A stretch of DNA of 64,000 bases from Tenggerimyces flavus (lineage in GTDB: Bacteria > Actinomycetota > Actinomycetes > Propionibacteriales > Actinopolymorphaceae): contig NZ_JAFBCM010000001.1 in assembly GCF_016907715.1 (NCBI RefSeq), positions 1,736,001 to 1,800,000 of the forward strand. Reading direction: 5' to 3'. The position numbers were made by a program, and so were the translations under genes. Shown here piece after piece: positions 1 through 64,000 of the stretch. The first letter of the stretch is position 1. Each line of letters opens with the position of its first letter. Under the pieces are notes generated by a model, which worked only from the letters and a program-made list of their open reading frames with translations, searched no databases and had not been told where the DNA came from.

Positions 1-2414
1 ACCCGCGCCAGCCCGTGCTCGTTGTTCGCCGCCCGGTCCGCCTCGAGCGACGCCTCGTACAGCGCCAACGCACCCGGCAGGTCGCCCGCGTACTCCAGCG
101 CGATCGCCTCCGCGTCCTGGAACGCCGAGTGCGCCATCATCTTCCCCAGCTGCCCGGCCAGCGCCCGCCCACTGCGCAACGGCGACAGCGCCTCCATCGG
201 CAGGCCGCGCTGGATCGCCACGATCCCGCGGTGGTAGAGCACCCGCATCAGCTGGACGTCGTTGCCGATCCGAGCCGAGATCTCCCCAGCCCGGACGAGG
301 ACGCCGGCAGCGCGTTCGACCTCGCCGACCATCACGTACGCGTAGCTCAGGTTGCTCAACGCCTCCGCACGGATCGCGTCCTCGGCGTCGGGAGCGTCGA
401 CGAACGCCTCATAGAAGCGGATGCAGTCCTGGTAGCGCCCGCGGCTGATCAGGATCTCGTCGGTCCAGGTCGCCAGCTCCAGCGCGAGCCCGCCGTGCGC
501 GCTCGGCACCGCCGCCTCCAGCAGCGCGATCACGTTCGTCCACTCGTACATCACCTCCTCCAACGCCTCCGCCGAGTGCGTCATGAGGTAGTCCTTCGCC
601 TCGATGTACTCCCGCGCCCATCGCAACGCCCGCGCCAGAACGTCGGACTGCTCGCCGGCCTCCCGCAGCCGATCGGCGGCATAGTCGCGAACGGTCTCCA
701 GCAGCACGAACCGCTTCCCGTCGCCGGCCGAACGTACGGCCACCAGCGAACGGTCCGCCAACCCGATCAGCGCAGGCGCCACCCCGCCCGCGTCCAGCAG
801 GTCGTCCGGCAGGACCGCCTCGGCCGCCTCCAAGGTGAACCCGCCCGCGAAGATCGCCGCCCGCCGCAACACGATCTGCTCAACGGGGTCGAGCAGATCG
901 TGCGACCAGTCGAGTGCGGCGCGCAGGCTCGTATGCCGGTACCCGTCGATCCGTGAGCCGCCGACCAGCAGCCGCATCCGGTCGTGGATGCGCTGGGCGA
1001 GCTGGCTCACCGACAACGTACGGGTCAGGCCGGCCGCGAGCTCGACGCCGAGCGGCAGCCGGTCGACGGCCGCGACCACGTCGTCGACCAGCTGCGGGTC
1101 GAGCGGCCCGGAGCCGGCGAGCCGGCGATCGTCGAACAGCTTGGCGGCCGCCTCCGTCGACAGCGTCGGCACCTCGTACACGCGCTCCTCGCTAATCAGC
1201 AACGGGCGTTGCGAAGTGACGATCACCGCAAGCTGCGTGCCGTACCGGCGCAGTGCCTCGACTGCCGTGGCCGTCGCCTCGACGACGTGCTCGGCGTTGT
1301 CGACCACGACGAGCCGGCCGGACAACGCGGCCGCGGTGCGCTGCAACGGATCGCCGGGGCCGCGGTCCAGGCCGGCGGCCCGCAGGAACGTCCCGGACAG
1401 GTCGTCGGTCGCGGTCAACGGGGCCAGCTCGATCAGCGTGACCGGTCGTTCGACGCGGCGGGCGACCTCGATCGCGAGCCGCGACTTGCCCGCCCCGGGA
1501 GGACCGAGCAGCGTCACGAGCTCGTCGTTCACCACCCGTTCCAGCAGGTCGGCGACGTCGTCGTCGCGACCGACGAAGCTGGTCGCGGGTACGGGGAGGC
1601 GTTGGTCGGGGGTGTGCGCGACCGGTGGCGGTGGCGCGGCAAGCAGGGACGGCTCCTGCCGGAGCAGCCGCAGCTCCAGCTCGGCCGTCGCGGGACTCGG
1701 GTCCACGCCGAGCTCGTCGGCCAGGGCGGTACGCAGCGTGCTCAACGTCTCGAGCGCGTCGGCCTGGCGTCCGCTCCGGTAGTAGGAGACGGCGAGCAGG
1801 CCGCGGAGCCGTTCGTGCAACGGGTGTTCGGTGGCGAGCCCCTGCAGCTCCGCGACGGCCTCCGGCCCAGTGCCGCCGCCCAGCTCGAGGTCGGCCGCCA
1901 AGCCTTCGATCCGCAGCTCCAACAGCCAGGCGTCGAGCCGCTCGCCCTCGCCGAGGGCGTACGGGATCGCGCGCAGGTCGGCGAGAGCCGGACCGCGCCA
2001 GTGCGCGACGGCCTCGGAAGCCGCCGAACGGACGGCCGCGTGATCGCCGGAACGGACCGCGGCCTGCAGCCGTTCACTCGCCGCCTCGGCGGCCGCGAGG
2101 TCGGGCGTCGTCGCGGCGAGCGCGTACCCGCCTCCGGACCTGGTCAGCGCCGCCGGGCCTACCGACCCGAGCGAGCCCCGCAGCCGAGAGGCGAGGACCT
2201 GCAAGCGAGCCGTCGGGCGGTTCAGGTCGGTGTCGCCCCACAGGTCGCGGGCCAGCCGGTCGTCGGGCACGCTCGCGCCCGCCGCCAGCGCCAACCTCGC
2301 CGCGAGCGCGCGTTCGAGCGGTCGGTCCAGGCGAACCGACGTGCCCTCGATCCGTACCTCTACCGGCCCCAGTACGTGGACGGTGATCTCCGCCGCCCCA
2401 CCCCCTGCAGGCAC
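1..2414 (-). CDS. AfsR/SARP-type BTAD regulator with NB-ARC ATPase (3' end outside window)
   Basis: Likely a large cytoplasmic transcription activator. The frame opens at GTG 2414 and stays open to the left edge (about 800 codons), so the C-terminus is missing. Translation gives an OmpR/SARP-like winged helix (VLGPVEVR near residue 14, then DDRLARDLWG), and a bacterial transcriptional activation domain up to about residue 250. An NB-ARC-like ATPase follows, with P-loop LLGPPGAGKS near residue 305 and RLVVVDNAEHV near 370. The visible end is helical and TPR-like. It starts 36 bp after the CGNR gene on the same strand, so the two may be co-transcribed. The target is unknown; the domain calls are firm, the start is less so. 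Confidence 0.85.
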   Translation of the reverse strand, partial: MPAGGGAAEITVHVLGPVEVRIEGTSVRLDRPLERALAARLALAAGASVPDDRLARDLWGDTDLNRPTARLQVLASRLRGSLGSVGPAALTRSGGGYALAATTPDLAAAEAASERLQAAVRSGDHAAVRSAASEAVAHWRGPALADLRAIPYALGEGERLDAWLLELRIEGLAADLELGGGTGPEAVAELQGLATEHPLHERLRGLLAVSYYRSGRQADALETLSTLRTALADELGVDPSPATAELELRLLRQEPSLLAAPPPPVAHTPDQRLPVPATSFVGRDDDVADLLERVVNDELVTLLGPPGAGKSRLAIEVARRVERPVTLIELAPLTATDDLSGTFLRAAGLDRGPGDPLQRTAAALSGRLVVVDNAEHVVEATATAVEALRRYGTQLAVIVTSQRPLLISEERVYEVPTLSTEAAAKLFDDRRLAGSGPLDPQLVDDVVAAVDRLPLGVELAAGLTRTLSVSQLAQRIHDRMRLLVGGSRIDGYRHTSLRAALDWSHDLLDPVEQIVLRRAAIFAGGFTLEAAEAVLPDDLLDAGGVAPALIGLADRSLVAVRSAGDGKRFVLLETVRDYAADRLREAGEQSDVLARALRWAREYIEAKDYLMTHSAEALEEVMYEWTNVIALLEAAVPSAHGGLALELATWTDEILISRGRYQDCIRFYEAFVDAPDAEDAIRAEALSNLSYAYVMVGEVERAAGVLVRAGEISARIGNDVQLMRVLYHRGIVAIQRGLPMEALSPLRSGRALAGQLGKMMAHSAFQDAEAIALEYAGDLPGALALYEASLEADRAANNEHGLAR

Positions 2415-2450
2415 CGGTCCAGGATGCCAGGTCCGTCCACTTAATTCCGG

Positions 2451-2918
2451 TCAGCTCCGGCCGCGGTCGCGCCAGGCCTTCTGCTTCATCCGGTTGCCGC
2501 AGACCTCCATCGAGCACCACTTGGCCGTACGGGCGCGCGAATTGTCATAGAACGCCCACAGGCACTCGTCGTCCCAGCACACCTTCAGCCGGCTCCAGGT
2601 GCCGTCGGTCATCGCCTCGGTCATCGCCACCAGCACGTCCCCGACCCGGCTCCGCCGCGCAGGCCGGAGGGCGAACGACCCGTCGGCGGTGAACCGTACG
2701 GACAGGCCGACTCGCTCGGCCGCCTCGTCGAGCACCCGGACGACGGCCGGCGGCACCGGGGTGCGGTCGTGGTTGGCGACCAACGCCAGCCGGATCGCCT
2801 CACGGACCTCCCGCTCCCAGGGGGAGGTGAGCGTGTCCGTCCGGCGTTCGACGTTGTGCGTGTTGACGAACGCGCGCACGAGCTCCAACTGTCCGGGGGC
2901 GGGCGCAGTCGGGCTCAC
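2451..2918 (-). CDS. CGNR zinc-finger (ABATE-type) putative regulator
   Basis: A 155-aa protein starting at GTG 2918. The C-terminus carries the family signature: Cys pairs around CWDDEC and then CSMEVCGNRMKQKAWR, which forms a small zinc-binding, probably nucleic-acid-binding domain. The N-terminal part is the stress-associated ABATE-like region with the usual NTHNVERRTD stretch. The gene is divergent from the MFS exporter at 2974. A short inverted repeat in the gap suggests it may control that exporter, itself, or the downstream BTAD gene. The family's biochemical role is poorly known; the assignment rests on the CGNR motif. Confidence 0.85.
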   Translation of the reverse strand: MSPTAPAPGQLELVRAFVNTHNVERRTDTLTSPWEREVREAIRLALVANHDRTPVPPAVVRVLDEAAERVGLSVRFTADGSFALRPARRSRVGDVLVAMTEAMTDGTWSRLKVCWDDECLWAFYDNSRARTAKWCSMEVCGNRMKQKAWRDRGRS

Positions 2919-2950
2919 ACCGACATGCTAACCCTCTTGTGCTAGACATT

Positions 2951-2964
2951 GGTTATGCCTAACC
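2951..2964. promoter_or_regulatory. Inverted repeat between divergent CGNR and MFS genes
   Basis: GGTTA-TGCC-TAACC is a perfect 5-bp inverted repeat lying 10 bp before the MFS start codon. A related half-site, GCTAACC, occurs at 2928-2934. The position suits an operator for a divergent regulator/transporter pair. It also weakly resembles a DtxR/IdeR iron box (about 13 of 19 positions), but not well enough to name it. Confidence 0.4.
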
Positions 2965-2973
2965 TACGAAACC

Positions 2974-4233
2974 ATGACAACGGTTAGGGCTTGGACCGAC
3001 CGGAACTTCCGGCGGCTCTGGGTCGGCTCGAGCGCGTCATGGTTCGGCGCGGAGATCGGCGAGCTCGCGATCCCGCTGCTCGCCCTGATCACGCTGGCCG
3101 CGACGCCCGCCGAGTTGGGACTGCTGCGAACGATGCAGTTCCTACCGTTTCTCCTTGCCACGTTGCCGTTGGGCGTTCTCGTCGACCGCTGCCGGAAGCG
3201 CCCACTGATGATCGGCGCCGATCTTGGCAGGTTCGTGCTGATCGGCGGCATCCCGGTGCTGATCTGGGTCGGCGCCGGGCACCTCGAGCTCGTGTACGTC
3301 TTCGTCTTCGCCGCCGCGATGCTCACCGTTCTCTACCAGCTCTCGGACTTCGCGTTCCTCCCGCGCGTCGTCACCTCCGAGCGCCTGCTCGATGCCAACA
3401 GCAAGTTGACGGCGACGCAGTCCGCCGCCGAGATCGGCGGCAAGGGTCTCGGCGGGCTCCTCGTGCAGGCGCTCACCGCGCCGTTCGCCGTGCTGTTCAA
3501 CGCGGTCGGCTACCTCGTCTCCGCGTTCGCGATCAGCCGGATCGACATCGACGAGCGCATCGAGCGCAAGGCCGGTCGTTCCGTCTGGCGCGAGGTCGCC
3601 GAGGGGCTTCGCATCGTCCTACGCAACAAGTACCTGCGACCGCTGGTCTCGGAGTCCACGACCTACAACCTCTTCTTCGAGCTCTTCCTCGTGGGCCTGA
3701 TGGTCTTCGCCGTGCGCGACCTCGGAATGAGTGCGGCGCTGATCGGCCTCGCGTTCACGATCGGCGCTGTCGGCACGTTCCTCGGCGCGTGGTTCGGCGC
3801 GCGCGTCGCGGGGCGCTTCGGGTACGGCCGCGTGCTGCTCGTCACGTTCCTGGTCGGCAACTCCGCGTCGGTCCTGCTCCTGCTGATGAACGACAAGGGC
3901 ACCGCGATTCTGATCCTGGCCTCGGTGTTCTTCCTGATGGGCTTGGGGACCGGAATCGCCAACGTGCACGCGACAAGCCTCCGTCAGACGGTGATCCCGA
4001 GCGCCCTGCACGGACGGGTGAACGCTGCCTACCGGATGGTGTCCTGGGGCGCGGTTCCGATCGGCGCGAGCCTCGGCGGGCTCATCGCGACCCAGTTCAG
4101 CCCGCACACCGCGATGCTGGTCGGGGCGCTCGGCATCCCGTTGGGGACGGTCTGGATCGCGTTCTCGGCGATTCCGAAGGTCCGGTCGATCGCGGAGGTG
4201 CAGCTTGGTGCCGAATCCCCGCCCGAACGTTGA
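2974..4233 (+). CDS. MFS exporter (EntS/MFS_3-like)
   Basis: A 419-aa integral membrane protein with about 12 hydrophobic segments and the motif-A-like loop GVLVDRCRKRP between helices 2 and 3. The N-terminus (RNFRRLWVGSSASWFGAEI) is typical of the EntS-like small-molecule or drug exporter branch. ATG 2974 is the first good start. The gene is divergent from the CGNR gene. Its TGA stop (4231-4233) lies inside the -35 box of the next gene's promoter. The substrate cannot be read from the sequence. Confidence 0.85.
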   Translation: MTTVRAWTDRNFRRLWVGSSASWFGAEIGELAIPLLALITLAATPAELGLLRTMQFLPFLLATLPLGVLVDRCRKRPLMIGADLGRFVLIGGIPVLIWVGAGHLELVYVFVFAAAMLTVLYQLSDFAFLPRVVTSERLLDANSKLTATQSAAEIGGKGLGGLLVQALTAPFAVLFNAVGYLVSAFAISRIDIDERIERKAGRSVWREVAEGLRIVLRNKYLRPLVSESTTYNLFFELFLVGLMVFAVRDLGMSAALIGLAFTIGAVGTFLGAWFGARVAGRFGYGRVLLVTFLVGNSASVLLLLMNDKGTAILILASVFFLMGLGTGIANVHATSLRQTVIPSALHGRVNAAYRMVSWGAVPIGASLGGLIATQFSPHTAMLVGALGIPLGTVWIAFSAIPKVRSIAEVQLGAESPPER

Positions 4234-4258
4234 CATGGAACGGCGTACCATCCACGGT
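4230..4258 (+). promoter_or_regulatory. Sugar-regulon promoter/operator A (leaderless)
   Basis: TTGACA (4230-4235), a 17-bp spacer, then CACGGT (4253-4258) as a weak -10, and 7 nt to the ATG at 4266. The spacer holds TGGAACGGCGTACCATC, an imperfect inverted repeat. The same layout and nearly the same spacer precede the gene at 16558. The start point predicted from the -10 coincides with the ATG, so the mRNA should have no leader. Confidence 0.65.
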
Positions 4259-4265
4259 CCTGTTC

Positions 4266-6425
4266 ATGAGGAGACCCGCCGTCGTCCTTGCAGTCGTCCC
4301 GGCTCTGGTGCTCGCTCTCGTGGGAACGGGCACCGCCGCGACCCAACCCGACCCCGGTGTGGAGCACGTCCACGCTCCCGCCGGCGCGATCTTCTACACG
4401 AACACGGCAGGCGGTGACTTCCCGTACGCCGGCTTCGCGGCGCTGTTCGACGCCAGCCGCACGAACGCCGACGGCACGCGGAGCAACCGGCTGCTGATGT
4501 CGTACAAGACCGCCACCGACGCGGTCGGCACCGGCGGTACGCGGGTGAAGCAGTCCGCGAACGAGGGCACGACGTGGACGGACTTCACGTCGCCGGACGG
4601 CACGACCGGCATGGTGAACGTGATCCGTCTCGCCGACGCCGCTGGGACGGTCGTCGCGATCGACTACGAGCCCACCGCGGTCACGGCGCCGCCGGGTGCG
4701 GCGAACCAGTTCCGGCGCTGGATCCTCACGCCGACCGGCTGGGCGAACGGCGGCCTCGCGACGTTCTCGTTCTCCGAGCCGCTCTCGTGGGCTCGGGTGG
4801 AGCAGGCGCCGATCCTGCTCGGCGACGGCAAGACGATCCTGGTGACCTTGTACGGCGCGTACGCGTCGGGCACGACGTTTGTGGTCGTCGCGCGCTCGAC
4901 GGACGGCGGCGCGAACTGGACCGAGGCGTCCCGCGTGGTCACCGGCGGCGGCTTCAACGAGGCATCGATCGTGGAGACGTCGCACGGGCAGCTCGTCGTG
5001 GGTTTGCGCAAGCAGGCTTCGGGCTCGATCGACTTGTACGTCTCCCGTTCGACGAACGCGACCGGGAACGGGCCGTGGTCGACGCCCTCGATCGTCTCGT
5101 CCGCGTCTGGCGCGGCGCCGCTGCTGGTGAAGGCGGCGAACGGCGCGATCGTGATGGGGTCGGGGCGGAACGACAACGTGCTGCGGTTCTCGATGGACGG
5201 GACCGGCGCGACGTGGCTGCACAAGCAGATCCCGTACGTGAACTATCCGACCCAGTCGCGGACTCGTGGGTCGTCCGGGTACTTGGGGATCGCTGCTCTG
5301 GCCTCGAACCGGTTCCTCGTTGTCGGCGACAACTGCGCGCCGGGTTGGGGCTGTCCCGCGGGCGACACCGGGCATCAGGTGGGCAAGCAGCACGCGCTGT
5401 GGAAGTCGATGGTCGAGGCCGACACTCCCCAATGGGGCAAGGTGGATCTGCAGACGAAGTTCCAGCGTGGTGAGGTCGCGGTGCTGACTCCGTTGACGTC
5501 GTACGGGCAGGGGCGGGCGTCTCTTGCGGCGTACGGGTTTGACGGTGACGCACGGGCGGACTCGTCGGTGGTGTCTTCGTCGCGGTCCGTCGTGGTGCGG
5601 CTCGATCGGCCGTACGAGCTGACGGGGCTGGGCGTTTCCGCGTACCTGCTGGGTGCGACGGACGTACGGATCGAGACGTCGCTGGACGGGTCTTCGTGGA
5701 CGACGCCCGCTCGGGCGACGCGGGTGGGGATCCTGCGGCCGTTCGCGACGCCGGTCGTCGCGCGGTACCTGCGGCTGACGGACCCGAACGTGTCGTCGGT
5801 GACGGACGCCGGGTTCCTGCACGAGCTCGAGGTGTACACGACGACGGACGGGTTCGAGAACGACTACCCGGGCTCGGCGCCGGTGGGGAATGGAGTGCAG
5901 TCCGCGCAGGGCGTGACGGTGGTGAACGCTTCGGACGTTGCTGTGGCGGAGCGGCTGTCGTCGCGGTTCCTGCGGGTGCGGGACACGAGCAGTACGGCGA
6001 TCTCGCGGGCGACCTGGCGGCACGCGACCTCGGGCGCGGTGACGTACGAGTTCAAGTCGCGTGCTGTCGGGACGGCGAACCAGGGGTTGCTGTTCTCCTT
6101 GTTCGGGACCACGGCCGCGGGCGCGGCGGCGACGCCGTACCACCTGCTGCTGAACGCTTCCGGCCAGCTGTTCCGCTACGACTGGGCGGCCGCGTCCTGG
6201 GGCTCGCCGTTGAACGCGACTCCGCTGGTGGCGAACAACTGGAACTCCTTGAAGTTGGTGGCGACGACGACCTCGGCGACGCTGTCGGCGAACGGGTCGG
6301 TCGTGGCGACGTTCGGACCGTCCCAACCCGCCGCCAGCTTCAACGGCAACCAGCTCGCTTCCTCCGGCACCGTCCCCGTGGGCGACGACTGGCTCATCGA
6401 CGACCTCGCCTACACCACCCCGTAA
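4266..6425 (+). CDS. Secreted sialidase-like beta-propeller with F5/8C-like and LamG-like domains
   Basis: A 719-aa secreted protein. The signal peptide covers about residues 1-25 (MRRPAVVLAVVPALVLALVG, cut near TAA-TQ). A BNR/sialidase-type propeller follows, with Asp-box-like repeats SANEGTTW (about 97) and STDGGANW (about 210). A discoidin-like module lies near 430-530 (VRIETSLDGSSWTT), and a beta-sandwich lectin-like domain runs from about 560 to the end. The likely role is recognition or cleavage of extracellular glycans. The sialidase catalytic RIP motif is not obvious, so the substrate is uncertain. ATG 4266 fits the leaderless promoter and the signal peptide. Confidence 0.8.
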   Translation: MRRPAVVLAVVPALVLALVGTGTAATQPDPGVEHVHAPAGAIFYTNTAGGDFPYAGFAALFDASRTNADGTRSNRLLMSYKTATDAVGTGGTRVKQSANEGTTWTDFTSPDGTTGMVNVIRLADAAGTVVAIDYEPTAVTAPPGAANQFRRWILTPTGWANGGLATFSFSEPLSWARVEQAPILLGDGKTILVTLYGAYASGTTFVVVARSTDGGANWTEASRVVTGGGFNEASIVETSHGQLVVGLRKQASGSIDLYVSRSTNATGNGPWSTPSIVSSASGAAPLLVKAANGAIVMGSGRNDNVLRFSMDGTGATWLHKQIPYVNYPTQSRTRGSSGYLGIAALASNRFLVVGDNCAPGWGCPAGDTGHQVGKQHALWKSMVEADTPQWGKVDLQTKFQRGEVAVLTPLTSYGQGRASLAAYGFDGDARADSSVVSSSRSVVVRLDRPYELTGLGVSAYLLGATDVRIETSLDGSSWTTPARATRVGILRPFATPVVARYLRLTDPNVSSVTDAGFLHELEVYTTTDGFENDYPGSAPVGNGVQSAQGVTVVNASDVAVAERLSSRFLRVRDTSSTAISRATWRHATSGAVTYEFKSRAVGTANQGLLFSLFGTTAAGAAATPYHLLLNASGQLFRYDWAAASWGSPLNATPLVANNWNSLKLVATTTSATLSANGSVVATFGPSQPAASFNGNQLASSGTVPVGDDWLIDDLAYTTP

Positions 6426-6437
6426 CCGAGCTCCTCG

Positions 6438-6494
6438 TTTGGATGAAGGGCACCTTCATCCAATAGGTTTGGATGAAGGTGCCCTTCATCCAAA
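6438..6494. terminator. Two tandem, mutually inverted hairpins
   Basis: Hairpin 1 has 11-bp arms at 6439-6449 and 6453-6463 around GCA. Hairpin 2 has 12-bp arms at 6468-6479 and 6483-6494 around TGC. Each is self-complementary and each is also the reverse complement of the other, so the whole block can form one long cruciform or two small ones. It lies just after the sialidase-like stop and before the next MFS gene. It may act as a terminator or be a repetitive palindromic element. There is no T-run. Confidence 0.6.
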
Positions 6495-6591
6495 CGGCCC
6501 TCCGCCATCGTCGCGGTCGGAAACGTTCAAGCGGGATGTCGGCGCGATCAGGTAGGAAGGACTCTCACAGCAACGCCTCGGGAGTCCCTTC

Positions 6592-7920
6592 ATGTCCGAC
6601 CAGACCACTGTCACCCCGCCGCCGAACGGTGCGCCGCGCTGGTTGCGCGGGCCGCTGAGGCCGTTCCAGCACGGCCAGTACAGGCTGCTCGCGGGGTCGC
6701 TGACCGCGAACGTGTTCAGCGACGGCCTCTGGCTGATGGCCATGGTTTGGCAGGTCATCGCGCTCGGCGGCAAGGCGGGCGAGCTGTCGCTGGTCGCCAC
6801 CGGGACGTCCGTCGGCCTGGTCGCGACCGCCCTGATCGGCGGCGTCGTGGCCGACCGGATCTCCCAGCGCCGCATCCTGATGATCGTCGAGCTCGGCCTG
6901 ACCGCGTTCGGCGCAGCCCTCGCGGCTCTCGCGCTCACCGGCCAGCTGCAGCTCTGGCACCTCGTCGTGGTCGCCACGATCCGCGGTATCGGTGGCGGCT
7001 TCTACTACCCCGCGTACTCCGCGATGCTTCCGTCGATCATCCCGTCGGAGCACCTGCTCGCCGCGAACGGTGTCGAGGGCACGCTCCGGCCGGTGATCAT
7101 GCAGGCCGCCGGCCCGGCGATCGCGAGCCTCATCGTCGCCGCGTACTCGCCCGGCGCGGCGCTCGCGGTCGGTGCCGTCACGCAGGCGATCGCGATGCTG
7201 TTCCTGTTCTTCATGAAGCCCGTCGCGCTCCGACGCGACACCTCCGAGACGAAGGACCAGCATCCGATCCGTTCGATGCTGGTCGACCTCAAGGAGGGCT
7301 TCGTCTACATGGTCCGCACGCCGTGGCTCCTCGCGACGCTGCTGTTCGCGTCGCTGATGATCCTGGTGATGATGGGCCCGATGGAGGTCCTGATCCCGTT
7401 CGCGATCAAGGACCGCGCGGGTGGTGGGCCGCAGGAGCACGCGATCGTGATGGCCGCGTTCGGGCTGTCTGGCGCGGCGGCGTCGCTGTTCATGGCGTCG
7501 CGCAAGCTGCCGCGGCGGTACCTCACCTGGATGAACGTGCTGTGGGGCGTGGCCTGCCTGCCGTTCGTGCTGATCGGGTTCGCGACGAACGTGTGGGTGA
7601 TCGCGGGCGCGGCGTTCGTGATCGGCGCGTTGTTCAGCGGGCCGATGGTGATCTGGGGAACGTTGCTCCAACGCCGCGTCCCGCCGGCGCTGCTCGGCCG
7701 CGTCTCGAGCCTGGACTTCTTCGTCTCGCTGGTGTTCATGCCGATCTCGATGGCGCTGGCCGGCCCGGTCAGCGCGGGGATCGGGCTGGCGCCGACGTTC
7801 ATCATCGCCGGCGTGCTGCCGCTGGTCTTCGCCGTCGTGGCCGTCCTGTGGGCCCGGATGCCGGCTGACGAGCTGGCGCATCCGCTGGACACGCCTGCAG
7901 AGGAGCCGGCTGCCAAATAA
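6592..7920 (+). CDS. MFS exporter (EntS/MFS_3-like)
   Basis: A 442-aa membrane protein with about 12 predicted helices. After a Pro-rich cytoplasmic N-terminus it has the MFS_3 pattern (PFQHGQYRLLAGSLTANVFSD) and motif A GGVVADRISQRR. Start ATG 6592 follows GGGAG by about 7 nt. Its TAA stop is shared with the first copy of the 158-bp tandem repeat, so the mRNA's 3' end would run into that array. It belongs to the same broad family as the exporters at 2974 and 38631. No substrate is evident. Confidence 0.85.
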   Translation: MSDQTTVTPPPNGAPRWLRGPLRPFQHGQYRLLAGSLTANVFSDGLWLMAMVWQVIALGGKAGELSLVATGTSVGLVATALIGGVVADRISQRRILMIVELGLTAFGAALAALALTGQLQLWHLVVVATIRGIGGGFYYPAYSAMLPSIIPSEHLLAANGVEGTLRPVIMQAAGPAIASLIVAAYSPGAALAVGAVTQAIAMLFLFFMKPVALRRDTSETKDQHPIRSMLVDLKEGFVYMVRTPWLLATLLFASLMILVMMGPMEVLIPFAIKDRAGGGPQEHAIVMAAFGLSGAAASLFMASRKLPRRYLTWMNVLWGVACLPFVLIGFATNVWVIAGAAFVIGALFSGPMVIWGTLLQRRVPPALLGRVSSLDFFVSLVFMPISMALAGPVSAGIGLAPTFIIAGVLPLVFAVVAVLWARMPADELAHPLDTPAEEPAAK

Positions 7921-8703
7921 GGATCACTGGCGGAAGCCGCGCCAGACGGAGAGCGCGGTGAACATCCGGTACCGGCCTGGCGACGCCGACGGACGACTCG
8001 AGGGTTGTCGAGCAGTAAGGATCACCGGTGGCAGCCACGCCAGCGACTCGAGGGTCTCTCTCAAAGGTCTGAAATAAGGATCACCGGCGGAAAGCCACGC
8101 CAGACGGAGAGCGCGGTGAACATCCGGTACCGGCCTGGCGACGCTGACGGACGACTCGAGGGTTGTCGAGCAGTAAGGGTCACTGGTGGCAGCCACGCCA
8201 GCGACTCGAGGGTCTCTCTCAAAGGTCTGAAATAAGGATCACCGGCGGAAAGCCACGCCAGACGGAGAGCGCGGTGAACATCCGGTACCGGCCTGGCGAC
8301 GCTGACGGACGACTCGAGGGTTGTCGAGCAGTAAGGGTCACTGGTGGCAGCCACGCCAGCGACTCGAGGGTCTCTCTCAAAGGTCTGAAATAAGGATCAC
8401 CGGCGGAAAGCCACGCCAGACGGAGAGCGCGGTGAACATCCGGTACCGGCCTGGCGACGCTGACGGACGACTCGAGGGTTGTCGAGCAGTAAGGATCACC
8501 GGTGGAACCCACGCCAACGACTCGAGGGACTCTCTCAAAGGTCTGAAATAAGGATCACCGGCGGAAAGCCACGCCAGACGGAGAGCGCGGTGAACATCCG
8601 GTACCGGCCTGGCGACGCTGACGGACGACCCGGGGGTTTCTCGCAGTAAGGGTCACTGGTGGCAGCCACGCCAACGACTCGAGGGACTCTCTCAAAGGTC
8701 TGA
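7915..8703. repeat. Five tandem 158-bp repeats
   Basis: Unit starts are at 7915, 8072, 8230, 8388 and 8546. The first copy is 157 bp; the others are 158. Each unit contains two diverged forms of a core of about 30 bp: AATAAGGATCACCGGCGGAA plus AGCCACGCCAG, and AGTAAGGGTCACTGGTGGCA followed by GCCACGCCAG. The core therefore occurs about ten times. Copies 2-4 are near-identical; copies 1 and 5 carry most of the differences. Short open frames repeat with the same period but look non-coding. The array fills the whole gap between the MFS stop and the GlxA-type gene. Confidence 0.95.
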
Positions 8704-8743
8704 AAACCTGGGATCCCTGTCCATTTCGGCTACGGTCTGCCGT

Positions 8744-9712
8744 ATGGACAAGCGCCGCGTCGTGGTGGTCGCGTACGCGAACACCGAGCTGCTCGACGTC
8801 GCCTGTGTGACCTCCGCGTTCGCGATGGCGAACCTGATCAGCGAGCGCGAGCTGTACGAGCTGCGGGTGGTCAGCCCGGGCGCGGAGACGATCAGTTGCG
8901 ACTCCGGGCTCCAGCTCCTCGCGCACCAGTCGTTGGAGAGCGTTCGCGGGCCGCTGGACACGCTGCTGATCACGGGCGGCACGGGCTACGAGGCGGCGGC
9001 CGCCGACACCCGGTTGGTCGGGCACGTCCGGCGGCTGGCGCGGGAGTCGCGGCGCGTGGCCTCGGTGTGCGTCGGCGTCTCCGTTCTCGCCGCCGCGGGG
9101 TTGCTGGACGGGAAGCGGGCGGCGACGCACTGGCGGTACGCGGACCAGCTCGCCCAGACGTACGAGAAGGTCACGATCGATCCCAAGCCGATCTTCATCC
9201 GGGAGGGCAACGTCGCGACGTCGGCCGGGGTGACGAGCGCGCTCGATCTGACGCTCGCGTTCATCGAGGAGGACCTGGGCGCGGAGCTGGCGCGCTGGGT
9301 CGCCCGGGCGCTCGTCACGTACCTGCAGCGGCCGGGCAACCAGGCGCAGATGAGCATGTTCACCGCGGCGCCGCCGCCGGAGCACGATGTCGTACGCAAG
9401 GTCGTCTCGTACATCGCCGGCAACCTGTCGTCGGATCTGTCCGCGTCGACGCTCGCGGCGCAGGCGGGGGTGAGCGAACGGCATCTGGTGCGGCTGTTCG
9501 TCGCGCACCTCGGGCTGACGCTGGGCAAGTACGTGCGGCAGGCGCGGATCGAGGCCGCCGCCCAGCTGCTCGCGTCGTCCGACCTGCCGGTGGCGCGGGT
9601 GGCGACGCGGTGCGGGTTCGGGTCGGCGGAGACGATGCGGCAGGCGTTCGTCGACCGCTTCGGCATCCCGCCGTCGCGGTTCCGGGCCACGCAGGTGGGA
9701 GTGGCTGGTTGA
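8744..9712 (+). CDS. GlxA-type regulator (DJ-1/PfpI + AraC HTH)
   Basis: A 322-aa cytoplasmic transcription factor. Residues 1-185 form a DJ-1/PfpI-like fold; the nucleophile-elbow region reads ASVCVGVSVLAAAGLLDG and is followed by ATHW. Residues 215-320 form an AraC-type double helix-turn-helix, with AGVSERHLVRLF and ARIEAAAQLL, ending in FGSAETMRQAF. Members of this family sense small metabolites through the degenerate amidotransferase domain. The gene stands alone after the tandem repeats. A second member lies at 61181. Confidence 0.9.
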   Translation: MDKRRVVVVAYANTELLDVACVTSAFAMANLISERELYELRVVSPGAETISCDSGLQLLAHQSLESVRGPLDTLLITGGTGYEAAAADTRLVGHVRRLARESRRVASVCVGVSVLAAAGLLDGKRAATHWRYADQLAQTYEKVTIDPKPIFIREGNVATSAGVTSALDLTLAFIEEDLGAELARWVARALVTYLQRPGNQAQMSMFTAAPPPEHDVVRKVVSYIAGNLSSDLSASTLAAQAGVSERHLVRLFVAHLGLTLGKYVRQARIEAAAQLLASSDLPVARVATRCGFGSAETMRQAFVDRFGIPPSRFRATQVGVAG

Positions 9713-9780
9713 TTTCGCCTGTGCGGGTTGGGTTTCGCCGCTAACCTGTTGGGTGGGCGGGGAAAACCGGAGTTCATACC

Positions 9781-10107
9781 GTGGCACATGCACGTGCTCA
9801 GAAGAAACTGCATCCCAGCATCGCGTTGCTGATCCTCGCCGTCATCGTGGCGGGCATCGGGTTCGGCATCAACGCCCAGGGCGTCTCCTGCGGTGGCGAT
9901 CAGATGAAGCCCGGCGACGTCTGCGTGAGCGACCAGGGCGACGAGCGGACGTACGCGGAGATCAAGGACGCGGCCGAATCAGCCCCACTGATCTTCGGCT
10001 CCACCGGCGGCGTCCTCGCCTTGGTCGCGGTGATCGTCGCAATCCGTCGTAGAGCCAAGGCCGCGAACGTCCCACAACCCGCACCGGAGAGCAACTCAGC
10101 TGCGTAG
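9781..10107 (+). CDS. Small two-helix membrane protein with CGG-D-M-PGD-C motif
   Basis: A 108-aa protein, GTG start at 9781. Hydrophobic segments at about residues 12-33 and 68-87 flank an extracytoplasmic loop with CGGDQMKPGDVC, a two-cysteine signature seen in many small actinobacterial membrane proteins of unknown role. The C-terminus is basic and cytoplasmic. It stands alone; no function can be assigned. Confidence 0.65.
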   Translation: MAHARAQKKLHPSIALLILAVIVAGIGFGINAQGVSCGGDQMKPGDVCVSDQGDERTYAEIKDAAESAPLIFGSTGGVLALVAVIVAIRRRAKAANVPQPAPESNSAA

Positions 10108-10139
10108 CTCGACCAGACCGTCAGGCCGAACCAGCTGCT

Positions 10140-11045
10140 CTAGCTGAGTTTGTCCAACTCCCGTTGGGAATTCTCCAACCGGCGCTGGGCGCGGGTGTCT
10201 GTCAGCTTGGCTTGGTCGCGCTTGCGGGTCAGGGTGCGGAGCTCGCGCTCGGCCTCCGGGAGCTGGTCCTCCAGGAGGCGCAGCTCGTAGCGGCTCTCCT
10301 CGATCCGGCCCCGGAGCTCGTCGCGGGTTCGCGACGCGTCCGTGACGTCAACCTCGGCTTGCGTCAGCTTCGACGACGACTCCGCCGCGTCGCGGGACGC
10401 GATGCCCAACGTGGCTTCGGCATCGCGCCTCGCCTCGCGGCGTGGGTCGACGGCGGGTGCCTTGCGCGCGGCCGGCACCTTCGGCGGCGGCGACGGCGGA
10501 CTGCTGTTCACCAACCCCGCCGCTACGGGGCCGAAGCCGGAGTACGTGGCCGCCTGCGTCAACCGCCCCGAACGAATCAGCGAAGCCAACGCCTCGTCGG
10601 CCATCGCGGTCTCCAGCGTGATCTCCGCGTCCCGCGCGACGTCCGACGAAACCCGTAATCCCGCCGCCAATGCCAGCCGGCGTGCGTGTCGGCCGAGGCC
10701 GGTGATCAAGCGTTGCCGCTGCGTCGACAGGGCCCTCAGCTGGTCGCCCGCCAACGTCTTCTGCGCCGTGCGGAACGACTCCCCAAGCGTCAGCAGCTGC
10801 TCGACCACGTCGCCCTGGTCGCGCCACAGCAAGTTCACCAACCAGGCGGCCTGCGTCGGCCTCCGCAACTCCCCGAGCGACCGCGCCAGCTCCACGTCCG
10901 AAGCGGCCTTGGCCACCGACACCTGCCGGTCCCGCGCCGCCGTGAACTCACCCGGCGCCAACCCATACAGGTCGAACGCGATCGACTCGAACGCGGAGGC
11001 ACGGGGAGCCGCCTGGCGACGCGACGGCGACCCAGACCGGCCCAT
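10140..11045 (-). CDS. Coiled-coil conserved actinobacterial protein
   Basis: A 301-aa soluble protein with no recognised catalytic motif. The N-terminal half is helical with the stretch FDLYGLAPGEFTAARD, seen in conserved actinobacterial hypotheticals. A Pro-rich linker (SSPPSPPPKVP, about 190) leads to a long charged coiled coil over the last 110 residues. The start at 11045 is the longest; a later start nearer SAFESIAFDLYG is possible. It is divergent from the iron-siderophore-binding gene. Function unknown. Confidence 0.6.
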   Translation of the reverse strand: MGRSGSPSRRQAAPRASAFESIAFDLYGLAPGEFTAARDRQVSVAKAASDVELARSLGELRRPTQAAWLVNLLWRDQGDVVEQLLTLGESFRTAQKTLAGDQLRALSTQRQRLITGLGRHARRLALAAGLRVSSDVARDAEITLETAMADEALASLIRSGRLTQAATYSGFGPVAAGLVNSSPPSPPPKVPAARKAPAVDPRREARRDAEATLGIASRDAAESSSKLTQAEVDVTDASRTRDELRGRIEESRYELRLLEDQLPEAERELRTLTRKRDQAKLTDTRAQRRLENSQRELDKLS

Positions 11046-11120
11046 CTCTCCATGATTGTCGACGGGCCGTCCCCGCGCAGCACCTGTGCGTTACCAATTC
11101 CGGACCGTGTCCGGAAGCTG

Positions 11121-11139
11121 TTAGATTAGGCAAGCCTTA
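11121..11139 (+). promoter_or_regulatory. Iron box (DtxR/IdeR-like)
   Basis: TTAGATTAGGCAAGCCTTA matches the 19-bp IdeR/DtxR consensus at about 15 of 19 positions. It lies 22 bp before the ATG of the siderophore-binding lipoprotein, where a bound repressor would block transcription. This predicts derepression under iron limitation. Confidence 0.75.
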
Positions 11140-11161
11140 CTCGAAGGGAGGACGAAGAAAG

Positions 11162-12154
11162 ATGCGCCGATCGGTTGTGCTTGTGGCTTTTGCGACCGCG
11201 TTCGTACTCGCCGCGGCCGGATGTTCGAGCGGGGGCGGGGCCGAGGCAGAGCCCGGCGCCACCACGACAGGTTCCGAGACGCGCACGGTCAAGGGCACGA
11301 ACGGCGACGTCGAGGTGCCCACCGACCCGAAGAAGATCGTCGCGCTCTGGCGGCCGACGATGTCGGCGCTCGTCCAGCTCGGGCACCGCCCGGTCGGCGC
11401 GATCGGCGACCCCGGTACGGCCGACCACGGCTGGGCGCCGTACCTCCCCGACGGCGACGACCCCAGCACGATCCAGCTGATCTCGGCGTCCTCCTCGCCC
11501 GAGGACGTCAACCTCGAGCAGCTGCAGAAGCTCGACCCCGACCTCATCATCGGCACGGCGACCAGCAACGAGGAGCAGCAGGCACTCCTGCCCAAGCTCA
11601 GCCAGATCGCCCCGACCGTCCTCGTCGAGTGGACCGGCACCGGCTCCTGGCGCAACCACCTGACCGACGTGGCCGAAGTCGTCGGCGCGGAGGACACGGC
11701 GCAGGAGATCGTCGCGGACTACGACAAGCGCGTGAACGACGTCAAGACGGCCGTCGGCGATCCCGGCGCGATCGAGGTCTCAGTGATCCGCGTCCAGCGC
11801 GACGACGAGCTCCGGTTCGAGACCGTCGCCTCGTTCCCCGGCCAGATCCTCGGCGATGTCGGCTTCAAGCGCCCGGCGAACCAGCAGCAGCCCGCCGGCG
11901 ACAAGGACTTCCTCTCGGTCAGCCCCGAGCGCCTTCTCGACGCCGACGCGCCGGTCGTGTTCGTGCTGCCGAACGCCGACAACGGCCAGACCGCGCAGAA
12001 GAACGCCGCGCTCAACAACCCGCTGTGGAAGAACCTGCAAGCAGTGAAGGCGAACAAGGCGTTCACGGTCGACTACGCGTACTGGGGCGCGAGCAACTAC
12101 TACGGCGCGTACCGCATCCTCGACGACGTGAAGAAGTCACTCGCCGCCAGCTGA
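11162..12154 (+). CDS. Iron-siderophore ABC transporter substrate-binding lipoprotein
   Basis: A 330-aa exported lipoprotein with lipobox LAAAGC at residues 16-21, then a low-complexity linker and the two-lobed FecB/TroA-type fold. Family landmarks include KKIVALWRPTMSALVQLG, LEQLQKLDPDLIIG and the C-terminal DYAYWGASNYYGAYRILDD. It binds ferric siderophore and passes it to an ABC permease, but no permease or ATPase gene is adjacent. AAGGGAGGA lies about 9 nt before ATG 11162. The iron box just upstream supports the role. Its end overlaps the convergent dioxygenase gene by 18 bp. Confidence 0.9.
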   Translation: MRRSVVLVAFATAFVLAAAGCSSGGGAEAEPGATTTGSETRTVKGTNGDVEVPTDPKKIVALWRPTMSALVQLGHRPVGAIGDPGTADHGWAPYLPDGDDPSTIQLISASSSPEDVNLEQLQKLDPDLIIGTATSNEEQQALLPKLSQIAPTVLVEWTGTGSWRNHLTDVAEVVGAEDTAQEIVADYDKRVNDVKTAVGDPGAIEVSVIRVQRDDELRFETVASFPGQILGDVGFKRPANQQQPAGDKDFLSVSPERLLDADAPVVFVLPNADNGQTAQKNAALNNPLWKNLQAVKANKAFTVDYAYWGASNYYGAYRILDDVKKSLAAS

Positions 12155-12901
12155 GTAGACCCGGCTCCGCATCAGCCGCGGTCGGGAGCTGGCGTTGCGC
12201 GGCCTGGCGTGCATGATCCAGAGGTCGGTGAGATAGACGTCGCCGGGTTCGCCGGTCAGCTCGACCACGCGAGCGGGGAGGCCGTCGAGGTCGGTCTCGG
12301 TCATCAGCCGTTCGTTGCGGTCCGGTGCGCCGTCGTCGCGGGTCAGCATGCGCAGCCAGGGATGGGAACGGAGGAAGCCGTCGCGGATGGTCTTGAGCTC
12401 TCGCTCGGCGAGGGATTTCCCTTCCAGATAACGGGAAAGCAGCCGGTGCGAACCAGCCAGCTGAACGGTCCCGCCGCCGCCCGGCTCGACCTTGTCGAAG
12501 AACGCCCAGTGCTTGACGCCACGTGGGTGCCCTTCGAACGCTACGTCCGTGTGCCATTGCTGATGCGGAACCCGCCACTCGGCGGAATCCGGCATCGTGA
12601 CCAGCACCTGCCCCTGATGTTTGGGCCGTTCCCAGCCAGGGCCGAGCACGTCGTCCAGTGCCTCCTCCAGCGCCGGTCCAAGAATCGCGTCGAACGCGCT
12701 GTGCTTCTTGGTCCGCTTCAAGCCCGAAAGATACTGATCACCGTTCCAGGTCGACGGATCGTCGGCGCGCATGCCGTACAGATCACCAAGCTCCGACCAC
12801 ACCACCTCGCGCATCCGGGCAGCGTCGTCCGCACTGAAAACGCCCTGCAGTTTGACGATTCCAGTGCGATCGAACTCCGACCGTTGCGCATCAGTGAGCA
12901 T
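12137..12901 (-). CDS. Phytanoyl-CoA dioxygenase (PhyH) family Fe(II)/2-oxoglutarate oxygenase
   Basis: A 254-aa enzyme from ATG 12901. The iron-binding facial triad reads as H117-T-D119 in QQWHTDVAF and H231 in WIMHARPRN; an Arg that could bind 2-oxoglutarate lies shortly after. PhyH relatives hydroxylate or halogenate small organic substrates. It is the last gene of a three-gene operon, 33 bp after the hydrolase and preceded by a cupin, which suggests a small catabolic or tailoring unit. The substrate is unknown. Confidence 0.85.
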   Translation of the reverse strand: MLTDAQRSEFDRTGIVKLQGVFSADDAARMREVVWSELGDLYGMRADDPSTWNGDQYLSGLKRTKKHSAFDAILGPALEEALDDVLGPGWERPKHQGQVLVTMPDSAEWRVPHQQWHTDVAFEGHPRGVKHWAFFDKVEPGGGGTVQLAGSHRLLSRYLEGKSLAERELKTIRDGFLRSHPWLRMLTRDDGAPDRNERLMTETDLDGLPARVVELTGEPGDVYLTDLWIMHARPRNASSRPRLMRSRVYSAGGE

Positions 12902-12933
12902 CGTCCAAGCATCGCCCGCCGGTCGCGCGATGG

Positions 12934-13500
12934 CTAACGATTTTCGACGAACTCCGCGACGGTAAGGACGAAACCCGGCAGGTCCGCGGCGAACGTGGGT
13001 CGCGGCGGCTCCGTACAACCCGGCAGCTCCACAGCCACAGGCACGAGGTCGAGCAGCGCGTCCGCCGTCCGCCAGGCGTGCACCGGATTCTCCGGTACGG
13101 CACGCAACACACCCACCGGCAGCCGCAACGAAGCCAGCTCGGCATCGCGGACGCCGCGCAGCGTCTCCCCGTCCAACAAACCAGACGGAACAGACGGCGC
13201 GGGCAAGGGCGTAGCCGGCCACGCCAGCAACAGCCGAGACACCAGCAGGGGGTACGTCAATGCCAGCTTGACGCCGAGCGTGCACCCGTTCGACCCAGCG
13301 ACGACGGCGACAGGGCCACGGGAGAGCCAGGAGGACGCATGCGCCACCTCGGCCTCCCAGGAAGAAGCCCGAGCCAGCCGATCCGGAGCGTCGACGACGA
13401 AGCCGCGCGCAGCCAGCCCAGCCACCACACCCGGCGAGTGCCAGAACCGCGGGGCGTCCATGTCGTCCCACAGGCCGCCGTGGATGAGGAGGACGTTCAC
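12934..13500 (-). CDS. Small alpha/beta-hydrolase
   Basis: A 188-aa protein. The chosen GTG 13500 overlaps the cupin stop in a GTGA arrangement, implying translational coupling. VNVLLIHGGLW near the start is the oxyanion-hole HGG region. The expected nucleophile elbow reads VAGSNGCTLGV, so Ser in G-S-N-G is the likely nucleophile. It is short for the fold but complete-looking. The operon order cupin, hydrolase, PhyH dioxygenase suggests sequential processing of one small molecule. Confidence 0.75.
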   Translation of the reverse strand: MNVLLIHGGLWDDMDAPRFWHSPGVVAGLAARGFVVDAPDRLARASSWEAEVAHASSWLSRGPVAVVAGSNGCTLGVKLALTYPLLVSRLLLAWPATPLPAPSVPSGLLDGETLRGVRDAELASLRLPVGVLRAVPENPVHAWRTADALLDLVPVAVELPGCTEPPRPTFAADLPGFVLTVAEFVENR

Positions 13501-13988
13501 ACCATGTACTGGTCGTGCCGCTGGTACAGGTCGGTCCATTCCTCAGGGGTCAGCTTCCGGCCGCTCGCGCCGATCGACGCGAGCTCCTCGAAGTACCCCT
13601 CCCGAGGCGCGCCCGGCGCGAAGAGGATGAGCATGGTCGCCGGCGAGCCGGACTCGTTCCGGAACGCGTGGATCCCGCCCGGCGGCACGTACAGATAGTC
13701 ACCCGGTGACGTGTCGACCCATTGCGAGCCGTCGTAGAGCCGGATCGACCCCGACAGGATGTAGAAGGACTCCGACATCGTCCGGTGGAAGTGCGCCGAC
13801 GGGCCAGATGGTGCCGCCGGCATCTCGTAGCGATACATGCCGAAGTCGCCGTCGGTGCTGGCGCCGGTCGCCAGGTAATGGATATGGGTGCCCGTCGCGT
13901 ACACGAGCTCCGGCGCGGAATCGACGGGCCGGTACGTCGCGCTCACCACGCCCTCGTCGGCGAAGTAGCGGGGTTCGGGGTACGACAT
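13497..13988 (-). CDS. Cupin-domain protein
   Basis: A 163-aa single-domain beta-barrel. Metal-site residues appear in SAHFHRTMSESFYILSGS (cupin motif 1: H-x-H-x(n)-E) and PPGGIHAFRN (motif 2 His). GDYLYVPPGG is typical of small cupins that act as dioxygenases, isomerases or sensors. It is the first gene of the operon and its stop overlaps the hydrolase start by 4 nt. The PPOX-type gene at 13999-14400 ends 11 bp before its start and is read the same way, so that gene may head the transcript. Confidence 0.8.
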   Translation of the reverse strand: MSYPEPRYFADEGVVSATYRPVDSAPELVYATGTHIHYLATGASTDGDFGMYRYEMPAAPSGPSAHFHRTMSESFYILSGSIRLYDGSQWVDTSPGDYLYVPPGGIHAFRNESGSPATMLILFAPGAPREGYFEELASIGASGRKLTPEEWTDLYQRHDQYMV

Positions 13989-13998
13989 GGCCCGAAGG

Positions 13999-14400
13999 CT
14001 ACGCCGTCTCCGTGTAGTCGCGCAGCCGCTGCGGTTTGACTCGGATCACCACGCGCACCCAGTCCGGCGGCTCGGGGTCGGCCGGCTTCCCGTCGTACTT
14101 GACCGACAACGCGTCGTGCAGCTCCCAGCCGCCGGCGTCCTCGATCGTCGCGGTGCCGCGGATCTCCACGTACTCGTAGGCATCGTTGGCGTTCATGAGG
14201 ATCACGCTGACCGACGGTTGGTGCCGGATGTTGCGGTTCTTGAGGCGGCTCGCCCGGGCGGAGAAGATCAGGTCCTCCCCGTCCCGGCCGATCCACATCA
14301 TCGACGTCTGCGGGCTGTTGTCGGTGTTCGTCGTCGCGAGAACGGCGAAGTTCGGACCATCCAGCAGCCGGCGCGTGAGCTCACTCAGAGGCACAGTCAC
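13999..14400 (-). CDS. PPOX-class F420/FMN-dependent oxidoreductase
   Basis: A 133-aa split-barrel flavin/F420-binding protein, GTG start at 14400. FAVLATTNTDNSPQTSMMWI, IFSARASRLKNRNIRHQPSV and the C-terminal RVVIRVKPQRLRDY match the Rv1155-like group, which uses F420 or FMN for redox steps. Both its length and architecture are normal for the family. It lies 11 bp upstream of the cupin operon on the same strand and may be co-transcribed with it. Confidence 0.85.
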   Translation of the reverse strand: MTVPLSELTRRLLDGPNFAVLATTNTDNSPQTSMMWIGRDGEDLIFSARASRLKNRNIRHQPSVSVILMNANDAYEYVEIRGTATIEDAGGWELHDALSVKYDGKPADPEPPDWVRVVIRVKPQRLRDYTETA

Positions 14401-14417
14401 CCGGGAAGACTAGTGAA

Positions 14418-15473
14418 CTACCACTTACTCGTAGCGACATAGGGGTCGGCAACGTCGTCGCCGTCCGGCCCGTTGGTCCCCACCGCCCAGATCCGGCCGC
14501 GCACGAGGACGGAGTCGTAGAGGGCACCGGCACCCTCCGGACTGTCGGCGCGAACGAACGCATCGCCCTTCCGTACAAGGAGGTACGGCTCGCGCCCGCT
14601 CTCCGGGTTCTCGCCGAGCGCGATCGGCTTGCCGTCCACGAACTGGAGGCTGTGCAGTTGCCCGGTCTCGGCAGGCGTCGCGAGCTCGGTCCACGTCGTC
14701 CCGTCGTAGTGGACGATCAACGGGCGGCGCCAGAGCGTGTCGTCGGGCCGGTGGCCGACCGCCCAGACGTCCTTCGGCCCGCGCACCACGAGGTCCTGGA
14801 GGTTCAGCTCTCGCGGGCCGGTGTCGCCCGGCAGCTTGGCCGGCGTCCACGTCTGCCCGTCGAAGTGCGCGATCCCGCCGATGCCGACCGCCCAGACGTC
14901 GCGCGGGGACAGCGGAATCGTGTTCCACAGGTAAGAAGGCACGCCCTCGGTGGGGATGCGGTGCCAGGTGCCGTTCGCATAGCGGTAGAGGAGTTGCTCG
15001 AACGCCGATCCGTCCAGAGCGAAGGAGTTGCCGGTGATCCAGAGGTCGCCGTTCGGCGCCGTACTGACCGAGGTGAACGACCCGCCCCAGCCCGGCTGCA
15101 ACGCGGGGGACTTGACGACGGCCCACTTCCGGCCGTTCCAGTGCTGTACGTACGGCAACCCGTCGACGTCGTCCGGCGCGGTCCCGACCGCCCAGACGTC
15201 GGACGGGCGACGGACCGCCACGTCGTCGAGCCGCCCGGACGTCACGGGCTGCTTCGTCTCCACCCACCGTCCTCGTTCGCGGTGGAGCGCGAGCGGGCTG
15301 AACGCGAGCGCCTCACCGTCGCGCGTGATGTCGATGCCCACCGTCCACAACGAGTGCGGCGTCGTCCCCTCGATCCGGTAGAGAACGCCGTCCGTCACCC
15401 CCGTGGGCTCCGGACTCCACTGCAGTGGTGAGACGGCGAGGCTCAGGGTGAGCAACAACGTTCCGGCGGACAT
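14418..15473 (-). CDS. Secreted WAVG-repeat beta-propeller protein
   Basis: A 351-aa exported protein with a short signal sequence (MSAGTLLLTLSLAVSPLQ). The mature part has at least five copies of a blade motif: SLWTVG, three DVWAVG and RIWAVG, each followed by a strand with HW/HYDG-T-TW. These repeats build Kelch/BNR-like propellers that mediate binding rather than catalysis. No catalytic residues are apparent. It lies between the PPOX-like and mannonate-dehydratase-like genes on the same strand. Its partner is unknown. Confidence 0.7.
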   Translation of the reverse strand: MSAGTLLLTLSLAVSPLQWSPEPTGVTDGVLYRIEGTTPHSLWTVGIDITRDGEALAFSPLALHRERGRWVETKQPVTSGRLDDVAVRRPSDVWAVGTAPDDVDGLPYVQHWNGRKWAVVKSPALQPGWGGSFTSVSTAPNGDLWITGNSFALDGSAFEQLLYRYANGTWHRIPTEGVPSYLWNTIPLSPRDVWAVGIGGIAHFDGQTWTPAKLPGDTGPRELNLQDLVVRGPKDVWAVGHRPDDTLWRRPLIVHYDGTTWTELATPAETGQLHSLQFVDGKPIALGENPESGREPYLLVRKGDAFVRADSPEGAGALYDSVLVRGRIWAVGTNGPDGDDVADPYVATSKW

Positions 15474-15536
15474 CGCACTCCTGTCGAGGTCGGAGAGAGT
15501 TCCTCCCCTTCTAGACGTCGCGAGCCCGCGCGGATG

Positions 15537-16511
15537 TTACAGCCGGTAGACCGCTTCCTGGAGGCCGCGGATATAGCCGATCGCGAAGAGGCGGCCGTAC
15601 ATGGAGTAGCCCGGGCGGTCGTTGCTGTCGCCCTCGACCGTGGGGACGTGGTCAGGCCGCAGGACGCCTTCGAAGCCGACCTCCCGGTACGTACGCAGGC
15701 ACTCGAGCAGGTCGGTCGGCCCGTCGTCGTGCCAGGTCTCGACGAAGTCCTCCACCGTTCCGCGGACGTCCCGTAGGTGAACGAAGAAGACCTTGTCCCG
15801 GAACTTTCGGATCGCCGCCGGAATGTCGTCGGTCATGAGCCGGAAGTTGCCCTGACACAACGTGATGCCGTTCATCGGACTCGGAACGAGGTCGAGAAGT
15901 CTCTGATAATTATCGAGACTTCGCATGATCCTTCCGACGCCACGGATCGGCGAGAGCGGCGGATCGTCCGGATGCATCGCGAGCCGCACACCGGAACTTT
16001 CGGCCACGGGCAGCACACGTTCCAGGAAGTACTCGAGGTTCACCCACAGCTCGTCCTCGCCGATCGGCCCGAGCTCGGTCGGCGGCGCGTCCCGCAGCAG
16101 CGACGCGTCGAAGCCGCTCACCACCGAGCCGCCGCGGGACGGTACGTCGGTGCTCGTCCGCAGCCAGTTGAAGTCCGTCATCCACTCGTAGCACCACACC
16201 GGAATCCCGAGCCGACCCATGTTCTCGAGCAACGTGCACACGGTGTCGATCTCCGCGTCGCGCCCGGGCAAGCCGCGCTTGACAAGGTTCAGCGGCGGCC
16301 GCGCCTCGATGACGGCGAGGGTGAAGCCCGCGTTCTCGTACTTCTGCTTCATCCGCAACAACGGCAGGTAGTCCCACGGTGCCTCGCCGGCTGTCAGGCT
16401 CTCCGGCGAGGGCAGGCCGCCGACCGCGAAGTCGACGCCGGCCTGCCGCATCAGCCGCCACAGCCGGCTCGCGGACTCGACCGGCGGCAACATCTCGGCG
16501 ATCTTGATCAT
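15537..16511 (-). CDS. Mannonate dehydratase-family enzyme (UxuA-like)
   Basis: A 324-aa TIM-barrel protein from ATG 16511, with AAGGAG 7 nt upstream. Family-typical metal/substrate motifs are MHPDDPP (about 178), LCQGNF (about 219), VFFVHLRD and RPDHVP (about 285). UxuA removes water from D-mannonate to give 2-keto-3-deoxygluconate in hexuronate catabolism. This copy is shorter than the roughly 394-aa E. coli enzyme, so it may act on another sugar acid. It is divergent from the secreted CBM/propeller gene and shares its control region, which links extracellular sugar release with catabolism. Confidence 0.8.
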   Translation of the reverse strand: MIKIAEMLPPVESASRLWRLMRQAGVDFAVGGLPSPESLTAGEAPWDYLPLLRMKQKYENAGFTLAVIEARPPLNLVKRGLPGRDAEIDTVCTLLENMGRLGIPVWCYEWMTDFNWLRTSTDVPSRGGSVVSGFDASLLRDAPPTELGPIGEDELWVNLEYFLERVLPVAESSGVRLAMHPDDPPLSPIRGVGRIMRSLDNYQRLLDLVPSPMNGITLCQGNFRLMTDDIPAAIRKFRDKVFFVHLRDVRGTVEDFVETWHDDGPTDLLECLRTYREVGFEGVLRPDHVPTVEGDSNDRPGYSMYGRLFAIGYIRGLQEAVYRL

Positions 16512-16521
16512 TGCGGTCTCC

Positions 16522-16550
16522 TTGACATGGAACGGTGTTCCGTCCAGCGT
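16522..16550 (+). promoter_or_regulatory. Sugar-regulon promoter/operator B (leaderless)
   Basis: TTGACA (16522-16527), 17-bp spacer, CAGCGT (16545-16550), 7 nt, ATG 16558. The spacer TGGAACGGTGTTCCGTC contains a perfect GGAAC-GGT-GTTCC inverted repeat (16529-16541). Spacing and sequence match the promoter at 4230. Because the repeat sits between -35 and -10, a bound repressor would occlude polymerase. The same site lies 10 bp upstream of the divergent mannonate-dehydratase-like start. Confidence 0.7.
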
Positions 16551-16557
16551 GACGCGC

Positions 16558-18534
16558 ATGCGGACGATCGTGCAGCTTCTCGCCGTCAGTCTTGCCGCCA
16601 CGTTCGCTCTTGCCGGCGGAGTGCCGGTTGCGGCCCAGCCCTTACCGGAACCGGTCGTGGGGAAGCCGGGCGAGCTCGTCGCGAACGGCGGCTTCGACGT
16701 TGGCGACCGGACCGCCAAGCCGCTCGCGTGGGGCGTCGAGGGCAACGAGGCCGGCGCCAACATCGTCAACCTCGGCGCCTGGCGCACCGCCGGGCTCGGT
16801 TCGCTCGAGGTCAAGGACGTCGCGGGCTCCTCGGTCGCCGTACGGACCGAACGCATGGTCGCGACCACCGGTGCGTCGTACGAGGCGAGCGCGAAGGTGC
16901 GCCTCCGGACGGGCGCGCCGGCCAGCTTCGAGCTGGAGTTCTGGGACTTCGACCAGAACCTGTTGACCACGAAGTCCGTCACGCCCGGCCCGGGCACGGA
17001 GTTCCAGACGGTCACGCTCACCGGGACGGCGCCGGCGAAGACCGCGCACGTGACGCTGCGGATCTTCGCGGACGTCGCGGCGGTCGGCGACTCGTACTGG
17101 GACCAGGTCACGTTGCGGCAGGTCCCGCTGCCGTACGACAAGGCGCTGGGCCGCGACCGCGAGCTCTTCCTCGACGACTACCGGATCGAGTCGACGCACG
17201 ATCTGGAACGCGTCGTTCATCCGGGTCAGAAGCGGCAGCTCCCGGTCGTGCGCGCGGACAAGCCGTGGGAGATCAGCGCGTACACGTACGGCTCGACGTT
17301 CAAGATCGGCGGGACGTACAAGCTCTGGTACACCTGCTTTTCCGACGTCGCGCCGAACTACCACATGTGTTACGCCGAGAGCGCGAACGGCGTCGACTGG
17401 GTGAAGCCGCACGTCGGACGCGTTGCGTACAAGGACATTCCGGCCTCGCAGACCAACATCGTGCTGCAGGGATCGGGCACGATCGCGTACAACCCGAAGG
17501 CGCCGGCCGATCGCACGTTCCTGCTGATGAAGTTCCAGGGCGGGCCGAACGGCTACTACGGCTGGAAGTCGCCGAACGGGCTCGACTGGACGCCGCTGTC
17601 GCCCGACCCGCTGCTGCTCGACGGCGACGTGTCGCAGGTCGCGTACGACGAGACGCGCGACCTCTACATCGCGTCGGTCAAGAAGCGGATGTTCACCTCG
17701 CGCACGCCGGGGATCTACGAGCGGTCGGCGTTCGTCTCGACCAGCAAGGACTTCCTGACCTGGACCGAGCCGCAGCTCGCGACCAGCGGCGACTACGCCG
17801 ACGACGGTCTGGCCGAGTCGATCGGCGGGCTCGAGGGGCAGATCTACGGGATGCCGATCCTGCCGTACGAGGGTCTGTACATCGGCCTGCCGTGGGTGTT
17901 CCTCACGCTCAACTACACCGCCGGTCAGTACGCGTCTGCGGCGGACGGGCCGGTGCTGCCGCAGGTGGCGGTGTCGCGCGACCTGCTGCGCTGGGTCCGG
18001 CCCGTGCGCGGTTCGCTGCTCGAGCCGAGCCTCGGCGGCGCATGGGACGATGGCGCGCTCTACACGGCGTCGAACATTCTCGTGACGGACAAGGAGATTC
18101 GGCTCTACTACGCCGGCTTCAACAACGGGCACGGAGGCGCGGACCCGACCGACCCGAACCGCGACAACCACCGCGGGCAGACCGGACTCGCGACCTGGCG
18201 GCGGGACGGCTTCGTGTCGCTGACGAACCGCTCGCTCCCGGGAACGGGCGACGCGGGCGAGCTGGTGACCAAGCCGCTGGTGTTCACCGGTCGAGACCTG
18301 CACGTGAACCACGTGGTGTTCCCGAAGGGCGAGATCCGTGTCTCGGTGCTGGACGCGGCGGGCAACGAGCTCCCCGGCTACGGCGTACGGCAGGCCCTCC
18401 CGCTTCGCGGCGACCGCCTCGACTCCACCGTCCGCTGGTCCGGCGGCCGCACGTTGGCGCAGCTCGCCGGCAAGGAGGTGCGGTTGAAGTTCAGCGTGGT
18501 GAACGCGGACCTCTACTCGTACTGGATCCGCTAG
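16558..18534 (+). CDS. Secreted CBM + five-bladed-propeller glycosidase-like protein
   Basis: A 658-aa exported protein. The signal peptide covers about residues 1-26. A CBM4/9-like beta-sandwich follows (about 33-185, opening with GELVANGGFD and closing DSYWDQVTLRQV). A GH32/GH43-like propeller spans about 195-560, with RELFLDDYRIE, FKIGGTYKLWYTC and YNPKAPADRTFLLMKFQGG, and a beta-rich C-terminus ends the protein. ATG 16558 is chosen because it lies 7 nt after the -10 and opens the signal peptide. The role is presumably glycan binding or hydrolysis; catalytic acids are not certain. It is probably co-regulated with the sialidase-like gene at 4266. Confidence 0.75.
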   Translation: MRTIVQLLAVSLAATFALAGGVPVAAQPLPEPVVGKPGELVANGGFDVGDRTAKPLAWGVEGNEAGANIVNLGAWRTAGLGSLEVKDVAGSSVAVRTERMVATTGASYEASAKVRLRTGAPASFELEFWDFDQNLLTTKSVTPGPGTEFQTVTLTGTAPAKTAHVTLRIFADVAAVGDSYWDQVTLRQVPLPYDKALGRDRELFLDDYRIESTHDLERVVHPGQKRQLPVVRADKPWEISAYTYGSTFKIGGTYKLWYTCFSDVAPNYHMCYAESANGVDWVKPHVGRVAYKDIPASQTNIVLQGSGTIAYNPKAPADRTFLLMKFQGGPNGYYGWKSPNGLDWTPLSPDPLLLDGDVSQVAYDETRDLYIASVKKRMFTSRTPGIYERSAFVSTSKDFLTWTEPQLATSGDYADDGLAESIGGLEGQIYGMPILPYEGLYIGLPWVFLTLNYTAGQYASAADGPVLPQVAVSRDLLRWVRPVRGSLLEPSLGGAWDDGALYTASNILVTDKEIRLYYAGFNNGHGGADPTDPNRDNHRGQTGLATWRRDGFVSLTNRSLPGTGDAGELVTKPLVFTGRDLHVNHVVFPKGEIRVSVLDAAGNELPGYGVRQALPLRGDRLDSTVRWSGGRTLAQLAGKEVRLKFSVVNADLYSYWIR

Positions 18535-18653
18535 CCGTCGGTGTCGTAGAAGGGCTAACCAAGTCGACCCTGGGGACGTTGGTCAGACAACGGGGTAGGT
18601 GTCGGCACCCCCGGCCGTCGCCATTGCCTCGTTGGGCGATCATGTGTCGTCCA

Positions 18654-18688
18654 CAGAAAGCCGCCCTACCCCCGAGGGCGGCTTTCTG
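18654..18688. terminator. Bidirectional hairpin terminator
   Basis: A perfect 14-bp stem: CAGAAAGCCGCCCT (18654-18667), 7-nt loop, AGGGCGGCTTTCTG (18675-18688). It lies between the convergent CBM/propeller and RNHCP genes, and short T-rich ends fall on both strands. The right arm is copied at 18762-18775. Confidence 0.75.
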
Positions 18689-18689
18689 C

Positions 18690-18778
18690 ATCCCAAGCCG
18701 GTGCCGGGCGTTCACCGCGCTCTCCCTCTGGCGCGGCATCCGCGCGAGTCCTTATTTGGGAAGGGCGGCTTTCTGCGT
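18690..18778. repeat. Diverged relative of the 158-bp repeat
   Basis: On the minus strand this stretch reads like part of the tandem-repeat unit at 7915: GCGCCAGAGGGAGAGCGCGG then TGAACGCCCGGCACCGGCTT, versus CGCCAGACGGAGAGCGCGGT and GAACATCCGGTACCGGCCTG in the array. About 65 bp align with roughly three quarters identity by eye. It ends in a direct repeat of AAGGGCGGCTTTCTGC (18761-18776). It shows that the array's unit belongs to a dispersed family. Confidence 0.6.
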
Positions 18779-18781
18779 CTC

Positions 18782-19156
18782 TTACCGCTTTCGGGATCCG
18801 TTCGGTGCCGTCGCGGGCACGGGGTCCGCGGCGAAGGGGACGAACGGCATCGTCAGCGGCAACGCGGCGAGCCGCATCAACAGCAGCACGTTGTCGTCGC
18901 CGGCGGTCTTGTTCAGCCGGAGCCGGCCGCAGTTCGTACATCGGTGGACCAGGACCCAGCGACCCTCACCGCGAACGGTGACGGCGATGGGCTCCATGCC
19001 GCCCGAACAGTCGGCCTTCCGGTCGCCCGGAACGTTGCGGTCGAGATGGCGCGACCACAGACAACTCGGGCAGTGATTGCGATGCGTGGTGCCAGGGGCG
19101 TCGAGGGAGACCTCTACGCCGCAGTGTCCGCACTGGAACGTACGAGCGAATGCCAA
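18782..19156 (-). CDS. RNHCP-domain zinc-ribbon protein
   Basis: About 124 aa. The domain's naming motif is present, HRNHCPSCLWSRHLD, together with CGHCG upstream and CTNCGRLR downstream, giving three CxxC-type knuckles that should bind zinc. The start is uncertain: TTG 19156 sits 9 nt after GAGAGG, and ATT 19162 is the alternative. The C-terminus is hydrophobic, then Pro-rich. RNHCP proteins are widespread in actinobacteria and of unknown function; nucleic-acid binding is plausible. Confidence 0.75.
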   Translation of the reverse strand: MAFARTFQCGHCGVEVSLDAPGTTHRNHCPSCLWSRHLDRNVPGDRKADCSGGMEPIAVTVRGEGRWVLVHRCTNCGRLRLNKTAGDDNVLLLMRLAALPLTMPFVPFAADPVPATAPNGSRKR

Positions 19157-19293
19157 GCCAATGAACCTCTCAGAGCGAAGTGACGGGGCGTGATGTCCAT
19201 CGTGACCGCCCCCTCTCGCTCTGGCCGGCTGCTCCGGCGTCCGCGCCAACCCCATCAGCAGCGGCGGTCGCGCGTCAACCGAATAATGGGAAC

Positions 19294-19722
19294 GTGTTGA
19301 CCGGTGCCATCGCGCTGCCCGACGGGACGCTGGTCCGCGGTCGGGGCCGGCGCAAGCCGCTGCCGCCGGGGCCGCTGCCGGAGTTCGGGCTGTATCTCGG
19401 CAAGCCTCGAGGGTTCGAGCCCGCGTGGCCGGCGGAGTGGATCGACTGGCCGGACTTCCGTTCCCCACGCGACCGGGCGGCGGCCTCCGCGTCGATCCGT
19501 TCGGCGTACGCGCTGGCGCGTGCCGGCGCACGCGTCGAGGTGGCGTGCGGCGGCGGGAACGGCCGGACCGGAACGGTGCTCGCCTGCATGGCCGTGCTCG
19601 CCGGGCAACCCGCGGCCGACGCGGTCGGGTGGGTGCGACAGAACTACCGGCGGCACGCGGTGGAGACGCCGGGGCAGCGGCGATTCGTTCTGTGGTTCGC
19701 GGCGTCAGAGGCGGATCGGTAG
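19294..19722 (+). CDS. Protein-tyrosine-phosphatase-like protein
   Basis: A 142-aa cytoplasmic protein. The signature loop VACGGGNGRTGT is a Cys-x5-Arg phosphatase P-loop, followed by a helix with LACMAVLAG as in PTP/dual-specificity enzymes. A candidate general-acid region lies upstream (WIDWPDF). GTG 19294 (VLTGAIALPDG) is preferred over far-upstream starts that overlap the divergent RNHCP gene. It probably dephosphorylates a protein or nucleotide; the substrate is unknown. Its 3' end overlaps the convergent P450 remnant by 18 bp. Confidence 0.75.
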   Translation: MLTGAIALPDGTLVRGRGRRKPLPPGPLPEFGLYLGKPRGFEPAWPAEWIDWPDFRSPRDRAAASASIRSAYALARAGARVEVACGGGNGRTGTVLACMAVLAGQPAADAVGWVRQNYRRHAVETPGQRRFVLWFAASEADR

Positions 19723-20139
19723 CTCGGCGAGGGTGCCGTCCGGAGCGCGCCGCGGCCTGCCGCCGAACGTGAGGTGCGGGAAGCGGCGCAGCAACGTGGT
19801 CAGCGCGACCTCGGTCTCGAGCCGCGCGAGCTCCGCGACGTTGTCGCGCCGTGGGAGCTGCTCGACCACGGTGGGCATCAGGCTCAGGTCGTCGAGCAGG
19901 GCGGTCAGCTGGTCCTCGTTCGCGAGCAACGTCTCGATGCCGTAAGCGATCAGCCCCGACGTCCCCGCCTCGCGCCACCCGCCCTCGGCGAAGTGCTCGA
20001 CCAGGTCGACGACCTCCTTGTCCGGCAGCCGGTCGAGCAGCCGATGAGCCGCCGCCTCGACCCGCGGCCGGACCGTGCCTGGCGCCACCCACGTCCGCCG
20101 CGTCCGGAGCGGGTTGAGCAGCAGGGTCAGGCCGACCAT
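19705..20139 (-). pseudogene. Cytochrome P450 remnant lacking ExxR and heme loop
   Basis: A 144-aa open frame that strings together separate pieces of a P450. It has the region before helix C/D (TVRPRVEAAAHRLLDRL, VVDLVEHFA), an I-helix-like piece (EAGTSGLIAYGIETLLANED), and then the C-terminal helix (LARLETEVALTTLLRRFPHL). The K-helix ExxR and the FGxGxHxCxG heme-binding loop between them are missing, so it cannot bind heme. A full P450 is about 400 aa. ATG 20139 has a good GAGGAGG site, so it may still be translated. In-frame internal deletions are the likely cause. Confidence 0.75.
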
Positions 20140-20151
20140 GGATGGCCTCCT

Positions 20152-20178
20152 CATTCAGATGTTGTGAACATCTGAATG
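20152..20178. promoter_or_regulatory. Perfect 12-bp inverted repeat
   Basis: CATTCAGATGTT-GTG-AACATCTGAATG. It lies 11 bp after the PaiB-like stop and directly before the GAGGAGG site of the P450 remnant. It could be a transcription terminator for the former (no T-run) or an operator for the latter. Its A+T content is high for this genome, which favours an operator. Confidence 0.55.
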
Positions 20179-20188
20179 GGAGGATAGC

Positions 20189-20809
20189 TCAGCCCGCGAC
20201 CGTACGCATGGCCTCGGCTGTCGCCGTCTCGCCTCGGGCGGCGAGGTTGGCGATCGTGCCCTCGACGTCGGCCTCCGAACGGTTCTGCGAGAGCTTCGCC
20301 TTGGCCTCGATCCGGCTGATCACCAGCTCGACGCCGACGATCGCGCGCAGCTGGCCGCGGACGAAGGCCTCCGGCGCGTCGTCGACCGTCCACGACGAGG
20401 CGGCCGCGGCCTCGTGCTTCGTGGTCAGCCGGCGGACGAGCTCGTCCAGCCAGACCACGTCGTCATGCACCACGAGCTCGCCGTACACGTGCGCCGTCAC
20501 GTAGTTCCACGTCGGCACGACGCGGCCGTGCTCGGCCTTCGAGGCGTACCCCGCGGGCGTCACGTACGCGTCCGGTCCCGCCACGATCGCCAGCGCCGCA
20601 CCGTTCACCGGCGTCTTCCACTGCACGTTGTTCCGCGCGAGATGCCCGAGCAGCGCGCCGTGCGCACCGACCGACGGGTCGTAGATGAACGGCAGCAACG
20701 TGGCCAGCAGGCCGTCGGGCGTCGCCGTGATCAGGTTGCCCGCACCATGGTGGGCGAGCAGATCCTGCACGACGGCGTCGTCCGCGGCGAAGTGCGACGG
20801 GATGTACAT
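20189..20809 (-). CDS. PaiB-like FMN-binding protein
   Basis: A 206-aa protein starting at ATG 20809 (MYIPSHF), chosen because GGGAG lies 5 nt upstream and MYxP-HF is the family's normal N-terminus. Other landmarks are LARNNVQWK, VTPAGYASKAEHGRVVPTWN and KLSQNRSEAD, all typical of the PaiB/Protease-synthase-and-sporulation regulator family, which has a split-barrel FMN fold. It may be a redox-linked regulator or a plain flavoprotein. It stands upstream of the P450 remnant on the same strand. Confidence 0.85.
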   Translation of the reverse strand: MYIPSHFAADDAVVQDLLAHHGAGNLITATPDGLLATLLPFIYDPSVGAHGALLGHLARNNVQWKTPVNGAALAIVAGPDAYVTPAGYASKAEHGRVVPTWNYVTAHVYGELVVHDDVVWLDELVRRLTTKHEAAAASSWTVDDAPEAFVRGQLRAIVGVELVISRIEAKAKLSQNRSEADVEGTIANLAARGETATAEAMRTVAG

Positions 20810-20836
20810 GTCTCCCATCTTGTCCTGCCCAGGCAA

Positions 20837-20893
20837 GAGGGCCGAACGCTCGATCTCCGGCAGTGGGGATGCTCGACCGAGCGCTCGGCCCTC
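20837..20893. promoter_or_regulatory. Long imperfect hairpin upstream of PaiB-like gene and purC
   Basis: GAGGGCCGAACGCTCG (20837-20852) pairs with CGAGCGCTCGGCCCTC (20878-20893), 15 of 16 positions, around a 25-nt loop. It sits in the 213-bp gap between the divergent PaiB-like gene and purC. I see no match to a known purine riboswitch. It may be an untranslated-leader structure or a relic repeat. Confidence 0.4.
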
Positions 20894-21022
20894 ACTTCAC
20901 AGTCGCACCCGGGAGTAGTCGTTTGCTGGGAAGGTGCTTGGAAACAAGGCGGATTCTCAGGGCGAAAGCCGCGTGTGGGACCTGATGGGGAGTGACGCGC
21001 CTGAGCTGCGAGACTGAGGCGC

Positions 21023-21883
21023 ATGGAGCTGCTGCACAAAGGCAAGGTCCGCGACATCTACTCCGACCGTCCCGGCGAGATCCTGCTCGTCGCGTCGGAC
21101 CGGGTCTCGACGTTCGACATCGTGCATCCGACGCCGATCCCCGACAAGGGCAAGGTGCTGACCGCGCTGTCGCTCTGGTGGTTCGACCAGGTCGCCGACC
21201 TGATCCCCAACCACGTGCTGAGCGCGGACGACGTCCCCGCCGAGCTCAAGGGTCAGGCCATCCGTTGCCGGCAGGTCGAGATCGTGCCCGTCGAGTGCAT
21301 CGCGCGCGGCTACCTCGCGGGCACCGGCCTCCTCTCGTACGGCGAGAGCGGCACCATCTCCGGCGTCGAACTGCCGCCCGGGCTCCGGGAGGGCGACCAG
21401 CTCGCCGAGCCGATCTTCACGCCGTCCACGAAGGTGCCGGTCGGTCAGGGGCATGACGAGGCGATGACGTACGACGAGGTCGTCGCCCTCGTCGGCGCCG
21501 AAACCGCTGCCCAGCTTCGCGCGCTGACCCTCGGCCTGTACGCGCGGGGCGTCGAGCGTGCGCGGGAACGCGGCGTGATCGTCGCCGACACCAAGTTCGA
21601 GTTCGGGCGCGACACCGACGGGCGGCTCGTCCTCGCCGACGAGGTCTTCACGCCGGACTCGTCGCGGTTCTGGGCGGTCGAGGACTGGGAGCCGGGGCGG
21701 CCGCAGCACTCGATGGACAAGCAGTACCTGCGCGACTGGGCCTCGTCGACCGGGTGGAACAAGCAGGAGCCCGCGCCCGAGATCCCCGCCGACGTCGTCG
21801 CCGAGGTGCGGCGCCGCTATATCGCGATGTACGAGCAGCTCACCGGCGCGCGGTGGGAGGAAGGTGTCGGTGGGGGCCGCTAG
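21023..21883 (+). CDS. purC: Phosphoribosylaminoimidazole-succinocarboxamide synthase
   Basis: A 286-aa cytoplasmic enzyme that joins CAIR and aspartate with ATP to give SAICAR in purine biosynthesis. Hallmarks are LLHKGKVRDIYS at the N-terminus (nucleotide site), ASDRVSTFD, VPVECIARGYLAGTG, and ADTKFEFG with DEVFTPDSSRFW near the end. Length and order match stand-alone bacterial PurC. ATG 21023 is supported by the canonical N-terminus. It is followed 10 bp later by a YcaQ-like gene on the same strand. Confidence 0.97.
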   Translation: MELLHKGKVRDIYSDRPGEILLVASDRVSTFDIVHPTPIPDKGKVLTALSLWWFDQVADLIPNHVLSADDVPAELKGQAIRCRQVEIVPVECIARGYLAGTGLLSYGESGTISGVELPPGLREGDQLAEPIFTPSTKVPVGQGHDEAMTYDEVVALVGAETAAQLRALTLGLYARGVERARERGVIVADTKFEFGRDTDGRLVLADEVFTPDSSRFWAVEDWEPGRPQHSMDKQYLRDWASSTGWNKQEPAPEIPADVVAEVRRRYIAMYEQLTGARWEEGVGGGR

Positions 21884-21893
21884 CGTCTCCCCC

Positions 21894-23069
21894 ATGCCGC
21901 CCGCACCCACGCCTCGTACGCTCAGCAAGGCCGACGCCCGTCGGATCTGGCTGCATGCCCAACGGCTGGACACCCGGGAGCCGTTCGGCGCCGGTGCCGC
22001 TGCGACGCGGGCTGCGGTGGAGCACCTCGGCTACGTGCAGATCGACACGATCAACGTGATCGAACGCTGCCACCACCACATCCTCTACAGCCGGATCCCG
22101 TCGTACTCGCGCGCCGACCTGCGCCAGGCGCAGACCGTCGACAAGTCGATCTTCGAGTTCTGGACGCATGCGCTGGCGTACGTCCCGGTCCGCGACTTCC
22201 ACTTCTATGTGGCGGCGATGATGGCCGAACGTCGTGCGGAGATCGCGCCCTGGCACGGGGCGGTGACGCTCGCCGACGTGCGCCGGGTCGTGCGGCTCAT
22301 CCGGGCCGAGGGCGCGCAGACGATCCGCGACTTCAAGGACGAGGTGCTGGTCGAGAAGGACCATCCCTGGGCGAGCCGCAAGCCGTCGAAGGGAGCGTTG
22401 CAGGTCGCGTTCGGCCGCGGCGAGCTCACGGTCAGCGAACGGTCCGGGATGGTGAAGACGTACGAGCTGACCGAGCGCCACTTCGGCTGGGACAAGCTGC
22501 CGAGGGCCGCCACCGCGCGGCAGCTGCACACGTACATGCTCGATCGCGCGCTGCTCGCGCAGGGGGTGGTGAGTATCGACTCCACGTGCCACCTCAAGCG
22601 CCCGCCGGTGAAGGCCGCCGTCCTCGCCCTGATCGAGGCGCGGGTGAAGCGAGGCGAGCTCGTGCCGGTGGACCTCGAGGGCGCGGGGAAGACGAAGCAC
22701 TGGGCCGCGCCTGCGACGCTCGACGCCGTCCCGCCGGCTGCGGATGAGCAGCTGGTGCACATCCTGTCGCCGTTCGACCCGTTGATCATCCTGCGCAAGC
22801 GCCTCTCGTTGTTCTTCGACTACGACCACCTGTTCGAGGCGTACGTGCCGAAGGCGAAGCGTGTCTTCGGCTACTTCTCGCTGCCCGTCCTGGTCGGCGA
22901 CGAGGTCGTCGCGGTAATCGACCTCAAGACCGACCGGGACAAGGGCGCGCTGCTCGTGCAGCAGTGGACGTGGGTGGGACGGGGCTCGAAGCGGTCCCAC
23001 CAGGCTCTGATCGATGCCGAGCTGAGTCGCTTCGAGCGCTTCCAGCTGGCGACCTCGCCGGGGGCCTAG
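21894..23069 (+). CDS. YcaQ/AlkX-type winged-helix DNA glycosylase
   Basis: A 391-aa protein from ATG 21894. It belongs to the HTH_42 family of interstrand-crosslink glycosylases; the catalytic QxD motif is present as YVQIDTINVI (about residue 48), followed by ERCHHHIL. In this family the enzyme unhooks DNA crosslinks or excises bulky alkylated bases, often protecting natural-product producers. Further family landmarks are FEFWTHALAYVP and LSPFDPLIILRKR near the C-terminus. It lies directly downstream of purC and overlaps the convergent NTF2-like gene by 4 bp. Confidence 0.85.
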   Translation: MPPAPTPRTLSKADARRIWLHAQRLDTREPFGAGAAATRAAVEHLGYVQIDTINVIERCHHHILYSRIPSYSRADLRQAQTVDKSIFEFWTHALAYVPVRDFHFYVAAMMAERRAEIAPWHGAVTLADVRRVVRLIRAEGAQTIRDFKDEVLVEKDHPWASRKPSKGALQVAFGRGELTVSERSGMVKTYELTERHFGWDKLPRAATARQLHTYMLDRALLAQGVVSIDSTCHLKRPPVKAAVLALIEARVKRGELVPVDLEGAGKTKHWAAPATLDAVPPAADEQLVHILSPFDPLIILRKRLSLFFDYDHLFEAYVPKAKRVFGYFSLPVLVGDEVVAVIDLKTDRDKGALLVQQWTWVGRGSKRSHQALIDAELSRFERFQLATSPGA

Positions 23070-23425
23070 CCCGGGACCTTGTCGAGGAAGCCGACGACGC
23101 TCTCGATCCGGCCCTCCTCGTTCGCGGTCAGGACGTCGAAGCCGATCGCGAGCGGCTCCTGTCCGGCGGGGCCGAGGCCCCACTGGAAGCGCGCGACGTC
23201 GTGGTGCGCGTCGATGTCTCCGTGCAGGCTGAACGTGAGGCCGGCGAACTGTCCTTGCACGGCGGCGATCGTGGCGTCGAGCTGGTCGTGGCCCTGGACG
23301 TCGACGAGCGGGTCGACGTACCGGCCCTTGTCCGCCCAGAGCCGCACGATCGCGTCGCGGCGGGCGTCGTCGGTGAGGTTCCAGGTCTGGAGGTAGTCGG
23401 TGACGAGCTGGTGGAGGTTTGTCAT
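23066..23425 (-). CDS. NTF2/SnoaL-like small protein
   Basis: A 119-aa cone-shaped alpha+beta barrel. The N-terminus (LHQLVTDYLQTWNLTDDARR), WADKGRYVDPLVDVQGHDQL and the core strand FSLHGDIDAHHDVARFQW are typical of the SnoaL-like group, whose members bind small hydrophobic ligands or act as isomerases or hydrolases. It is divergent from the XRE regulator at 23512 with an 86-bp gap; this pairing suggests that the regulator controls it. Confidence 0.75.
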   Translation of the reverse strand: MTNLHQLVTDYLQTWNLTDDARRDAIVRLWADKGRYVDPLVDVQGHDQLDATIAAVQGQFAGLTFSLHGDIDAHHDVARFQWGLGPAGQEPLAIGFDVLTANEEGRIESVVGFLDKVPG

Positions 23426-23511
23426 GCCGCCATGCTCGGCTCGCTCGGTGCGGCCGGTCGATTACCTCGGAGGTCATGGCAGGGCGGCGGTGGTTGGGCT
23501 GGAATAGGGGC

Positions 23512-24297
23512 ATGACCGTTCAGACCGATCGCGCTCCGACCGTCGGCGACCTGTTGCGTACGTGGCGGCAGCGCCGGCGGCTGACCCAGCTCGAGCTGGC
23601 GAACTCGTCGGAAGTTTCGGCGCGCCATCTCAGCTTCGTCGAGACCGGCCGGGCGCGGCCGACGCGAGAGATGATCCTGCACCTTTCGGAACATCTGGAA
23701 GTTCCGCTCCGGCAGCGAAACGAGGTGCTGCTCGCGGGCGGCTTCGCGCCGGTGTATCCCGAGCACGAGCTGAGCGAGGCGCCGATGTCGGTAGTTTCGG
23801 CGGCGGTCAACCAGCTCCTGGACGCGCATCCGTACCCCGCGGTCGTCGTCGACCGGCACTGGGAGCTGGTGGCGTCGAACGAGCCGACCGCGCTGTTGCT
23901 GGCCGGTGCCGCGTCGTGGCTGGTGGAACCGCCGATCAATGTGCTGCGGTTGAGCCTGCATCCCGAGGGCATGGCGCCGCGGATCGTCAACCTGGCGCAG
24001 TGGAAGGCACATCTGCTCGGCCGGCTCGCCCGGCAGGCCGACGTGACCGGCGACCCGGTGTTGTTCGCGTTGCTGGACGAGCTTCGTTCGCTGCCGGGTG
24101 GGTCGCCGGACGAGCCGCTGCCGCGAGACTCCCTCGTCGTACCGCTGCGCTATCGGCTCGCTTCCGGGCTCGAGCTGTCGATGTTCAGCATGACGACGGT
24201 GTTCGGTACGCCGCTGGACGTGACGGTGTCGGAGCTCGCGATCGAGACGTTCTATCCTGCGTCGGCCGAGACGGCCGCTGCTCTTGTTGGCAGCTAG
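23512..24297 (+). CDS. XRE-family regulator with MmyB-like ligand domain
   Basis: A 261-aa cytoplasmic DNA-binding protein. Residues 10-70 form an XRE helix-turn-helix (LTQLELANSSEVSARHLSFV followed by ETGRARPTREM). The rest is the MmyB-like PAS-type domain (NQLLDAHPYPAVVVDRHWEL, PEGMAPRIVNLAQW), which binds fatty-acid-like ligands in relatives. ATG 23512 begins just before the HTH. It is divergent from an NTF2-like gene, its likely target. Its end overlaps the convergent methyltransferase by 4 bp. Confidence 0.88.
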   Translation: MTVQTDRAPTVGDLLRTWRQRRRLTQLELANSSEVSARHLSFVETGRARPTREMILHLSEHLEVPLRQRNEVLLAGGFAPVYPEHELSEAPMSVVSAAVNQLLDAHPYPAVVVDRHWELVASNEPTALLLAGAASWLVEPPINVLRLSLHPEGMAPRIVNLAQWKAHLLGRLARQADVTGDPVLFALLDELRSLPGGSPDEPLPRDSLVVPLRYRLASGLELSMFSMTTVFGTPLDVTVSELAIETFYPASAETAAALVGS

Positions 24298-25094
24298 CTC
24301 GTTCGGGTCGCGCTGAGGAGGTTCGCGGGCATCGCGAACTCGACGCGGCCATCGGCGGTGACGTACTCCGCCAGTACGTCCGTCGCCCGTTCGAGCAGTC
24401 GGGCGAGGCCGGCGTCGTCCACGTACCGTTCCAGCAGCCAGCCCTTCCCGTCCGCGGTGACCCACCAGTCCATCGACGGGAAGCGTGTGGTCCCCCGGTG
24501 CGTGACGACTCTCGCGTCGGGGATGCCCGCCTCGGTCGCCAGACTGCTCAGCGTCGCTGGGTCGCCGAGGGAGAACGGCGCGTTCATCGCACGCTCTGCC
24601 TCGGCACCGAAGAGGCGCCCGACGATGGCGTTGAACCCCTGGTAGGCGGGGACCTGGTCCAGCCCGGCCCAGACGGCGACCGCGATGCTGCCGCCAGGGC
24701 GGAGCACTCGCCACATCTCCGCGAGTGCTCCGCGCTGGTCGTCGAAGTACATCAGCCCGAACTGGCACACGACCGCGTCGAACTCTTCTTGCTGGTAAGG
24801 GAGTTCTTCGGCGAGGCCCTCCTGCCAGGTGATCTCCGGCGCCTTGGTCCGAGCGACGGAGAGCATGCCCGGATTGCGGTCGATTCCGACGACTTCGCCT
24901 TGCTTGCCTACGCGTTCGGTCGCGGCGCGGGCGAGAACGCCTGTGCCGCAGGCGATGTCGAGTACGCGGTCTGCTGGCCCGACGTTCGCCGCGTCCAGCA
25001 TGACGCTCGTCCACTGCGCGAACAGGGCGGGCAGCAGGAACTCTTCGTAGAACACGGCCGCCTGGTCGCTGACTTGGCTGAACTCCTCGCTCAT
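24294..25094 (-). CDS. Class I SAM-dependent methyltransferase
   Basis: A 266-aa enzyme. The SAM-binding motif I is VLDIACGTGVLARAA (about 44-58), motif II GEVVGIDRNPGML, and the post-II loop LPYQQEEFDAVVCQFGLMYF. EMWRVLRPGGSIAVAVW follows, as in the UbiE/Methyltransf_11 group. It probably methylates a small molecule. A monocistronic gene, convergent with the XRE regulator; the ATG at 25094 is the natural start. Confidence 0.88.
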   Translation of the reverse strand: MSEEFSQVSDQAAVFYEEFLLPALFAQWTSVMLDAANVGPADRVLDIACGTGVLARAATERVGKQGEVVGIDRNPGMLSVARTKAPEITWQEGLAEELPYQQEEFDAVVCQFGLMYFDDQRGALAEMWRVLRPGGSIAVAVWAGLDQVPAYQGFNAIVGRLFGAEAERAMNAPFSLGDPATLSSLATEAGIPDARVVTHRGTTRFPSMDWWVTADGKGWLLERYVDDAGLARLLERATDVLAEYVTADGRVEFAMPANLLSATRTS

Positions 25095-25136
25095 GCCGTG
25101 CAGTATGGCGCCGGCGATTGCAGAATCGTTGCGGTT

Positions 25137-26018
25137 TCAGCCGAGCCGATCGAACACCAGCCGCGCGACGTCGACGATCGGGCGGTTGTCGGCGGTGGCG
25201 TCGGGGTCGAACGTACGCCCCATCACGACGATCACGATCGGCGTTCCGTCAGGCTGGTAAGCGATGCCGGCGTCGTTGTTGCTGCCGTACCCACCGCCGC
25301 CGGTCTTGTCGGCGAGCGTCCAGCCCTCGGGGAGGGCGGCGCGAAACCTGGTGCCGCTGGTCTGGTTGTCGAGCATCCAGGCCTTGAGAGTGGCTCTGTC
25401 GTGTGCCGGAAGTGCCTTGCCTACAAGGAGTTTCGTGTAGGTGGCGGCGAGCGCGTTCGGGGTGGTGGTGTCGCGCGGGTCGCCCGGGTGGGCGGTGTTG
25501 AGCTCGGTCTCGTACCGGTCGAGCCGGCTCGTGCAGTCGCCTACGCTGCGGGCGAATCGGGTGATCGCGCGCGGGCCGCCGAGCTGGCGCAGGACCAGGT
25601 TGGCGGCGGTGTTGTCGCTGAAGCGGAGCATGGCGTCGCAGAGCTCGCGGTTGGTCATGCCGTCGGCGACGTGCTGCTCGGTGATGGGGGAGTTCGCGAC
25701 CAGATCGGCTGCTGTGTAGGTGATTCTCTTGGCGAGGACCTCGCCGTGTTGGTCGTGGTCGCGCAGGAGTGCGGAGGCGGCGAGGGTCTTGAACGTGGAG
25801 CACATCGCGAACCGTTCGTACGCGCGGTGCGCGAGGGTCCGCTTGGTGGCGAGGTTGCGGGCGTAGACGCCGAGGCGGACGCCGTACTGGCGCTCGATGT
25901 CGCGAACGGTGGTCCTGGCCGCGGCGGCCTGGCTGGCGGGGATCAGGCCGGCGACGGGGAGCGCGAAGCCGGCGCCGAGGAGGCTCCGGCGGCTGACCGT
26001 TCTCGTCCTGCGTTGCAT
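25137..26018 (-). CDS. Class A beta-lactamase, Tat-exported
   Basis: A 293-aa serine beta-lactamase. A twin-arginine signal (SRRSLLGAGF) opens it. Catalytic elements are all present: S74-T-F-K77, S134-D-N136, the omega-loop E170-TE-L-N174 and K238-T-G240. Cys73 directly precedes the nucleophile, as in several carbapenem-active enzymes, but no partner Cys follows the KTG motif, so that comparison is weak. It hydrolyses beta-lactams outside the membrane. No BlaI/BlaR-type regulator is adjacent. The GH16 gene lies 114 bp upstream on the same strand. Confidence 0.92.
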   Translation of the reverse strand: MQRRTRTVSRRSLLGAGFALPVAGLIPASQAAAARTTVRDIERQYGVRLGVYARNLATKRTLAHRAYERFAMCSTFKTLAASALLRDHDQHGEVLAKRITYTAADLVANSPITEQHVADGMTNRELCDAMLRFSDNTAANLVLRQLGGPRAITRFARSVGDCTSRLDRYETELNTAHPGDPRDTTTPNALAATYTKLLVGKALPAHDRATLKAWMLDNQTSGTRFRAALPEGWTLADKTGGGGYGSNNDAGIAYQPDGTPIVIVVMGRTFDPDATADNRPIVDVARLVFDRLG

Positions 26019-26132
26019 GTGGGGGTCCCTCCCGGTGGGGTTTCGGCTTGCGTGCCTCAGCCCATCGGACGGGACGGCTTATGTCCAAGACGCATGCATT
26101 ATGTCTCGATGCGTCTGGGGTATATGGCCTGG

Positions 26133-26897
26133 TCAGGCGTACTGGCGGACCCAGTCGACGACCAGCGCGGGGACCGCGTCGTGGTCGTCGCCGGTGGACT
26201 TGTCGGGGAAGTCGAAGACGGCGATCTCCATCTGCATGGGGTACCGCGGCGGCTTGGCGCTGGTGTGGACCTGCTCGTCGTCAACGAAGAAGTCGGCCCG
26301 TTCCGCGGTCCACTCGACGGCATAGGTGTGGAAGTCGGCCACGTCGACGGCGAGCCGCGGCGCGGTGAACGCGTCGGCGACGTCGGGGTCGCGGAACGGG
26401 CGGAGACCCACGCCGACCTCGCACGACTCGCCGGCCTTCACCGACTCGCCGAACACCTCGTTCAGCAGAATCTCCCCGCAGCGCTCGGGCCGGTCCTCGA
26501 GCCCGATCATCCAGACGCCGACCATGGAGCGCTGGGTGACCTCGCCCCTGAGCCGGATCTCGAGTCGCCCGTACTCCGGCGTCCATCCCCAGAAGGTGTC
26601 CTGCGCCTCCCTGACGACGAGCCCGTCCCGGAACGGCTGCTGCCCTTGCGTGCTGCCGACGGGGCCGGAGTAGTTGCCGGACTGGATGCCGGAGACACGC
26701 AACGGCGTGGGGTGCTCTTGCTCGCACCACAGGCCCTGGTCGATGGGAATGGTCAGCCAGAGTTGGGAGTCCTTGAGCTCGTAGGTGGCCTTCGTCGCCG
26801 CGCGCGAGCTCCAGGCCGGGAAGTAGTGCGGAAGCCACACGCCTCTGTCGAGCTCCGACCCGTCGAAGTCGTCCTCGAACACGAGCTGCCTGTCCAT
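26133..26897 (-). CDS. Glycoside hydrolase family 16-like protein with altered catalytic motif
   Basis: A 254-aa jelly-roll protein without a signal peptide, from ATG 26897 (MDRQLVFEDDFDG, the usual GH16 opening). The active-site strand reads G-E142-I-L-L-N-E147-V-F-G, where classical GH16 has E-I-D-I-x-E. Both glutamates (nucleophile and acid/base) are kept, but the central Asp is Leu. Aromatic residues expected in the cleft are present (WGWTPEYGRLEIR). It may be a beta-glucanase variant acting on an unusual substrate, and cytoplasmic unless exported another way. Confidence 0.75.
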   Translation of the reverse strand: MDRQLVFEDDFDGSELDRGVWLPHYFPAWSSRAATKATYELKDSQLWLTIPIDQGLWCEQEHPTPLRVSGIQSGNYSGPVGSTQGQQPFRDGLVVREAQDTFWGWTPEYGRLEIRLRGEVTQRSMVGVWMIGLEDRPERCGEILLNEVFGESVKAGESCEVGVGLRPFRDPDVADAFTAPRLAVDVADFHTYAVEWTAERADFFVDDEQVHTSAKPPRYPMQMEIAVFDFPDKSTGDDHDAVPALVVDWVRQYA

Positions 26898-26995
26898 CGA
26901 GTCCTCCCAACACCACCTGCCCGGCTGGCACGAACATACCGAAGCGACGAGCCCGCCTTGAACACAATGACCGGAACCTCGGTCGCCGCCCTCCG

Positions 26996-27011
26996 CGTGA
27001 CTAGCGTCACG
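26996..27011 (+). promoter_or_regulatory. CRP/FNR-like palindrome
   Basis: CGTGACTAGCGTCACG fits GTGA-N6-TCAC, the CRP-family consensus core, as a perfect palindrome. It lies 28 bp before the hydrolase start at 27039, in the divergent GH16/hydrolase gap. This position would suit repression or a proximal activator. Confidence 0.5.
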
Positions 27012-27038
27012 GCCACCCAATGGTGTGGGAGGTCGCGG

Positions 27039-28406
27039 ATGCTCGCCTCGATGATCGTGGTCGGTGCCCTGCTCGTCAGCCCTGTCGTCGCGGCGACCGG
27101 TTCGTCGCCGCCGACGGCTCCGTGCCCGGACCGTGTGCCCGCGGGGACGCGATGCTTCAACGGGCAGGACGCGAACGGCGCGTTCTACTCGGTCGCGATC
27201 CCCGCCAACTGGAACGGGTCGCTCGTCCTCCATGCGCACGGCGGCCCGGACCTCGGCCCGCCCGGACAGGCGCGGACGGTCGACGACCTCAACCGCTGGG
27301 CGGCGATGGTGCGCGAGGGATACGCGTGGGCGGGCTCCTCGTACCCCCGCGGCGGGTACGGCACACAGATGGCGGTGCGCGACACCGAGGCGCTCCGGCG
27401 ATGGTTCGTCAGCATGTTCGGCCAACCCCGATTGACGATCCTGCACGGACAGTCGTGGGGCGGGAACGTCGCGGCGAAGGCAGCCGAGTCCTTCCGGTAC
27501 GACGGCGTGCTGCTCACCAACGGCGTCCTGGGCGGAGGTTCCCGCGGCTACAACGCGCGCGTCGACCTCCGGGTGATCTACCAGTACTACTGCCGCAACC
27601 ACCCACGCCCCGACGAACCTCAATACCCGTTGTGGATGGGGCTTCGCGCCGGCTCGACGATGACGAGCGGCGGGCTCCGGGCACGGCTGCAGGAGTGTAC
27701 GGGGATCGAGTCGCCGGCAGCCGAACGTACGCCCCTGCAACAGCGCAACCTCGCGGACCTCCTCGCCGTGACCCGCTTGCCCGAACGTACGTTGGCCTCC
27801 CACCTGAGCTTCGCGACGTTCACGTTCCGCGACATCGTCCATCAGCGGCTCGGCGGGCGGAACCCTTTCTCCAACCAGGGCGTCTGGTACCGCGGATCGC
27901 ACGACGATGTTGCGCTCAACCTCGGCGCGAAACGGTTCGGCGCCGACCCCACCGCGAAGCGCGACCTGTCCTACGACAGCGACCTGACTGGCGAGATTTC
28001 CGTTCCTGTGTTGACGATGCACGCGATCGACGATCCGACGGCGGTCGTCGAGCACGAGTCCGCGTACCGCAGCAGCGTCGCGGTCGCCGGCAACGCGCGC
28101 TGGCTCCAGCAGGTGTTCACGAACGAGCACGAGCACAGCGCGTTGAGCGACGCCGAGTACGCGACCGCGCTCGACGCGCTCGTCACCTGGGTGCGGAACG
28201 GGCGCAAGCCGTCGGCGCAGTCGATCGCAAAGCGCTGTCCTTCGGCCGACGCGACGTACGGAACGGGCTGTTTCTTCAACCCCAGCTACACACCCGCCCG
28301 CTACGAGAGCCGCACGTTCGCCCGCCCGGGCGAACGCCGTTGGCCTGCCATGACGGCCAGGCAGGCCCAGGCGTGGAGCAAGATACCCGGCGTCGGGATC
28401 CCGTGA
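27039..28406 (+). CDS. Secreted alpha/beta-hydrolase (esterase-like)
   Basis: A 455-aa exported enzyme. ATG 27039 follows GGGAGG by 7 nt and opens a signal peptide (MLASMIVVGALLVSPVVAAT). The nucleophile elbow is HGQSWGGN with Ser139. HAHGGPDLGPPG holds the oxyanion region, the likely acid is in LTMHAIDDPTAVVEHE, and His in NEHEHSALS completes the triad. Two cysteine pairs (CPDRVPAGTRCF, CPSADATYGTGC) suggest disulfides in the mature protein. The substrate is unknown; an ester or polyester is likely. Convergent with the spherulin-4 gene, 10 bp apart. Confidence 0.8.
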   Translation: MLASMIVVGALLVSPVVAATGSSPPTAPCPDRVPAGTRCFNGQDANGAFYSVAIPANWNGSLVLHAHGGPDLGPPGQARTVDDLNRWAAMVREGYAWAGSSYPRGGYGTQMAVRDTEALRRWFVSMFGQPRLTILHGQSWGGNVAAKAAESFRYDGVLLTNGVLGGGSRGYNARVDLRVIYQYYCRNHPRPDEPQYPLWMGLRAGSTMTSGGLRARLQECTGIESPAAERTPLQQRNLADLLAVTRLPERTLASHLSFATFTFRDIVHQRLGGRNPFSNQGVWYRGSHDDVALNLGAKRFGADPTAKRDLSYDSDLTGEISVPVLTMHAIDDPTAVVEHESAYRSSVAVAGNARWLQQVFTNEHEHSALSDAEYATALDALVTWVRNGRKPSAQSIAKRCPSADATYGTGCFFNPSYTPARYESRTFARPGERRWPAMTARQAQAWSKIPGVGIP

Positions 28407-28416
28407 CCGAACCTGC

Positions 28417-29907
28417 TTATGGCGTTGGCGGTGTCTGCGGGTCGGGTGGCGTCGTCAAGCTGACCTTGGCAGAGGCAGGCGAGGCGTTGCCGCTCTGGTC
28501 GCGGGCGACGAGGTGGAACTCGTACGTCGTCGCCGACTTCAGGGCGCCGATCGCGATCGACACGGTTGCCGGCGGGAGGCTGAGGATGCGCTTGCCGTCG
28601 CGGTAGACGTCGTACTTCGCGACCTCGCCGTCCGGATCGACCGCTGGCACCCAGGTGAGCCAGACGCTCGTCGGTGTCGAGGCGATGCCCGAGAGTCCCG
28701 TCGGCGCCTGCGGGCGGCGGCGGTCGGAGTCGAGCGTCGACACGCGGAGCTCGTCGGTCGCGCCGGAACGGTTGCCCGCCGCGTCGCGCGCCCGCACGGT
28801 GAACTCGTGCCGGCTGTCCGCCTCGAGGTCCCGCACCACCGCGGACGTCGCGCCCTTGCTCGCCGTCGCGACGCGCAGGCCGTCGTCGTACACGTCGTAA
28901 GCCACAACGCCGTGCCGGCTCGGCACCTTGTCCCAGGCGAGTGTGATCGTCGTCGACGTGCGGCCGACCCAGCGGAGCCCGTTCGGCTCCGACGGCGGGG
29001 TGCGGTCGCGCCGCCACGGCTCGAGCAGCTCGATGTGCTTCCCCCAGTACCCGTCGCTCGGCAGCAGGTTCCACGGGTTGGGCATGACGCCCGGGGTGAC
29101 GTAGACGTACCCGGCGTTCCGGACCTTGGACAGGATGATCGCCTCGGTCAGTTCGGCCTCGGTCTGCGTGTCGTAGATCAGGTGCCAGAACTTGTGCGGG
29201 TCCTCTTCGAGCGTCCACGCGGGCGGTTCCCATTCGCGGTACGTGGTGAGGGTGCCTTCGAACGCGAGCAGAATGTCGGCCGAGTCGCGGTAACACTCGT
29301 CCATGCCGGTGCCCTGGTTCGTCACCGAGATCGCGTCGATGTGGAGCTCTTTGAGATACGCGTTCAGCATCGAGATGCGGTGGACGTATTCGTTGTCCGT
29401 GCCGCACTGGTTGGTGACCTGGTCGAAGAAGATGCCGCCAATGCCCGCGTCGCCGTACAGCTCGTACCAGGCGTTGACGTCCTGCTGAGCCTGGGCAAGC
29501 CACGCGTCGGGGTCGGTCGCGCCGAGCCGCGTGGTGTGGCCGGTCGTGCCGAAGTAGCCGATGTCGACGTACCCGAGCATGGTGATGCCCGAGTCGACGG
29601 CGGCCTTGATCACCCTTGTGTAGTTGGGATCCACGAGGTCGTGCGGGCCGTTGAACGGGTTCGCGATCGCGATGCTGACGTTCTTGCCGGACTTCGTGAG
29701 CTTGTCCCAGTACGCGACGGTTTCGTCTCTTGGCGGAAAGTACGTCGGAACGGCGAGTTGCTGGGCAATCGACACCTGTGGCCGTCCTGGGAGTATTTCG
29801 GATTCTTTGTCGATCTCAGATTGTGCAGTAGTCGGGATGGTCCACACCAGCCCGGCGGTGATCGTGAGGGCGCCGATCGTCAACGCTCGAATGGCGCGAA
29901 ACCGCAT
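28417..29907 (-). CDS. Secreted spherulin-4-like glycosidase with two FnIII domains
   Basis: A 496-aa exported protein. After a signal peptide (about 1-29), residues 45-300 resemble the spherulation-specific family 4 TIM barrel: LAVPTYFPP, GYVDIGYFGTTG, and YGDAGIGGIFFDQVT with acidic residues near the barrel mouth. Two fibronectin type III domains follow (about 305-395 and 400-490; PSEPNGLRWVGRTSTTITLA and PQAPTGLSGIASTPTSVWLT), and the tail is Pro-rich. Spherulin-4 relatives cleave galactosaminogalactan-like polymers, so a polysaccharide substrate is plausible. ATG 29907 gives a full signal peptide. Confidence 0.85.
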   Translation of the reverse strand: MRFRAIRALTIGALTITAGLVWTIPTTAQSEIDKESEILPGRPQVSIAQQLAVPTYFPPRDETVAYWDKLTKSGKNVSIAIANPFNGPHDLVDPNYTRVIKAAVDSGITMLGYVDIGYFGTTGHTTRLGATDPDAWLAQAQQDVNAWYELYGDAGIGGIFFDQVTNQCGTDNEYVHRISMLNAYLKELHIDAISVTNQGTGMDECYRDSADILLAFEGTLTTYREWEPPAWTLEEDPHKFWHLIYDTQTEAELTEAIILSKVRNAGYVYVTPGVMPNPWNLLPSDGYWGKHIELLEPWRRDRTPPSEPNGLRWVGRTSTTITLAWDKVPSRHGVVAYDVYDDGLRVATASKGATSAVVRDLEADSRHEFTVRARDAAGNRSGATDELRVSTLDSDRRRPQAPTGLSGIASTPTSVWLTWVPAVDPDGEVAKYDVYRDGKRILSLPPATVSIAIGALKSATTYEFHLVARDQSGNASPASAKVSLTTPPDPQTPPTP

Positions 29908-30272
29908 TCTTCCCCCTCATAGGTAATGGAGCGCGCCCAGCAGGCTTCCCGGGCTCACTGGGCACGCACGTTTCACTTTGCCAGCTTTTTGCGTGGCCAG
30001 GAGGCGGAACGTTCGTACTCGCCCTGGGCGATTTGCTGGTCCGCAGGTCAGAGGGCGTGGGCAGTTCTACGTCTGGCGTGACCGTGCATGGGCGCGTGGA
30101 TTTCTGGCGTTCTGCGGGTGAATCTCAGCCGTTCGACCCGTGAACTCGTGTTGGGTCTTGCCAGAACATCGTCCGCGGTCCGAGTGCCCAGCCGAACGTG
30201 GCGCCTTCGAACTCCGCGCCGTACCTGGTGATGCCCTAGGGGATCCGGCGGGCGGCTCCGACGCAGTACGTC
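29908..30272. other. Gene-free stretch before the tRNA pair
   Basis: There is no convincing coding sequence in this 365-bp upstream region of the spherulin-4 gene. Short frames read through both strands but lack start sites and family features. The promoter of the spherulin-4 gene should lie just after 29907 on the minus strand. I did not find a clear -35/-10 pair. Confidence 0.5.
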
Positions 30273-30539
30273 CGGCCCGGGACCTGCGCTTTGGGGCGAC
30301 GCCGTGACTGCGTAGACCGGTCCCAGCCACCGGTGGTCGAACGCCTGGGCTCGGGCTCGGTTCATCGCGGGCCACGGTAGCTGTCGGAACCGCGTAGTGC
30401 TTCGGCCCGGGACCTGCGCTTTGGGGCGACGCCGTGACTGCGTAGACCGGTCCCAGCCACCGGTGGTCGAACGCCTGGGCTCGGGCTCGGTTCATCGCGG
30501 GCCACGGTAGCTGTCGGAACCGCGTAGTGCTTCGGCCCG
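30273..30539. repeat. Two tandem copies of a 130-bp unit
   Basis: Bases 30273-30402 and 30403-30532 appear identical (each starts CGGCCCGGGACCTGCGCTTT), followed by the first bases of a third copy to 30539. A degenerate match also precedes copy 1 (CCGACGCAGTACGTCCGGCC versus GGAACCGCGTAGTGCTTCGG). It lies about 110 bp upstream of tRNA-Asp. There is no convincing gene within. Confidence 0.9.
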
Positions 30540-30647
30540 CGGGGCGGCTATAGTGGCGTTCGCCCCTCCTGGGTTGGTCTGACTGACCTGGTGTGGGGCG
30601 ATGTGTGTGCGGTGCGATACGATGCATCGTCGCAGTTGCTTCACAAT

Positions 30648-30721
30648 GGCCCCGTAGCGCAGTTGGTTAGCGCGTCGCCCTGTCACGGCGAAGGTCGCCG
30701 GTTCGAGTCCGGTCGGGGTCG
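30648..30721 (+). tRNA. tRNA-Asp (GTC)
   Basis: A full cloverleaf: acceptor GGCCCCG/CGGGGTC, D-arm GCGCAGTTGGTTAGCGC, anticodon loop CTGTCAC (GTC), and T-arm with GTTCGAGTC. CCA is not encoded. It is followed 28 bp later by tRNA-Phe, with which it is probably co-transcribed. Confidence 0.95.
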
Positions 30722-30749
30722 CTGGGTGGCCGGTTCGCCGGCCTGCCGA

Positions 30750-30823
30750 GGGCAGGTAGCTCAGTTGGTACGAGCGTCCGCCTGAAAAGCGGAAGGTCGG
30801 CGGTTCGACCCCGCCCCTGCCCA
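30750..30823 (+). tRNA. tRNA-Phe (GAA), integration site
   Basis: Acceptor GGGCAGG/CCTGCCC, D-arm GCTCAGTTGGTACGAGC, anticodon loop CTGAAAA (GAA at 30784-30786) and T-arm GGCGG-TTCGACC-CCGCC. Its 3' half forms attL of the integrated element, so the insertion regenerated an intact tRNA. Confidence 0.95.
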
Positions 30824-30827
30824 CCTC
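30786..30827. repeat. attL: 42-bp direct repeat in tRNA-Phe
   Basis: The sequence starts AAAGCGGAAGGTCGGCGGTT and ends CCCACCTC. It is repeated exactly at 38093-38134 and covers the 3' anticodon arm to just past the tRNA end. The flanks differ beyond both ends, which defines the core. Confidence 0.95.
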
Positions 30828-30913
30828 ATCTGACCAGCGCAAACGCCATCGGCGTTGCTGCTTCCAAGATCGTTTGACGCCAACCGTGACGCCAACCGGC
30901 ATAGCGAAGACGC

Positions 30914-32137
30914 TCATCGAGCTTCCTCAGGGGCTTCCCGCTTCTCCGTCATTGAGGCGTGGGCGTAGATCGTCATCGTGACCTCGATGTCGGCGTGTCC
31001 GACGATGTCTCGGACCACGTGCGGCGGCACGCCAAGATCAAGTAGCAGGGTCACGCAGCTGTGCCGTAGATCATGAAACCGGATCGGACCGAGCCCAGCG
31101 GCATCGCGGAGCGGGTACCAGCTCCGACGCAGGTTGTCCGGCTCGATGGGAGTACCTCGACGCGAGGTGAAGACGTAGCCGGTCGACTCCCAGCTCGACC
31201 CGGCCTCAGCGCGTTCCTGAGCCTGTCGTTCCTTGTGCGAGACCAACGCGTCGTGGCAGAGGCCGATCAGCGGGACAGTTCTACGGGAGGACCGAGTCTT
31301 CGGCGTCACCGGTTGGAGGCGTGAGCCGACGCGTTGCAGGGTCCTTCGGACCTCCAAGGCCCCAGCGTCTAGACCGATGTCGTCCCATCTGAGTCCGAGC
31401 AGCTTGCCTCGGCGCAGGCCGAGGTAGAGCGCGAGCACGTAGAGCGCCTCTAGCCGGTCCTCGCTGGCAGTGGCCCGAAACTTCCGCGCCTGCTCAACGT
31501 TCAACCAGCGGTTGATCTCGTAGCTCGGGCCGGAGACCTGCACGAGCTTGGCCACATTCCTGGCGAGCAGTTCCTCGCGGACGGCGGCCTGCAACGCGTT
31601 GCGCAATACCGCGTGGGCTTGCTGTACGAGTCGATCAGATGGGAACTGGCAACAGTTCTTCGGTCGTAAAGCACAGCACCGTCGCTGACCTTCGGGACGG
31701 CGCTCGTCGAGTCCATGCAGGCAGCACGGACAGGTGTTCCGCATTCGAGTGAGGAAGTGCCGGACGTCTGGCGCGGAGAGTTTGTGCAGCTTCTTCCTGC
31801 CCAGCTGCGGCACCAGGTAGACGCGAACGATCACCTCGTAGCCATGATGCGTCTTCGGCTTCCGTGCCGGTCGAACGATGTGCTCCAGCCAGTACGCCAG
31901 GAACAGCGCCAACGTCCAACCGGTTGCCTCAGCGGGTACGTCTTGCTGGGAGCGGCTCAGTGCATCCACGAGCTTGCCGCGGACTTTGGCCTCGGTGTCG
32001 GCGTAGAAGTCCCTTCGCTGCGTCGTCCCGTCGCCCATGAGGAGGTACGCCCGCCCGACCCAGCGTCCGTCCTTGCGCTGGTAGACCGTGCCATTCCCGT
32101 TCGGGCGCTTACGTCCGATCTTGCGTCGTCGAGTCAT
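30914..32137 (-). CDS. int: Tyrosine site-specific integrase
   Basis: A 407-aa phage-type recombinase. Catalytic residues can be read as R243 (GLRRG), K280 (TPKTRSSRR), H355-x-x-R358 (FHDLRHS), H381 (VGHADI) and nucleophile Y391. The Glu usual after RxG-type box I is Lys here (LRRGK). A Cys-rich insert (NTCPCCLHGL to CCALRPKNCC, about 135-163) is common in actinobacterial integrases. ATG 32137 overlaps the xis stop in ATGA, so the two are coupled. It should recombine the 42-bp tRNA-Phe repeats. The gene starts 91 bp inside attL. Confidence 0.95.
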   Translation of the reverse strand: MTRRRKIGRKRPNGNGTVYQRKDGRWVGRAYLLMGDGTTQRRDFYADTEAKVRGKLVDALSRSQQDVPAEATGWTLALFLAYWLEHIVRPARKPKTHHGYEVIVRVYLVPQLGRKKLHKLSAPDVRHFLTRMRNTCPCCLHGLDERRPEGQRRCCALRPKNCCQFPSDRLVQQAHAVLRNALQAAVREELLARNVAKLVQVSGPSYEINRWLNVEQARKFRATASEDRLEALYVLALYLGLRRGKLLGLRWDDIGLDAGALEVRRTLQRVGSRLQPVTPKTRSSRRTVPLIGLCHDALVSHKERQAQERAEAGSSWESTGYVFTSRRGTPIEPDNLRRSWYPLRDAAGLGPIRFHDLRHSCVTLLLDLGVPPHVVRDIVGHADIEVTMTIYAHASMTEKREAPEEAR

Positions 32138-32316
32138 GCGGCGGTCTCCTCGACGAGAACGGCTATCACTTCGGGCAGGGCGTCGACAGGTACGAGCCGT
32201 CGAGCCCCGATCTTGACGGTTCGTAGCCGCCGCGTTCGGATCAAGTCGTAGAGCGCAGACCGACCGATACCTAGGCGCTGGGCGGCTTCCGTCGTCGTCA
32301 ACAAGAGCTTGTCCAT
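32134..32316 (-). CDS. xis: Excisionase/AlpA-like helix-turn-helix protein
   Basis: A 60-aa protein with a single MerR-like winged HTH: LLTTTEAAQRLGIGRSALYD followed by LIRTRRLRTVKIGARRLVP. Its length and position, directly upstream of and overlapping int by 4 nt, are those of AICE excisionases that direct excision by the integrase. The acidic tail VLVEETAA is normal. Confidence 0.9.
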   Translation of the reverse strand: MDKLLLTTTEAAQRLGIGRSALYDLIRTRRLRTVKIGARRLVPVDALPEVIAVLVEETAA

Positions 32317-32370
32317 GAGCGTTTCTCCTTTCTACATTGAGGTCCTGCCGATCCTCTTGACACCAATGCG

Positions 32371-33330
32371 TCAAGCGGGGCTGCTGATCTCCTCTCGGGC
32401 GACGCGGCTGTGCTCACGGGCGAGGGCGGCGGTGGTGTTGGCGAGCATGGCGTCGCCGGAGGTGAGCCAGCCGCTTCCGGCGTAGGTCAGCTCGGCTGCG
32501 GTTCGAGCGCTTGGTCTTCGTCGTCGACCTGGTGCTCGATCGTGCGGTGGTGGGAGCGTCGCCAGTCGATGCGAGCGCGGCGGAGCTGGCCGAAGGTCGT
32601 GGAGTAGCGGCGGCTCTTGGTGAAGAAGTGGCCGCCGTAGCCGGGCATGTGTGCCCAACGGCGAAGCCGTGCGTAAGGGTGCTTGGCGTACTCGGTAGTG
32701 GTGAGCAAGCCGCGGTGACCCAGGCGCCAGCAGGCGTCGACGAGGCGGCCGGTGTGGGTGTCGGTGGCGTAGAAGCCGACGGTGGTCTGGTCGAGCCGGC
32801 GGGAGAGATGACCGGTCGTCTCCGTTGCCTTGGTCGCGTACTTGGCGAGGTAGCCGGCGACGGCTTGCCCGGAGAGGATGCGACGTCGTCTCGTCTTCTG
32901 GTCCAGCTCGGCGGTAACTCGTTCGTCGCTAAGTGGGTCGCTGCCGCGGACTCGGACCGGGCGGATGTCGAGTTGGGTGCCCCAAGCTCATCGGCCAGCC
33001 GTCGGGTTGGTCGATGAGGACCTCTCGGAGGTGGTTCTCGATGCGCAGCGGCGGCGTGTGGAAAGTAATCGTCTCTGCGGCGCCGCGGAGCAGGGCGGTG
33101 AGTTCGAAGATGTTCGCCCTTCCGGTTCAGCGATCACGGCATCGGGATCGTCGGGGTCGATGCCGTCAAAGCGGACCAGGACGTGGAAGTGGGCGATGCC
33201 GCGTCGTTGGAACTCGGCGACCTTGCCGAACGAGAGAGTCGCACCCGGCCGGTATCGCCGTGCTTCACGGCGTGGGCCTTGAGGAGCCGGTTCGCGGTGA
33301 TCGTGGTGCGGCCTCTTCGGATGACCCGAC
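32371..33330 (-). pseudogene. RepSA-type rolling-circle replication initiator, frameshifted
   Basis: Minus-strand translation in shifting frames recovers a RepSA-like protein: GKVAEFQRRGIAHFHVLVRF (HUH-type strand), then GTQLDIRPVRVRGSDPL, SGQAVAGYLAKYATKATE, THTGRLVDACWRLGHRGLL and MPGYGGHFFTKSRRYSTTFG, ending with LTYAGSGWLTSGDA. At least three frame changes are needed, near 33100, 33000 and 32490, the last turning EPQPS-stop into ELTYAG. Initiation of autonomous replication is therefore lost. No single frame is long enough to be the working gene. Confidence 0.85.
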
Positions 33331-33490
33331 CCTTGGAATCCCCGCGAGTGCCTGACCTAACCGCCGCCTGATCGGGCACGCGCCGCCCCTTCACGACGAG
33401 TTCAGGCAATCCCCAGACAGACGGAGGCCCGAAGCAAGATACTGAAACAACGAGTATCTGCCTACCGACTCTACAAGGGGCCAAGCCGCG

Positions 33491-34324
33491 ATGGGGAACG
33501 CCGGGGACACCTCCCAAGGCGCCTCATCGGGACCACTCCAAAAAGGCGTGGAGCGGTACGGAGGACAAGTCGACTCGGTCACTTGGTCCGGCGTCGAACT
33601 CACTGAAGACCTGGTAAAGGGCGTTCTCTACGCCTGGAGGGAACGTGCATATGACGCAGAGCAGACTCTCCGAGTCGTAAGGGAGCTCCATTCGCTAGCG
33701 ACTACTGACATGCAAGTGGTCGCGCTACGGGAGGCAATCGAGAATGAATCGATTCCCCTACCTTGGGAACTCGGCGAAGCTCTAGCGGAAACGTTACTCC
33801 AAGAATGGCATGGAGCGATATGGGTTTGGAATAGCGGTCGCGACCGCCGAACACGTCACGCGAGCCTCCCGGGCGCTGATATCGTTGGCATGATTGTCGA
33901 CGAGCGGGGGGTGGCTATTCTCTTCGGTGAAGTGAAGACCTCATCAGACGCCAGGAATCCTCCGCAGGTGATGTACAGCAGAACAGGCATGATCCACCAG
34001 CTAGAAGGCCTTTGCGATAGATCCCTAAATCACTTCACGCTCCTTCGCTGGCTCAGGGTTCGGTGCACCTCAGACGCACATCTCGACCTTTACAAGCGCG
34101 CGGCCAGGCGCTACGTCGAGTCAGAGGGGCGCGACCTAGCGCTCGTCGGATGCTTGGTGCGTGACACAACCCCTCATGAGAATGATCTCAAGGCCCGAGC
34201 TACCGCGTTATCCACAGTCACCAGTGCGCCGACACGAGCTATGCTCGTGGCCTGGTATGTTCCGCTGCCAATGAGCACGTGGCACGAACAGGTGGGAGGG
34301 CCGGTGACATCAGCAGATGACTGA
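33491..34324 (+). CDS. PD-(D/E)XK-like nuclease, HamA-like candidate of a two-gene defense system
   Basis: A 277-aa soluble protein with no clear Shine-Dalgarno before ATG 33491; GTG starts downstream are possible. The putative active site is GAD130 followed by AILFGEVK, giving E147-x-K149, the D...ExK pattern of PD-(D/E)XK nucleases. Upstream, LGEALAETLLQEWHG may supply another acidic residue. This layout resembles HamA (DUF1837) of Hachiman or AbpA, but overall similarity is not established by eye. Its end overlaps the helicase start by 8 nt (ATGACTGA), so both are made together. G+C is far lower than in the flanks. Role inferred: DNA cleavage upon phage infection. Confidence 0.65.
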   Translation: MGNAGDTSQGASSGPLQKGVERYGGQVDSVTWSGVELTEDLVKGVLYAWRERAYDAEQTLRVVRELHSLATTDMQVVALREAIENESIPLPWELGEALAETLLQEWHGAIWVWNSGRDRRTRHASLPGADIVGMIVDERGVAILFGEVKTSSDARNPPQVMYSRTGMIHQLEGLCDRSLNHFTLLRWLRVRCTSDAHLDLYKRAARRYVESEGRDLALVGCLVRDTTPHENDLKARATALSTVTSAPTRAMLVAWYVPLPMSTWHEQVGGPVTSADD

Positions 34325-37300
34325 CCTCTCATGGCTCGAAGGATCACTCGATGCCGGTTCGATCCAGCGGGCGGACCACGAGGCAAAACGCCGAATCGTG
34401 CGTGAAGCGCTACGCTCGGTTGAGGCTCCCGACGGCGCTGTGAGCGACGTGCCCTCGCAACGCACAGCAGCGGAGGACTCATCAAGTCTGACATTTGTCA
34501 GCCGCAGTCTCGATCTCGTTGCCTGGGATGCAATCGTTTCTTCCGACCGCGCAAACCCTCAAACTCGACAGCTCTGTGCCCAAGCGTTCGCTCTAGCTCG
34601 AACACAACTAGATGAGGTACCCGCGGATACGCGACGAATCGCACTTCTCCGCACCGCATGCTTGGGCTGGCTTGCAGACGAACCCACTCTGGCCACTCGA
34701 CTACTCGTCGATGAGGCTATTTCGCCATTAGCAACGACTTCTAACTCTTGGGGCGACATAGTACGAGAAGGCGTTATCGACGTCTGGCTGATCATTTTGA
34801 GAAAGAATGGCTGGAGCGACATCGATCTGTTGGCTCAGCGTTTAGCAGGGCTGCGATCCAGCCAGGATGAGCTAGAGCGCGCTTATCTCAACAACCTCGG
34901 TGACATGGCGCGCACTGGGGCGTTCGAGCTTGTTGCTTCATATCACCTGCTAAAGGCGGGCGAATTGATGGCGGAGTACCTGGCGGAGGGTAAGATCACC
35001 ACCGAAGGTGGTAATACTCGCTTCGATATTCGAGAGCGCCTACAGGGGCACTTCGATCGCGCAATTGATGCCGCTTCTAGCTCGCAAGATATCGAGCTAG
35101 AAGAACTCATCCGGCTTCTGCGCCCAACGTCAGAGCAAATCGTCGACAACAGTTTGTGGACCGTCGCACGTGCAGTTAGCCCTCGCACGTCCGAATTCGT
35201 TGCAGCCCTAATAGGGCGTGGGCGGGGGCGGCCAATTTTCGAAGCCTTACCGCCACAGCGACACGCACTAGCGGAGCAAGGGCTAATCCGGTCGTCATTT
35301 CGCAGCGTAGTCGTTAGCCTTCCCACCAGCGCCGGCAAGACTCTAATAGCCGAATTCCGCATCTTACAGGCGCTAAGCGCCTACCGGGAACAGGGAGGTT
35401 GGGTCGCGTATCTTGCTCCAACCCGCGCCCTTGTCAATCAAGTAACGCGACGGCTGCGTCAGGACCTCGGCAGTCTCGGAATAAGGGTTGAACGCGTGAG
35501 CCCAGCCCTGGAAGTCGACGGCCTAGAAGCAGGAATTTTTAGTGAAGACGATCCGGATCGCCAATTTCAGATTGTAGTCTCGACTCCAGAGAAACTCGAC
35601 CTTCTACTGAGAACCGGATGGGAAGAGAGAATAGGCCGACCCCTCTGCCTTGTCGTCGTAGATGAAGCGCACAACTTGTCGACACCGACCCGCGGAATAC
35701 GTCTGGAACTACTTCTGGCGACGATTAACCGAGAAGCGCAAGATGCAGCGTTCATTCTACTGACGCCTTTCATTCGGAACGCGCAGCAGATCGCGGCCTG
35801 GCTGGACCCAGCAAGTAACCAAGCAATCGGTATGACAATTGACTGGACGCCAAACGACCGAATCATTGCGCTGGCGCACCGACAACGTGGGGGAAAGCGC
35901 GGCGACTATCATGTTGAGCTAGAAACCCTTGTCACCAGCCGTAGCACTCTTGGCGTTGCTGACGCGCTACCCGTGGGCGGAAATAGGCCTCTTCACCAGA
36001 CGTACTCTGATGCCGGTTCTCCAGGCTCCCTTGCTGCGGCCACCTCCGCTATTCTAGCTGGTCGCGGAACGACGATTACGCTTGCACAGAGACCGTCATA
36101 TGCGTGGGCGTTGGCGCAGAAATTAGGGGATACGACTCCTCCCCTTTCCGCGCGCTCAGCCGAGCTGGATGCTATAAAGACAGTTGTAGCAGCAGAGTTC
36201 GGAGCAAACTTTCCCCTCCTAGACCTCCTCGATCGTGGGATCGGCCTCCACCACGGCGGGCTGCCCGACGAGGTTCGAACCGTAATTGAATATCTCGTTG
36301 AGCGTGGCGACATTAATCATCTTGTCGCAACGACAACAATCGCTCAGGGCGTCAACTTTCCTGTAGCAAATGTCGTTCTCGCATCTCATCAGTTTCCTTA
36401 CGGTGTAGATATACCTACCGCAGACTTCTGGAATCTTGCAGGTAGGGCGGGGCGCGTCGATCAGGGAGAGGTGGGCCTCGTAGCGCTTGCGGCTCCCGAT
36501 GCCGAACGAGCGGACAAGCTTCGGACCTTCGTTGAACGAAGCGTTCTAGATCTAAACTCGACCCTCGTTTCGTTAGTACAGGAGGCGATCGAAACATCTG
36601 GGCAATTGGCCCTCCACACGCTGACGTATCAAGAAGGCTGGTCAGCGTTTGCTCAGTTTCTGGCGCACACGTATCGACAGTTTCCCAGTCACCGCGAATT
36701 TGCCAGCGAGATCGACCAGATCCTTAGAGGCTCCTTTGGATATCAGGAGCTGCGAAGAGTAGATCCAATAGCAGCCAACACGCTGATTGAGGCGGTCCGT
36801 TCATACACTGAACGACTCACGGGTCGCCCCCTATCGCTAGTCGACAGTACCGGTTTCTCGTGGGAGAGCGTGTCAGCCACACTTGGGCGGCTTTCGGAGC
36901 GAAGACTTGATCGAGACATATGGTCCGAGGACATCTTCGCAGGCGAGCATCGACCTCTATCGGATCTTGTCGGCGTGATGCTTCAGGTTCCGGAACTCCG
37001 TGAGAACCTCCTGGAACTTGCAATAGAGCACGGAGACGCGGGCGGAACGTACATTGCCAACGTAGTAAGTGACTGGGTAAACGGCAGAGCGGTGACGGAT
37101 ATCGCCGATGACTACTTCCGGCGACCTGGTGACAACCAGCTTGTGGCCGTAACGAGATGCTGTCAAAGGCTGTTCGGAGACATTGCTCCTACAATCGCGT
37201 GGGGGCTCTCAGCAATGCAAGCAATGACCCTCGCAGGCGTATTCGATGACCTGCCACCTGAGGAACAACGCTCCCTGAGAAACGTCCCTTCTTTTGTATT

Positions 37301-37550
37301 CTATGGGGTAAACGACGAGGCATCGATTGCGATGCGTCTTCTTGGGGTTCCGCGATCAGCGGCGTCGCAGTTGGCAGCCGCCATGCACTCCGAACAGATG
37401 ATGACCGGTGTACGCGATGACAGCGAACTACAAATAGGTGAGATTCGCGAGAGATTGTCGCGCTTGAGCCAGAGCGATTGGGTCAGGTTTCTTGGCGATG
37501 CCGGGAATGCTTACCAAGCGGTCTGGGAAATAATGGACGGCTCGCGCTAG
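34317..37550 (+). CDS. Ski2/Hel308-like DEAH helicase, HamB-like candidate
   Basis: A 1077-aa superfamily 2 helicase. The first 320 residues are helical with no known motif. Core motifs: I LPTSAGKTLIAEF (about 334), Ia APTRALVNQ, II VVDEAHNL (about 447), a motif III-like LLTPFIRNA (usually S/T-A-T), then IGLHHGGLP, TTTIAQGVNFP, and VI LAGRAGRVDQG (about 708). About 350 C-terminal residues form a helical, winged-helix-like tail. Size and motif set fit HamB/AbpB-type helicases that partner a small nuclease. It presumably tracks on or unwinds invading DNA and licenses the nuclease. Codons are A/T-richer than the chromosome's, a sign of transfer. Confidence 0.8.
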   Translation: MTDLSWLEGSLDAGSIQRADHEAKRRIVREALRSVEAPDGAVSDVPSQRTAAEDSSSLTFVSRSLDLVAWDAIVSSDRANPQTRQLCAQAFALARTQLDEVPADTRRIALLRTACLGWLADEPTLATRLLVDEAISPLATTSNSWGDIVREGVIDVWLIILRKNGWSDIDLLAQRLAGLRSSQDELERAYLNNLGDMARTGAFELVASYHLLKAGELMAEYLAEGKITTEGGNTRFDIRERLQGHFDRAIDAASSSQDIELEELIRLLRPTSEQIVDNSLWTVARAVSPRTSEFVAALIGRGRGRPIFEALPPQRHALAEQGLIRSSFRSVVVSLPTSAGKTLIAEFRILQALSAYREQGGWVAYLAPTRALVNQVTRRLRQDLGSLGIRVERVSPALEVDGLEAGIFSEDDPDRQFQIVVSTPEKLDLLLRTGWEERIGRPLCLVVVDEAHNLSTPTRGIRLELLLATINREAQDAAFILLTPFIRNAQQIAAWLDPASNQAIGMTIDWTPNDRIIALAHRQRGGKRGDYHVELETLVTSRSTLGVADALPVGGNRPLHQTYSDAGSPGSLAAATSAILAGRGTTITLAQRPSYAWALAQKLGDTTPPLSARSAELDAIKTVVAAEFGANFPLLDLLDRGIGLHHGGLPDEVRTVIEYLVERGDINHLVATTTIAQGVNFPVANVVLASHQFPYGVDIPTADFWNLAGRAGRVDQGEVGLVALAAPDAERADKLRTFVERSVLDLNSTLVSLVQEAIETSGQLALHTLTYQEGWSAFAQFLAHTYRQFPSHREFASEIDQILRGSFGYQELRRVDPIAANTLIEAVRSYTERLTGRPLSLVDSTGFSWESVSATLGRLSERRLDRDIWSEDIFAGEHRPLSDLVGVMLQVPELRENLLELAIEHGDAGGTYIANVVSDWVNGRAVTDIADDYFRRPGDNQLVAVTRCCQRLFGDIAPTIAWGLSAMQAMTLAGVFDDLPPEEQRSLRNVPSFVFYGVNDEASIAMRLLGVPRSAASQLAAAMHSEQMMTGVRDDSELQIGEIRERLSRLSQSDWVRFLGDAGNAYQAVWEIMDGSR

Positions 37551-38092
37551 TTCTACGGTTTCCGAGATTGCCGTCACTTCCGTACCATCGGTGTGATCCG
37601 ACGCCAGTCACCTTGCGGTGATGAGTTTCCCTACGTCTTCAAGGGCGGCCCGACCCGGGCCGCCGCGCCCGCCTGGGTAGCGCCAGGCCTCCCTCTGCGC
37701 CTGAGGGTGCGCCGGTCGGCCTGGCGCGGCTGGGCGCGATGATGAGGGCCGCCATCGACATGGATGGACGACCCTCACGGTGCCGCAGGGTGGCGCCGCT
37801 AGGGCGGCGCCGAGGGTTTAGCCACCTCGCTTGGAGCGGGGCCTGAAGGCCAGGGACCCACGGCGGGTGGTTGCGGGCAGGCGGCGAGCCGCCCGCCGAG
37901 CCCGGGCAGGCTACGGGTCCCCGACCTCCCGGCCCAAGCCAGGACACCGGCCAAACCCTCGCCGCCTCCGTGCTCCCGCGGCCGTACAGCAGCGCGTACA
38001 GCAACCGACCGGAGCCGGGGCAGGCCTGACGAGCCGGCGAGAGTCGCCCCGAGAGTGCAGATAACGAAACGGATGATCATGAACCAGACCTG
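37551..38092. other. Non-coding right end of the element
   Basis: There is no convincing gene. The left part holds a terminator-like hairpin. The rest (about 37700-38090) is extremely GC-rich with long shadow frames on both strands but no start sites, composition or motifs of real proteins. It may hold integrase arm sites or a relic origin. Confidence 0.5.
37644..37664 (+). terminator. GC-rich hairpin after helicase operon
   Basis: GGCGGCCC (37644-37651), 5-nt loop, GGGCCGCC (37657-37664). A perfect 8-bp stem 93 bp after the helicase stop, the likely end of the nuclease/helicase transcript. Confidence 0.5.
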
Positions 38093-38134
38093 AAAGCGGA
38101 AGGTCGGCGGTTCGACCCCGCCCCTGCCCACCTC
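38093..38134. repeat. attR: 42-bp copy of tRNA-Phe 3' half
   Basis: An exact copy of 30786-30827. Only the 3' half of the tRNA is present here and the bases to its left differ from the tRNA, so this is the distal attachment site, not a second tRNA. Confidence 0.95.
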
Positions 38135-38219
38135 GTTGACCTGGCGATATCACCGAACGCGAGTGACCGCCGGACCCCGTGAAAGAGCGCAATCGACCGC
38201 CCGCTGTTCGCGCGGGTGC

Positions 38220-38534
38220 CTAAGCCGGGGTGTGGCGGTGTCCGTCGCGGTCAGTCCAGCCGGTGGTGTCGGACTCGGCGCCGACCTCGGCAACGTCCCA
38301 GACGATGTTGCGTACGCCGGGTCGGTCGACCGCACCCTGGTCGATCATGTCCCGGTGGTAACCACGTGCGCTCGCCTCGTCGGCGTACACCTGAATCATG
38401 TGGCCCTCGCGGGTCCAGGTGCCATGCACGAAGCCGGGCAACGCGATTTTGCTCGACGCCATCAGGGACAACTGCTCACGCAAGCCCTCGATGAGCTCCG
38501 GATCGATGTCCCACACTCCAATGACTGCCCACAT
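38220..38534 (-). CDS. Small ABM-like (dimeric alpha-beta barrel) protein
   Basis: A 104-aa protein from ATG 38534 (MWAVIGVWDIDPELIEGLRE). The strand-helix-strand pattern with LPGFVHGTWTREGHMIQVYA fits antibiotic-biosynthesis-monooxygenase-like or ferredoxin-fold stress proteins. It is the first chromosomal gene right of attR and is divergent from the MFS exporter at 38631 with a 96-bp gap. Function unknown. Confidence 0.65.
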   Translation of the reverse strand: MWAVIGVWDIDPELIEGLREQLSLMASSKIALPGFVHGTWTREGHMIQVYADEASARGYHRDMIDQGAVDRPGVRNIVWDVAEVGAESDTTGWTDRDGHRHTPA

Positions 38535-38630
38535 GGCGAGCAGTATTGCCCAGGCGGGAGTCGACGGGTTCGCTCTGCCGTTGGCAGAGAGGTATCGACC
38601 GCGGTGAGCGTGGTGCATGAGGCTCACCAG

Positions 38631-39884
38631 ATGCCTTCTGGCCGCCGTGATCGCAGTGACGGGCTGGGTCGCGATTTCCGGATGCTCTGGGCGGCCAACG
38701 CCGTGAGTCTCGCGGGAACTGCCGTGACCGGTATCGCGCTGCCGATGATCGCGATCTATGACCTGCACGCTTCGCCGTTGGAGATCGGGTTGCTGACGAC
38801 GATGACGTGGCTTCCGCAACTGGCGCTGGGCCTGCCGGCCGGTGTGCTGGTCGACCGGATACGACGCCGGCCCTTGCTGGTGGCCGCGGACGTGGGTCGG
38901 GCACTGATCTTGGCGGCCGTTCCGCTCGTTGCGGCTCTCGGCGTTCTGCACTTGTGGACGCTGTACGTCGTGGCGGCGGCGACTGGCGTTCTGACGATGC
39001 TGTTCGGTCTCGGCTGGACTGCCTACCTGCCGTTCCTGATCGACCGGGACCGGCTGGTCGACGGCAACAGCAAACTCGAGGCCACCAACACCGTGATCGG
39101 CATCGCAGGACCAGGGCTAGGCGGGCTCCTCGTTCAGCTGATGAGCGCAGCGCTCGCGTTAGTGGCAGATGCCGCCAGCTACCTTCTCTCCGCGGCGTGC
39201 CTCGCAGCGATCCGAGCCAAGGAGCCCAACCCACCGCGCCAGCGAAGGATCCATCTGTTCCGGGAGCTCGGCGAGGGGGCCAGGTTCCTCACCCAGCACC
39301 CCCTCGCCGCCGCATTCGTCGCCTTCTTCGCCTTCGGCGCACTGGTCATGGCCGCACACCAGACCCTGCTCGTGCTCTTCCTCGTCCGCACAGTGGGCCT
39401 CCCACCCGGAGCTGTCGGTGGACTCCTCGCCGTCGGAGGTGCGGGCGGGTTCCTCGGTGCGCTGCTCGCACCACGGCTCAGCCAGCGCCTGGGCCCCGCC
39501 CGCACACTGCGTCTGGCGGTGACGATCAGCTTCCCCCTTGGGCTGCTCATCCCGTTGACCCAGCCGGGCTGGGGCCTGACCGCTTACATCGTCGGAGCGG
39601 CCGTGCTCGGGGCCGGCCTCACCGTGACCAACATCATCCCGTTCAGCTATCTCCTTTCGATCTGCCCGGCCGAACTCCTTGGACGCGTCGCATCGGTCGC
39701 GCGGACACTGCAATACGCCGGCAGCGTTCTCGGCGGGATTCTCGGCGGGACGCTCGCCAGCTGGCTCGGAGTCAGATCCACCATGTGGATCACCATGGTC
39801 GCCCTCCTACCCCTCGCGATCCTCATCGCGGCCTCGCCGCTGCAACACCTCCGCGACCTACCGAGCAGCAGTCGGACCACCTGA
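38631..39884 (+). CDS. MFS exporter (EntS/MFS_3-like)
   Basis: A 417-aa, 12-helix transporter. GRDFRMLWAANAVSLAGTAV opens helix 1 and GVLVDRIRRRP is motif A. ATG 38631 is used; in-frame GTGs at 38604-38613 could extend it by up to 9 residues. It strongly resembles the exporter at 2974 (DRLVDGNSKLEAT versus ERLLDANSKLTAT), so the two are probably paralogues. The substrate is unknown; divergence from a small ABM-like gene may hint at antibiotic handling. Confidence 0.85.
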   Translation: MPSGRRDRSDGLGRDFRMLWAANAVSLAGTAVTGIALPMIAIYDLHASPLEIGLLTTMTWLPQLALGLPAGVLVDRIRRRPLLVAADVGRALILAAVPLVAALGVLHLWTLYVVAAATGVLTMLFGLGWTAYLPFLIDRDRLVDGNSKLEATNTVIGIAGPGLGGLLVQLMSAALALVADAASYLLSAACLAAIRAKEPNPPRQRRIHLFRELGEGARFLTQHPLAAAFVAFFAFGALVMAAHQTLLVLFLVRTVGLPPGAVGGLLAVGGAGGFLGALLAPRLSQRLGPARTLRLAVTISFPLGLLIPLTQPGWGLTAYIVGAAVLGAGLTVTNIIPFSYLLSICPAELLGRVASVARTLQYAGSVLGGILGGTLASWLGVRSTMWITMVALLPLAILIAASPLQHLRDLPSSSRTT

Positions 39885-39956
39885 CGAGAGCCGGTGGGCA
39901 GCCCCCGGACGCCGGGACTCAGCTGCGACGGGTTAACTCCGCAACCGAACCTGGTC

Positions 39957-40826
39957 TCAGCAGCGTTCAAGTCTTTGGAGTGCCGACAGGAGGAAAGCGT
40001 CACGTTGCGGGCTGAGTTCGCCCAGGTCGGCGGGACTCTGCAACGCGGCGATCGCGTCCCAGTAGGCCACCCCGGCGGGTTCGTAGCCCGTCTCTTCCAT
40101 CCAGCCGCGCAGAATCTCATCAGCAGCCTGCTGTGAGTAGAACAACGCGGCGTCGAACCGGGCCCAGCCCAGGTCGATGCCGGGCTGGCCAACGCCGGCT
40201 GTGTCCCAGTCGATGTATCCGACGAAGGTGTCGTCGGACCACATCGTGTTTGCCAGGTGGTAGTCGCCGTGTACGAGCACCGTGTCCGCCGGCGGGACGA
40301 CCACGTTGCTGACGACGTGGTCTGCTTCGTCGAGGAGCGACGAGGTTGGTGCCTTGCCCTCGCGCCGCTCGGCAACATAGGGGTCGTAGGCAACTGGGCG
40401 GTCGCGGTGCGGTAGGTCTGAGCGTGGATGTAACGGGATCGCGTGGAGTCGAGCGGCGGCCGCTCCCAAACCGCGCAGCCGCTGCAGCGGCGCGTTCGCT
40501 GGACGACCACTGCTACCCGGAACGACTGTCGACAAGACAGCCAGCACGCCAGCATGCCCGGTGAGGTCGACGCCGAGCAACCGCGGCGCCGGAACGCCCA
40601 ACTCCTCGAGCAGGGGCAGCACCGCCTTCTCCACGGCTACGCCAGCGTCCCACCCCAACGGACTGGTCTTCAGGACCAAACTCGTGGACGCATGCCCTTG
40701 TTCGACGCGCAGCAGCCAGGTCTTTTGCGTGTCCTGTAGCTTCAGTGCTTCCCAGGCGACGACCCGGGCACCGCCGCCAAGCGTTCGTTCGGCCCACCGC
40801 AGAACCTGCTCGTTTGGATCGGACAT
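39957..40826 (-). CDS. APH-family phosphotransferase
   Basis: A 289-aa protein-kinase-like enzyme. The catalytic loop is VLVHGDYHLANTMW (Brenner motif H-G-D-x-x-x-x-N) and the metal motif is GYIDWDTAGVGQPGIDLGWA. The N-lobe Lys is in TSLVLKTSPLG. Such enzymes phosphorylate aminoglycosides, choline, homoserine or other small hydroxyl compounds; the substrate here is unknown. Start ATG 40826; GTG 40832 is an alternative. It is convergent with the MFS gene. Confidence 0.82.
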   Translation of the reverse strand: MSDPNEQVLRWAERTLGGGARVVAWEALKLQDTQKTWLLRVEQGHASTSLVLKTSPLGWDAGVAVEKAVLPLLEELGVPAPRLLGVDLTGHAGVLAVLSTVVPGSSGRPANAPLQRLRGLGAAAARLHAIPLHPRSDLPHRDRPVAYDPYVAERREGKAPTSSLLDEADHVVSNVVVPPADTVLVHGDYHLANTMWSDDTFVGYIDWDTAGVGQPGIDLGWARFDAALFYSQQAADEILRGWMEETGYEPAGVAYWDAIAALQSPADLGELSPQRDAFLLSALQRLERC

Positions 40827-40832
40827 GGCCAC

Positions 40833-41177
40833 GAGCCTAGAAAACTACGGGGGTGCAAGCTAGCCGGTACGGGGACCCACAAGTGGATCCCCGGCCATCT
40901 CTCGGAGCGTCGCCGCCTTGACGAGAGCCATTGGGCTGCACCTGATACAGGAGGCACTCGACACCGACTACTACGAGACGGAGCACTCGGTCCCTAGTGG
41001 TCCGACCAAGGGAAGTCGATCTCGAAACCGTGAGCATCGAGAAGCGCGGATGGACCGACTCGTCAAGGCTGGACGAACGTATCGGCGAGGCGACCGGCCT
41101 TGGACCGTTCTTTGGGTCGTAGCAGGCCGAGAGCCGAGGCAGTTGATCTCATAGAAGGCAACTCGGCAAGTCGTGGG
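40833..41177. other. Gene-free stretch between APH-like and VOC genes
   Basis: It holds only short frames. One on the plus strand (40918-41154) contains a protein-like piece (GLHLIQEALDTDYYETEH) but then turns into low-complexity basic sequence and has no ribosome site. It may be a relic of a lost gene. Confidence 0.4.
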
Positions 41178-41537
41178 CTACTTGGCGGGTACGCGGGTGT
41201 GGAGGCCGATCGTGACGCCGCTCGGATCGGTGAACTCGCCGTACCAGCCCATCTCGGGGGCGATCGCGGTCCGTTCGGTCGTGACAATGCCACCAGCGCT
41301 GGCGACCTTGGCGAGGATGCCGTCGAGGTCGTGGGTGTCGAAGTACATGCGGATGCCGCGGCCAGCGACCGGCTCGCTTGACGCGTAGAGCTGGCCGACC
41401 TGCTCGGTGCCGTCGAACACGACCACGAAGTCGGGTCCGGAGATCGGAAAGGTCCACCCGAACACGGCGCCGTAGAACCGTTGGGCCACGTCGAGATCGT
41501 CGACCAGGATGTCCCACCACGAGGGTTTTCCGCGCAT
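41178..41537 (-). CDS. VOC (glyoxalase/bleomycin-resistance fold) protein
   Basis: A 119-aa protein. ATG 41537 is preceded by GGAGG, which decides the start (MRGKPSWWDILVDDLDVAQR). The two beta-alpha-beta-beta-beta modules end with YFDTHDLDGILAKVASAGG and GWYGEFTDPSGVTIGLHT; candidate metal ligands are the first-strand Asp and the final Glu/His. Members include dioxygenases, lyases and drug-binding proteins. No specific function can be assigned. Confidence 0.85.
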   Translation of the reverse strand: MRGKPSWWDILVDDLDVAQRFYGAVFGWTFPISGPDFVVVFDGTEQVGQLYASSEPVAGRGIRMYFDTHDLDGILAKVASAGGIVTTERTAIAPEMGWYGEFTDPSGVTIGLHTRVPAK

Positions 41538-41643
41538 CGCCTGCCTCCTGTCGAGAGCCCGATGTCCCCACTCTGTCACCGACCACCGACAGGACCCTGA
41601 TCGGCAAGCGGAGTTGTCGGTGGTCGCTCGTACGCTCGCCGCC

Positions 41644-42132
41644 ATGACCACCGACGAACCGCGAGCACGCCCGTTGCGAGCACCGTCGGTGTACAAGTTC
41701 CCAAGCGGTACGGACGGGTTCGTGCCCTGGTCACATGTCGAGAAGCGGCTCTTCGAGGCGACGAACTACTGGCTCGCGACCGTACGTCCGGACGGCCAGC
41801 CGCACGTGACCCCCTTGTGGGGCGTGTGGGTCGAGCGGGCGTTGTACTTCGACGGCCTGCCCACGACCCGCTGGGGACGCAACCTCGCGGCGAACCCACG
41901 CGCGACGGCGCATCTGGAGAGCGCGGACGATGTCGTGATCCTGACTGGTGAGGTGGAGGACCTCGAACAGACCTCCGCTGAGCTCGGCGAGCGCATAACG
42001 CTGGCCTGGAGCGCGAAGTACGGCCGTTTGGAACCCGAGCCCGCGACGCAGGGCATCTTCCGGCTGCGCCCCCGCACCGTCCGCGCCTTCACCGGCTCCC
42101 TCGACCGCGGCTGCGCCTGGCAGCTCGTCTAA
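41644..42132 (+). CDS. Pyridoxamine-phosphate-oxidase-like split-barrel protein
   Basis: A 162-aa FMN/F420-binding fold. The core is NYWLATVRPDGQPHVTPLWG followed by VWVERALYFDG, with TTRWGRNLAANPRATAHLES as the phosphate-contact strand. The C-terminus FRLRPRTVRAFTG is typical. The ATG lies just after a GC-rich tract with no Shine-Dalgarno; translation may be leaderless. It is divergent from the VOC gene at 41537 by 106 bp. Confidence 0.8.
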   Translation: MTTDEPRARPLRAPSVYKFPSGTDGFVPWSHVEKRLFEATNYWLATVRPDGQPHVTPLWGVWVERALYFDGLPTTRWGRNLAANPRATAHLESADDVVILTGEVEDLEQTSAELGERITLAWSAKYGRLEPEPATQGIFRLRPRTVRAFTGSLDRGCAWQLV

Positions 42133-42192
42133 GCGGCTGATCAGGCGGTCGCATGGTCCCCTCGTCCTGCGCTCAGGCACGTGCGCTGGCCG

Positions 42193-42224
42193 TTGCGTTT
42201 ATTGCGATTATTGCGGATAATGCG
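42193..42224 (+). promoter_or_regulatory. Toxin-antitoxin promoter with three 9-bp repeats
   Basis: -35 TTGCGT (42193-42198), 17-bp spacer, -10 GATAAT (42216-42221), and GAGGAGG before ATG 42246. Three tandem 9-mers, CGTTTATTG, CGATTATTG and CGGATAATG (42196-42222), run through the spacer into the -10. They form a plausible operator for autoregulation by the antitoxin's HTH domain. Confidence 0.75.
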
Positions 42225-42245
42225 ATGAGGTTGAGGAGGTATGTG

Positions 42246-42701
42246 ATGGGTGTAGCGCAGATCGACGGTGTATTGCCGGAGCAGACTGACATCGAAGCGG
42301 CGGACGAGGTACTTCCGCGCATTAGGAACTACCTCCAACGCCACAGGGGCGACGACACGATCCCACTCGAAGTGGTGGATGAGTCCGGCAGAGAGACGCT
42401 GGAAGTGCCACGGGCGGCGGTTGCCCTGCTCGCCCGGATTCTTGCCCACATGGCGGCTGGCAGAGGTGTGTCCGTCCTCCCGGTGCATGCGGAACTGACC
42501 ACTCAACAGGCGGCCGACATGCTGAACGTGTCGCGGCCCTTCCTGATCGGTCTTCTGGAGGCCGGTGAGATCGAGTTCAAGAAGGTGGGAAGCCACCGTC
42601 GAGTCCGTGCGGAGTCGCTGCTCGACTATCGTCGGCGCGACGACGAGAGCCGGCGGAAGGCTGCCGACGAACTCTCCGCCCTGCGCGACGTCGGAGCCTA
42701 A
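42246..42701 (+). CDS. Antitoxin with excisionase-type HTH (partner of PIN toxin)
   Basis: A 151-aa protein from ATG 42246, set by GAGGAGG about 6 nt upstream. The N-terminal half is alpha-helical. Residues about 85-135 form an excisionase/MerR-like HTH (LTTQQAADMLNVSRPFLIGL, then KVGSHRRVRAESLLDYRRR). The C-terminal tail probably wraps the toxin. The gene ends 5 bp before the PIN gene. It should neutralise the toxin and repress the operon through the repeats at 42196-42222. Confidence 0.85.
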   Translation: MGVAQIDGVLPEQTDIEAADEVLPRIRNYLQRHRGDDTIPLEVVDESGRETLEVPRAAVALLARILAHMAAGRGVSVLPVHAELTTQQAADMLNVSRPFLIGLLEAGEIEFKKVGSHRRVRAESLLDYRRRDDESRRKAADELSALRDVGA

Positions 42702-42706
42702 CTGTC

Positions 42707-43255
42707 GTGGCCTTCGTCGTTGTCTACGACGCGGACGTGCTCTACCGAAGCACCGTCCGAGACCTCCTCATCCGGATCGGACAGTCCGGCCTCGTACAAG
42801 CCAAGTGGACTGACGACATCCTGGACGAAGCCTTCGACAACATCCGCAAGAACCGTCCCGACCTCAACCCGACGCTTCTCGAGAGAACGCGGTCCCTCAT
42901 GATGCGCAGCATCCGGGACTGCATGGTCATGGGGTATGAGCCGCGGATCGACGCCGTGAAGTTGCCGGACCCTGGGGATCGCCACGTTCTGGCCGCGGCG
43001 ATCAAGGCTCGAGCGCAACTCATCGTCACCTACAACCTTCGCGACTTTCCCAAGGCTGCGCTCGACCCGTGGAACGTCGAGGCGAAGCATCCGGACGACT
43101 TCGTTCTTGATCAAATCGGCCTCGACAAGGGTGTCGTCCACTCCGCTGTCCAGCAGATGGCCGACGCCTGGTCTGACGGAACGACGACCGATGACGTACT
43201 CCACAGCCTCGAACGAGACGAGCTCGTCGGAACCGTCGCCGCTCTACGTAGCTAG
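42707..43255 (+). CDS. PIN-domain ribonuclease toxin (PIN_3/COG1569 type)
   Basis: A 182-aa protein, GTG start. PIN acidic residues lie in VVVYDADVLYRS (first Asp), LDEAFDNIRKNRP (Glu), LPDPGDRHVLAAAIKARAQ (Asp cluster) and VTYNLRDFP (last Asp). These would bind Mg and cleave RNA. It lies directly after its antitoxin with a 5-bp gap. The tail (VVHSAVQQMADAW) is helical as in other PIN_3 toxins. It would act in the cytoplasm when the antitoxin is degraded. Confidence 0.88.
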   Translation: MAFVVVYDADVLYRSTVRDLLIRIGQSGLVQAKWTDDILDEAFDNIRKNRPDLNPTLLERTRSLMMRSIRDCMVMGYEPRIDAVKLPDPGDRHVLAAAIKARAQLIVTYNLRDFPKAALDPWNVEAKHPDDFVLDQIGLDKGVVHSAVQQMADAWSDGTTTDDVLHSLERDELVGTVAALRS

Positions 43256-43374
43256 CTTCTGCGCCGAACGTGCCGCGCTTCGACGCACTGGCGCGCAGGC
43301 AGGCTCTGCGAGTTGAGGCTTGAGCTCCAACATTGTGGTTGCAGGGAGTCGGGGGCGTTGGTGACGATGAACGT

Positions 43375-44055
43375 GTGAGCGCGATCGAGCCTGACTACGA
43401 CACGGATACGGGGAGGTCGGCCGCGTGGGACCCGTCCTGGGTCGTTGCCAGCGAGGGTTGGGACGAGGGCGCGGGACGGTTTGTGGCGGAGGGGCTCGCA
43501 CCCGTGCTCGATGTCGGCTGCGGCTTCGGGGGCTTTGCTGCCAAGTTGTCGCCGGCTGCGAGGTGGATCGGTGTCGATACTTCGTCCTCGATGCTCGCCA
43601 GGGTGACGGCGCGGCCGGTCGTCCAGGCCGATGCCCTGCGGTTGCCGTTTCGCGACCAGAGCGTCGGCGGGGTGGTGTGCCGCAACATGCTGTATCACTT
43701 CGAACGTCCCGCGGACGTGATCGCCGAGGCTCGTCGGGTGCTTCGCCCTGGTGGACTGTTCCTCGCGCAGACCAAGGCGCGGGCTCAGGATCCTGAGTTG
43801 GTTCCGGACGGATATGCGCCGAGCACCTTTGACGCTGAGGAGGCTCCGGCGGTCGTGGCCTCGGTGTTCGGTTCCGAGGCGGTACAGGTCGAGGCTTGGG
43901 ACGGGCCGTTCATGGTCCTTCCCGATCGCGCGGCAGTGGCGACGTACGTACGCCACCATCAGCTGCCCGCGGAGCTTGGCCAACAGGTGGCCACGCCGCT
44001 CACGCTCACGAAGCGGGGCTGCCTGGTGTGGGCACGAAAGAATGTGCGTCGCTGA
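43375..44055 (+). CDS. SAM-dependent methyltransferase
   Basis: A 226-aa class I enzyme. Motif I is PVLDVGCGFGGFAAKL (about 41), motif II WIGVDTSSSML, then VVQADALRLPFRDQSVGGVV and ARRVLRPGGLFLAQTK. GTG 43375 (VSAIEPDYDTDTG) is the likely start. Methyltransf_11-type, small-molecule substrate unknown. It is followed 124 bp later by another methyltransferase-fold gene. Confidence 0.85.
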   Translation: MSAIEPDYDTDTGRSAAWDPSWVVASEGWDEGAGRFVAEGLAPVLDVGCGFGGFAAKLSPAARWIGVDTSSSMLARVTARPVVQADALRLPFRDQSVGGVVCRNMLYHFERPADVIAEARRVLRPGGLFLAQTKARAQDPELVPDGYAPSTFDAEEAPAVVASVFGSEAVQVEAWDGPFMVLPDRAAVATYVRHHQLPAELGQQVATPLTLTKRGCLVWARKNVRR

Positions 44056-44179
44056 CCGGCTCCTGGCAAGACAGGTGGCAGCGGACGGTAGGGCAGTCGA
44101 TACACTGCGGGCCTCGCGTGAGTTGGGGCTCGATAGATTCGGGCTCGATCCAACGTTCACGGTCGCTTGGAGGCTACGG

Positions 44180-45004
44180 ATGACTGGGCAAGATGCCGCT
44201 CTTCCCCCCGGGGTCGATCCCACCCGGCCGGCGGCCGCGAGGGTGTACGACTACATCCTCGGCGGCACCCAGAACACCGAGGTCGACCGCCAGGCGGTCG
44301 AGCACACCAAGAAGGGCGTTCCGGAGCTCCCCGACATCGCCTGGTCCAACCGCGGCTTCCACCAGCGGGCGGCGCGCTGGATGGCGGAGAAGGGAATCCG
44401 CCAGTTCCTCGACGTCGGCTCGGGTCTCCCGACTCAGAACAACACCCACGAGGTCGTCCAGCGGGTCATCCCGGACGCCCACGTGGTGTACGTCGACATC
44501 GACCCCATGGTCAAGGCCCACGCCGACGACCTGCTTCGCGGCGCCGCCAACACGGCGGTGCTCACCGGGGACGTACGCGAGCCCGACCCCATCTTCGACA
44601 GCCCCGAGGTTCAGTCGTTGATCGACCTCGACCAGCCCGTCGGGCTGTTCATGACCGGCCTCCTCATGCTCGTCGACGACGAGTCCGACCCGCGCGGACT
44701 GGTGCAGCGCTACGTCAGCAGGCTCGCGTCGGGCAGCTACCTCGCCCTGACGCACCCGACGGGCGACAAGCAGGCCCCCGAAGCCGCCGAACGGATGAGC
44801 GGCGTACTGGGACGCGGCGGCCACTTCAACCTCCGGCCCACCGAGTACATCCGCACCCTCTTCGACGGCCTCGAGCTCGTCTCCCCGTACGAAGGCGCCG
44901 AGCCGGCCGTCACCTTCGCCGGTCTCTGGGGTGCCGTGGACCCCGAAGTCGCCGACAGCGACGGCTCCCGCTGGATGCTCGCCGGAGTCGCCCGCAAGCC
45001 CTAG
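44180..45004 (+). CDS. SAM-dependent methyltransferase-like protein (PF04672 type)
   Basis: A 274-aa protein of a group very common in actinobacteria. DPTRPAAARVYDYILGGTQN is the signature opening, RQFLDVGSGLPTQNNTHEV replaces motif I, and HVVYVDIDPMV is motif II. FMTGLLMLVDDESDPRGLV and the ending RWMLAGVARKP are typical. GGAGG precedes ATG 44180. The physiological substrate is unknown; the fold predicts SAM binding. Confidence 0.88.
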   Translation: MTGQDAALPPGVDPTRPAAARVYDYILGGTQNTEVDRQAVEHTKKGVPELPDIAWSNRGFHQRAARWMAEKGIRQFLDVGSGLPTQNNTHEVVQRVIPDAHVVYVDIDPMVKAHADDLLRGAANTAVLTGDVREPDPIFDSPEVQSLIDLDQPVGLFMTGLLMLVDDESDPRGLVQRYVSRLASGSYLALTHPTGDKQAPEAAERMSGVLGRGGHFNLRPTEYIRTLFDGLELVSPYEGAEPAVTFAGLWGAVDPEVADSDGSRWMLAGVARKP

Positions 45005-45140
45005 CGGCGGGGATTCAGGTGTTGGTGGGCGACATTGGCCTGTGAAGGACGGAAGTGCCTGTCCTGCTGGGGAGACTTGGGATGGCGACGTCTCAAGTAA
45101 TCCGAGCGGGAAGGCACTCCGTAGGTGAAGCGTCGTGGTC

Positions 45141-45280
45141 GCCTTACCCGGCCAGTGACCGCTCTACCTGGCGTCCACCCCACGTAAAGCGGCCAATGAT
45201 CCTGTAAACATGATCATTGGACGCAGGGCGGGGCCGGACCGGTCGAACCCACCGCCGGACGAAAGATCGAGGCCAGGCCG
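45141..45280. repeat. Dispersed hairpin repeat, copy 1
   Basis: It begins GCCTTACCCGGCCAGTG and has a central near-palindrome CCAATGATCCTG-TAAA-CATGATCATTGG (45193-45220, one mismatch). It ends GGACCGGTCGAACCCACCGC. The same element lies at 51491. Both copies sit directly downstream of a gene, so they may also stop transcription. It fills most of the gap between the methyltransferase (ends 45004) and the APH-like gene; no gene is seen there. Confidence 0.85.
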
Positions 45281-45313
45281 GCGCTATTTGCCAGACACGA
45301 CCTGCCCGGGCGC

Positions 45314-46099
45314 TCAGTCGAACAGGTGCCGGTGCCGTTCGGTCCAGTCGACGTCTCCCCGCAGCCGTTCCAGCTCACCGTCGGCGACCATGGCGACCTG
45401 GCGCTCGTGACCCTCCTCGGCGAGCCGGCGAACCGTGTCCAAGCCGGCGCGCTGAACGGCAACGACCTCGTCGACCAGCCCATCGGTCGATGACAGCCCG
45501 TACGCCTCGGCGAACAACTCGAGCCGGCGGCGACGGTTCGGAGGCTCGGGATAGCGAAGCCACCGCACGCAGGTCTCGTCGTCTCGGAACGGCGCCAGGT
45601 ACTCCAGCGCGTACGCGACGTCCTGCCGGGGCGGGGCGAGGTTCGCGTACTCCCAGTCGAGCAGTCCAACCGGCTGGGTCCCCTGCCAGACGATGTTCCA
45701 GGGCCCGAAGTCGCCGTGGCAGACGACCTCGCCAGGTCCTCCGGTTCCCGTCTGTCCGGTGAACCAGACCGGCTCCTCGTCGGGCTTCCACGCGGCCACG
45801 GCGTCGTGGTAGAGCCGGAGCATGCGAGCCGCGGCCACCAACCCGTCCTCGTCGACGACCTTGGCCCAGCCGTCTGGCCCGGACTCCCCTTCGATGTAGG
45901 TGAGGATCTCGACGTCGCCCTCGATCCCGACCACGCGGGGCGAGTACGGAAAGCCAGCGTCTCCGAGGTAGTCGAGCAGTGCGTGCACCGCCGGGGTCCA
46001 GGGCTGCACGGGATGGCGCACAGTGGAGCCGCGCCGAACGACCTGCCGGTCCGACCTGTCCTGGAGAACCTCGTCGTCAGGCATCCCGGGACCGTACAT
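45314..46099 (-). CDS. APH-family phosphotransferase
   Basis: A 261-aa kinase-fold enzyme. The catalytic loop is VVCHGDFGPWNIVW and the metal motif is GLLDWEYANLAPPRQDVAYA. The N-lobe is short (STVRHPVQPWTPAVHALLDY), as in homoserine-kinase-II-like or aminoglycoside phosphotransferases. Start ATG 46099 is used; ATG 46084 is equally possible. It follows the decayed methyltransferase on the same strand. Not obviously a paralogue of the APH-like gene at 39957. Confidence 0.8.
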   Translation of the reverse strand: MYGPGMPDDEVLQDRSDRQVVRRGSTVRHPVQPWTPAVHALLDYLGDAGFPYSPRVVGIEGDVEILTYIEGESGPDGWAKVVDEDGLVAAARMLRLYHDAVAAWKPDEEPVWFTGQTGTGGPGEVVCHGDFGPWNIVWQGTQPVGLLDWEYANLAPPRQDVAYALEYLAPFRDDETCVRWLRYPEPPNRRRRLELFAEAYGLSSTDGLVDEVVAVQRAGLDTVRRLAEEGHERQVAMVADGELERLRGDVDWTERHRHLFD

Positions 46100-46125
46100 T
46101 CCGGCGGGATCGATCGGCACCGGAA

Positions 46126-46574
46126 TTACGGCTGGGCGCGCCGGCCCCAGGCGGAGATCAGTGGGGGAGTGACGACGTCGATCGTGCCGGTGCGGACTGC
46201 TTCGAGGTGCGCGTCGACCTCGGCTGCTGTCGCGTGGCCCTGGGCGATCAGGGCGTCTCGGACCTGGTTGACGTTCGCCAGTTCCTGGCCGCAGCGCGCT
46301 CACCATCTGCCGCAGGGCGTCGCTCCGCCCTGGAACGTGCACCAGCACCAGCCGCGCGTGCACCAGGAGTCGCCGACCCGGCGGGCCAGCAAGCAGGGCA
46401 GCGACGGCCCGCCGGCGCCGACCTCCCAGCGCCGACCTCCCAGCACCGCCCGCCCGGCGAGGTCCCGAGGGCGTCGAGGTGTCGATCGGTCACCGCGTCG
46501 AACAGCTTCGACAGCGCCGCGAACCGGCCGCCGGCATCGGCAGCACTGTTGTCCAGCAGATAGGGCGTCGACAT
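46126..46574 (-). pseudogene. Methyltransferase broken by 14-bp tandem duplication
   Basis: It starts normally at ATG 46574 (MSTPYLLDNSAADAGGRFAA) and reaches motif I RCWEVGAG. There a 14-bp tandem duplication (46415-46428 and 46429-46442) shifts the frame. Removing one copy restores GGPSLPCLLA. Further down other frames give VHARLVLVHVPGRSDALRQM and the family's normal end (LANVNQVRDALIAQGHATAA, then PPLISAWGRRAQP). About 350 bp of the middle is missing compared with an intact enzyme. It is non-functional. Confidence 0.8.
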
Positions 46575-46582
46575 GCGCGTAC

Positions 46583-47095
46583 CTACTCCGGAATGGGCGG
46601 TCCGACGACTTCGAGGCCGTACCGCGGGCCGACGTCGTTCCACCGGCCGATCTCCTCGGCCATCGTGCGACCCTCGCCCTCTGCGGGAAGGCGCATCGCG
46701 GCGGCGGGCAGGCCGACCTCGTCGTACAGGCGGAGGAGACCGCCGGGGACAGTGAGAGCGACGAAGCGGGCCGGTCGGTCGCCGCGGATGCGGAACGCGT
46801 GCGGCAGACCTTTCGGGAGGTACATGAACCACCCGGCCGTCAGCTCGTACGTCTCCTCACCGGCCACGTAGGTCAGCTCGCCGTCGAGCAGGTAGAACGC
46901 CTCGGCCTCGTGATGGTGACGGTGCAGGGGCGTGGCGATGCCCGGCGGCTGGGTCACCAGCGCGACGCCGAGTGAGCCGCCGGTTTGGTCAGGCCCCACG
47001 AGGTGTTCGAACAGCGATCCCATCGCCCAGGTGCCGCGGCCCGCGCCGGGCTCGCACGCCACCACCTGGTCGTGCTGTGTGTCGGTGCCGGTCAT
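46583..47095 (-). CDS. Cupin-domain protein
   Basis: A 170-aa protein. Cupin motif 1 is TPLHRHHHEAEAFYLLDGEL with clustered His and Glu metal ligands, and motif 2 is PKGLPHAFRI. The C-terminal helix (PAEGEGRTMAEEIGRWNDVG) resembles quercetinase-like or regulatory cupins. It is divergent from the TetR gene at 47156 across an inverted repeat, so it is the likely TetR target. The broken methyltransferase starts 9 bp after its end, probably in the same transcript. Confidence 0.82.
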   Translation of the reverse strand: MTGTDTQHDQVVACEPGAGRGTWAMGSLFEHLVGPDQTGGSLGVALVTQPPGIATPLHRHHHEAEAFYLLDGELTYVAGEETYELTAGWFMYLPKGLPHAFRIRGDRPARFVALTVPGGLLRLYDEVGLPAAAMRLPAEGEGRTMAEEIGRWNDVGPRYGLEVVGPPIPE

Positions 47096-47115
47096 GGCCC
47101 CGCCCCCTCAATTGA

Positions 47116-47132
47116 CCCGAATCGACTTCGGG
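47116..47132. promoter_or_regulatory. TetR operator candidate
   Basis: CCCGAA-TCGAC-TTCGGG, a perfect 6-bp inverted repeat in the 60-bp gap between the cupin and TetR genes. It overlaps a TTGACC -35 candidate (47112-47117) reading toward the TetR gene. Confidence 0.55.
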
Positions 47133-47155
47133 CGAATACGGGTAGGCTAGGTCAC

Positions 47156-47830
47156 GTGGCAGATCCCGTCAACACCCGCCGTTATCACTCGCCCGCCCGT
47201 CGCCAACAGGCCGAGGAGACGCGCCGAGCCGTGCTGCGAGCGGCCAGAGCGCTGTTCATCGCACGCGGGTACGCCGAGACCTCGGTCGCCGACGTCGCCC
47301 GCCAGGCGAACGTCTCGGTCGACACGATCTACGCGAGTGTGGGGCGCAAGCCACAGCTCCTGCTGGCGGTGCACGACATGATCCTCGGATCCTCCGACGA
47401 ACCGATCCCCGCCGAGCAGCGCGACTACGTACGCCGGCTCCGCGAGGCCGCCACGGCGGAGGACAAGATCCTGCTCTACGCCGAGACGCTCGCCGAGCTG
47501 CTCCCGGACACCGTCCCGCTCGACCTCGCCCTCCGCGACGCCGGCGCCCGCGAGCCGGAGTGCCGGGAGCTCCGCGCGTCGATCAGTCGGCGCCGACGGG
47601 CCAACATGCTGCTGTTCGCGGCCGATCTCCGCGGCACCGGGCAGCTTCGCCCTGACCTCACCGACGAGCAGGCGGCAGACCTGGTGTGGTCGATGAACTC
47701 ACCGGAGTACTTCCAGCTGCTCGCGGACGCCGGCTACACCCCCGACGAATACGCCCGCCTCCTCGCCGACGTCTGGACCCGCACCCTCCTCGCCCCGCCG
47801 CCGAGCGGCGATCAGCCCGCTCGCCCGTAA
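47156..47830 (+). CDS. TetR-family regulator
   Basis: A 224-aa repressor, GTG 47156. The N-terminal HTH is RRAVLRAARALFIARGYAET followed by SVADVARQANVSVDTIYASV; the helical ligand domain fills the rest. It probably represses itself and the divergent cupin gene through the site at 47116. Its 3' end overlaps the convergent TetR gene by 19 bp. Confidence 0.88.
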   Translation: MADPVNTRRYHSPARRQQAEETRRAVLRAARALFIARGYAETSVADVARQANVSVDTIYASVGRKPQLLLAVHDMILGSSDEPIPAEQRDYVRRLREAATAEDKILLYAETLAELLPDTVPLDLALRDAGAREPECRELRASISRRRRANMLLFAADLRGTGQLRPDLTDEQAADLVWSMNSPEYFQLLADAGYTPDEYARLLADVWTRTLLAPPPSGDQPARP

Positions 47831-48468
47831 GAGTGCGCGGTGAGGAAGATGCGGACAGCTTCCCGGGTGACGCGGTGGCGGTGGTCCGCGTCGCCGTTCG
47901 ACTCCGCCCCGAGGAACGCGGCGCGGTTGAGCTCGCGGCCTGCCACCAGCATCACGAACGTATGGGCCGCCGCGTCGTGATCGGGGGCGTGCAACACCCC
48001 ACGGGCGTGTAGTCGACCGATCGAGTGGGCCAGGCCGCCGACGCTGCGTCCCCAGCTGCGGTCGTAGTACTCCCGTCCCAGGTGCGGGAAGCGTTCGGCC
48101 TCGGCCATGACCAGGCGCCGCATCCGCAGCAGTTCGGGAGCGAGCAGACCGCGGTACGCCAGGTCGGCGAGGGCGAGCAGGGCGTCCGGGAGCTGGTCGT
48201 CGGGTACGTCGGCCAGCGCCTCGTTGTGCGGGCGGAACAGCTCGTAGCCGCGATCCACGGCGTCCAGCACGGCCGTACGGAACAGGTCCTGCTTGTCGGC
48301 GAAGTGCTGGTACACCGTTCGCTTCGACACCCCGGCCTCGGCGGAGACCTCGTCCATGCTCGCCCCGATGTAGCCGTGGCGACCGAACACGACTCGGGCC
48401 GCCGCGACGATGGCCGCGCGCTTGGCTGGCGACCGGCCTGAGCCGCCTGCGGGATCGATGGCATTCAC
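47812..48468 (-). CDS. TetR-family regulator
   Basis: A 218-aa repressor, GTG 48468. The HTH is RAAIVAAARVVFGRHGYIGA followed by SMDEVSAEAGVSKRTVYQHF. The C-terminal domain (LLRMRRLVMAEAERFPHLGR, then AHTFVMLVAGREL) is of the AefR-like type. Twin operators at 48492-48535 lie directly upstream, between it and the VOC-like gene at 48555, which is the likely co-regulated target. Confidence 0.9.
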   Translation of the reverse strand: MNAIDPAGGSGRSPAKRAAIVAAARVVFGRHGYIGASMDEVSAEAGVSKRTVYQHFADKQDLFRTAVLDAVDRGYELFRPHNEALADVPDDQLPDALLALADLAYRGLLAPELLRMRRLVMAEAERFPHLGREYYDRSWGRSVGGLAHSIGRLHARGVLHAPDHDAAAHTFVMLVAGRELNRAAFLGAESNGDADHRHRVTREAVRIFLTAHSYGRAG

Positions 48469-48491
48469 CTGTGAGTTGCCCCTTGACGTGC

Positions 48492-48535
48492 GGAAACTAC
48501 CTAGTTTACCTTAGCTGGAAACCACTCAGTTTACC
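48492..48535. promoter_or_regulatory. Twin 19-bp TetR operators
   Basis: GGAAACTACCTAGTTTACC (48492-48510) and GGAAACCACTCAGTTTACC (48517-48535), 25 bp apart, each built on AAACT/C-N4-A/CAGTTT-like palindromes. They cover a TTGACG...TACCTT promoter (48483-48512) for the VOC-like gene. Two sites about 2.4 helical turns apart suggest cooperative binding. Confidence 0.75.
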
Positions 48536-48554
48536 TCAACCGGGGGAGCATACG

Positions 48555-48974
48555 ATGACCACCACCTTGACGCCGCACCTGTTCTTCCCAGGCAACGCCG
48601 CGGAGGCGCTCGAGTTCTACCGGAGCGTCCTCGGTGGCGACCTGGAGGTGAACCTCTACGGTGTCGACTTCGCCACCCAGATGGGCGACGCGGGCCATGC
48701 CGACAAGGTCATGCACGGCAGGCTCACCGCCACCGGCGGGTTCACGATCAGCGCGTCCGACAACCGTCCGGGGGAGACCGCCGACCCGTTCAAGAACGAC
48801 GTCATCCTGGGCCTGGCCGGAAGCGCCGGCGACCAGGGCCTGCGGGACCAGTGGAAGCTGCTGATCGACGGCGGCACGGTCGACATCGCGCTGGAGCAGC
48901 AGATGTGGGGCGACGAGTACGGCGAGTGCCGCGACCGGTTCGGCGTGCGCTGGAGCGTGAGCCTGTCCGGCTGA
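48555..48974 (+). CDS. PhnB-like VOC protein
   Basis: A 139-aa protein from ATG 48555 (MTTTLTPHLFFPGNAAEALE), preceded by GGGGGAG. FYRSVLGGDLEVNLYG, GFTISASDNRPGE and the ending WGDEYGECRDRFGVRWSVSL are the PhnB/3-demethylubiquinone-methyltransferase-like glyoxalase pattern. Relatives are often found next to YCII proteins and ECF sigma factors; here a YCII gene follows. It is probably repressed by the divergent TetR. The function is unknown. Confidence 0.88.
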   Translation: MTTTLTPHLFFPGNAAEALEFYRSVLGGDLEVNLYGVDFATQMGDAGHADKVMHGRLTATGGFTISASDNRPGETADPFKNDVILGLAGSAGDQGLRDQWKLLIDGGTVDIALEQQMWGDEYGECRDRFGVRWSVSLSG

Positions 48975-49064
48975 GTTTCCGTCGGTAGCGTGTCGATTCC
49001 GCAGCGGGCCGTTCGTATGAGCGGTGAGAGGCCGGAGACTGGCCGCCGGACAAGGAGCGATGCG

Positions 49065-49418
49065 ATGTCGAAGTACCTGATCTCGTTCGACAAGGGCGCG
49101 ATGGACCACATCCCCGATCGGGACCTGGAGCAGGTGGGCAAGGACGCCCACGCGGTGGTCCAGGCGGCCAAGGATGCTGGCGTCTACGTCTTCGCCGGCG
49201 GGCTGGACTACGAGAAGGACGACGTCGAGCACGGTGTGGTGGCCATCGACGGGATGCTGACCGACGGGCCGTTCACGGAGGGCAAGGAGTTCATCGGCGG
49301 CGTGACGATCGTCGAGGTGCCCACCCGCGACGAGGCGTTGGCGTGGGCCGCGAAGATCGCCGTCGCCTGCCGGTGTCCGCAGGACGTGCGCAAGTTCATG
49401 TACGACCCGGACGTCTGA
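49065..49418 (+). CDS. YCII-related (DGPF) protein
   Basis: A 117-aa ferredoxin-like protein. AAGGAG lies upstream of ATG 49065. DGMLTDGPFTEGKEFIGGVT holds the DGPF signature, and the His/Asp pair in GKDAHAVVQAAKDAG and DGPF is the putative active site. The YCII family is structurally related to muconolactone isomerase; its role is unknown. It lies 90 bp after the PhnB-like gene and may share its transcript. Confidence 0.85.
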   Translation: MSKYLISFDKGAMDHIPDRDLEQVGKDAHAVVQAAKDAGVYVFAGGLDYEKDDVEHGVVAIDGMLTDGPFTEGKEFIGGVTIVEVPTRDEALAWAAKIAVACRCPQDVRKFMYDPDV

Positions 49419-49436
49419 CCCCGGGGGCCTGACCGG

Positions 49437-49456
49437 CGTCAAGATCGCGTCAAGAT
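49437..49456 (+). promoter_or_regulatory. 11-bp-spaced direct repeats upstream of kup
   Basis: CGTCAAGAT at 49437-49445 and 49448-49456, one helical turn apart, 96 bp before the kup start. Tandem half-sites with 11-bp spacing are typical of OmpR/PhoB-type response regulators such as KdpE. The link to potassium is an inference from position. Confidence 0.45.
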
Positions 49457-49551
49457 TCGCGGTCTCGACGCCGCGTGGCACGGAAGACAGCGAGATCGGC
49501 CGGTACGTTCCGGCGCGGGTGTGCCCTGCACCCGCGCTGAGGAGGACCATC

Positions 49552-51486
49552 GTGACCGATCGCCAGGACCCGACCGCTCGCGCCAAGGCGGTCAAGGACA
49601 CCGTCCGGCTCGCGGTCATCGTCGGCGCGCTCGGCGTGGTGTTCGGCGACATCGGGACCAGCCCGATCTACACGATCCAGACGGTGTTCAACCCGGCCGA
49701 CCCGCATCCCGTCCCGGTGAGCGTCGACAACGTGTACGGCATCGTCTCGCTCATCTTCTGGTCGGTGACGATCGTCGTCACCGTCACCTACGTCCTGCTC
49801 GCCATGCGCGCCGACAACAACGGCGAGGGCGGCATCATGGCGCTGATCACGCTGCTGCGGCGCTTCGGTGCGCGAACCGGCCGGCGGGCGGCACTCGTCC
49901 TGGCCGGCGTGGGCATCTTCGGCGCCGCCCTGTTCTTCGGTGACAGCATGATCACCCCGGCGATCTCGGTGCTGTCCGCGGTCGAAGGACTCAAGGTCGT
50001 CGACGAGGGCTTCGAGGCCTGGATCATCCCCATCACGGCGGTGATCATCGTCGGCCTGTTCCTGGTGCAGCGCCGAGGGACCGCCGCGGTCGGACGCGTG
50101 TTCGGGCCGGTGATGATCACCTGGTTCGCCGTGATCGGCGTCGTCGGTGCGTTCGGCATCAGCCACCACCCGGAGATCCTCAGGGCGTTGCTGCCGACGT
50201 ACGCGCTGGGCTTCCTCGTCGGCCACTTCCACATCGCCTTCTTCGCCCTGGCCGCGGTCGTGCTGGCCGTCACCGGAGCCGAGGCCCTGTACGCCGACAT
50301 GGGCCACTTCGGCCGCCGGGCGATCAGCCGGGGTTGGCTGTTCCTGGTGTTCCCCGCGTGCGTGCTCAGCTACTTCGGGCAGGGCGCGCTGATCCTCGAC
50401 GATCCGGCCAACATCAGCAGCCCGTTCTTCCTGCTGGTGCCGCAATGGGCGCGGCTCCTGCTGGTGGTGCTCGCCACCGCTGCGACCGTGATCGCCTCGC
50501 AAGCGGTGATCACCGGCGCGTTCTCGGTGGCCGCTCAGGCCGCCCAGCTCGGCTACCTGCCGCGGCTCGGGATCACGCACACGTCGGCGGTCGAACGGGG
50601 GCAGATCTACGTGCCCTGGGTGAACTGGTTGCTGATGGTCTCGGTGCTCACGCTGGTGTTCGCGTTCCGTACGTCGGCAGCGTTGGCGTTCGCGTTCGGC
50701 ATGGCCGTCACTGGCACGATTACCCTTACCACGTTGCTGTTCTTCTACGTCGCGCGCGTGAAGTGGGGAACGCCGAGGTGGGTCCTCGTCATCGGCGCGA
50801 CGGTGCTGCTGGTGGTCGACGGGCTGTTCCTCGCGGCCAACCTGACCAAGCTCGCCCATGGCGCCTGGCTGCCGCTGCTGATCGGGCTCACCCTGTTCAC
50901 CGTGATGACGACCTGGCAGAAGGGGCGCGAGATCGTCACCGCCAAGCGCGAGCAGCTCGAGGGCTCGCTGCGGGAGTTCGTCGACGACCTGCGCAGTGGC
51001 AAGAAGCCGACCCAGGTGGTCCCTGGAACGGCGATTTTCCTCAACCGGGGCAGCGAAACCGTGCCTCTGGCGATGCGCGCGAACGTCGACCACAACCACG
51101 TACGCCACGAACACGTCGCGATCATGTCGATCGAGACCGAGCCCGTGCCGCGGGTGCCGGAGAGCGAACGCGTCGTGGTCGACGACCTCGGCTACGCCGA
51201 CGACGGCATCACGCACGTGACCGCCAGGTACGGCTACATGGAGACTCCGGACGTCCCTGCCGCGCTAGCCAAACTCGACCCCGCGGCCACGGAGGGACGG
51301 CTCGAACTGGAGTCGGCGTCGTACTTCCTGTCCAAGATCGAGCTGCAGGCCGGCGACGCGAAGACCATGCCGATGTGGCGCAAGCGGCTGTTCATCGCCA
51401 CCTCCCACATCACCGCCGACGCGGCCGACAGCTTCGCCCTGCCCCGCGACAACACGGTGGTGATGGGATCGCACATCGAGGTCTAG
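49552..51486 (+). CDS. kup: Kup-type potassium uptake transporter
   Basis: A 644-aa K+/H+ symporter of the HAK/KUP/KT family. GTG 49552 has GAGGAGG upstream. Signature GVVFGDIGTSPIYTIQTVF opens helix 1; GGIMALITLLRR, GDSMITPAISVLSAVEGLK and AEALYADMGHFGRRAI follow. About 12 membrane helices occupy residues 15-450, and the last 190 residues form the cytoplasmic domain (AIFLNRGSETVPLAMRAN). It imports potassium at low external supply. It is monocistronic, ending at a dispersed hairpin repeat. Confidence 0.95.
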   Translation: MTDRQDPTARAKAVKDTVRLAVIVGALGVVFGDIGTSPIYTIQTVFNPADPHPVPVSVDNVYGIVSLIFWSVTIVVTVTYVLLAMRADNNGEGGIMALITLLRRFGARTGRRAALVLAGVGIFGAALFFGDSMITPAISVLSAVEGLKVVDEGFEAWIIPITAVIIVGLFLVQRRGTAAVGRVFGPVMITWFAVIGVVGAFGISHHPEILRALLPTYALGFLVGHFHIAFFALAAVVLAVTGAEALYADMGHFGRRAISRGWLFLVFPACVLSYFGQGALILDDPANISSPFFLLVPQWARLLLVVLATAATVIASQAVITGAFSVAAQAAQLGYLPRLGITHTSAVERGQIYVPWVNWLLMVSVLTLVFAFRTSAALAFAFGMAVTGTITLTTLLFFYVARVKWGTPRWVLVIGATVLLVVDGLFLAANLTKLAHGAWLPLLIGLTLFTVMTTWQKGREIVTAKREQLEGSLREFVDDLRSGKKPTQVVPGTAIFLNRGSETVPLAMRANVDHNHVRHEHVAIMSIETEPVPRVPESERVVVDDLGYADDGITHVTARYGYMETPDVPAALAKLDPAATEGRLELESASYFLSKIELQAGDAKTMPMWRKRLFIATSHITADAADSFALPRDNTVVMGSHIEV

Positions 51487-51490
51487 CCTC

Positions 51491-51631
51491 GCCTTACCCG
51501 GCCAGTGCCCCCTCTGCCTGGCGTCTACCCGGCGTAAAGGGGCAAATGATCATGTAAACATGATCATTGGCCCGTGGGGCGGGGCCGGGGGTGGACCGGT
51601 CGATCCCACCGCCGGGCGACAACGTCGAGGG
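51491..51631. repeat. Dispersed hairpin repeat, copy 2
   Basis: It aligns with 45141-45280 over its full length in the same orientation. The central palindrome AATGATCATG-TAAA-CATGATCATT (51545-51568) is perfect here. It begins 5 bp after the kup stop and ends against the convergent hydrolase, so it may double as a terminator. Confidence 0.88.
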
Positions 51632-52438
51632 CTAGGACGTGGGGTCGAGGGCGGCGACTTCGCGGATGGCGTTGGCGACGGCGTGGAAGTCCTTGCGGAG
51701 GATCGCGCCGTGGTTGCTGGGCACCTTGGCGCTGAGCTGGATGTTCGGCTTGCGCGCGAAGACCGGGTCGAGGGCGGCGCGGATGACTTCCTGCTCGTCG
51801 CCCTTGCTGCCGAACGACGCCCCCGACGCGAGCACGTACCGCACCGGAACGGTGATGGCGTCCAGCACCGGGCCGAGCTCACGTTCGCGGGCGATCTCGC
51901 CGATCTCGATGTTGCTCACGGCCATCTGCTCTGCGGTCATCCGCGGCGTCAGACCGGTCGGGCGCCCCAGCACCATCAACGGATACAGCCGCTTGAACAG
52001 CTTCCGCATCCCCTGCTCCAGTTCGTCGGTCAGCCAGTCCGACGGCTGCGCGCCGTCGACCAGGACCGCGCCGATGCAGCGGTCGGGGTTGCGGCTGGCC
52101 CAGTGCGCTCCGACGAACGCGCCGTACGACCAGCCGACCACCAGCGCCCGGTCCACGCCTCGGGCGGCGAGCACCGCGTCGACGTCGCGGATGGCCGCCT
52201 CGAACGAGTAGTCCGACGACGTCTTCGACTTCCGGCCGCGAGCCCGTTCGTCGAACGTGAGGTGCCGCCACCCCGTACCCAGGTCGGCGATGGTCCGCCG
52301 CCAGTACCCCTGGGTGGCGAACTGGCCGTTGAGGTAGATCACCGGGACGCCCGCACCGCCGGTGTCGGTGACGGCCAGCGCCGTGTCGTCGATCGAGACC
52401 ATGCCGGTCCATGCCGAGCTGGTGGAGGAAGTTGTCAT
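51632..52438 (-). CDS. Alpha/beta-hydrolase
   Basis: A 268-aa enzyme from ATG 52438. The nucleophile elbow is VVGWSYGAFVG (Ser in GWSYG). VIYLNGQFATQGYWR holds the oxyanion segment, HLTFDERARGRKSKT follows strand 4, and the catalytic His is in PSNHGAILRKDF. The lid region is LTDELEQGMRKLFKRLYPLM. It may be a lactonase, esterase or haloperoxidase-like enzyme. The stop codon abuts the hairpin repeat shared with kup. Confidence 0.85.
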   Translation of the reverse strand: MTTSSTSSAWTGMVSIDDTALAVTDTGGAGVPVIYLNGQFATQGYWRRTIADLGTGWRHLTFDERARGRKSKTSSDYSFEAAIRDVDAVLAARGVDRALVVGWSYGAFVGAHWASRNPDRCIGAVLVDGAQPSDWLTDELEQGMRKLFKRLYPLMVLGRPTGLTPRMTAEQMAVSNIEIGEIARERELGPVLDAITVPVRYVLASGASFGSKGDEQEVIRAALDPVFARKPNIQLSAKVPSNHGAILRKDFHAVANAIREVAALDPTS

Positions 52439-52498
52439 GTCCTCACCATCATCGCCTGAGCTGACACAGCCCTGACGCCCACCTGACACGCGGGCGAG

Positions 52499-52990
52499 TC
52501 AGTCCGGGCGGAGGTCGGTGACCGAGATGCCGTGCTCGGCGCGCAGCAGCGAGGCCACGAGAGAACGGTGGCACGCCTCGGGATCGCGCTCGACGCAGAA
52601 GAGGGCGGTCGTCGAGTCTCGCGGGAGCTCAGCCACCAGTGCGCCGAGGTCATACGGTGCGAGGATCTCGCGGGCATAGCCCTCGGCGTACGAAGACGCC
52701 AGCGCAACGCGCGAACGCTTGCCGACGCCTTGGCGGTCGTCCTCGCGGTACTGGAGCTGGCGCAGCTCCGTCGTCGGCGCCAGTTCCAGAACGTGCCGGT
52801 ACGAGATGCCCGTCGCCGCGAGCGCGTCCTGCAGCCGCGCGGAGTTCGCCCAGGCGTACTCCGGCCCCCGGACGCCGCGGCGCTGGCGGAGGTCGAGCAG
52901 CAGACCCACGCTCGCGTTGGCGAGCGTCTCGAGGAACGCGTCGACCGTGAAGCCGTAGACGCCGACCGTCGCGGCGGCGGGCTCGGTCAC
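52499..52990 (-). CDS. DUF488-family protein
   Basis: A 163-aa protein. GTG 52990 overlaps the stop of the upstream NTF2-like gene in GTGA, so translation is coupled. The family's conserved end CVERDPEACHRSLVASLL (C-x-x-x-x-x-x-x-C-H-R) is present, and VGVYGFTVDAFLETL is the usual opening. DUF488 proteins have been linked to nucleic-acid processing without a firm function. The cysteines may bind metal or form a thiol site. Confidence 0.82.
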   Translation of the reverse strand: MTEPAAATVGVYGFTVDAFLETLANASVGLLLDLRQRRGVRGPEYAWANSARLQDALAATGISYRHVLELAPTTELRQLQYREDDRQGVGKRSRVALASSYAEGYAREILAPYDLGALVAELPRDSTTALFCVERDPEACHRSLVASLLRAEHGISVTDLRPD

Positions 52991-53349
52991 GTCTGTTGCT
53001 CCGACATGAGGAACGGCTGGTCGACAGCCCACAGCCACGATCCGTCCGGCTGGCGGCGGGCGATCTCGACGGCCAGCTCGCCGCTGGCGAGCGTGGACAC
53101 GGTCAGCGCGAGGTCGCCGCTCACCAGCGCCGGGTGCTGCCGACCCGGCAAGAGCGTCGGCGCGGCCGCGACGAATCCCTCGTACACCTTGCGGATCTCC
53201 GCGTGTCCGGTCGCGACGCTGCCCGGCGGGAACGCGAGAACCGCGTCCGGTTCGTACAACGCCACCAACCCCTCCACGTCACCCGCGTTGCCGCGCTCGA
53301 TGAAGTATCTGCCCAGGTCGTTCGGCTCCGAAGCCGCTTCGTTCGTCAT
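52987..53349 (-). CDS. SnoaL/NTF2-like protein
   Basis: About 120 aa. ATG 53349 is chosen for the AAGG 9 nt upstream; GTG 53358 is an alternative. LGRYFIERGNAGDVEGLVAL, YEPDAVLAFPPG and GHAEIRKVYEGFVAA form the usual NTF2-like core, and DGSWLWAVDQPF is the last strand. It is divergent from the WYL regulator and overlaps the DUF488 gene by 4 nt, so the pair is probably controlled by that regulator. The ligand or reaction is unknown. Confidence 0.8.
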   Translation of the reverse strand: MTNEAASEPNDLGRYFIERGNAGDVEGLVALYEPDAVLAFPPGSVATGHAEIRKVYEGFVAAAPTLLPGRQHPALVSGDLALTVSTLASGELAVEIARRQPDGSWLWAVDQPFLMSEQQT

Positions 53350-53370
53350 GTCCGACACCTTCGCAGCGAA

Positions 53371-53393
53371 TACGTGACACCTCCTGTCGTGTA
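53371..53393. promoter_or_regulatory. WYL-regulator operator candidate
   Basis: TACGTGACA-CCTCC-TGTCGTGTA is an imperfect inverted repeat (7 of 9 positions) in the 62-bp gap between the NTF2-like and WYL genes, 18 bp before the WYL ATG. GACA-CCTCC-TGTC at its core is perfect. Confidence 0.55.
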
Positions 53394-53411
53394 TTTCCGT
53401 AGGCTGAGGAG

Positions 53412-54401
53412 ATGCGCGCCGACCGGCTCGTCTCGCTGATCCTCCTGCTGCGCCAACGCGGCCGCCTCCCGGCGACCGTGCTGGCCCGTGAGCTGGAGGT
53501 CTCGACGCGCACCGTTCTGCGCGACATCGAGGCGCTGTCCGCGGCCGGCGTGCCGGTCTACGCCGAACGGGGGCGGAACGGCGGGTTCGCGTTGCTGCCC
53601 GGCTTCCGCACCGAGCTCACCGGGCTGAGCCACGACGAGGCCCTCGCCTTGCTGATGGCCGGATCGCGGCGCGGCGAGCAGGCGTTCGGCCTCAGCGCGG
53701 CGCTCGCCTCGGCCATGCGCAAGGTGGTCGACGCACTCCCCGAAGGGGCCCGGGACACCGCGACCGACGCGGCCCAGCGGCTGCTCCTCGACCCGGCAGC
53801 CGACCTGCTCGCGCGCCAGCTGGTCGCCGAGGACGTGCCCGACACGACGATGGACGAGATCCGCCGCGCGGTCCTCGAGGGACACAAGCTGCGCATCCAC
53901 TACGAGCCGGTGGGCCATCCGCCGACGTGGCGCACGGTGGACCCGATCGGCCTCGTGACCGTACGAGACCAGGGTTACTTGCTGGCCACGAGATCCGGCG
54001 AGGATCGCACGTATCGGCTGTCCCGGATCCTGGCCGCCGAGGAACTCTCCGAGCCGGCGCAACGACCGAGCCAGGTCGACCTGGACCGGATCTGGCAGGA
54101 ACGCAGCACGCGGTTCCGGCACAGCGGCGACCAGTTCACCGTGCTGCTTCGGCTCGACCCGGCGCGGCGAGAGGAGCTGGTCCGTACAGCGCTGGCCGTC
54201 CGCGCCGAAGAGCCCGACGCGGACGGCTGGTTGCGGCTGGAGGCGACCTTCCAGGACTCCCAGCATGCCCAATGGGCGTTGTGGAAACTGTCGACGAACG
54301 CGGAAGCCCTTGCCCCACAGTGGATTCGCACCACTCTCCGCGACAACGCCGCCGCGATCGCCGCCCATTACGGAGGTCAGGAACGGAGTGCCTGGCCGTA
54401 G
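53412..54401 (+). CDS. WYL-domain transcriptional regulator (YafY-like)
   Basis: A 329-aa regulator. The N-terminal DeoR-like HTH is LPATVLARELEVSTRTVLRD followed by IEALSAAGVPVYAERGRNGG. The WYL-type ligand domain begins near 150 (HKLRIHYEP, TVDPIGLVTVRDQGYLLATR) and a WCX extension ends it. It is divergent from the NTF2/DUF488 operon. Such regulators bind nucleotides or nucleic acids as signals. Convergent with the broken tautomerase-like gene, overlapping by 25 bp. Confidence 0.9.
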   Translation: MRADRLVSLILLLRQRGRLPATVLARELEVSTRTVLRDIEALSAAGVPVYAERGRNGGFALLPGFRTELTGLSHDEALALLMAGSRRGEQAFGLSAALASAMRKVVDALPEGARDTATDAAQRLLLDPAADLLARQLVAEDVPDTTMDEIRRAVLEGHKLRIHYEPVGHPPTWRTVDPIGLVTVRDQGYLLATRSGEDRTYRLSRILAAEELSEPAQRPSQVDLDRIWQERSTRFRHSGDQFTVLLRLDPARREELVRTALAVRAEEPDADGWLRLEATFQDSQHAQWALWKLSTNAEALAPQWIRTTLRDNAAAIAAHYGGQERSAWP

Positions 54402-54790
54402 ACCGCCTCCTGTTCCGCGACCCGCTTCAGGTCGTCGGCGAGCAGGCGGCCGTTGATCACGACTGTCTCGAGCGTGTGCTCCTGCAGGAAGAGCGCGAAG
54501 TCCGGCAGGTGGTACGCCTTCGTGACCGCGTCGTTGAGCTTCCGCAGCATCGTGCGCTTGGCGTCGAGGTCGCCGCCGACCGAGACGTGCATGACGAACA
54601 CCGGCCGCGCCGGCTCCGAGCCGAGCTGGCCGTTCTGGCTCACGCTGTCGAGCGGCCATTCGCGCAGGAAGATCCGGGTGTCGTCCGGGAACGGTTAGAC
54701 CTCGTGCATCGCGTCGTACATCTCCTTCACCAGCACCGCCTTCGTGTCGCGGTCGGCGCCGGCGGGGACCTCGAGGTAGCCGATGGGCAT
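54377..54790 (-). pseudogene. Tautomerase-like gene with in-frame TAA
   Basis: AAGGAG precedes ATG 54790 and the N-terminus MPIGYLEVPAGADRDTKAVL is a good tautomerase-like opening with Pro1 after Met removal. The frame meets TAA at 54695-54697 (MHEV-stop-PFPDDTRIF) and then continues for 105 codons in the same frame (REWPLDSVSQNG, MHVSVGGDLDAKRTMLRKLN). A TAC or TAT Tyr codon is expected there, so a single base change explains it. Either a recent pseudogene, a sequencing error, or two separate peptides restarted downstream. Confidence 0.8.
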
Positions 54791-54807
54791 CGTCTTCTCC
54801 TTAGAGC

Positions 54808-54827
54808 TGAGTTAGTTGGTTAACTCA
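54808..54827. promoter_or_regulatory. TetR operator candidate
   Basis: TGAGTTA-GTTGGT-TAACTCA, perfect 7-bp arms, 17 bp before the tautomerase-like start and 34 bp before the TetR start. A second palindrome, CACTCTAG...CTAGAGTG (54826-54833 and 54853-54860), brackets the promoter on the TetR side. Confidence 0.7.
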
Positions 54828-54860
54828 CTCTAGGTACAAGGACGCGATGATGTCTAGAGT

Positions 54861-55472
54861 GTGAGTGTGACGACTGACTCAGCGACCGTTCCGCGACCAG
54901 GCAAACGCGAGCGGTTGGTGAACGCGGCGCGGGAGCTCGTGTATCTCAAGGGGATCTCCGGGACCAGCCTCGCGCTCATCGCCGACGCTGCCGACGTGCC
55001 CGTGGGCAACGTGTACTACTACTTCAAGACCAAGGACGACATCGTCGGCGCGGTCGTCCACCTGTACGAGGAGCAGCTTCGCGCGCTGATCGCCGAGCTC
55101 GAACGCCGTCACCGCAGCCCTCGAGCGCGGCTCAAGGGGTTCGTGAACGCCCTGGCCGAACGAGCCGTCGAAGCGGCCGAGCAGTACGGCCCGCAGTACG
55201 GCTGCCCGTACGGAACGCTGTCCACGGAGCTCGCCAAGAAGCCCGACGTGCCGGACGAGCTCGCCGCGTCGCTGATGCGGATCCAGCTCGACTGGGCGGA
55301 GGAGCAGTTCCGCGCGATGGGCCGCCGCGACGCCCGCGACCTCGCGTACGAGCTGCTCGCCGCGTATCAGGGCAGCGCCGTCCTCACCGCCACCCTCGGA
55401 CTCGCCGAGCTGATGACCCGCCAGGCCAGACGGCTGCAACGATGGATCGACGACAAGGGGGAGGATCGATGA
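54861..55472 (+). CDS. TetR-family regulator
   Basis: A 203-aa repressor. The HTH is RERLVNAARELVYLKGISGT followed by SLALIADAADVPVGNVYYYF. GTG 54861 is used; GTG 54867 is also possible. CPYGTLSTELAKKPD is the helix seen in TetR proteins controlling tautomerase or quinone-reductase genes. It is divergent from the broken tautomerase-like gene, its probable target, via the operator at 54808. Its stop overlaps a 35-codon ORF. Confidence 0.88.
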   Translation: MSVTTDSATVPRPGKRERLVNAARELVYLKGISGTSLALIADAADVPVGNVYYYFKTKDDIVGAVVHLYEEQLRALIAELERRHRSPRARLKGFVNALAERAVEAAEQYGPQYGCPYGTLSTELAKKPDVPDELAASLMRIQLDWAEEQFRAMGRRDARDLAYELLAAYQGSAVLTATLGLAELMTRQARRLQRWIDDKGEDR

Positions 55473-55576
55473 GCCAGAACGACAGGCACCGTCGCCCGGA
55501 CCAGTTCTGGGCCGATCCGCACCCGCGCAGCGACGCCCCGAGAAGCCGGCATGGATCTGCATCTCCATCTGGATGA
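55469..55576 (+). CDS. 35-codon ORF coupled to tetR
   Basis: ATGA overlap with the TetR stop, then MSQNDRHRRPDQFWADPHPR and a stop inside the start of the MocR gene. The arrangement suggests real translation or the stump of a lost gene that once followed tetR. The product has no recognisable motif. Confidence 0.35.
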   Translation: MSQNDRHRRPDQFWADPHPRSDAPRSRHGSASPSG

Positions 55577-56957
55577 CGCGGGCGGTCTGGCCGACCAGAT
55601 CTACGCCCAGCTGCACGAGCGGATCAGCACCGACGCGCTGCCGGCGGGGACGGTGCTGCCGTCGTCGCGTCAGCTCGCCGAGCGGCTGTCGGTCTCGCGG
55701 GCGACGGTGGTCGCGGCGTACGAGCGGCTGGCCGCGCACGGGCTGATCCGCTCGCGCGCCGGGATCGGGACGATCGTCACCGGGGAACGAGGTTCCGCCG
55801 CGCCGGCGCGCGCCGCGTCCCCGTTGCGGCCGCGCGCGATGTGGCGGGACGAGCAGCTCGTCGTTCCGGATCTCACCGCGCCGGCGGTCGAGTTCAACTT
55901 CGCCCCCGGCGTCCCCGCGCACAACCGATTCCCGTTCCCGCGGTGGCGGGCGCTGCTCAACGACCAGCTGCGGACCCGTACCGAGGCCAACTACACCGAC
56001 CCGGCCGGCCTCGCTCGGCTGCGGCAGGCGCTCGCGCGGCATCTCGTGGTGAGCCGCGGCGTACGGATGGCACCCGACCAGCTGGTGATCACGACCGGCG
56101 CGCAGCAGGCGTTCGACCTCGCCGCGCGGGTACTGCTCGAGCCGGGCGACACGGTCGCGATCGAGGATCCCGGCTACCGGCTGGCCTTCCGCGCGTTCCT
56201 CGCCCACGGCGCCAAGGTGGTCGGGGTGCCGGTCGACGGCGAGGGGCTGATGGTCGACAAACTGCCGGCCGAGACGCGGCTGGTGTACGTGACGCCGTCG
56301 CACCAGTTCCCGCTCGGCATGCCGATGTCGGAGTCGCGTCGGGCCGCCCTGCTCGCGTGGGCGGACCGGCACGACGCGGCGATCGTCGAGGACGACTACG
56401 ACTCGGAGTTCCGCTTCACGGGGCGTCCGCTCACGCCGCTGCAGGCGACCGACCGGGCTGGTCGCGTGCTGTACGTCGGCTCGTTCTCCAAGACGCTGCT
56501 GCCGGCGCTGCGGGTCGGCTTCCTCGGCGTCCCCGCGACGCTGGTCGACGCGGCGCGCGGCGCGAAGTTCGCCGCCGACTTCGGTACGGCGTTGCCCATG
56601 CAGGGAGCGCTGGCCGCGTTCATCGAGGACGGCGATCTGGCGCGGTATCTGCGGCGGATGCGGCGCTCGTACGAACGCCGGCACGACCTGCTGATCGGTA
56701 TCCTGCGCGCGGACTTCGCCGACGTGCTCGCGCCGATCGAGTCCAGCGGCGGAACGCACCTGGCCGCGCTGCTCACGCCCGGGCAGCCGCCGGACACCGA
56801 GCTCGTCGCGCGCGCCCACGCGGAGGGCGTGCATATCCGTACCGTGTCGGGCTGGGGGATCGACCGGCCGGGCCCGAGCGGTTTCGTGTTCGGGTACGGC
56901 GGCGTCTCGGCCGATCGGATCCCCGCGGGGCTCGCGGCGTTGCGGCGCGTTATCTGA
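55551..56957 (+). CDS. MocR-type regulator (GntR HTH + PLP aminotransferase domain)
   Basis: A 468-aa protein. Residues 8-78 form a GntR HTH (LPSSRQLAERLSVSRATVVA followed by AYERLAAHGLI). From about 105 an aminotransferase fold I domain has TTGAQQAFDLAARVLLEPGD, EDPGYRL, the PLP-Asp loop IVEDDYDSEFRF and the Schiff-base Lys in SFSKTLLPALRVGF. MocR proteins sense PLP or amino acids; PdxR is the best-known member, but no vitamin B6 gene is adjacent. The start is only weakly supported. Confidence 0.92.
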   Translation: MDLHLHLDDAGGLADQIYAQLHERISTDALPAGTVLPSSRQLAERLSVSRATVVAAYERLAAHGLIRSRAGIGTIVTGERGSAAPARAASPLRPRAMWRDEQLVVPDLTAPAVEFNFAPGVPAHNRFPFPRWRALLNDQLRTRTEANYTDPAGLARLRQALARHLVVSRGVRMAPDQLVITTGAQQAFDLAARVLLEPGDTVAIEDPGYRLAFRAFLAHGAKVVGVPVDGEGLMVDKLPAETRLVYVTPSHQFPLGMPMSESRRAALLAWADRHDAAIVEDDYDSEFRFTGRPLTPLQATDRAGRVLYVGSFSKTLLPALRVGFLGVPATLVDAARGAKFAADFGTALPMQGALAAFIEDGDLARYLRRMRRSYERRHDLLIGILRADFADVLAPIESSGGTHLAALLTPGQPPDTELVARAHAEGVHIRTVSGWGIDRPGPSGFVFGYGGVSADRIPAGLAALRRVI

Positions 56958-57052
56958 TCGAGATTGGACTGGTGCGGATCGCGGCGAATCGGCGGGTCCG
57001 CTGGGGTCTCGGCGTTCCTAGGCTGCCGCGGTACCCCTTACCAGGAGGCTTG

Positions 57053-57565
57053 ATGAGATCCCTGCGTTTCTCCGCGTTCGCCGTGGCTTGTGCCGGTGCC
57101 GCGGCCGTCGTCGTCGCCGGCTCCACCCTGGCCAGCGCGCACTCGCGTTGCCAAGAGGTCGACGCGACGATCTCGGACAAGGTCGTCACGGTCGGCTGCC
57201 CGCCCCCGAGCGCGGCCTGCGTGGTCGGCACCGTTCGCGGTAAGAACAACTTCAACGCCGACACGGTCTTCGTCCTCGGCTCCCGCGGCACCGCCCCGCC
57301 GACGGCGCCCACGTACCGCCCGGTGAGCGGCAACATCACGTACACGTTCAAGGACGGCTCGACGCTCTCGGCGCTCGAGACGGCGATCGGGAACGTCGAC
57401 ACCACCGAGGGCACCTCGGGCATCGGCCACGCCGGCGGCACCCAGGAGTTCACCGGTGGCACCGGCCGGTACGAGGGCGCGACTGGCTACACCTACCTCA
57501 GCCAGCACTGGGAGGTCGACCACTTCGTGACCGACATCCACGGCAAGGTCTGCCGCGCTCGTTAG
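57053..57565 (+). CDS. Small secreted beta-rich protein
   Basis: A 170-aa exported protein. AGGAGG precedes ATG 57053. The signal peptide covers about 1-30 (cut near LASA-HS). The mature part has four cysteines (RCQE, GCPPPSAACV, KVCRAR) that could form two disulfides, and Gly/Thr-rich strands such as GGTQEFTGGTGRYEGATGYT, which recalls the allene-oxide-cyclase-like barrel (dirigent-like) family. Substrate and function are unknown. Confidence 0.7.
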   Translation: MRSLRFSAFAVACAGAAAVVVAGSTLASAHSRCQEVDATISDKVVTVGCPPPSAACVVGTVRGKNNFNADTVFVLGSRGTAPPTAPTYRPVSGNITYTFKDGSTLSALETAIGNVDTTEGTSGIGHAGGTQEFTGGTGRYEGATGYTYLSQHWEVDHFVTDIHGKVCRAR

Positions 57566-57582
57566 GTGCTCGCCGCACGGGT

Positions 57583-57600
57583 GGCGGGGCTGACCCCGCC
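57583..57600 (+). terminator. Hairpin after small secreted-protein gene
   Basis: GGCGGGG-CTGA-CCCCGCC, a perfect 7-bp stem 17 bp after the stop. A second hairpin, CCGTGCCG...CGGCACGG (57640-57661), lies just before the ABC exporter start and may affect its translation. Confidence 0.6.
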
Positions 57601-57668
57601 GCCCCGATGGCGCGAAGTGTGGGGAGCGCGTCGTGGCCGCCGTGCCGTGAAGGCGGCACGGTGGAAGT

Positions 57669-59441
57669 ATGGCGACGGCAGAGGTGGCGTTTCCCTCGCG
57701 GCAGCGGCTGATCGGCGTTCTCGCTCGGGGACGTGAGCCGCAGCTCGCGGGCCTCGGCGTGCTCCTCATCGCCAGTTCGGCACTGCCGCTCGCCGGGCCG
57801 CAGCTGCTGCGCGCGTTCATCGACCACGCGGCCCAGGGTCGGTCGGTGTCGTTTCTCGCCGGCATCGCCGCCGCGTTCCTAGGCGTCTCGCTCGCGCACC
57901 AGGCTCTCAGCGTCGTCGTCGGGTACGTCAGCACCCACCTCGCCTGGGTTGCCACCAACGCCTTGCGCGAGGAGGTCGCGCGGCACGCGCTCGACCTCGA
58001 TTTGTCCTTCCACGATGGGCATTCGCCCGGTGAGCTGATCGAACGGACCGACGGCGACGTCACCGCGCTGTCGACGTTCATGTCCTCGTTCGTCGTCCAG
58101 GTCGCCGGCAGTGCGCTCACGCTGCTCGGCGTCCTCGTGGTCGTTCTTCTCGAGGACTGGCGGATCGGGCTCGGCATGTTCGGCTTCGTCCTGATCGCCG
58201 CGCTCACGCTCGGGAAGTTCCGCGACTTCGCCGTGCCGCGCGCGACCGTACGCCGCGAGGCGTCGGCCCGGCTCTTCGGCGAGATCGAGGAGCGGCTGAC
58301 CGGCGCCGACGACCTTCGCGCGAACGGTGGCGGGGCGTACGCGGTGCGGAAGTTCCAGCAGGCGTTGGCGTTCTTCATCCGCGCGTCGATCAGAGCGTCG
58401 ATGGCGACGCGGACGATGTGGGTCATCACCGCCGCCGTGTTCGCGGTCGGCGGCGTCCTCAGCCTCGCTGCTGGCACGCTCCTCTTCCAGGCCGGCGCGA
58501 TCAGCCTCGGAACGGTCTACCTGTTGTTCCGCTACACCAGCCTGGTCCGCGACCCACTCGAGCAGATCTCCGAGCAGCAACAGATCGCACAGGAGGCCAT
58601 CGCCGGATTCGCCAGAGTCCAACAGCTGCTGGACGAACGACCCACGGTCCGCGACAACGGGACCAAGACGCTCCCCGCCGGACCGCTCTCCGTCACCCTC
58701 GACCAGGTGAGTTTCGCCTACCACAGTGGGACAAACGTCCTCCACTCGATCAACCTGGACCTCCAGCCGGGAAAGGTCCTCGGGCTCGTCGGCCGTACGG
58801 GCAGCGGCAAGACCACGTTGACACGGCTCCTCCTCCGCCTGCTCGACCCGACCGAAGGTGCCGTACGCGTGGGCGACCTGGATCTCCGGAACGTGCAGCT
58901 CGAGAGCCTCCGCCAACGCGTCGCCCTGGTCACCCAGGACGTCCAGCTGTTCGGCGCGAACGTACGCGACAACCTCACGCTGTTCGGCGCGCACCGGGCC
59001 GACGACGACCGCCTCGTCGAGCTCCTCGACGACCTCGGTCTCGGCCAGTGGTTCCGCGCGCTCCCGGACGGGCTCGACACCATGCTCGGACCCGACGGCG
59101 CCGGTGTGTCCGCCGGAGAGGCGCAGCTCGTCGCGTTCGCACGCGTGTTCCTCCGCGATCCTGGCCTGGTCGTCCTCGACGAGGCCACCTCCCGCCTCGA
59201 TCCCCTCAGCGAGGAGAGGATCGAGCGGGCGATCGACAATTTGCTCGACGGACGTACCGCGATCGTCATCGCCCACCGGCTCGGCACGCTCCACCGCGCC
59301 GACGAGATCGTCGTCCTCGACCATGGCCGGATCGTCGAGCACGGGCCACGTCAAGCGCTCGTTGACACTCGAGCCTCGCGCTTCGCCGGACTCCTCGCCA
59401 CCGCATCTGGCCAACAAGATTCGGAGGGTGTGCTCAGATGA
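57669..59441 (+). CDS. Heterodimeric ABC exporter, subunit 1 (canonical Walker B)
   Basis: A 590-aa half-transporter: six membrane helices (about 20-320), then the ATPase. Walker A is GRTGSGKTTLTRLL, the Q-loop VTQDVQLFGANVRDN, Walker B VVLDEATSRLD with catalytic Glu, and the switch IVIAHRLGTL with His. Its signature motif is VSAGEAQ instead of LSGGQ. Paired with subunit 2, it supplies the catalytic Glu and His to one good ATP site and the poor signature to the other. The next gene overlaps it by 4 nt (ATGA). The cargo is unknown; a lipid, peptide or drug is likely. Confidence 0.92.
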   Translation: MATAEVAFPSRQRLIGVLARGREPQLAGLGVLLIASSALPLAGPQLLRAFIDHAAQGRSVSFLAGIAAAFLGVSLAHQALSVVVGYVSTHLAWVATNALREEVARHALDLDLSFHDGHSPGELIERTDGDVTALSTFMSSFVVQVAGSALTLLGVLVVVLLEDWRIGLGMFGFVLIAALTLGKFRDFAVPRATVRREASARLFGEIEERLTGADDLRANGGGAYAVRKFQQALAFFIRASIRASMATRTMWVITAAVFAVGGVLSLAAGTLLFQAGAISLGTVYLLFRYTSLVRDPLEQISEQQQIAQEAIAGFARVQQLLDERPTVRDNGTKTLPAGPLSVTLDQVSFAYHSGTNVLHSINLDLQPGKVLGLVGRTGSGKTTLTRLLLRLLDPTEGAVRVGDLDLRNVQLESLRQRVALVTQDVQLFGANVRDNLTLFGAHRADDDRLVELLDDLGLGQWFRALPDGLDTMLGPDGAGVSAGEAQLVAFARVFLRDPGLVVLDEATSRLDPLSEERIERAIDNLLDGRTAIVIAHRLGTLHRADEIVVLDHGRIVEHGPRQALVDTRASRFAGLLATASGQQDSEGVLR

Positions 59442-61147
59442 TGAGCGAACAGCTGTCCACCTGGCAGATCGCGGTCCGGATCGCCCGCTTCCGCCCGGGC
59501 CTGTTCGCGCTCAGCTTCCTGCAGCTCACGGCCTGGAGTGCCTCGATGCTGCTCATCGGCTGGCTGCTGCAGCAGGTGTTCGATGCACTCTCCGGCGCGC
59601 GGCCGGCGGGGTTCGGGATCTTCGAGCTCGTCGCGGTGCTCGCTGCCGCGGAGCTCGCGCGGATCGCGGTGATGTGGGGCGGCGTCGTTCGTACGCACGC
59701 GTGGGAACGCATGCGCGGCCTCTTGCGGCTCAACCTGCTGCGGGCGCAGCTGCACAGCGGTGGTCCGCAGGCCGGCACGCCGGCCTCGTCGCCGGGCGAG
59801 GCCGTCAGCCGGTTCCGCGACGACACCGACGACTTCCTCAACTTCGTGCAGACCGCGCTCACCACCGGGTCGAAGGTCGTCACCGCGGTGGGCTCGATGG
59901 TGATCATGCTCTCCATCCAGCCGGTCCTCGCGCTCGTCGTGGTGCTGCCGTTGGTCACGGTCGTGCTCGTCACCAGGCTGGTGAGCAGCCGGATCCGTAC
60001 GCTCCGCGTCGCCTACCGGCAGGCGACGGCGGCTGTCACCGGGTTGCTCGGCGAGCTGTTCGGCGCGGTGCTCGCGGTGAAGTCCGGCCATGCCGGGAAC
60101 GAGCTCCAGCGCCACCTCGCCCGCCTGAACGAGCACCGCCGCCGCACGGGGCTGAAGGACCAGCTCCTCAGCCAGCTGCTCAGCAGCTTCAACCGCGCGA
60201 CGGTCGACCTCAGCATCGGTGTCGTCCTGCTGCTGGCCGCTCCTGCGATGCACCGCGGCGACTTCACCGTGGGCGATCTGGCCTTGTTCGTCAGCTATAT
60301 CGGCAGTCTCGTGTGGGTGCCGTACTACGCCGGGCAGCTCATCTCTCGGCATCGTCAAGCCGGGGTGGCCATCGAACGGATGGCGAAGCTCGCTCCCGAC
60401 AAGTCCTCGCTGGTCGTGCACCGGCCGCTCGACGAGACCGAGCGGCAGGCGTCGGTCCTGCACCCCGCGTTCGAGTCGCTGACGGTGGACGCTCTCGGCG
60501 CGGTCCACGAAACTTCCGGCCGAGGTTTCGACGCCGTAAGTTTCGCCTTGGAGCGTGGCACCTTCACCGTCGTCACCGGCCCCGCCGGAGCGGGCAAGTC
60601 CAGCCTGCTGCGCGCAATTCTCGGGCTGTTACCGGTACAGAGCGGAACTATCAGCTGGAACGACCGGCCGATCGACGACCTTGCCGCGTTCCTCGTACCG
60701 CCGCGTGCGGCCTATGTTCCGCAAGTTCCGAGACTGTTCAGCGAAACATTGCGGGACAACGTGCTTCTCGGCCACCACGCCGACGACCTCGAGGCCTCGG
60801 TGCGCACGGCGGTCCTCGACCAGGACGTGGAGACGATGCCGGCCGGGCTCGCCACCGAGGTCGGCGCACGCGGCGTACGGCTGTCCGGCGGGCAGGTGCA
60901 GCGGACGGCACTCGCGCGGGCACTCGTACGGAAGCCCGACCTGCTCGTTCTCGACGACGTGTCCAGCGCGCTCGACGTGGAGACCGAGCGGCGGCTCTGG
61001 GACCGGCTGCTGGCGAACCGTGACCGGACGCTGCTCGTCGTCTCCAACCGGCCGGCCACGATCGCGCGGGCCGACCAGGTCGTCCGGCTCGAGCATGGAC
61101 GCGCGGTGGCGGAGCAGGTGGCGCGATCTGTGGGGTGCGTGGCGTAG
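59438..61147 (+). CDS. Heterodimeric ABC exporter, subunit 2 (degenerate ATP site)
   Basis: A 569-aa half-transporter. Six helices, then an NBD with Walker A GPAGAGKSSLLRAIL, Q-loop VPQVPRLFSETLRDN and a canonical signature LSGGQVQRTALA. Walker B reads LLVLDDVSSALD, with Asp where the catalytic Glu should be, and the H-switch reads VVSNRPATIA, with Asn for His. This is the classic asymmetric partner (TM287/288- or BmrCD-like). Translationally coupled to subunit 1. The end of the gene is 33 bp before a GlxA-type regulator. Confidence 0.92.
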   Translation: MMSEQLSTWQIAVRIARFRPGLFALSFLQLTAWSASMLLIGWLLQQVFDALSGARPAGFGIFELVAVLAAAELARIAVMWGGVVRTHAWERMRGLLRLNLLRAQLHSGGPQAGTPASSPGEAVSRFRDDTDDFLNFVQTALTTGSKVVTAVGSMVIMLSIQPVLALVVVLPLVTVVLVTRLVSSRIRTLRVAYRQATAAVTGLLGELFGAVLAVKSGHAGNELQRHLARLNEHRRRTGLKDQLLSQLLSSFNRATVDLSIGVVLLLAAPAMHRGDFTVGDLALFVSYIGSLVWVPYYAGQLISRHRQAGVAIERMAKLAPDKSSLVVHRPLDETERQASVLHPAFESLTVDALGAVHETSGRGFDAVSFALERGTFTVVTGPAGAGKSSLLRAILGLLPVQSGTISWNDRPIDDLAAFLVPPRAAYVPQVPRLFSETLRDNVLLGHHADDLEASVRTAVLDQDVETMPAGLATEVGARGVRLSGGQVQRTALARALVRKPDLLVLDDVSSALDVETERRLWDRLLANRDRTLLVVSNRPATIARADQVVRLEHGRAVAEQVARSVGCVA

Positions 61148-61180
61148 ACGACAGCTGGCTTCGGCGTTCATGCTGGAGGC

Positions 61181-62131
61181 ATGGACCCGAGAGCGGTCAC
61201 CTTCGTGATCTTCGAGCAGTACCAGACGCTCGACCTGACCGGCCCGTTCGAGGTGTTGCGGCGGGCCGGCTACCCCTGCCGGATCGTGGCGCCCGTGGCC
61301 GGCCCGGTGCACTCGAACATGGGGCTGGCCGTGTACGCGGATTACGGCATCGCCGAGGCGGATCCGCGGGACACAGACACGTTGCTGGTCGTGGGCGGAG
61401 GCGGCGTCCGCGACGCCATGCGGGACCGCGACCTGGTCGCGTGGATCGTCGCGGCTGCGGCATCGGCCGACCGCGTCACGTCGGTGTGTACGGGTGCGTT
61501 CCTGCTCGCCGAGGCCGGGCTGCTGGACGGGCTGCGGGTGACGACGCACTGGCGGCAAGGCGAGCGGCTCGCGCGCGACTATCCCGCCGTGCGCGTCGAC
61601 TGCGAGCCGATCTTCATCCAGGACGGGCGAGTCTGGACCTCGGCCGGCGTGACGGCGGGGATGGATCTCGCGCTCGCGCTCGTCGAGCTGGACCTCGGCC
61701 GCGAGGCAGCGCTGGAGGTCGCGCGCGAGCTGGTGATGTTCTTGCGCAGGCCGGGAAACCAGTCGCAGTTCAGCGTTCCGCTCTGGTCGGCGCAGCCTTC
61801 GAGCGAACCGCTGCGTGCGGTGGTCGACGCGATCCACGCCAACCCCGGTGGGCGGCATGGCATCTCCGACCTCGCGGACCTGGCCGGCATGAGCTCGCGG
61901 CATCTACAGCGCCGGTTCACCCGCGAGGTCGGCGTGCCGCCGGCGTCGTACGTCGAACGCGTACGCATCGAGGCTGCCCAACGGGCGTTGGCCGAACGCG
62001 ACGATCCGGTGGAGAGCATCGCGCGGCACTACGGCTTCGGAACGGCCGAGACCTTGCGGCGCGCGTTCCATCGGCTGGTCGGGATCGCGCCGTCGGACTA
62101 CCGGGACCGGTTCCGTACCGCCCACGCCTGA
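61181..62131 (+). CDS. GlxA-type regulator (DJ-1/PfpI + AraC HTH)
   Basis: A 316-aa regulator, GGAGG just before ATG 61181. DJ-1-like domain: FVIFEQYQTLDLTGPFEVLR, TSVCTGAFLLAEAGLLDG with Cys at the elbow, TTHW. The AraC HTH (about 205-310) has LADLAGMSSRHLQRRF and FGTAETLRRAFHR. It keeps the elbow Cys context better than the paralogue at 8744. It lies just after the ABC exporter and might control it. Its 3' end overlaps the convergent PQ-loop gene by 34 bp. Confidence 0.9.
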   Translation: MDPRAVTFVIFEQYQTLDLTGPFEVLRRAGYPCRIVAPVAGPVHSNMGLAVYADYGIAEADPRDTDTLLVVGGGGVRDAMRDRDLVAWIVAAAASADRVTSVCTGAFLLAEAGLLDGLRVTTHWRQGERLARDYPAVRVDCEPIFIQDGRVWTSAGVTAGMDLALALVELDLGREAALEVARELVMFLRRPGNQSQFSVPLWSAQPSSEPLRAVVDAIHANPGGRHGISDLADLAGMSSRHLQRRFTREVGVPPASYVERVRIEAAQRALAERDDPVESIARHYGFGTAETLRRAFHRLVGIAPSDYRDRFRTAHA

Positions 62132-62691
62132 GTGCGCACGAGCATGGCCACGCTGGCGGCAATGCCCGTGACGCCGAGGACGAGGAGCCGCGGGTCGGAC
62201 TCGTGCAGGCCGAAGATCGTCCAGCAGCTGAGCTCGCCGCCGATGAGGAGCCAGGTGCCGCGGGCGATGCCGCTGGGGTTGGGCGTCCGGTAGGCGGTCC
62301 AGATCGAGGGTGCGACCTGGACGAAGGACGCGATGGTGAGCAGCGTGCCGAGGCCGATCCGGCCGCCGATGCCGTACGCCGTGGCGAGTGCCGCTGCCCA
62401 CGCGGCGACCACGAGGGCGGCGCGCGCGGAGAGGCAGCCGCGGATCGCGAGCATGACCGAGACCGTTCCGGCGAGCAGCATCGCGGCCGACGACGGGACC
62501 GTCGCGGTCCAGTACTCGAAGAGGACGAAGTAGCCGAGCCAGGCGGCGTTGTTCAGGCTGGTCAGCGTCGCCCACGCCCACGAGACCCCGGCGGTGTCGC
62601 CGGTGACGCGCAGCTTGACGATCTGCGGGAGGTACTGCGGGATGCCGAACGCTGCCGCGGCGAGGGGAAGATAGTCGAGCGGATGAGCCAC
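62098..62691 (-). CDS. PQ-loop (SWEET/MtN3-like) membrane protein
   Basis: About 197 aa with roughly seven hydrophobic segments. The first PQ motif is FGIPQYLPQIVKL. A second, degenerate one is SFVQVAPSIWTAYRTPNPSG. Both lie in triple-helix bundles typical of sugar or amino-acid semi-transporters. GTG 62691 is preferred because TATCAT (62699-62704, minus strand) lies 7 nt upstream, as in a leaderless mRNA; GTG 62745 would add 18 non-hydrophobic residues. It is divergent from the Lrp gene, which probably controls it. Confidence 0.75.
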   Translation of the reverse strand: MAHPLDYLPLAAAAFGIPQYLPQIVKLRVTGDTAGVSWAWATLTSLNNAAWLGYFVLFEYWTATVPSSAAMLLAGTVSVMLAIRGCLSARAALVVAAWAAALATAYGIGGRIGLGTLLTIASFVQVAPSIWTAYRTPNPSGIARGTWLLIGGELSCWTIFGLHESDPRLLVLGVTGIAASVAMLVRTQAWAVRNRSR

Positions 62692-62774
62692 GTTCGGCAA
62701 TGATATTTCAATCCGCGCGAGAGATAGTTGCGATTGTGTGCTCACCTGAGTGCGTCAGCGATAGGATTCTGGGC

Positions 62775-63230
62775 GTGGACGCGATCGACCGCAAGATCCT
62801 TGCGCTGCTGCAGGACGAAGGCCGGCTGACGGTCACCGAGCTGGCCCAGCGAGTGGGGCTGAGCGTGGCGCCCTGCCACCGGCGGCTGCGCGAGCTGGAG
62901 CGGTCCGGCGTGATCCGCGGCTACCGCGCGGTGATCGACCAGGCGGCTGTCGGGCTCGGCTTCGAGGTGCTGGCGATGGTGACGATGGACCGCGAGGACG
63001 CGGGCACGATCGCCGATTTCGAACGCAGCCTCGCCGCGATCCCCGAGGTCCGCCACGCCGAACGCCTCTTCGGCGACCCCGACTACCTCGTCCGCATCGC
63101 CACCGCCGACATCGCCGCGTACCAACGCCTCCGCGACGAGCAGCTCGCCACCCTCCCCGGCGTCCGCCGCCTCACCTCGACCATCGTCATGAAGAGCGTC
63201 GTCGACGAACGCCCCCTCGCCACGTCCTAA
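62775..63230 (+). CDS. Lrp/AsnC-family regulator
   Basis: A 151-aa regulator, GTG 62775 (VDAIDRKILALLQDEGRLTV). The N-terminal winged HTH is VTELAQRVGLSVAPCHRRLR followed by ELERSGVIRGYRAVID. The C-terminal RAM domain (AMVTMDREDAGTIADFERSL, GDPDYLVRI) binds amino acids. It is divergent from the PQ-loop membrane protein, a common Lrp/transporter pairing that suggests amino-acid-responsive export or uptake. Convergent with the helicase gene, 4-bp overlap. Confidence 0.92.
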   Translation: MDAIDRKILALLQDEGRLTVTELAQRVGLSVAPCHRRLRELERSGVIRGYRAVIDQAAVGLGFEVLAMVTMDREDAGTIADFERSLAAIPEVRHAERLFGDPDYLVRIATADIAAYQRLRDEQLATLPGVRRLTSTIVMKSVVDERPLATS

Positions 63231-64000
63231 CGGTCGTCGGCGACGATCGCGCCGCGGCGGAGGGCGAGGACGGCTTGCTCGGCGGTGGCTTGGTGCTTGC
63301 CCGGCACTGTCAGCACCTGTTCGAGCAGCTCGGCGACCTGGCGGACCTCGCGGACGACGTCGCCGACGAGGACGCCGCTGCCGGCCAGCGCGACGTCGAG
63401 CGCGGCGCCGCTGGCCCAGCGGTGGAGGGGGACGCCGAGGGCGGGTTCGGGGTGTTGGGTGGGCGGCAGGCCGCAGGCCAGCTCGTCCGCCTGGACCGAC
63501 CGGGTCACGTCGCGTACGAGCGTCCAACGGCTCGCGAGCTCCGGTGTGGCGATGCCGGTCGAGGGCGGGGCGCCGAGGCGGCTTCGTACGGTGAACCACG
63601 AGGCCGCGGACGCCAACGACGGCGCGTCGAGGTCGTCCATCACGCCGGCGGCGATGCACTCGGCGAGCAGCAGCCCGGACGGATGGAAGAGCCGTCGCAC
63701 GGCCTGGCCCGACTCTGTCAACGTCCAGTTGACAACGTGGCCGCGACGCTCGAGCAGCCGGATCATCCGGTCCAGCTCGTCGCGTACGCCCGTCGTGTTC
63801 TCCGTCAGCAACGCCGACAGGCTGGCGATCGACTCGACCAGCCGCCGCCGTTGCCCGTTCGCCTTCGGCGGGCGGCCGTTCGCCGGCGGGGCCTCGACCG
63901 GCACGTCCGGAACCTCGAACTGGGCCAGGGCATCCGCCGCCCTCTGGGCATGCCCACGGCGCGTCGGCTCCCACTCCGGGAGGTCGAGCCGCCCGACGAC
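63227..64000 (-). CDS. Ski2/Mtr4-like RNA helicase, C-terminal part (HelY-like; 5' end outside window)
   Basis: The frame is open to the right edge; 257 codons are visible. The region matches the DSHCT end of actinobacterial HelY-type helicases: a winged-helix piece (MIRLLERRGHVVNWTLTESG), then LLLAECIAAGVMDDLDAPSL and WASGAALDVALAGSGVLVGD, ending with VREVRQVAELLEQVLTVPG. ATPase motifs lie outside the window. Role by family: RNA unwinding. A Pro/Gly/Lys-rich insert (APPANGRPPKANGQRRR) sits near 63850-63900. Confidence 0.8.
   Translation of the reverse strand, partial: VVGRLDLPEWEPTRRGHAQRAADALAQFEVPDVPVEAPPANGRPPKANGQRRRLVESIASLSALLTENTTGVRDELDRMIRLLERRGHVVNWTLTESGQAVRRLFHPSGLLLAECIAAGVMDDLDAPSLASAASWFTVRSRLGAPPSTGIATPELASRWTLVRDVTRSVQADELACGLPPTQHPEPALGVPLHRWASGAALDVALAGSGVLVGDVVREVRQVAELLEQVLTVPGKHQATAEQAVLALRRGAIVADDR

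Follow-up and report, generated by a model that had tools for sequence, protein, structure and literature searches.

The PDC-M23 gene pair of Tenggerimyces flavus, a probable divergent Hachiman-type anti-phage system on a decayed AICE

Two overlapping genes of Tenggerimyces flavus, M23A and M23B, likely form a two-gene anti-phage system that belongs to the candidate system PDC-M23, represents a divergent branch of Hachiman, acts in a HamAB-like manner, and is the cargo of a decayed AICE at a tRNA-Phe gene. Within the window, the 64,000-nucleotide stretch of DNA that was analysed, M23A (33491 to 34324, forward strand) encodes a predicted 277-amino-acid HamA-like PD-(D/E)XK nuclease with the residues E96, D130, and E147-x-K149, and M23B (34317 to 37550, forward strand) encodes a predicted 1,077-amino-acid Ski2-like DEAH helicase. 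The TGA stop codon of M23A falls within M23B ATGACTGA, giving an overlap of 8 nucleotides; these positions, lengths, and overlap are those given in the initial annotation. The G+C content is 58.6% for M23A and 56.4% for M23B versus 68.9% in the window outside the element, and GC3 is 62% and 55%, respectively. This bears out the earlier statement that the pair is lower in G+C than the chromosome (56 to 59% versus 69% around the pair). Chance open reading frames are ruled out, since full-length homologous pairs are present elsewhere. The pair is intact and well preserved, with both reading frames, the catalytic residues, and the helicase motifs kept. The start codon of M23A is uncertain: most homologues lack residues corresponding to 1 to approximately 16, and the first ten residues of the predicted model have a pLDDT of 36. 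M23A is present in one copy in the 8.52-Mb single-contig genome.

Both proteins matched PDC-M23 models in PADLOC-DB 2.0.0 (2023), where PDC-M23 is listed as a candidate system; the initial annotation had suggested a PADLOC comparison. M23A matched PDC-M23A model PDLC04527 (E = 3.6e-83; residues 22 to 268 on profile positions 9 to 258 of 263), and M23B matched PDC-M23B model PDLC04531 (1277 bits; residues 5 to 1075 on profile positions 5 to 1059 of 1060). Both models were thus matched almost end to end, and the gene order is the same; nothing material sets the pair apart, the window copy lying on an AICE remnant and not inside another defence operon. Since M23A fails the curated HamA cut-offs, the pair is classed under PDC-M23 as a divergent Hachiman-type system. 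It had been proposed to be either a divergent actinobacterial Hachiman or a related undescribed system. The divergent Hachiman type is the likely reading. The pair is not undescribed or a new kind of system, because a database of 2023 already contains it as a candidate, and it is not specifically actinobacterial, given its occurrence in Thiomargarita, in another pseudomonadote, and in IMG/VR contigs. The PDC candidate set is reportedly due to the preprint of Payne et al. 2024. In the open-access literature, no paper was found under the name PDC-M23.

The predicted model of M23A (pLDDT 78, pTM 0.77) was compared with the PDB by using Foldseek, and the top match was HamA of Escherichia coli ECOR31 (8vx9_A; E = 4.8e-5, prob 1.00), which was also the only significant one, the next match having an E value of 0.12. 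In VIA-align, 8vx9_A again scored highest (Z 14.9 over 237 residues, rmsd 4.2), followed by 8vxy_A (Z 13.2) and, in third place, the C-terminal half of AbpA (Z 11.3); among unrelated folds, FokI reached 6.3, and PaqCI and others reached 6.3 or less. The D130...E147-x-K149 pattern that had been noticed in the protein is present and, together with E96, is invariant in an alignment of eight A proteins. When profiles were compared in hhalign, M23A aligned to the 8VX9-type HamA clade with a probability of 96 (E = 5e-9, 14% identity), which placed E147 and K149 in register with the HamA catalytic residues E138 and K140. The corresponding probability was 49 for M23A and short HamA and 82 for a control comparison of the two HamA clades with each other, with an E value of 0.34 for a reversed-profile control; because small alignments underlie these comparisons, their ranking is indicative. 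When the M23A profile was searched against all PDB sequences, HamA took the top two ranks (E about 0.01), and a direct sequence search of the PDB with M23A found nothing. In its own scans, M23A of the window matched no PF08878 (DUF1837), NCBIfam, or PADLOC HamA model. Across the family, HamA (PF08878) was the sole Pfam family matched by more than one M23A member (three of eight, weakly; best E value, 0.007), and the divergent relative at locus L008 matched a PADLOC HamA model with an E value of 0.001. The predicted fold of M23A is therefore the PD-(D/E)XK fold of HamA, in which no catalytic residue has been lost, and the initial assignment of a PD-(D/E)XK nuclease agrees with the modeled fold.

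M23B contains the motifs PTSAGKT (motif I), DEAH (motif II), and GRAGR (motif VI) and matched the Pfam families DEAD, ResIII, and Helicase_C, confirming its annotation as a Ski2-like DEAH helicase of SF2. With approximate borders, it consists of a helical N-terminal region (residues 1 to about 310), RecA1 (about 327 to 500), an insert (501 to 568), RecA2 (569 to 730), and a helical C-terminal part (731 to 1077). A phmmer comparison with HamB aligned HamB residues 289 to 725 to residues 287 to 716 (E = 1.6e-27), and the PADLOC HamB models covered mainly the helicase core of M23B. The best structural match of M23B was HamB over residues 1 to 1076 (Z 17 to 18.5), with an rmsd of about 20 and a low-confidence model (pLDDT 54.6, pTM 0.41) in which domain orientation is unreliable; in the structural comparison, other Ski2 helicases aligned only from about residue 315 on. 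There are 335 residues before the Walker A motif in M23B, 296 to 334 in the 8VX9-type HamB clade, and 124 to 170 in short HamB and AbpB, and the insert is as long as that of long HamB. Profile comparison of the N-terminal region alone with HamB gave a weak match (prob 48 over 70 residues). The N-terminal region probably corresponds to the helical, HamA-binding part of HamB and is not novel; since the model is poor, this correspondence rests on length, helix content, and the full-span alignment of high rmsd. The C-terminal part is approximately 100 residues shorter than that of HamB, with the alignment stopping near HamB residue 1087 of 1174. Judging by length only, the OB-like domain of HamB is probably missing from M23B, and DNA engagement may differ from that of HamB because this part is shorter. 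In the 320-residue N-terminal region and the long C-terminal tail, the initial annotation recognised no motif; these parts are not without known relatives, as both appear to fit the HamB layout.

In a phylogenetic tree, the M23 helicases formed their own clade (97/99), apart from both the long HamB clade and the clade of short HamB and AbpB. The tree did not resolve how these clades, the HelY-like outgroup, and the viral Hachiman-like locus L035 branch relative to one another. L035 (4415 to 8250, IMG/VR) encodes a Hachiman-like pair, consisting of a HamA (PF08878, 35.7 bits) and a 1,004-amino-acid helicase whose C-terminal part is weakly like that of M23B. A further HamA-sized protein was observed on a Candidatus Manganitrophus plasmid (L069:4986-5744), where it adjoins a shortened helicase and a XamI-type restriction-modification (R-M) system. 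Its annotation as "SAVED domain-containing" was rejected, since the protein is plain HamA-sized and the name looks like a misannotation.

Homologous pairs were collected at nine loci: the window, a Thiomargarita metagenome-assembled genome (L002), two other genomes of the window's phylum (L007 and L008), another genome of the pseudomonadote phylum of Thiomargarita (L011), and four IMG/VR contigs (L012, L013, L014, and L034). The A gene precedes the B gene in all nine, usually with an overlap, so that the linkage of the two genes assumed in the initial annotation is upheld at every locus. At L012, B runs off the contig end. On the viral contig L013 (5878 to 7529), M23A is intact and M23B is broken after about 285 residues. 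The family is rare, occurring in 4 of 396 genomes of the window's phylum (including one marginal case) and in 2 of 398 genomes of the other phylum. A single-query scan of genome contigs recovered one relative, a tblastn search of plasmids and phages with A gave no match, and scanning with P0008, a divergent helicase, likewise gave none. The M23B model, run over 398 genomes, picked up mostly other helicases and says little about prevalence. A PF08878 scan of 246 actinobacterial genomes had no match, and its controls were silent too, so this result is not evidence of absence.

Several of these pairs lie among defence genes. At L034 (3006 to 12452, IMG/VR), the order is hsdM, M23A, M23B, hsdR with overlapping ends, so that the nuclease and helicase genes are nested within a type I restriction operon. 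At L014 (1466 to 9018 on an 86-kb IMG/VR contig), M23AB lies directly downstream of brxL, and a weakly PglZ-like gene is also present. At L008, hsdR is found nearby on the opposite strand. These type I R-M and BREX neighborhoods support a defence role and accord with the title of Payne et al. 2024. A 2026 survey of BREX accessory genes makes no mention of HamA.

The window pair is carried by a 7.3-kb element bounded by exact 42-nucleotide direct repeats, attL (30786 to 30827) and attR (38093 to 38134). The attL copy overlaps the 3' end of the tRNA-Phe (gaa) gene (30750 to 30825, forward strand), which is the integration target. A tyrosine integrase gene (30914 to 32374, reverse strand) encodes 486 amino acids from the first TTG (PF00589, E = 2e-24; PF14659); its true start may be downstream of that codon. 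Between the integrase and the cargo is a broken RepSA replication-initiator gene of the AICE type (about 32490 to 33239, reverse strand; NF041486, E = 1.5e-9 and 2.7e-32), the fragments of which lie in one frame and are split by a stop codon. No transfer gene was found in the element. The tyrosine integrase and the broken RepSA identify the element as a decayed AICE that has lost replication: it shares with AICEs of the pSAM2 type a tyrosine integrase adjoining a tRNA gene and att repeats, but it lacks an intact replication initiator. The tRNA-integrated island described initially was recovered with its repeats, target, and integrase, and calling the pair its only intact cargo is essentially right, since the remaining recognizable gene is the stop-broken RepSA. 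Just outside the element, the window encodes a Spherulin4-like protein that carries two fibronectin type III domains (28417 to 29907).

In related genomes, a 45-nucleotide tRNA-Phe att sequence occurs in many copies over tens of kilobases (G004:C1:6501897-6551579; also in G005, G003, and G001), as if integrated elements had accumulated in tandem at tRNA-Phe. Since this att sequence, the same as in the window, is repeated in tandem at the corresponding site in several family members, tRNA-Phe is apparently a hotspot of integration. When the two flanks were joined to test for an empty site, relatives were matched only around the tRNA pair because the right flank is not conserved.

The pair most probably works like Hachiman. 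The HamAB mechanism has been solved, and HamAB acts by nonspecific DNA clearance (PMC12278908). By analogy, M23A and M23B would form a complex through the helical N-terminal region of M23B in which M23A is held inactive while M23B surveys DNA. Where M23B unwinds damaged or phage-derived DNA at the expense of ATP, the helical region would shift and M23A would be activated. M23A would then degrade the DNA of phage and host alike, whatever its sequence, so that the infected cell is killed or cleared in an abortive defence. The likeness to Hachiman with the 8VX9-type long HamB clade lies in the predicted fold of the A protein, the register of E147/K149 with E138/K140, the overlapping genes, and a Ski2-like helicase whose N-terminal region is of equal length and is predicted to be helical as well. 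In contrast to that system, M23A escapes the HamA models, motif II of M23B is DEAH whereas that of long HamB is DEGH, the C-terminal part of M23B is shorter, and the M23 helicases form a separate clade.

Other readings of the pair were weighed against this one. It could be a relic on a decayed element whose genes no longer protect the strain. The replication gene of the carrier is lost and no transfer gene was seen, and a consensus scan gave no convincing promoter, a result of little weight in an actinobacterium. However, the reading frames are intact, the catalytic and helicase motifs are all kept, and the genes still overlap, making a relic unlikely. A role in DNA repair or element maintenance instead of defence is suggested by the fact that Ski2-like helicases such as Hel308 work in repair and by the position of the L011 pair near a putative imuB/dnaE2 mutagenesis locus. 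We regard such a role as very improbable given the homology to HamAB, the presence of pairs in viral contigs and within defence operons, and a rare, sporadic distribution, at or below about 1% of the genomes sampled.

The pair could instead act as a restriction-type system, in which the helicase translocates on unmodified foreign DNA, the nuclease cuts directly, and the cell is spared. Close linkage to type I R-M or BREX at three of the nine loci would fit such a system, as would the distant likeness of the nuclease core to FokI and PaqCI in VIA-align. It is nevertheless quite unlikely, since no methylase or specificity gene accompanies the pair inside the window's element and the closest solved relative, HamAB, clears DNA nonspecifically (PMC12278908). 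The initial annotation had likened the pairing to both Hachiman and AbpAB; a nuclease-helicase pair of this general type is supported, but not AbpAB itself. AbpAB is also a nuclease-helicase pair, the C-terminal half of AbpA shares the HamA-like fold, and AbpB is a weak match of M23B. However, AbpA carries an additional, N-terminal Cap4-like nuclease domain, and its HamA-like half has lost the active site (PMC12278908), whereas M23A keeps that site and its 277 amino acids are nearly all HamA fold with no Cap4-like domain, compared with 482 to 541 amino acids for the AbpA-type proteins used here. The hhalign comparison of M23A with AbpA was not significant, and M23B, with 1,077 amino acids versus 729 for the much shorter AbpB used here, falls outside the AbpB/short-HamB clade. 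On domain content and profile comparison, AbpAB was rejected as the identity of the pair, and an AbpAB-type system is hardly credible.

The Hachiman-type reading ties the uncharacterised PDC-M23 entry to a mechanistically solved system, with named residues to mutate. In our comparisons, the distance between M23A and 8VX9-type HamA is smaller than that between the two HamA clades, and the boundary of Hachiman in current models may therefore be too narrow. A tentative extension, which we consider possible but doubtful, is that M23 serves as a second-line Hachiman-type module whose helicase recognises the DNA ends left by type I restriction or BREX and releases the nuclease. The embedding of M23 pairs in or beside R-M and BREX operons makes this cooperation testable. 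If it is true, that embedding would reflect functional coupling, and free-standing copies such as that of the window would rely on the R-M systems of their hosts.
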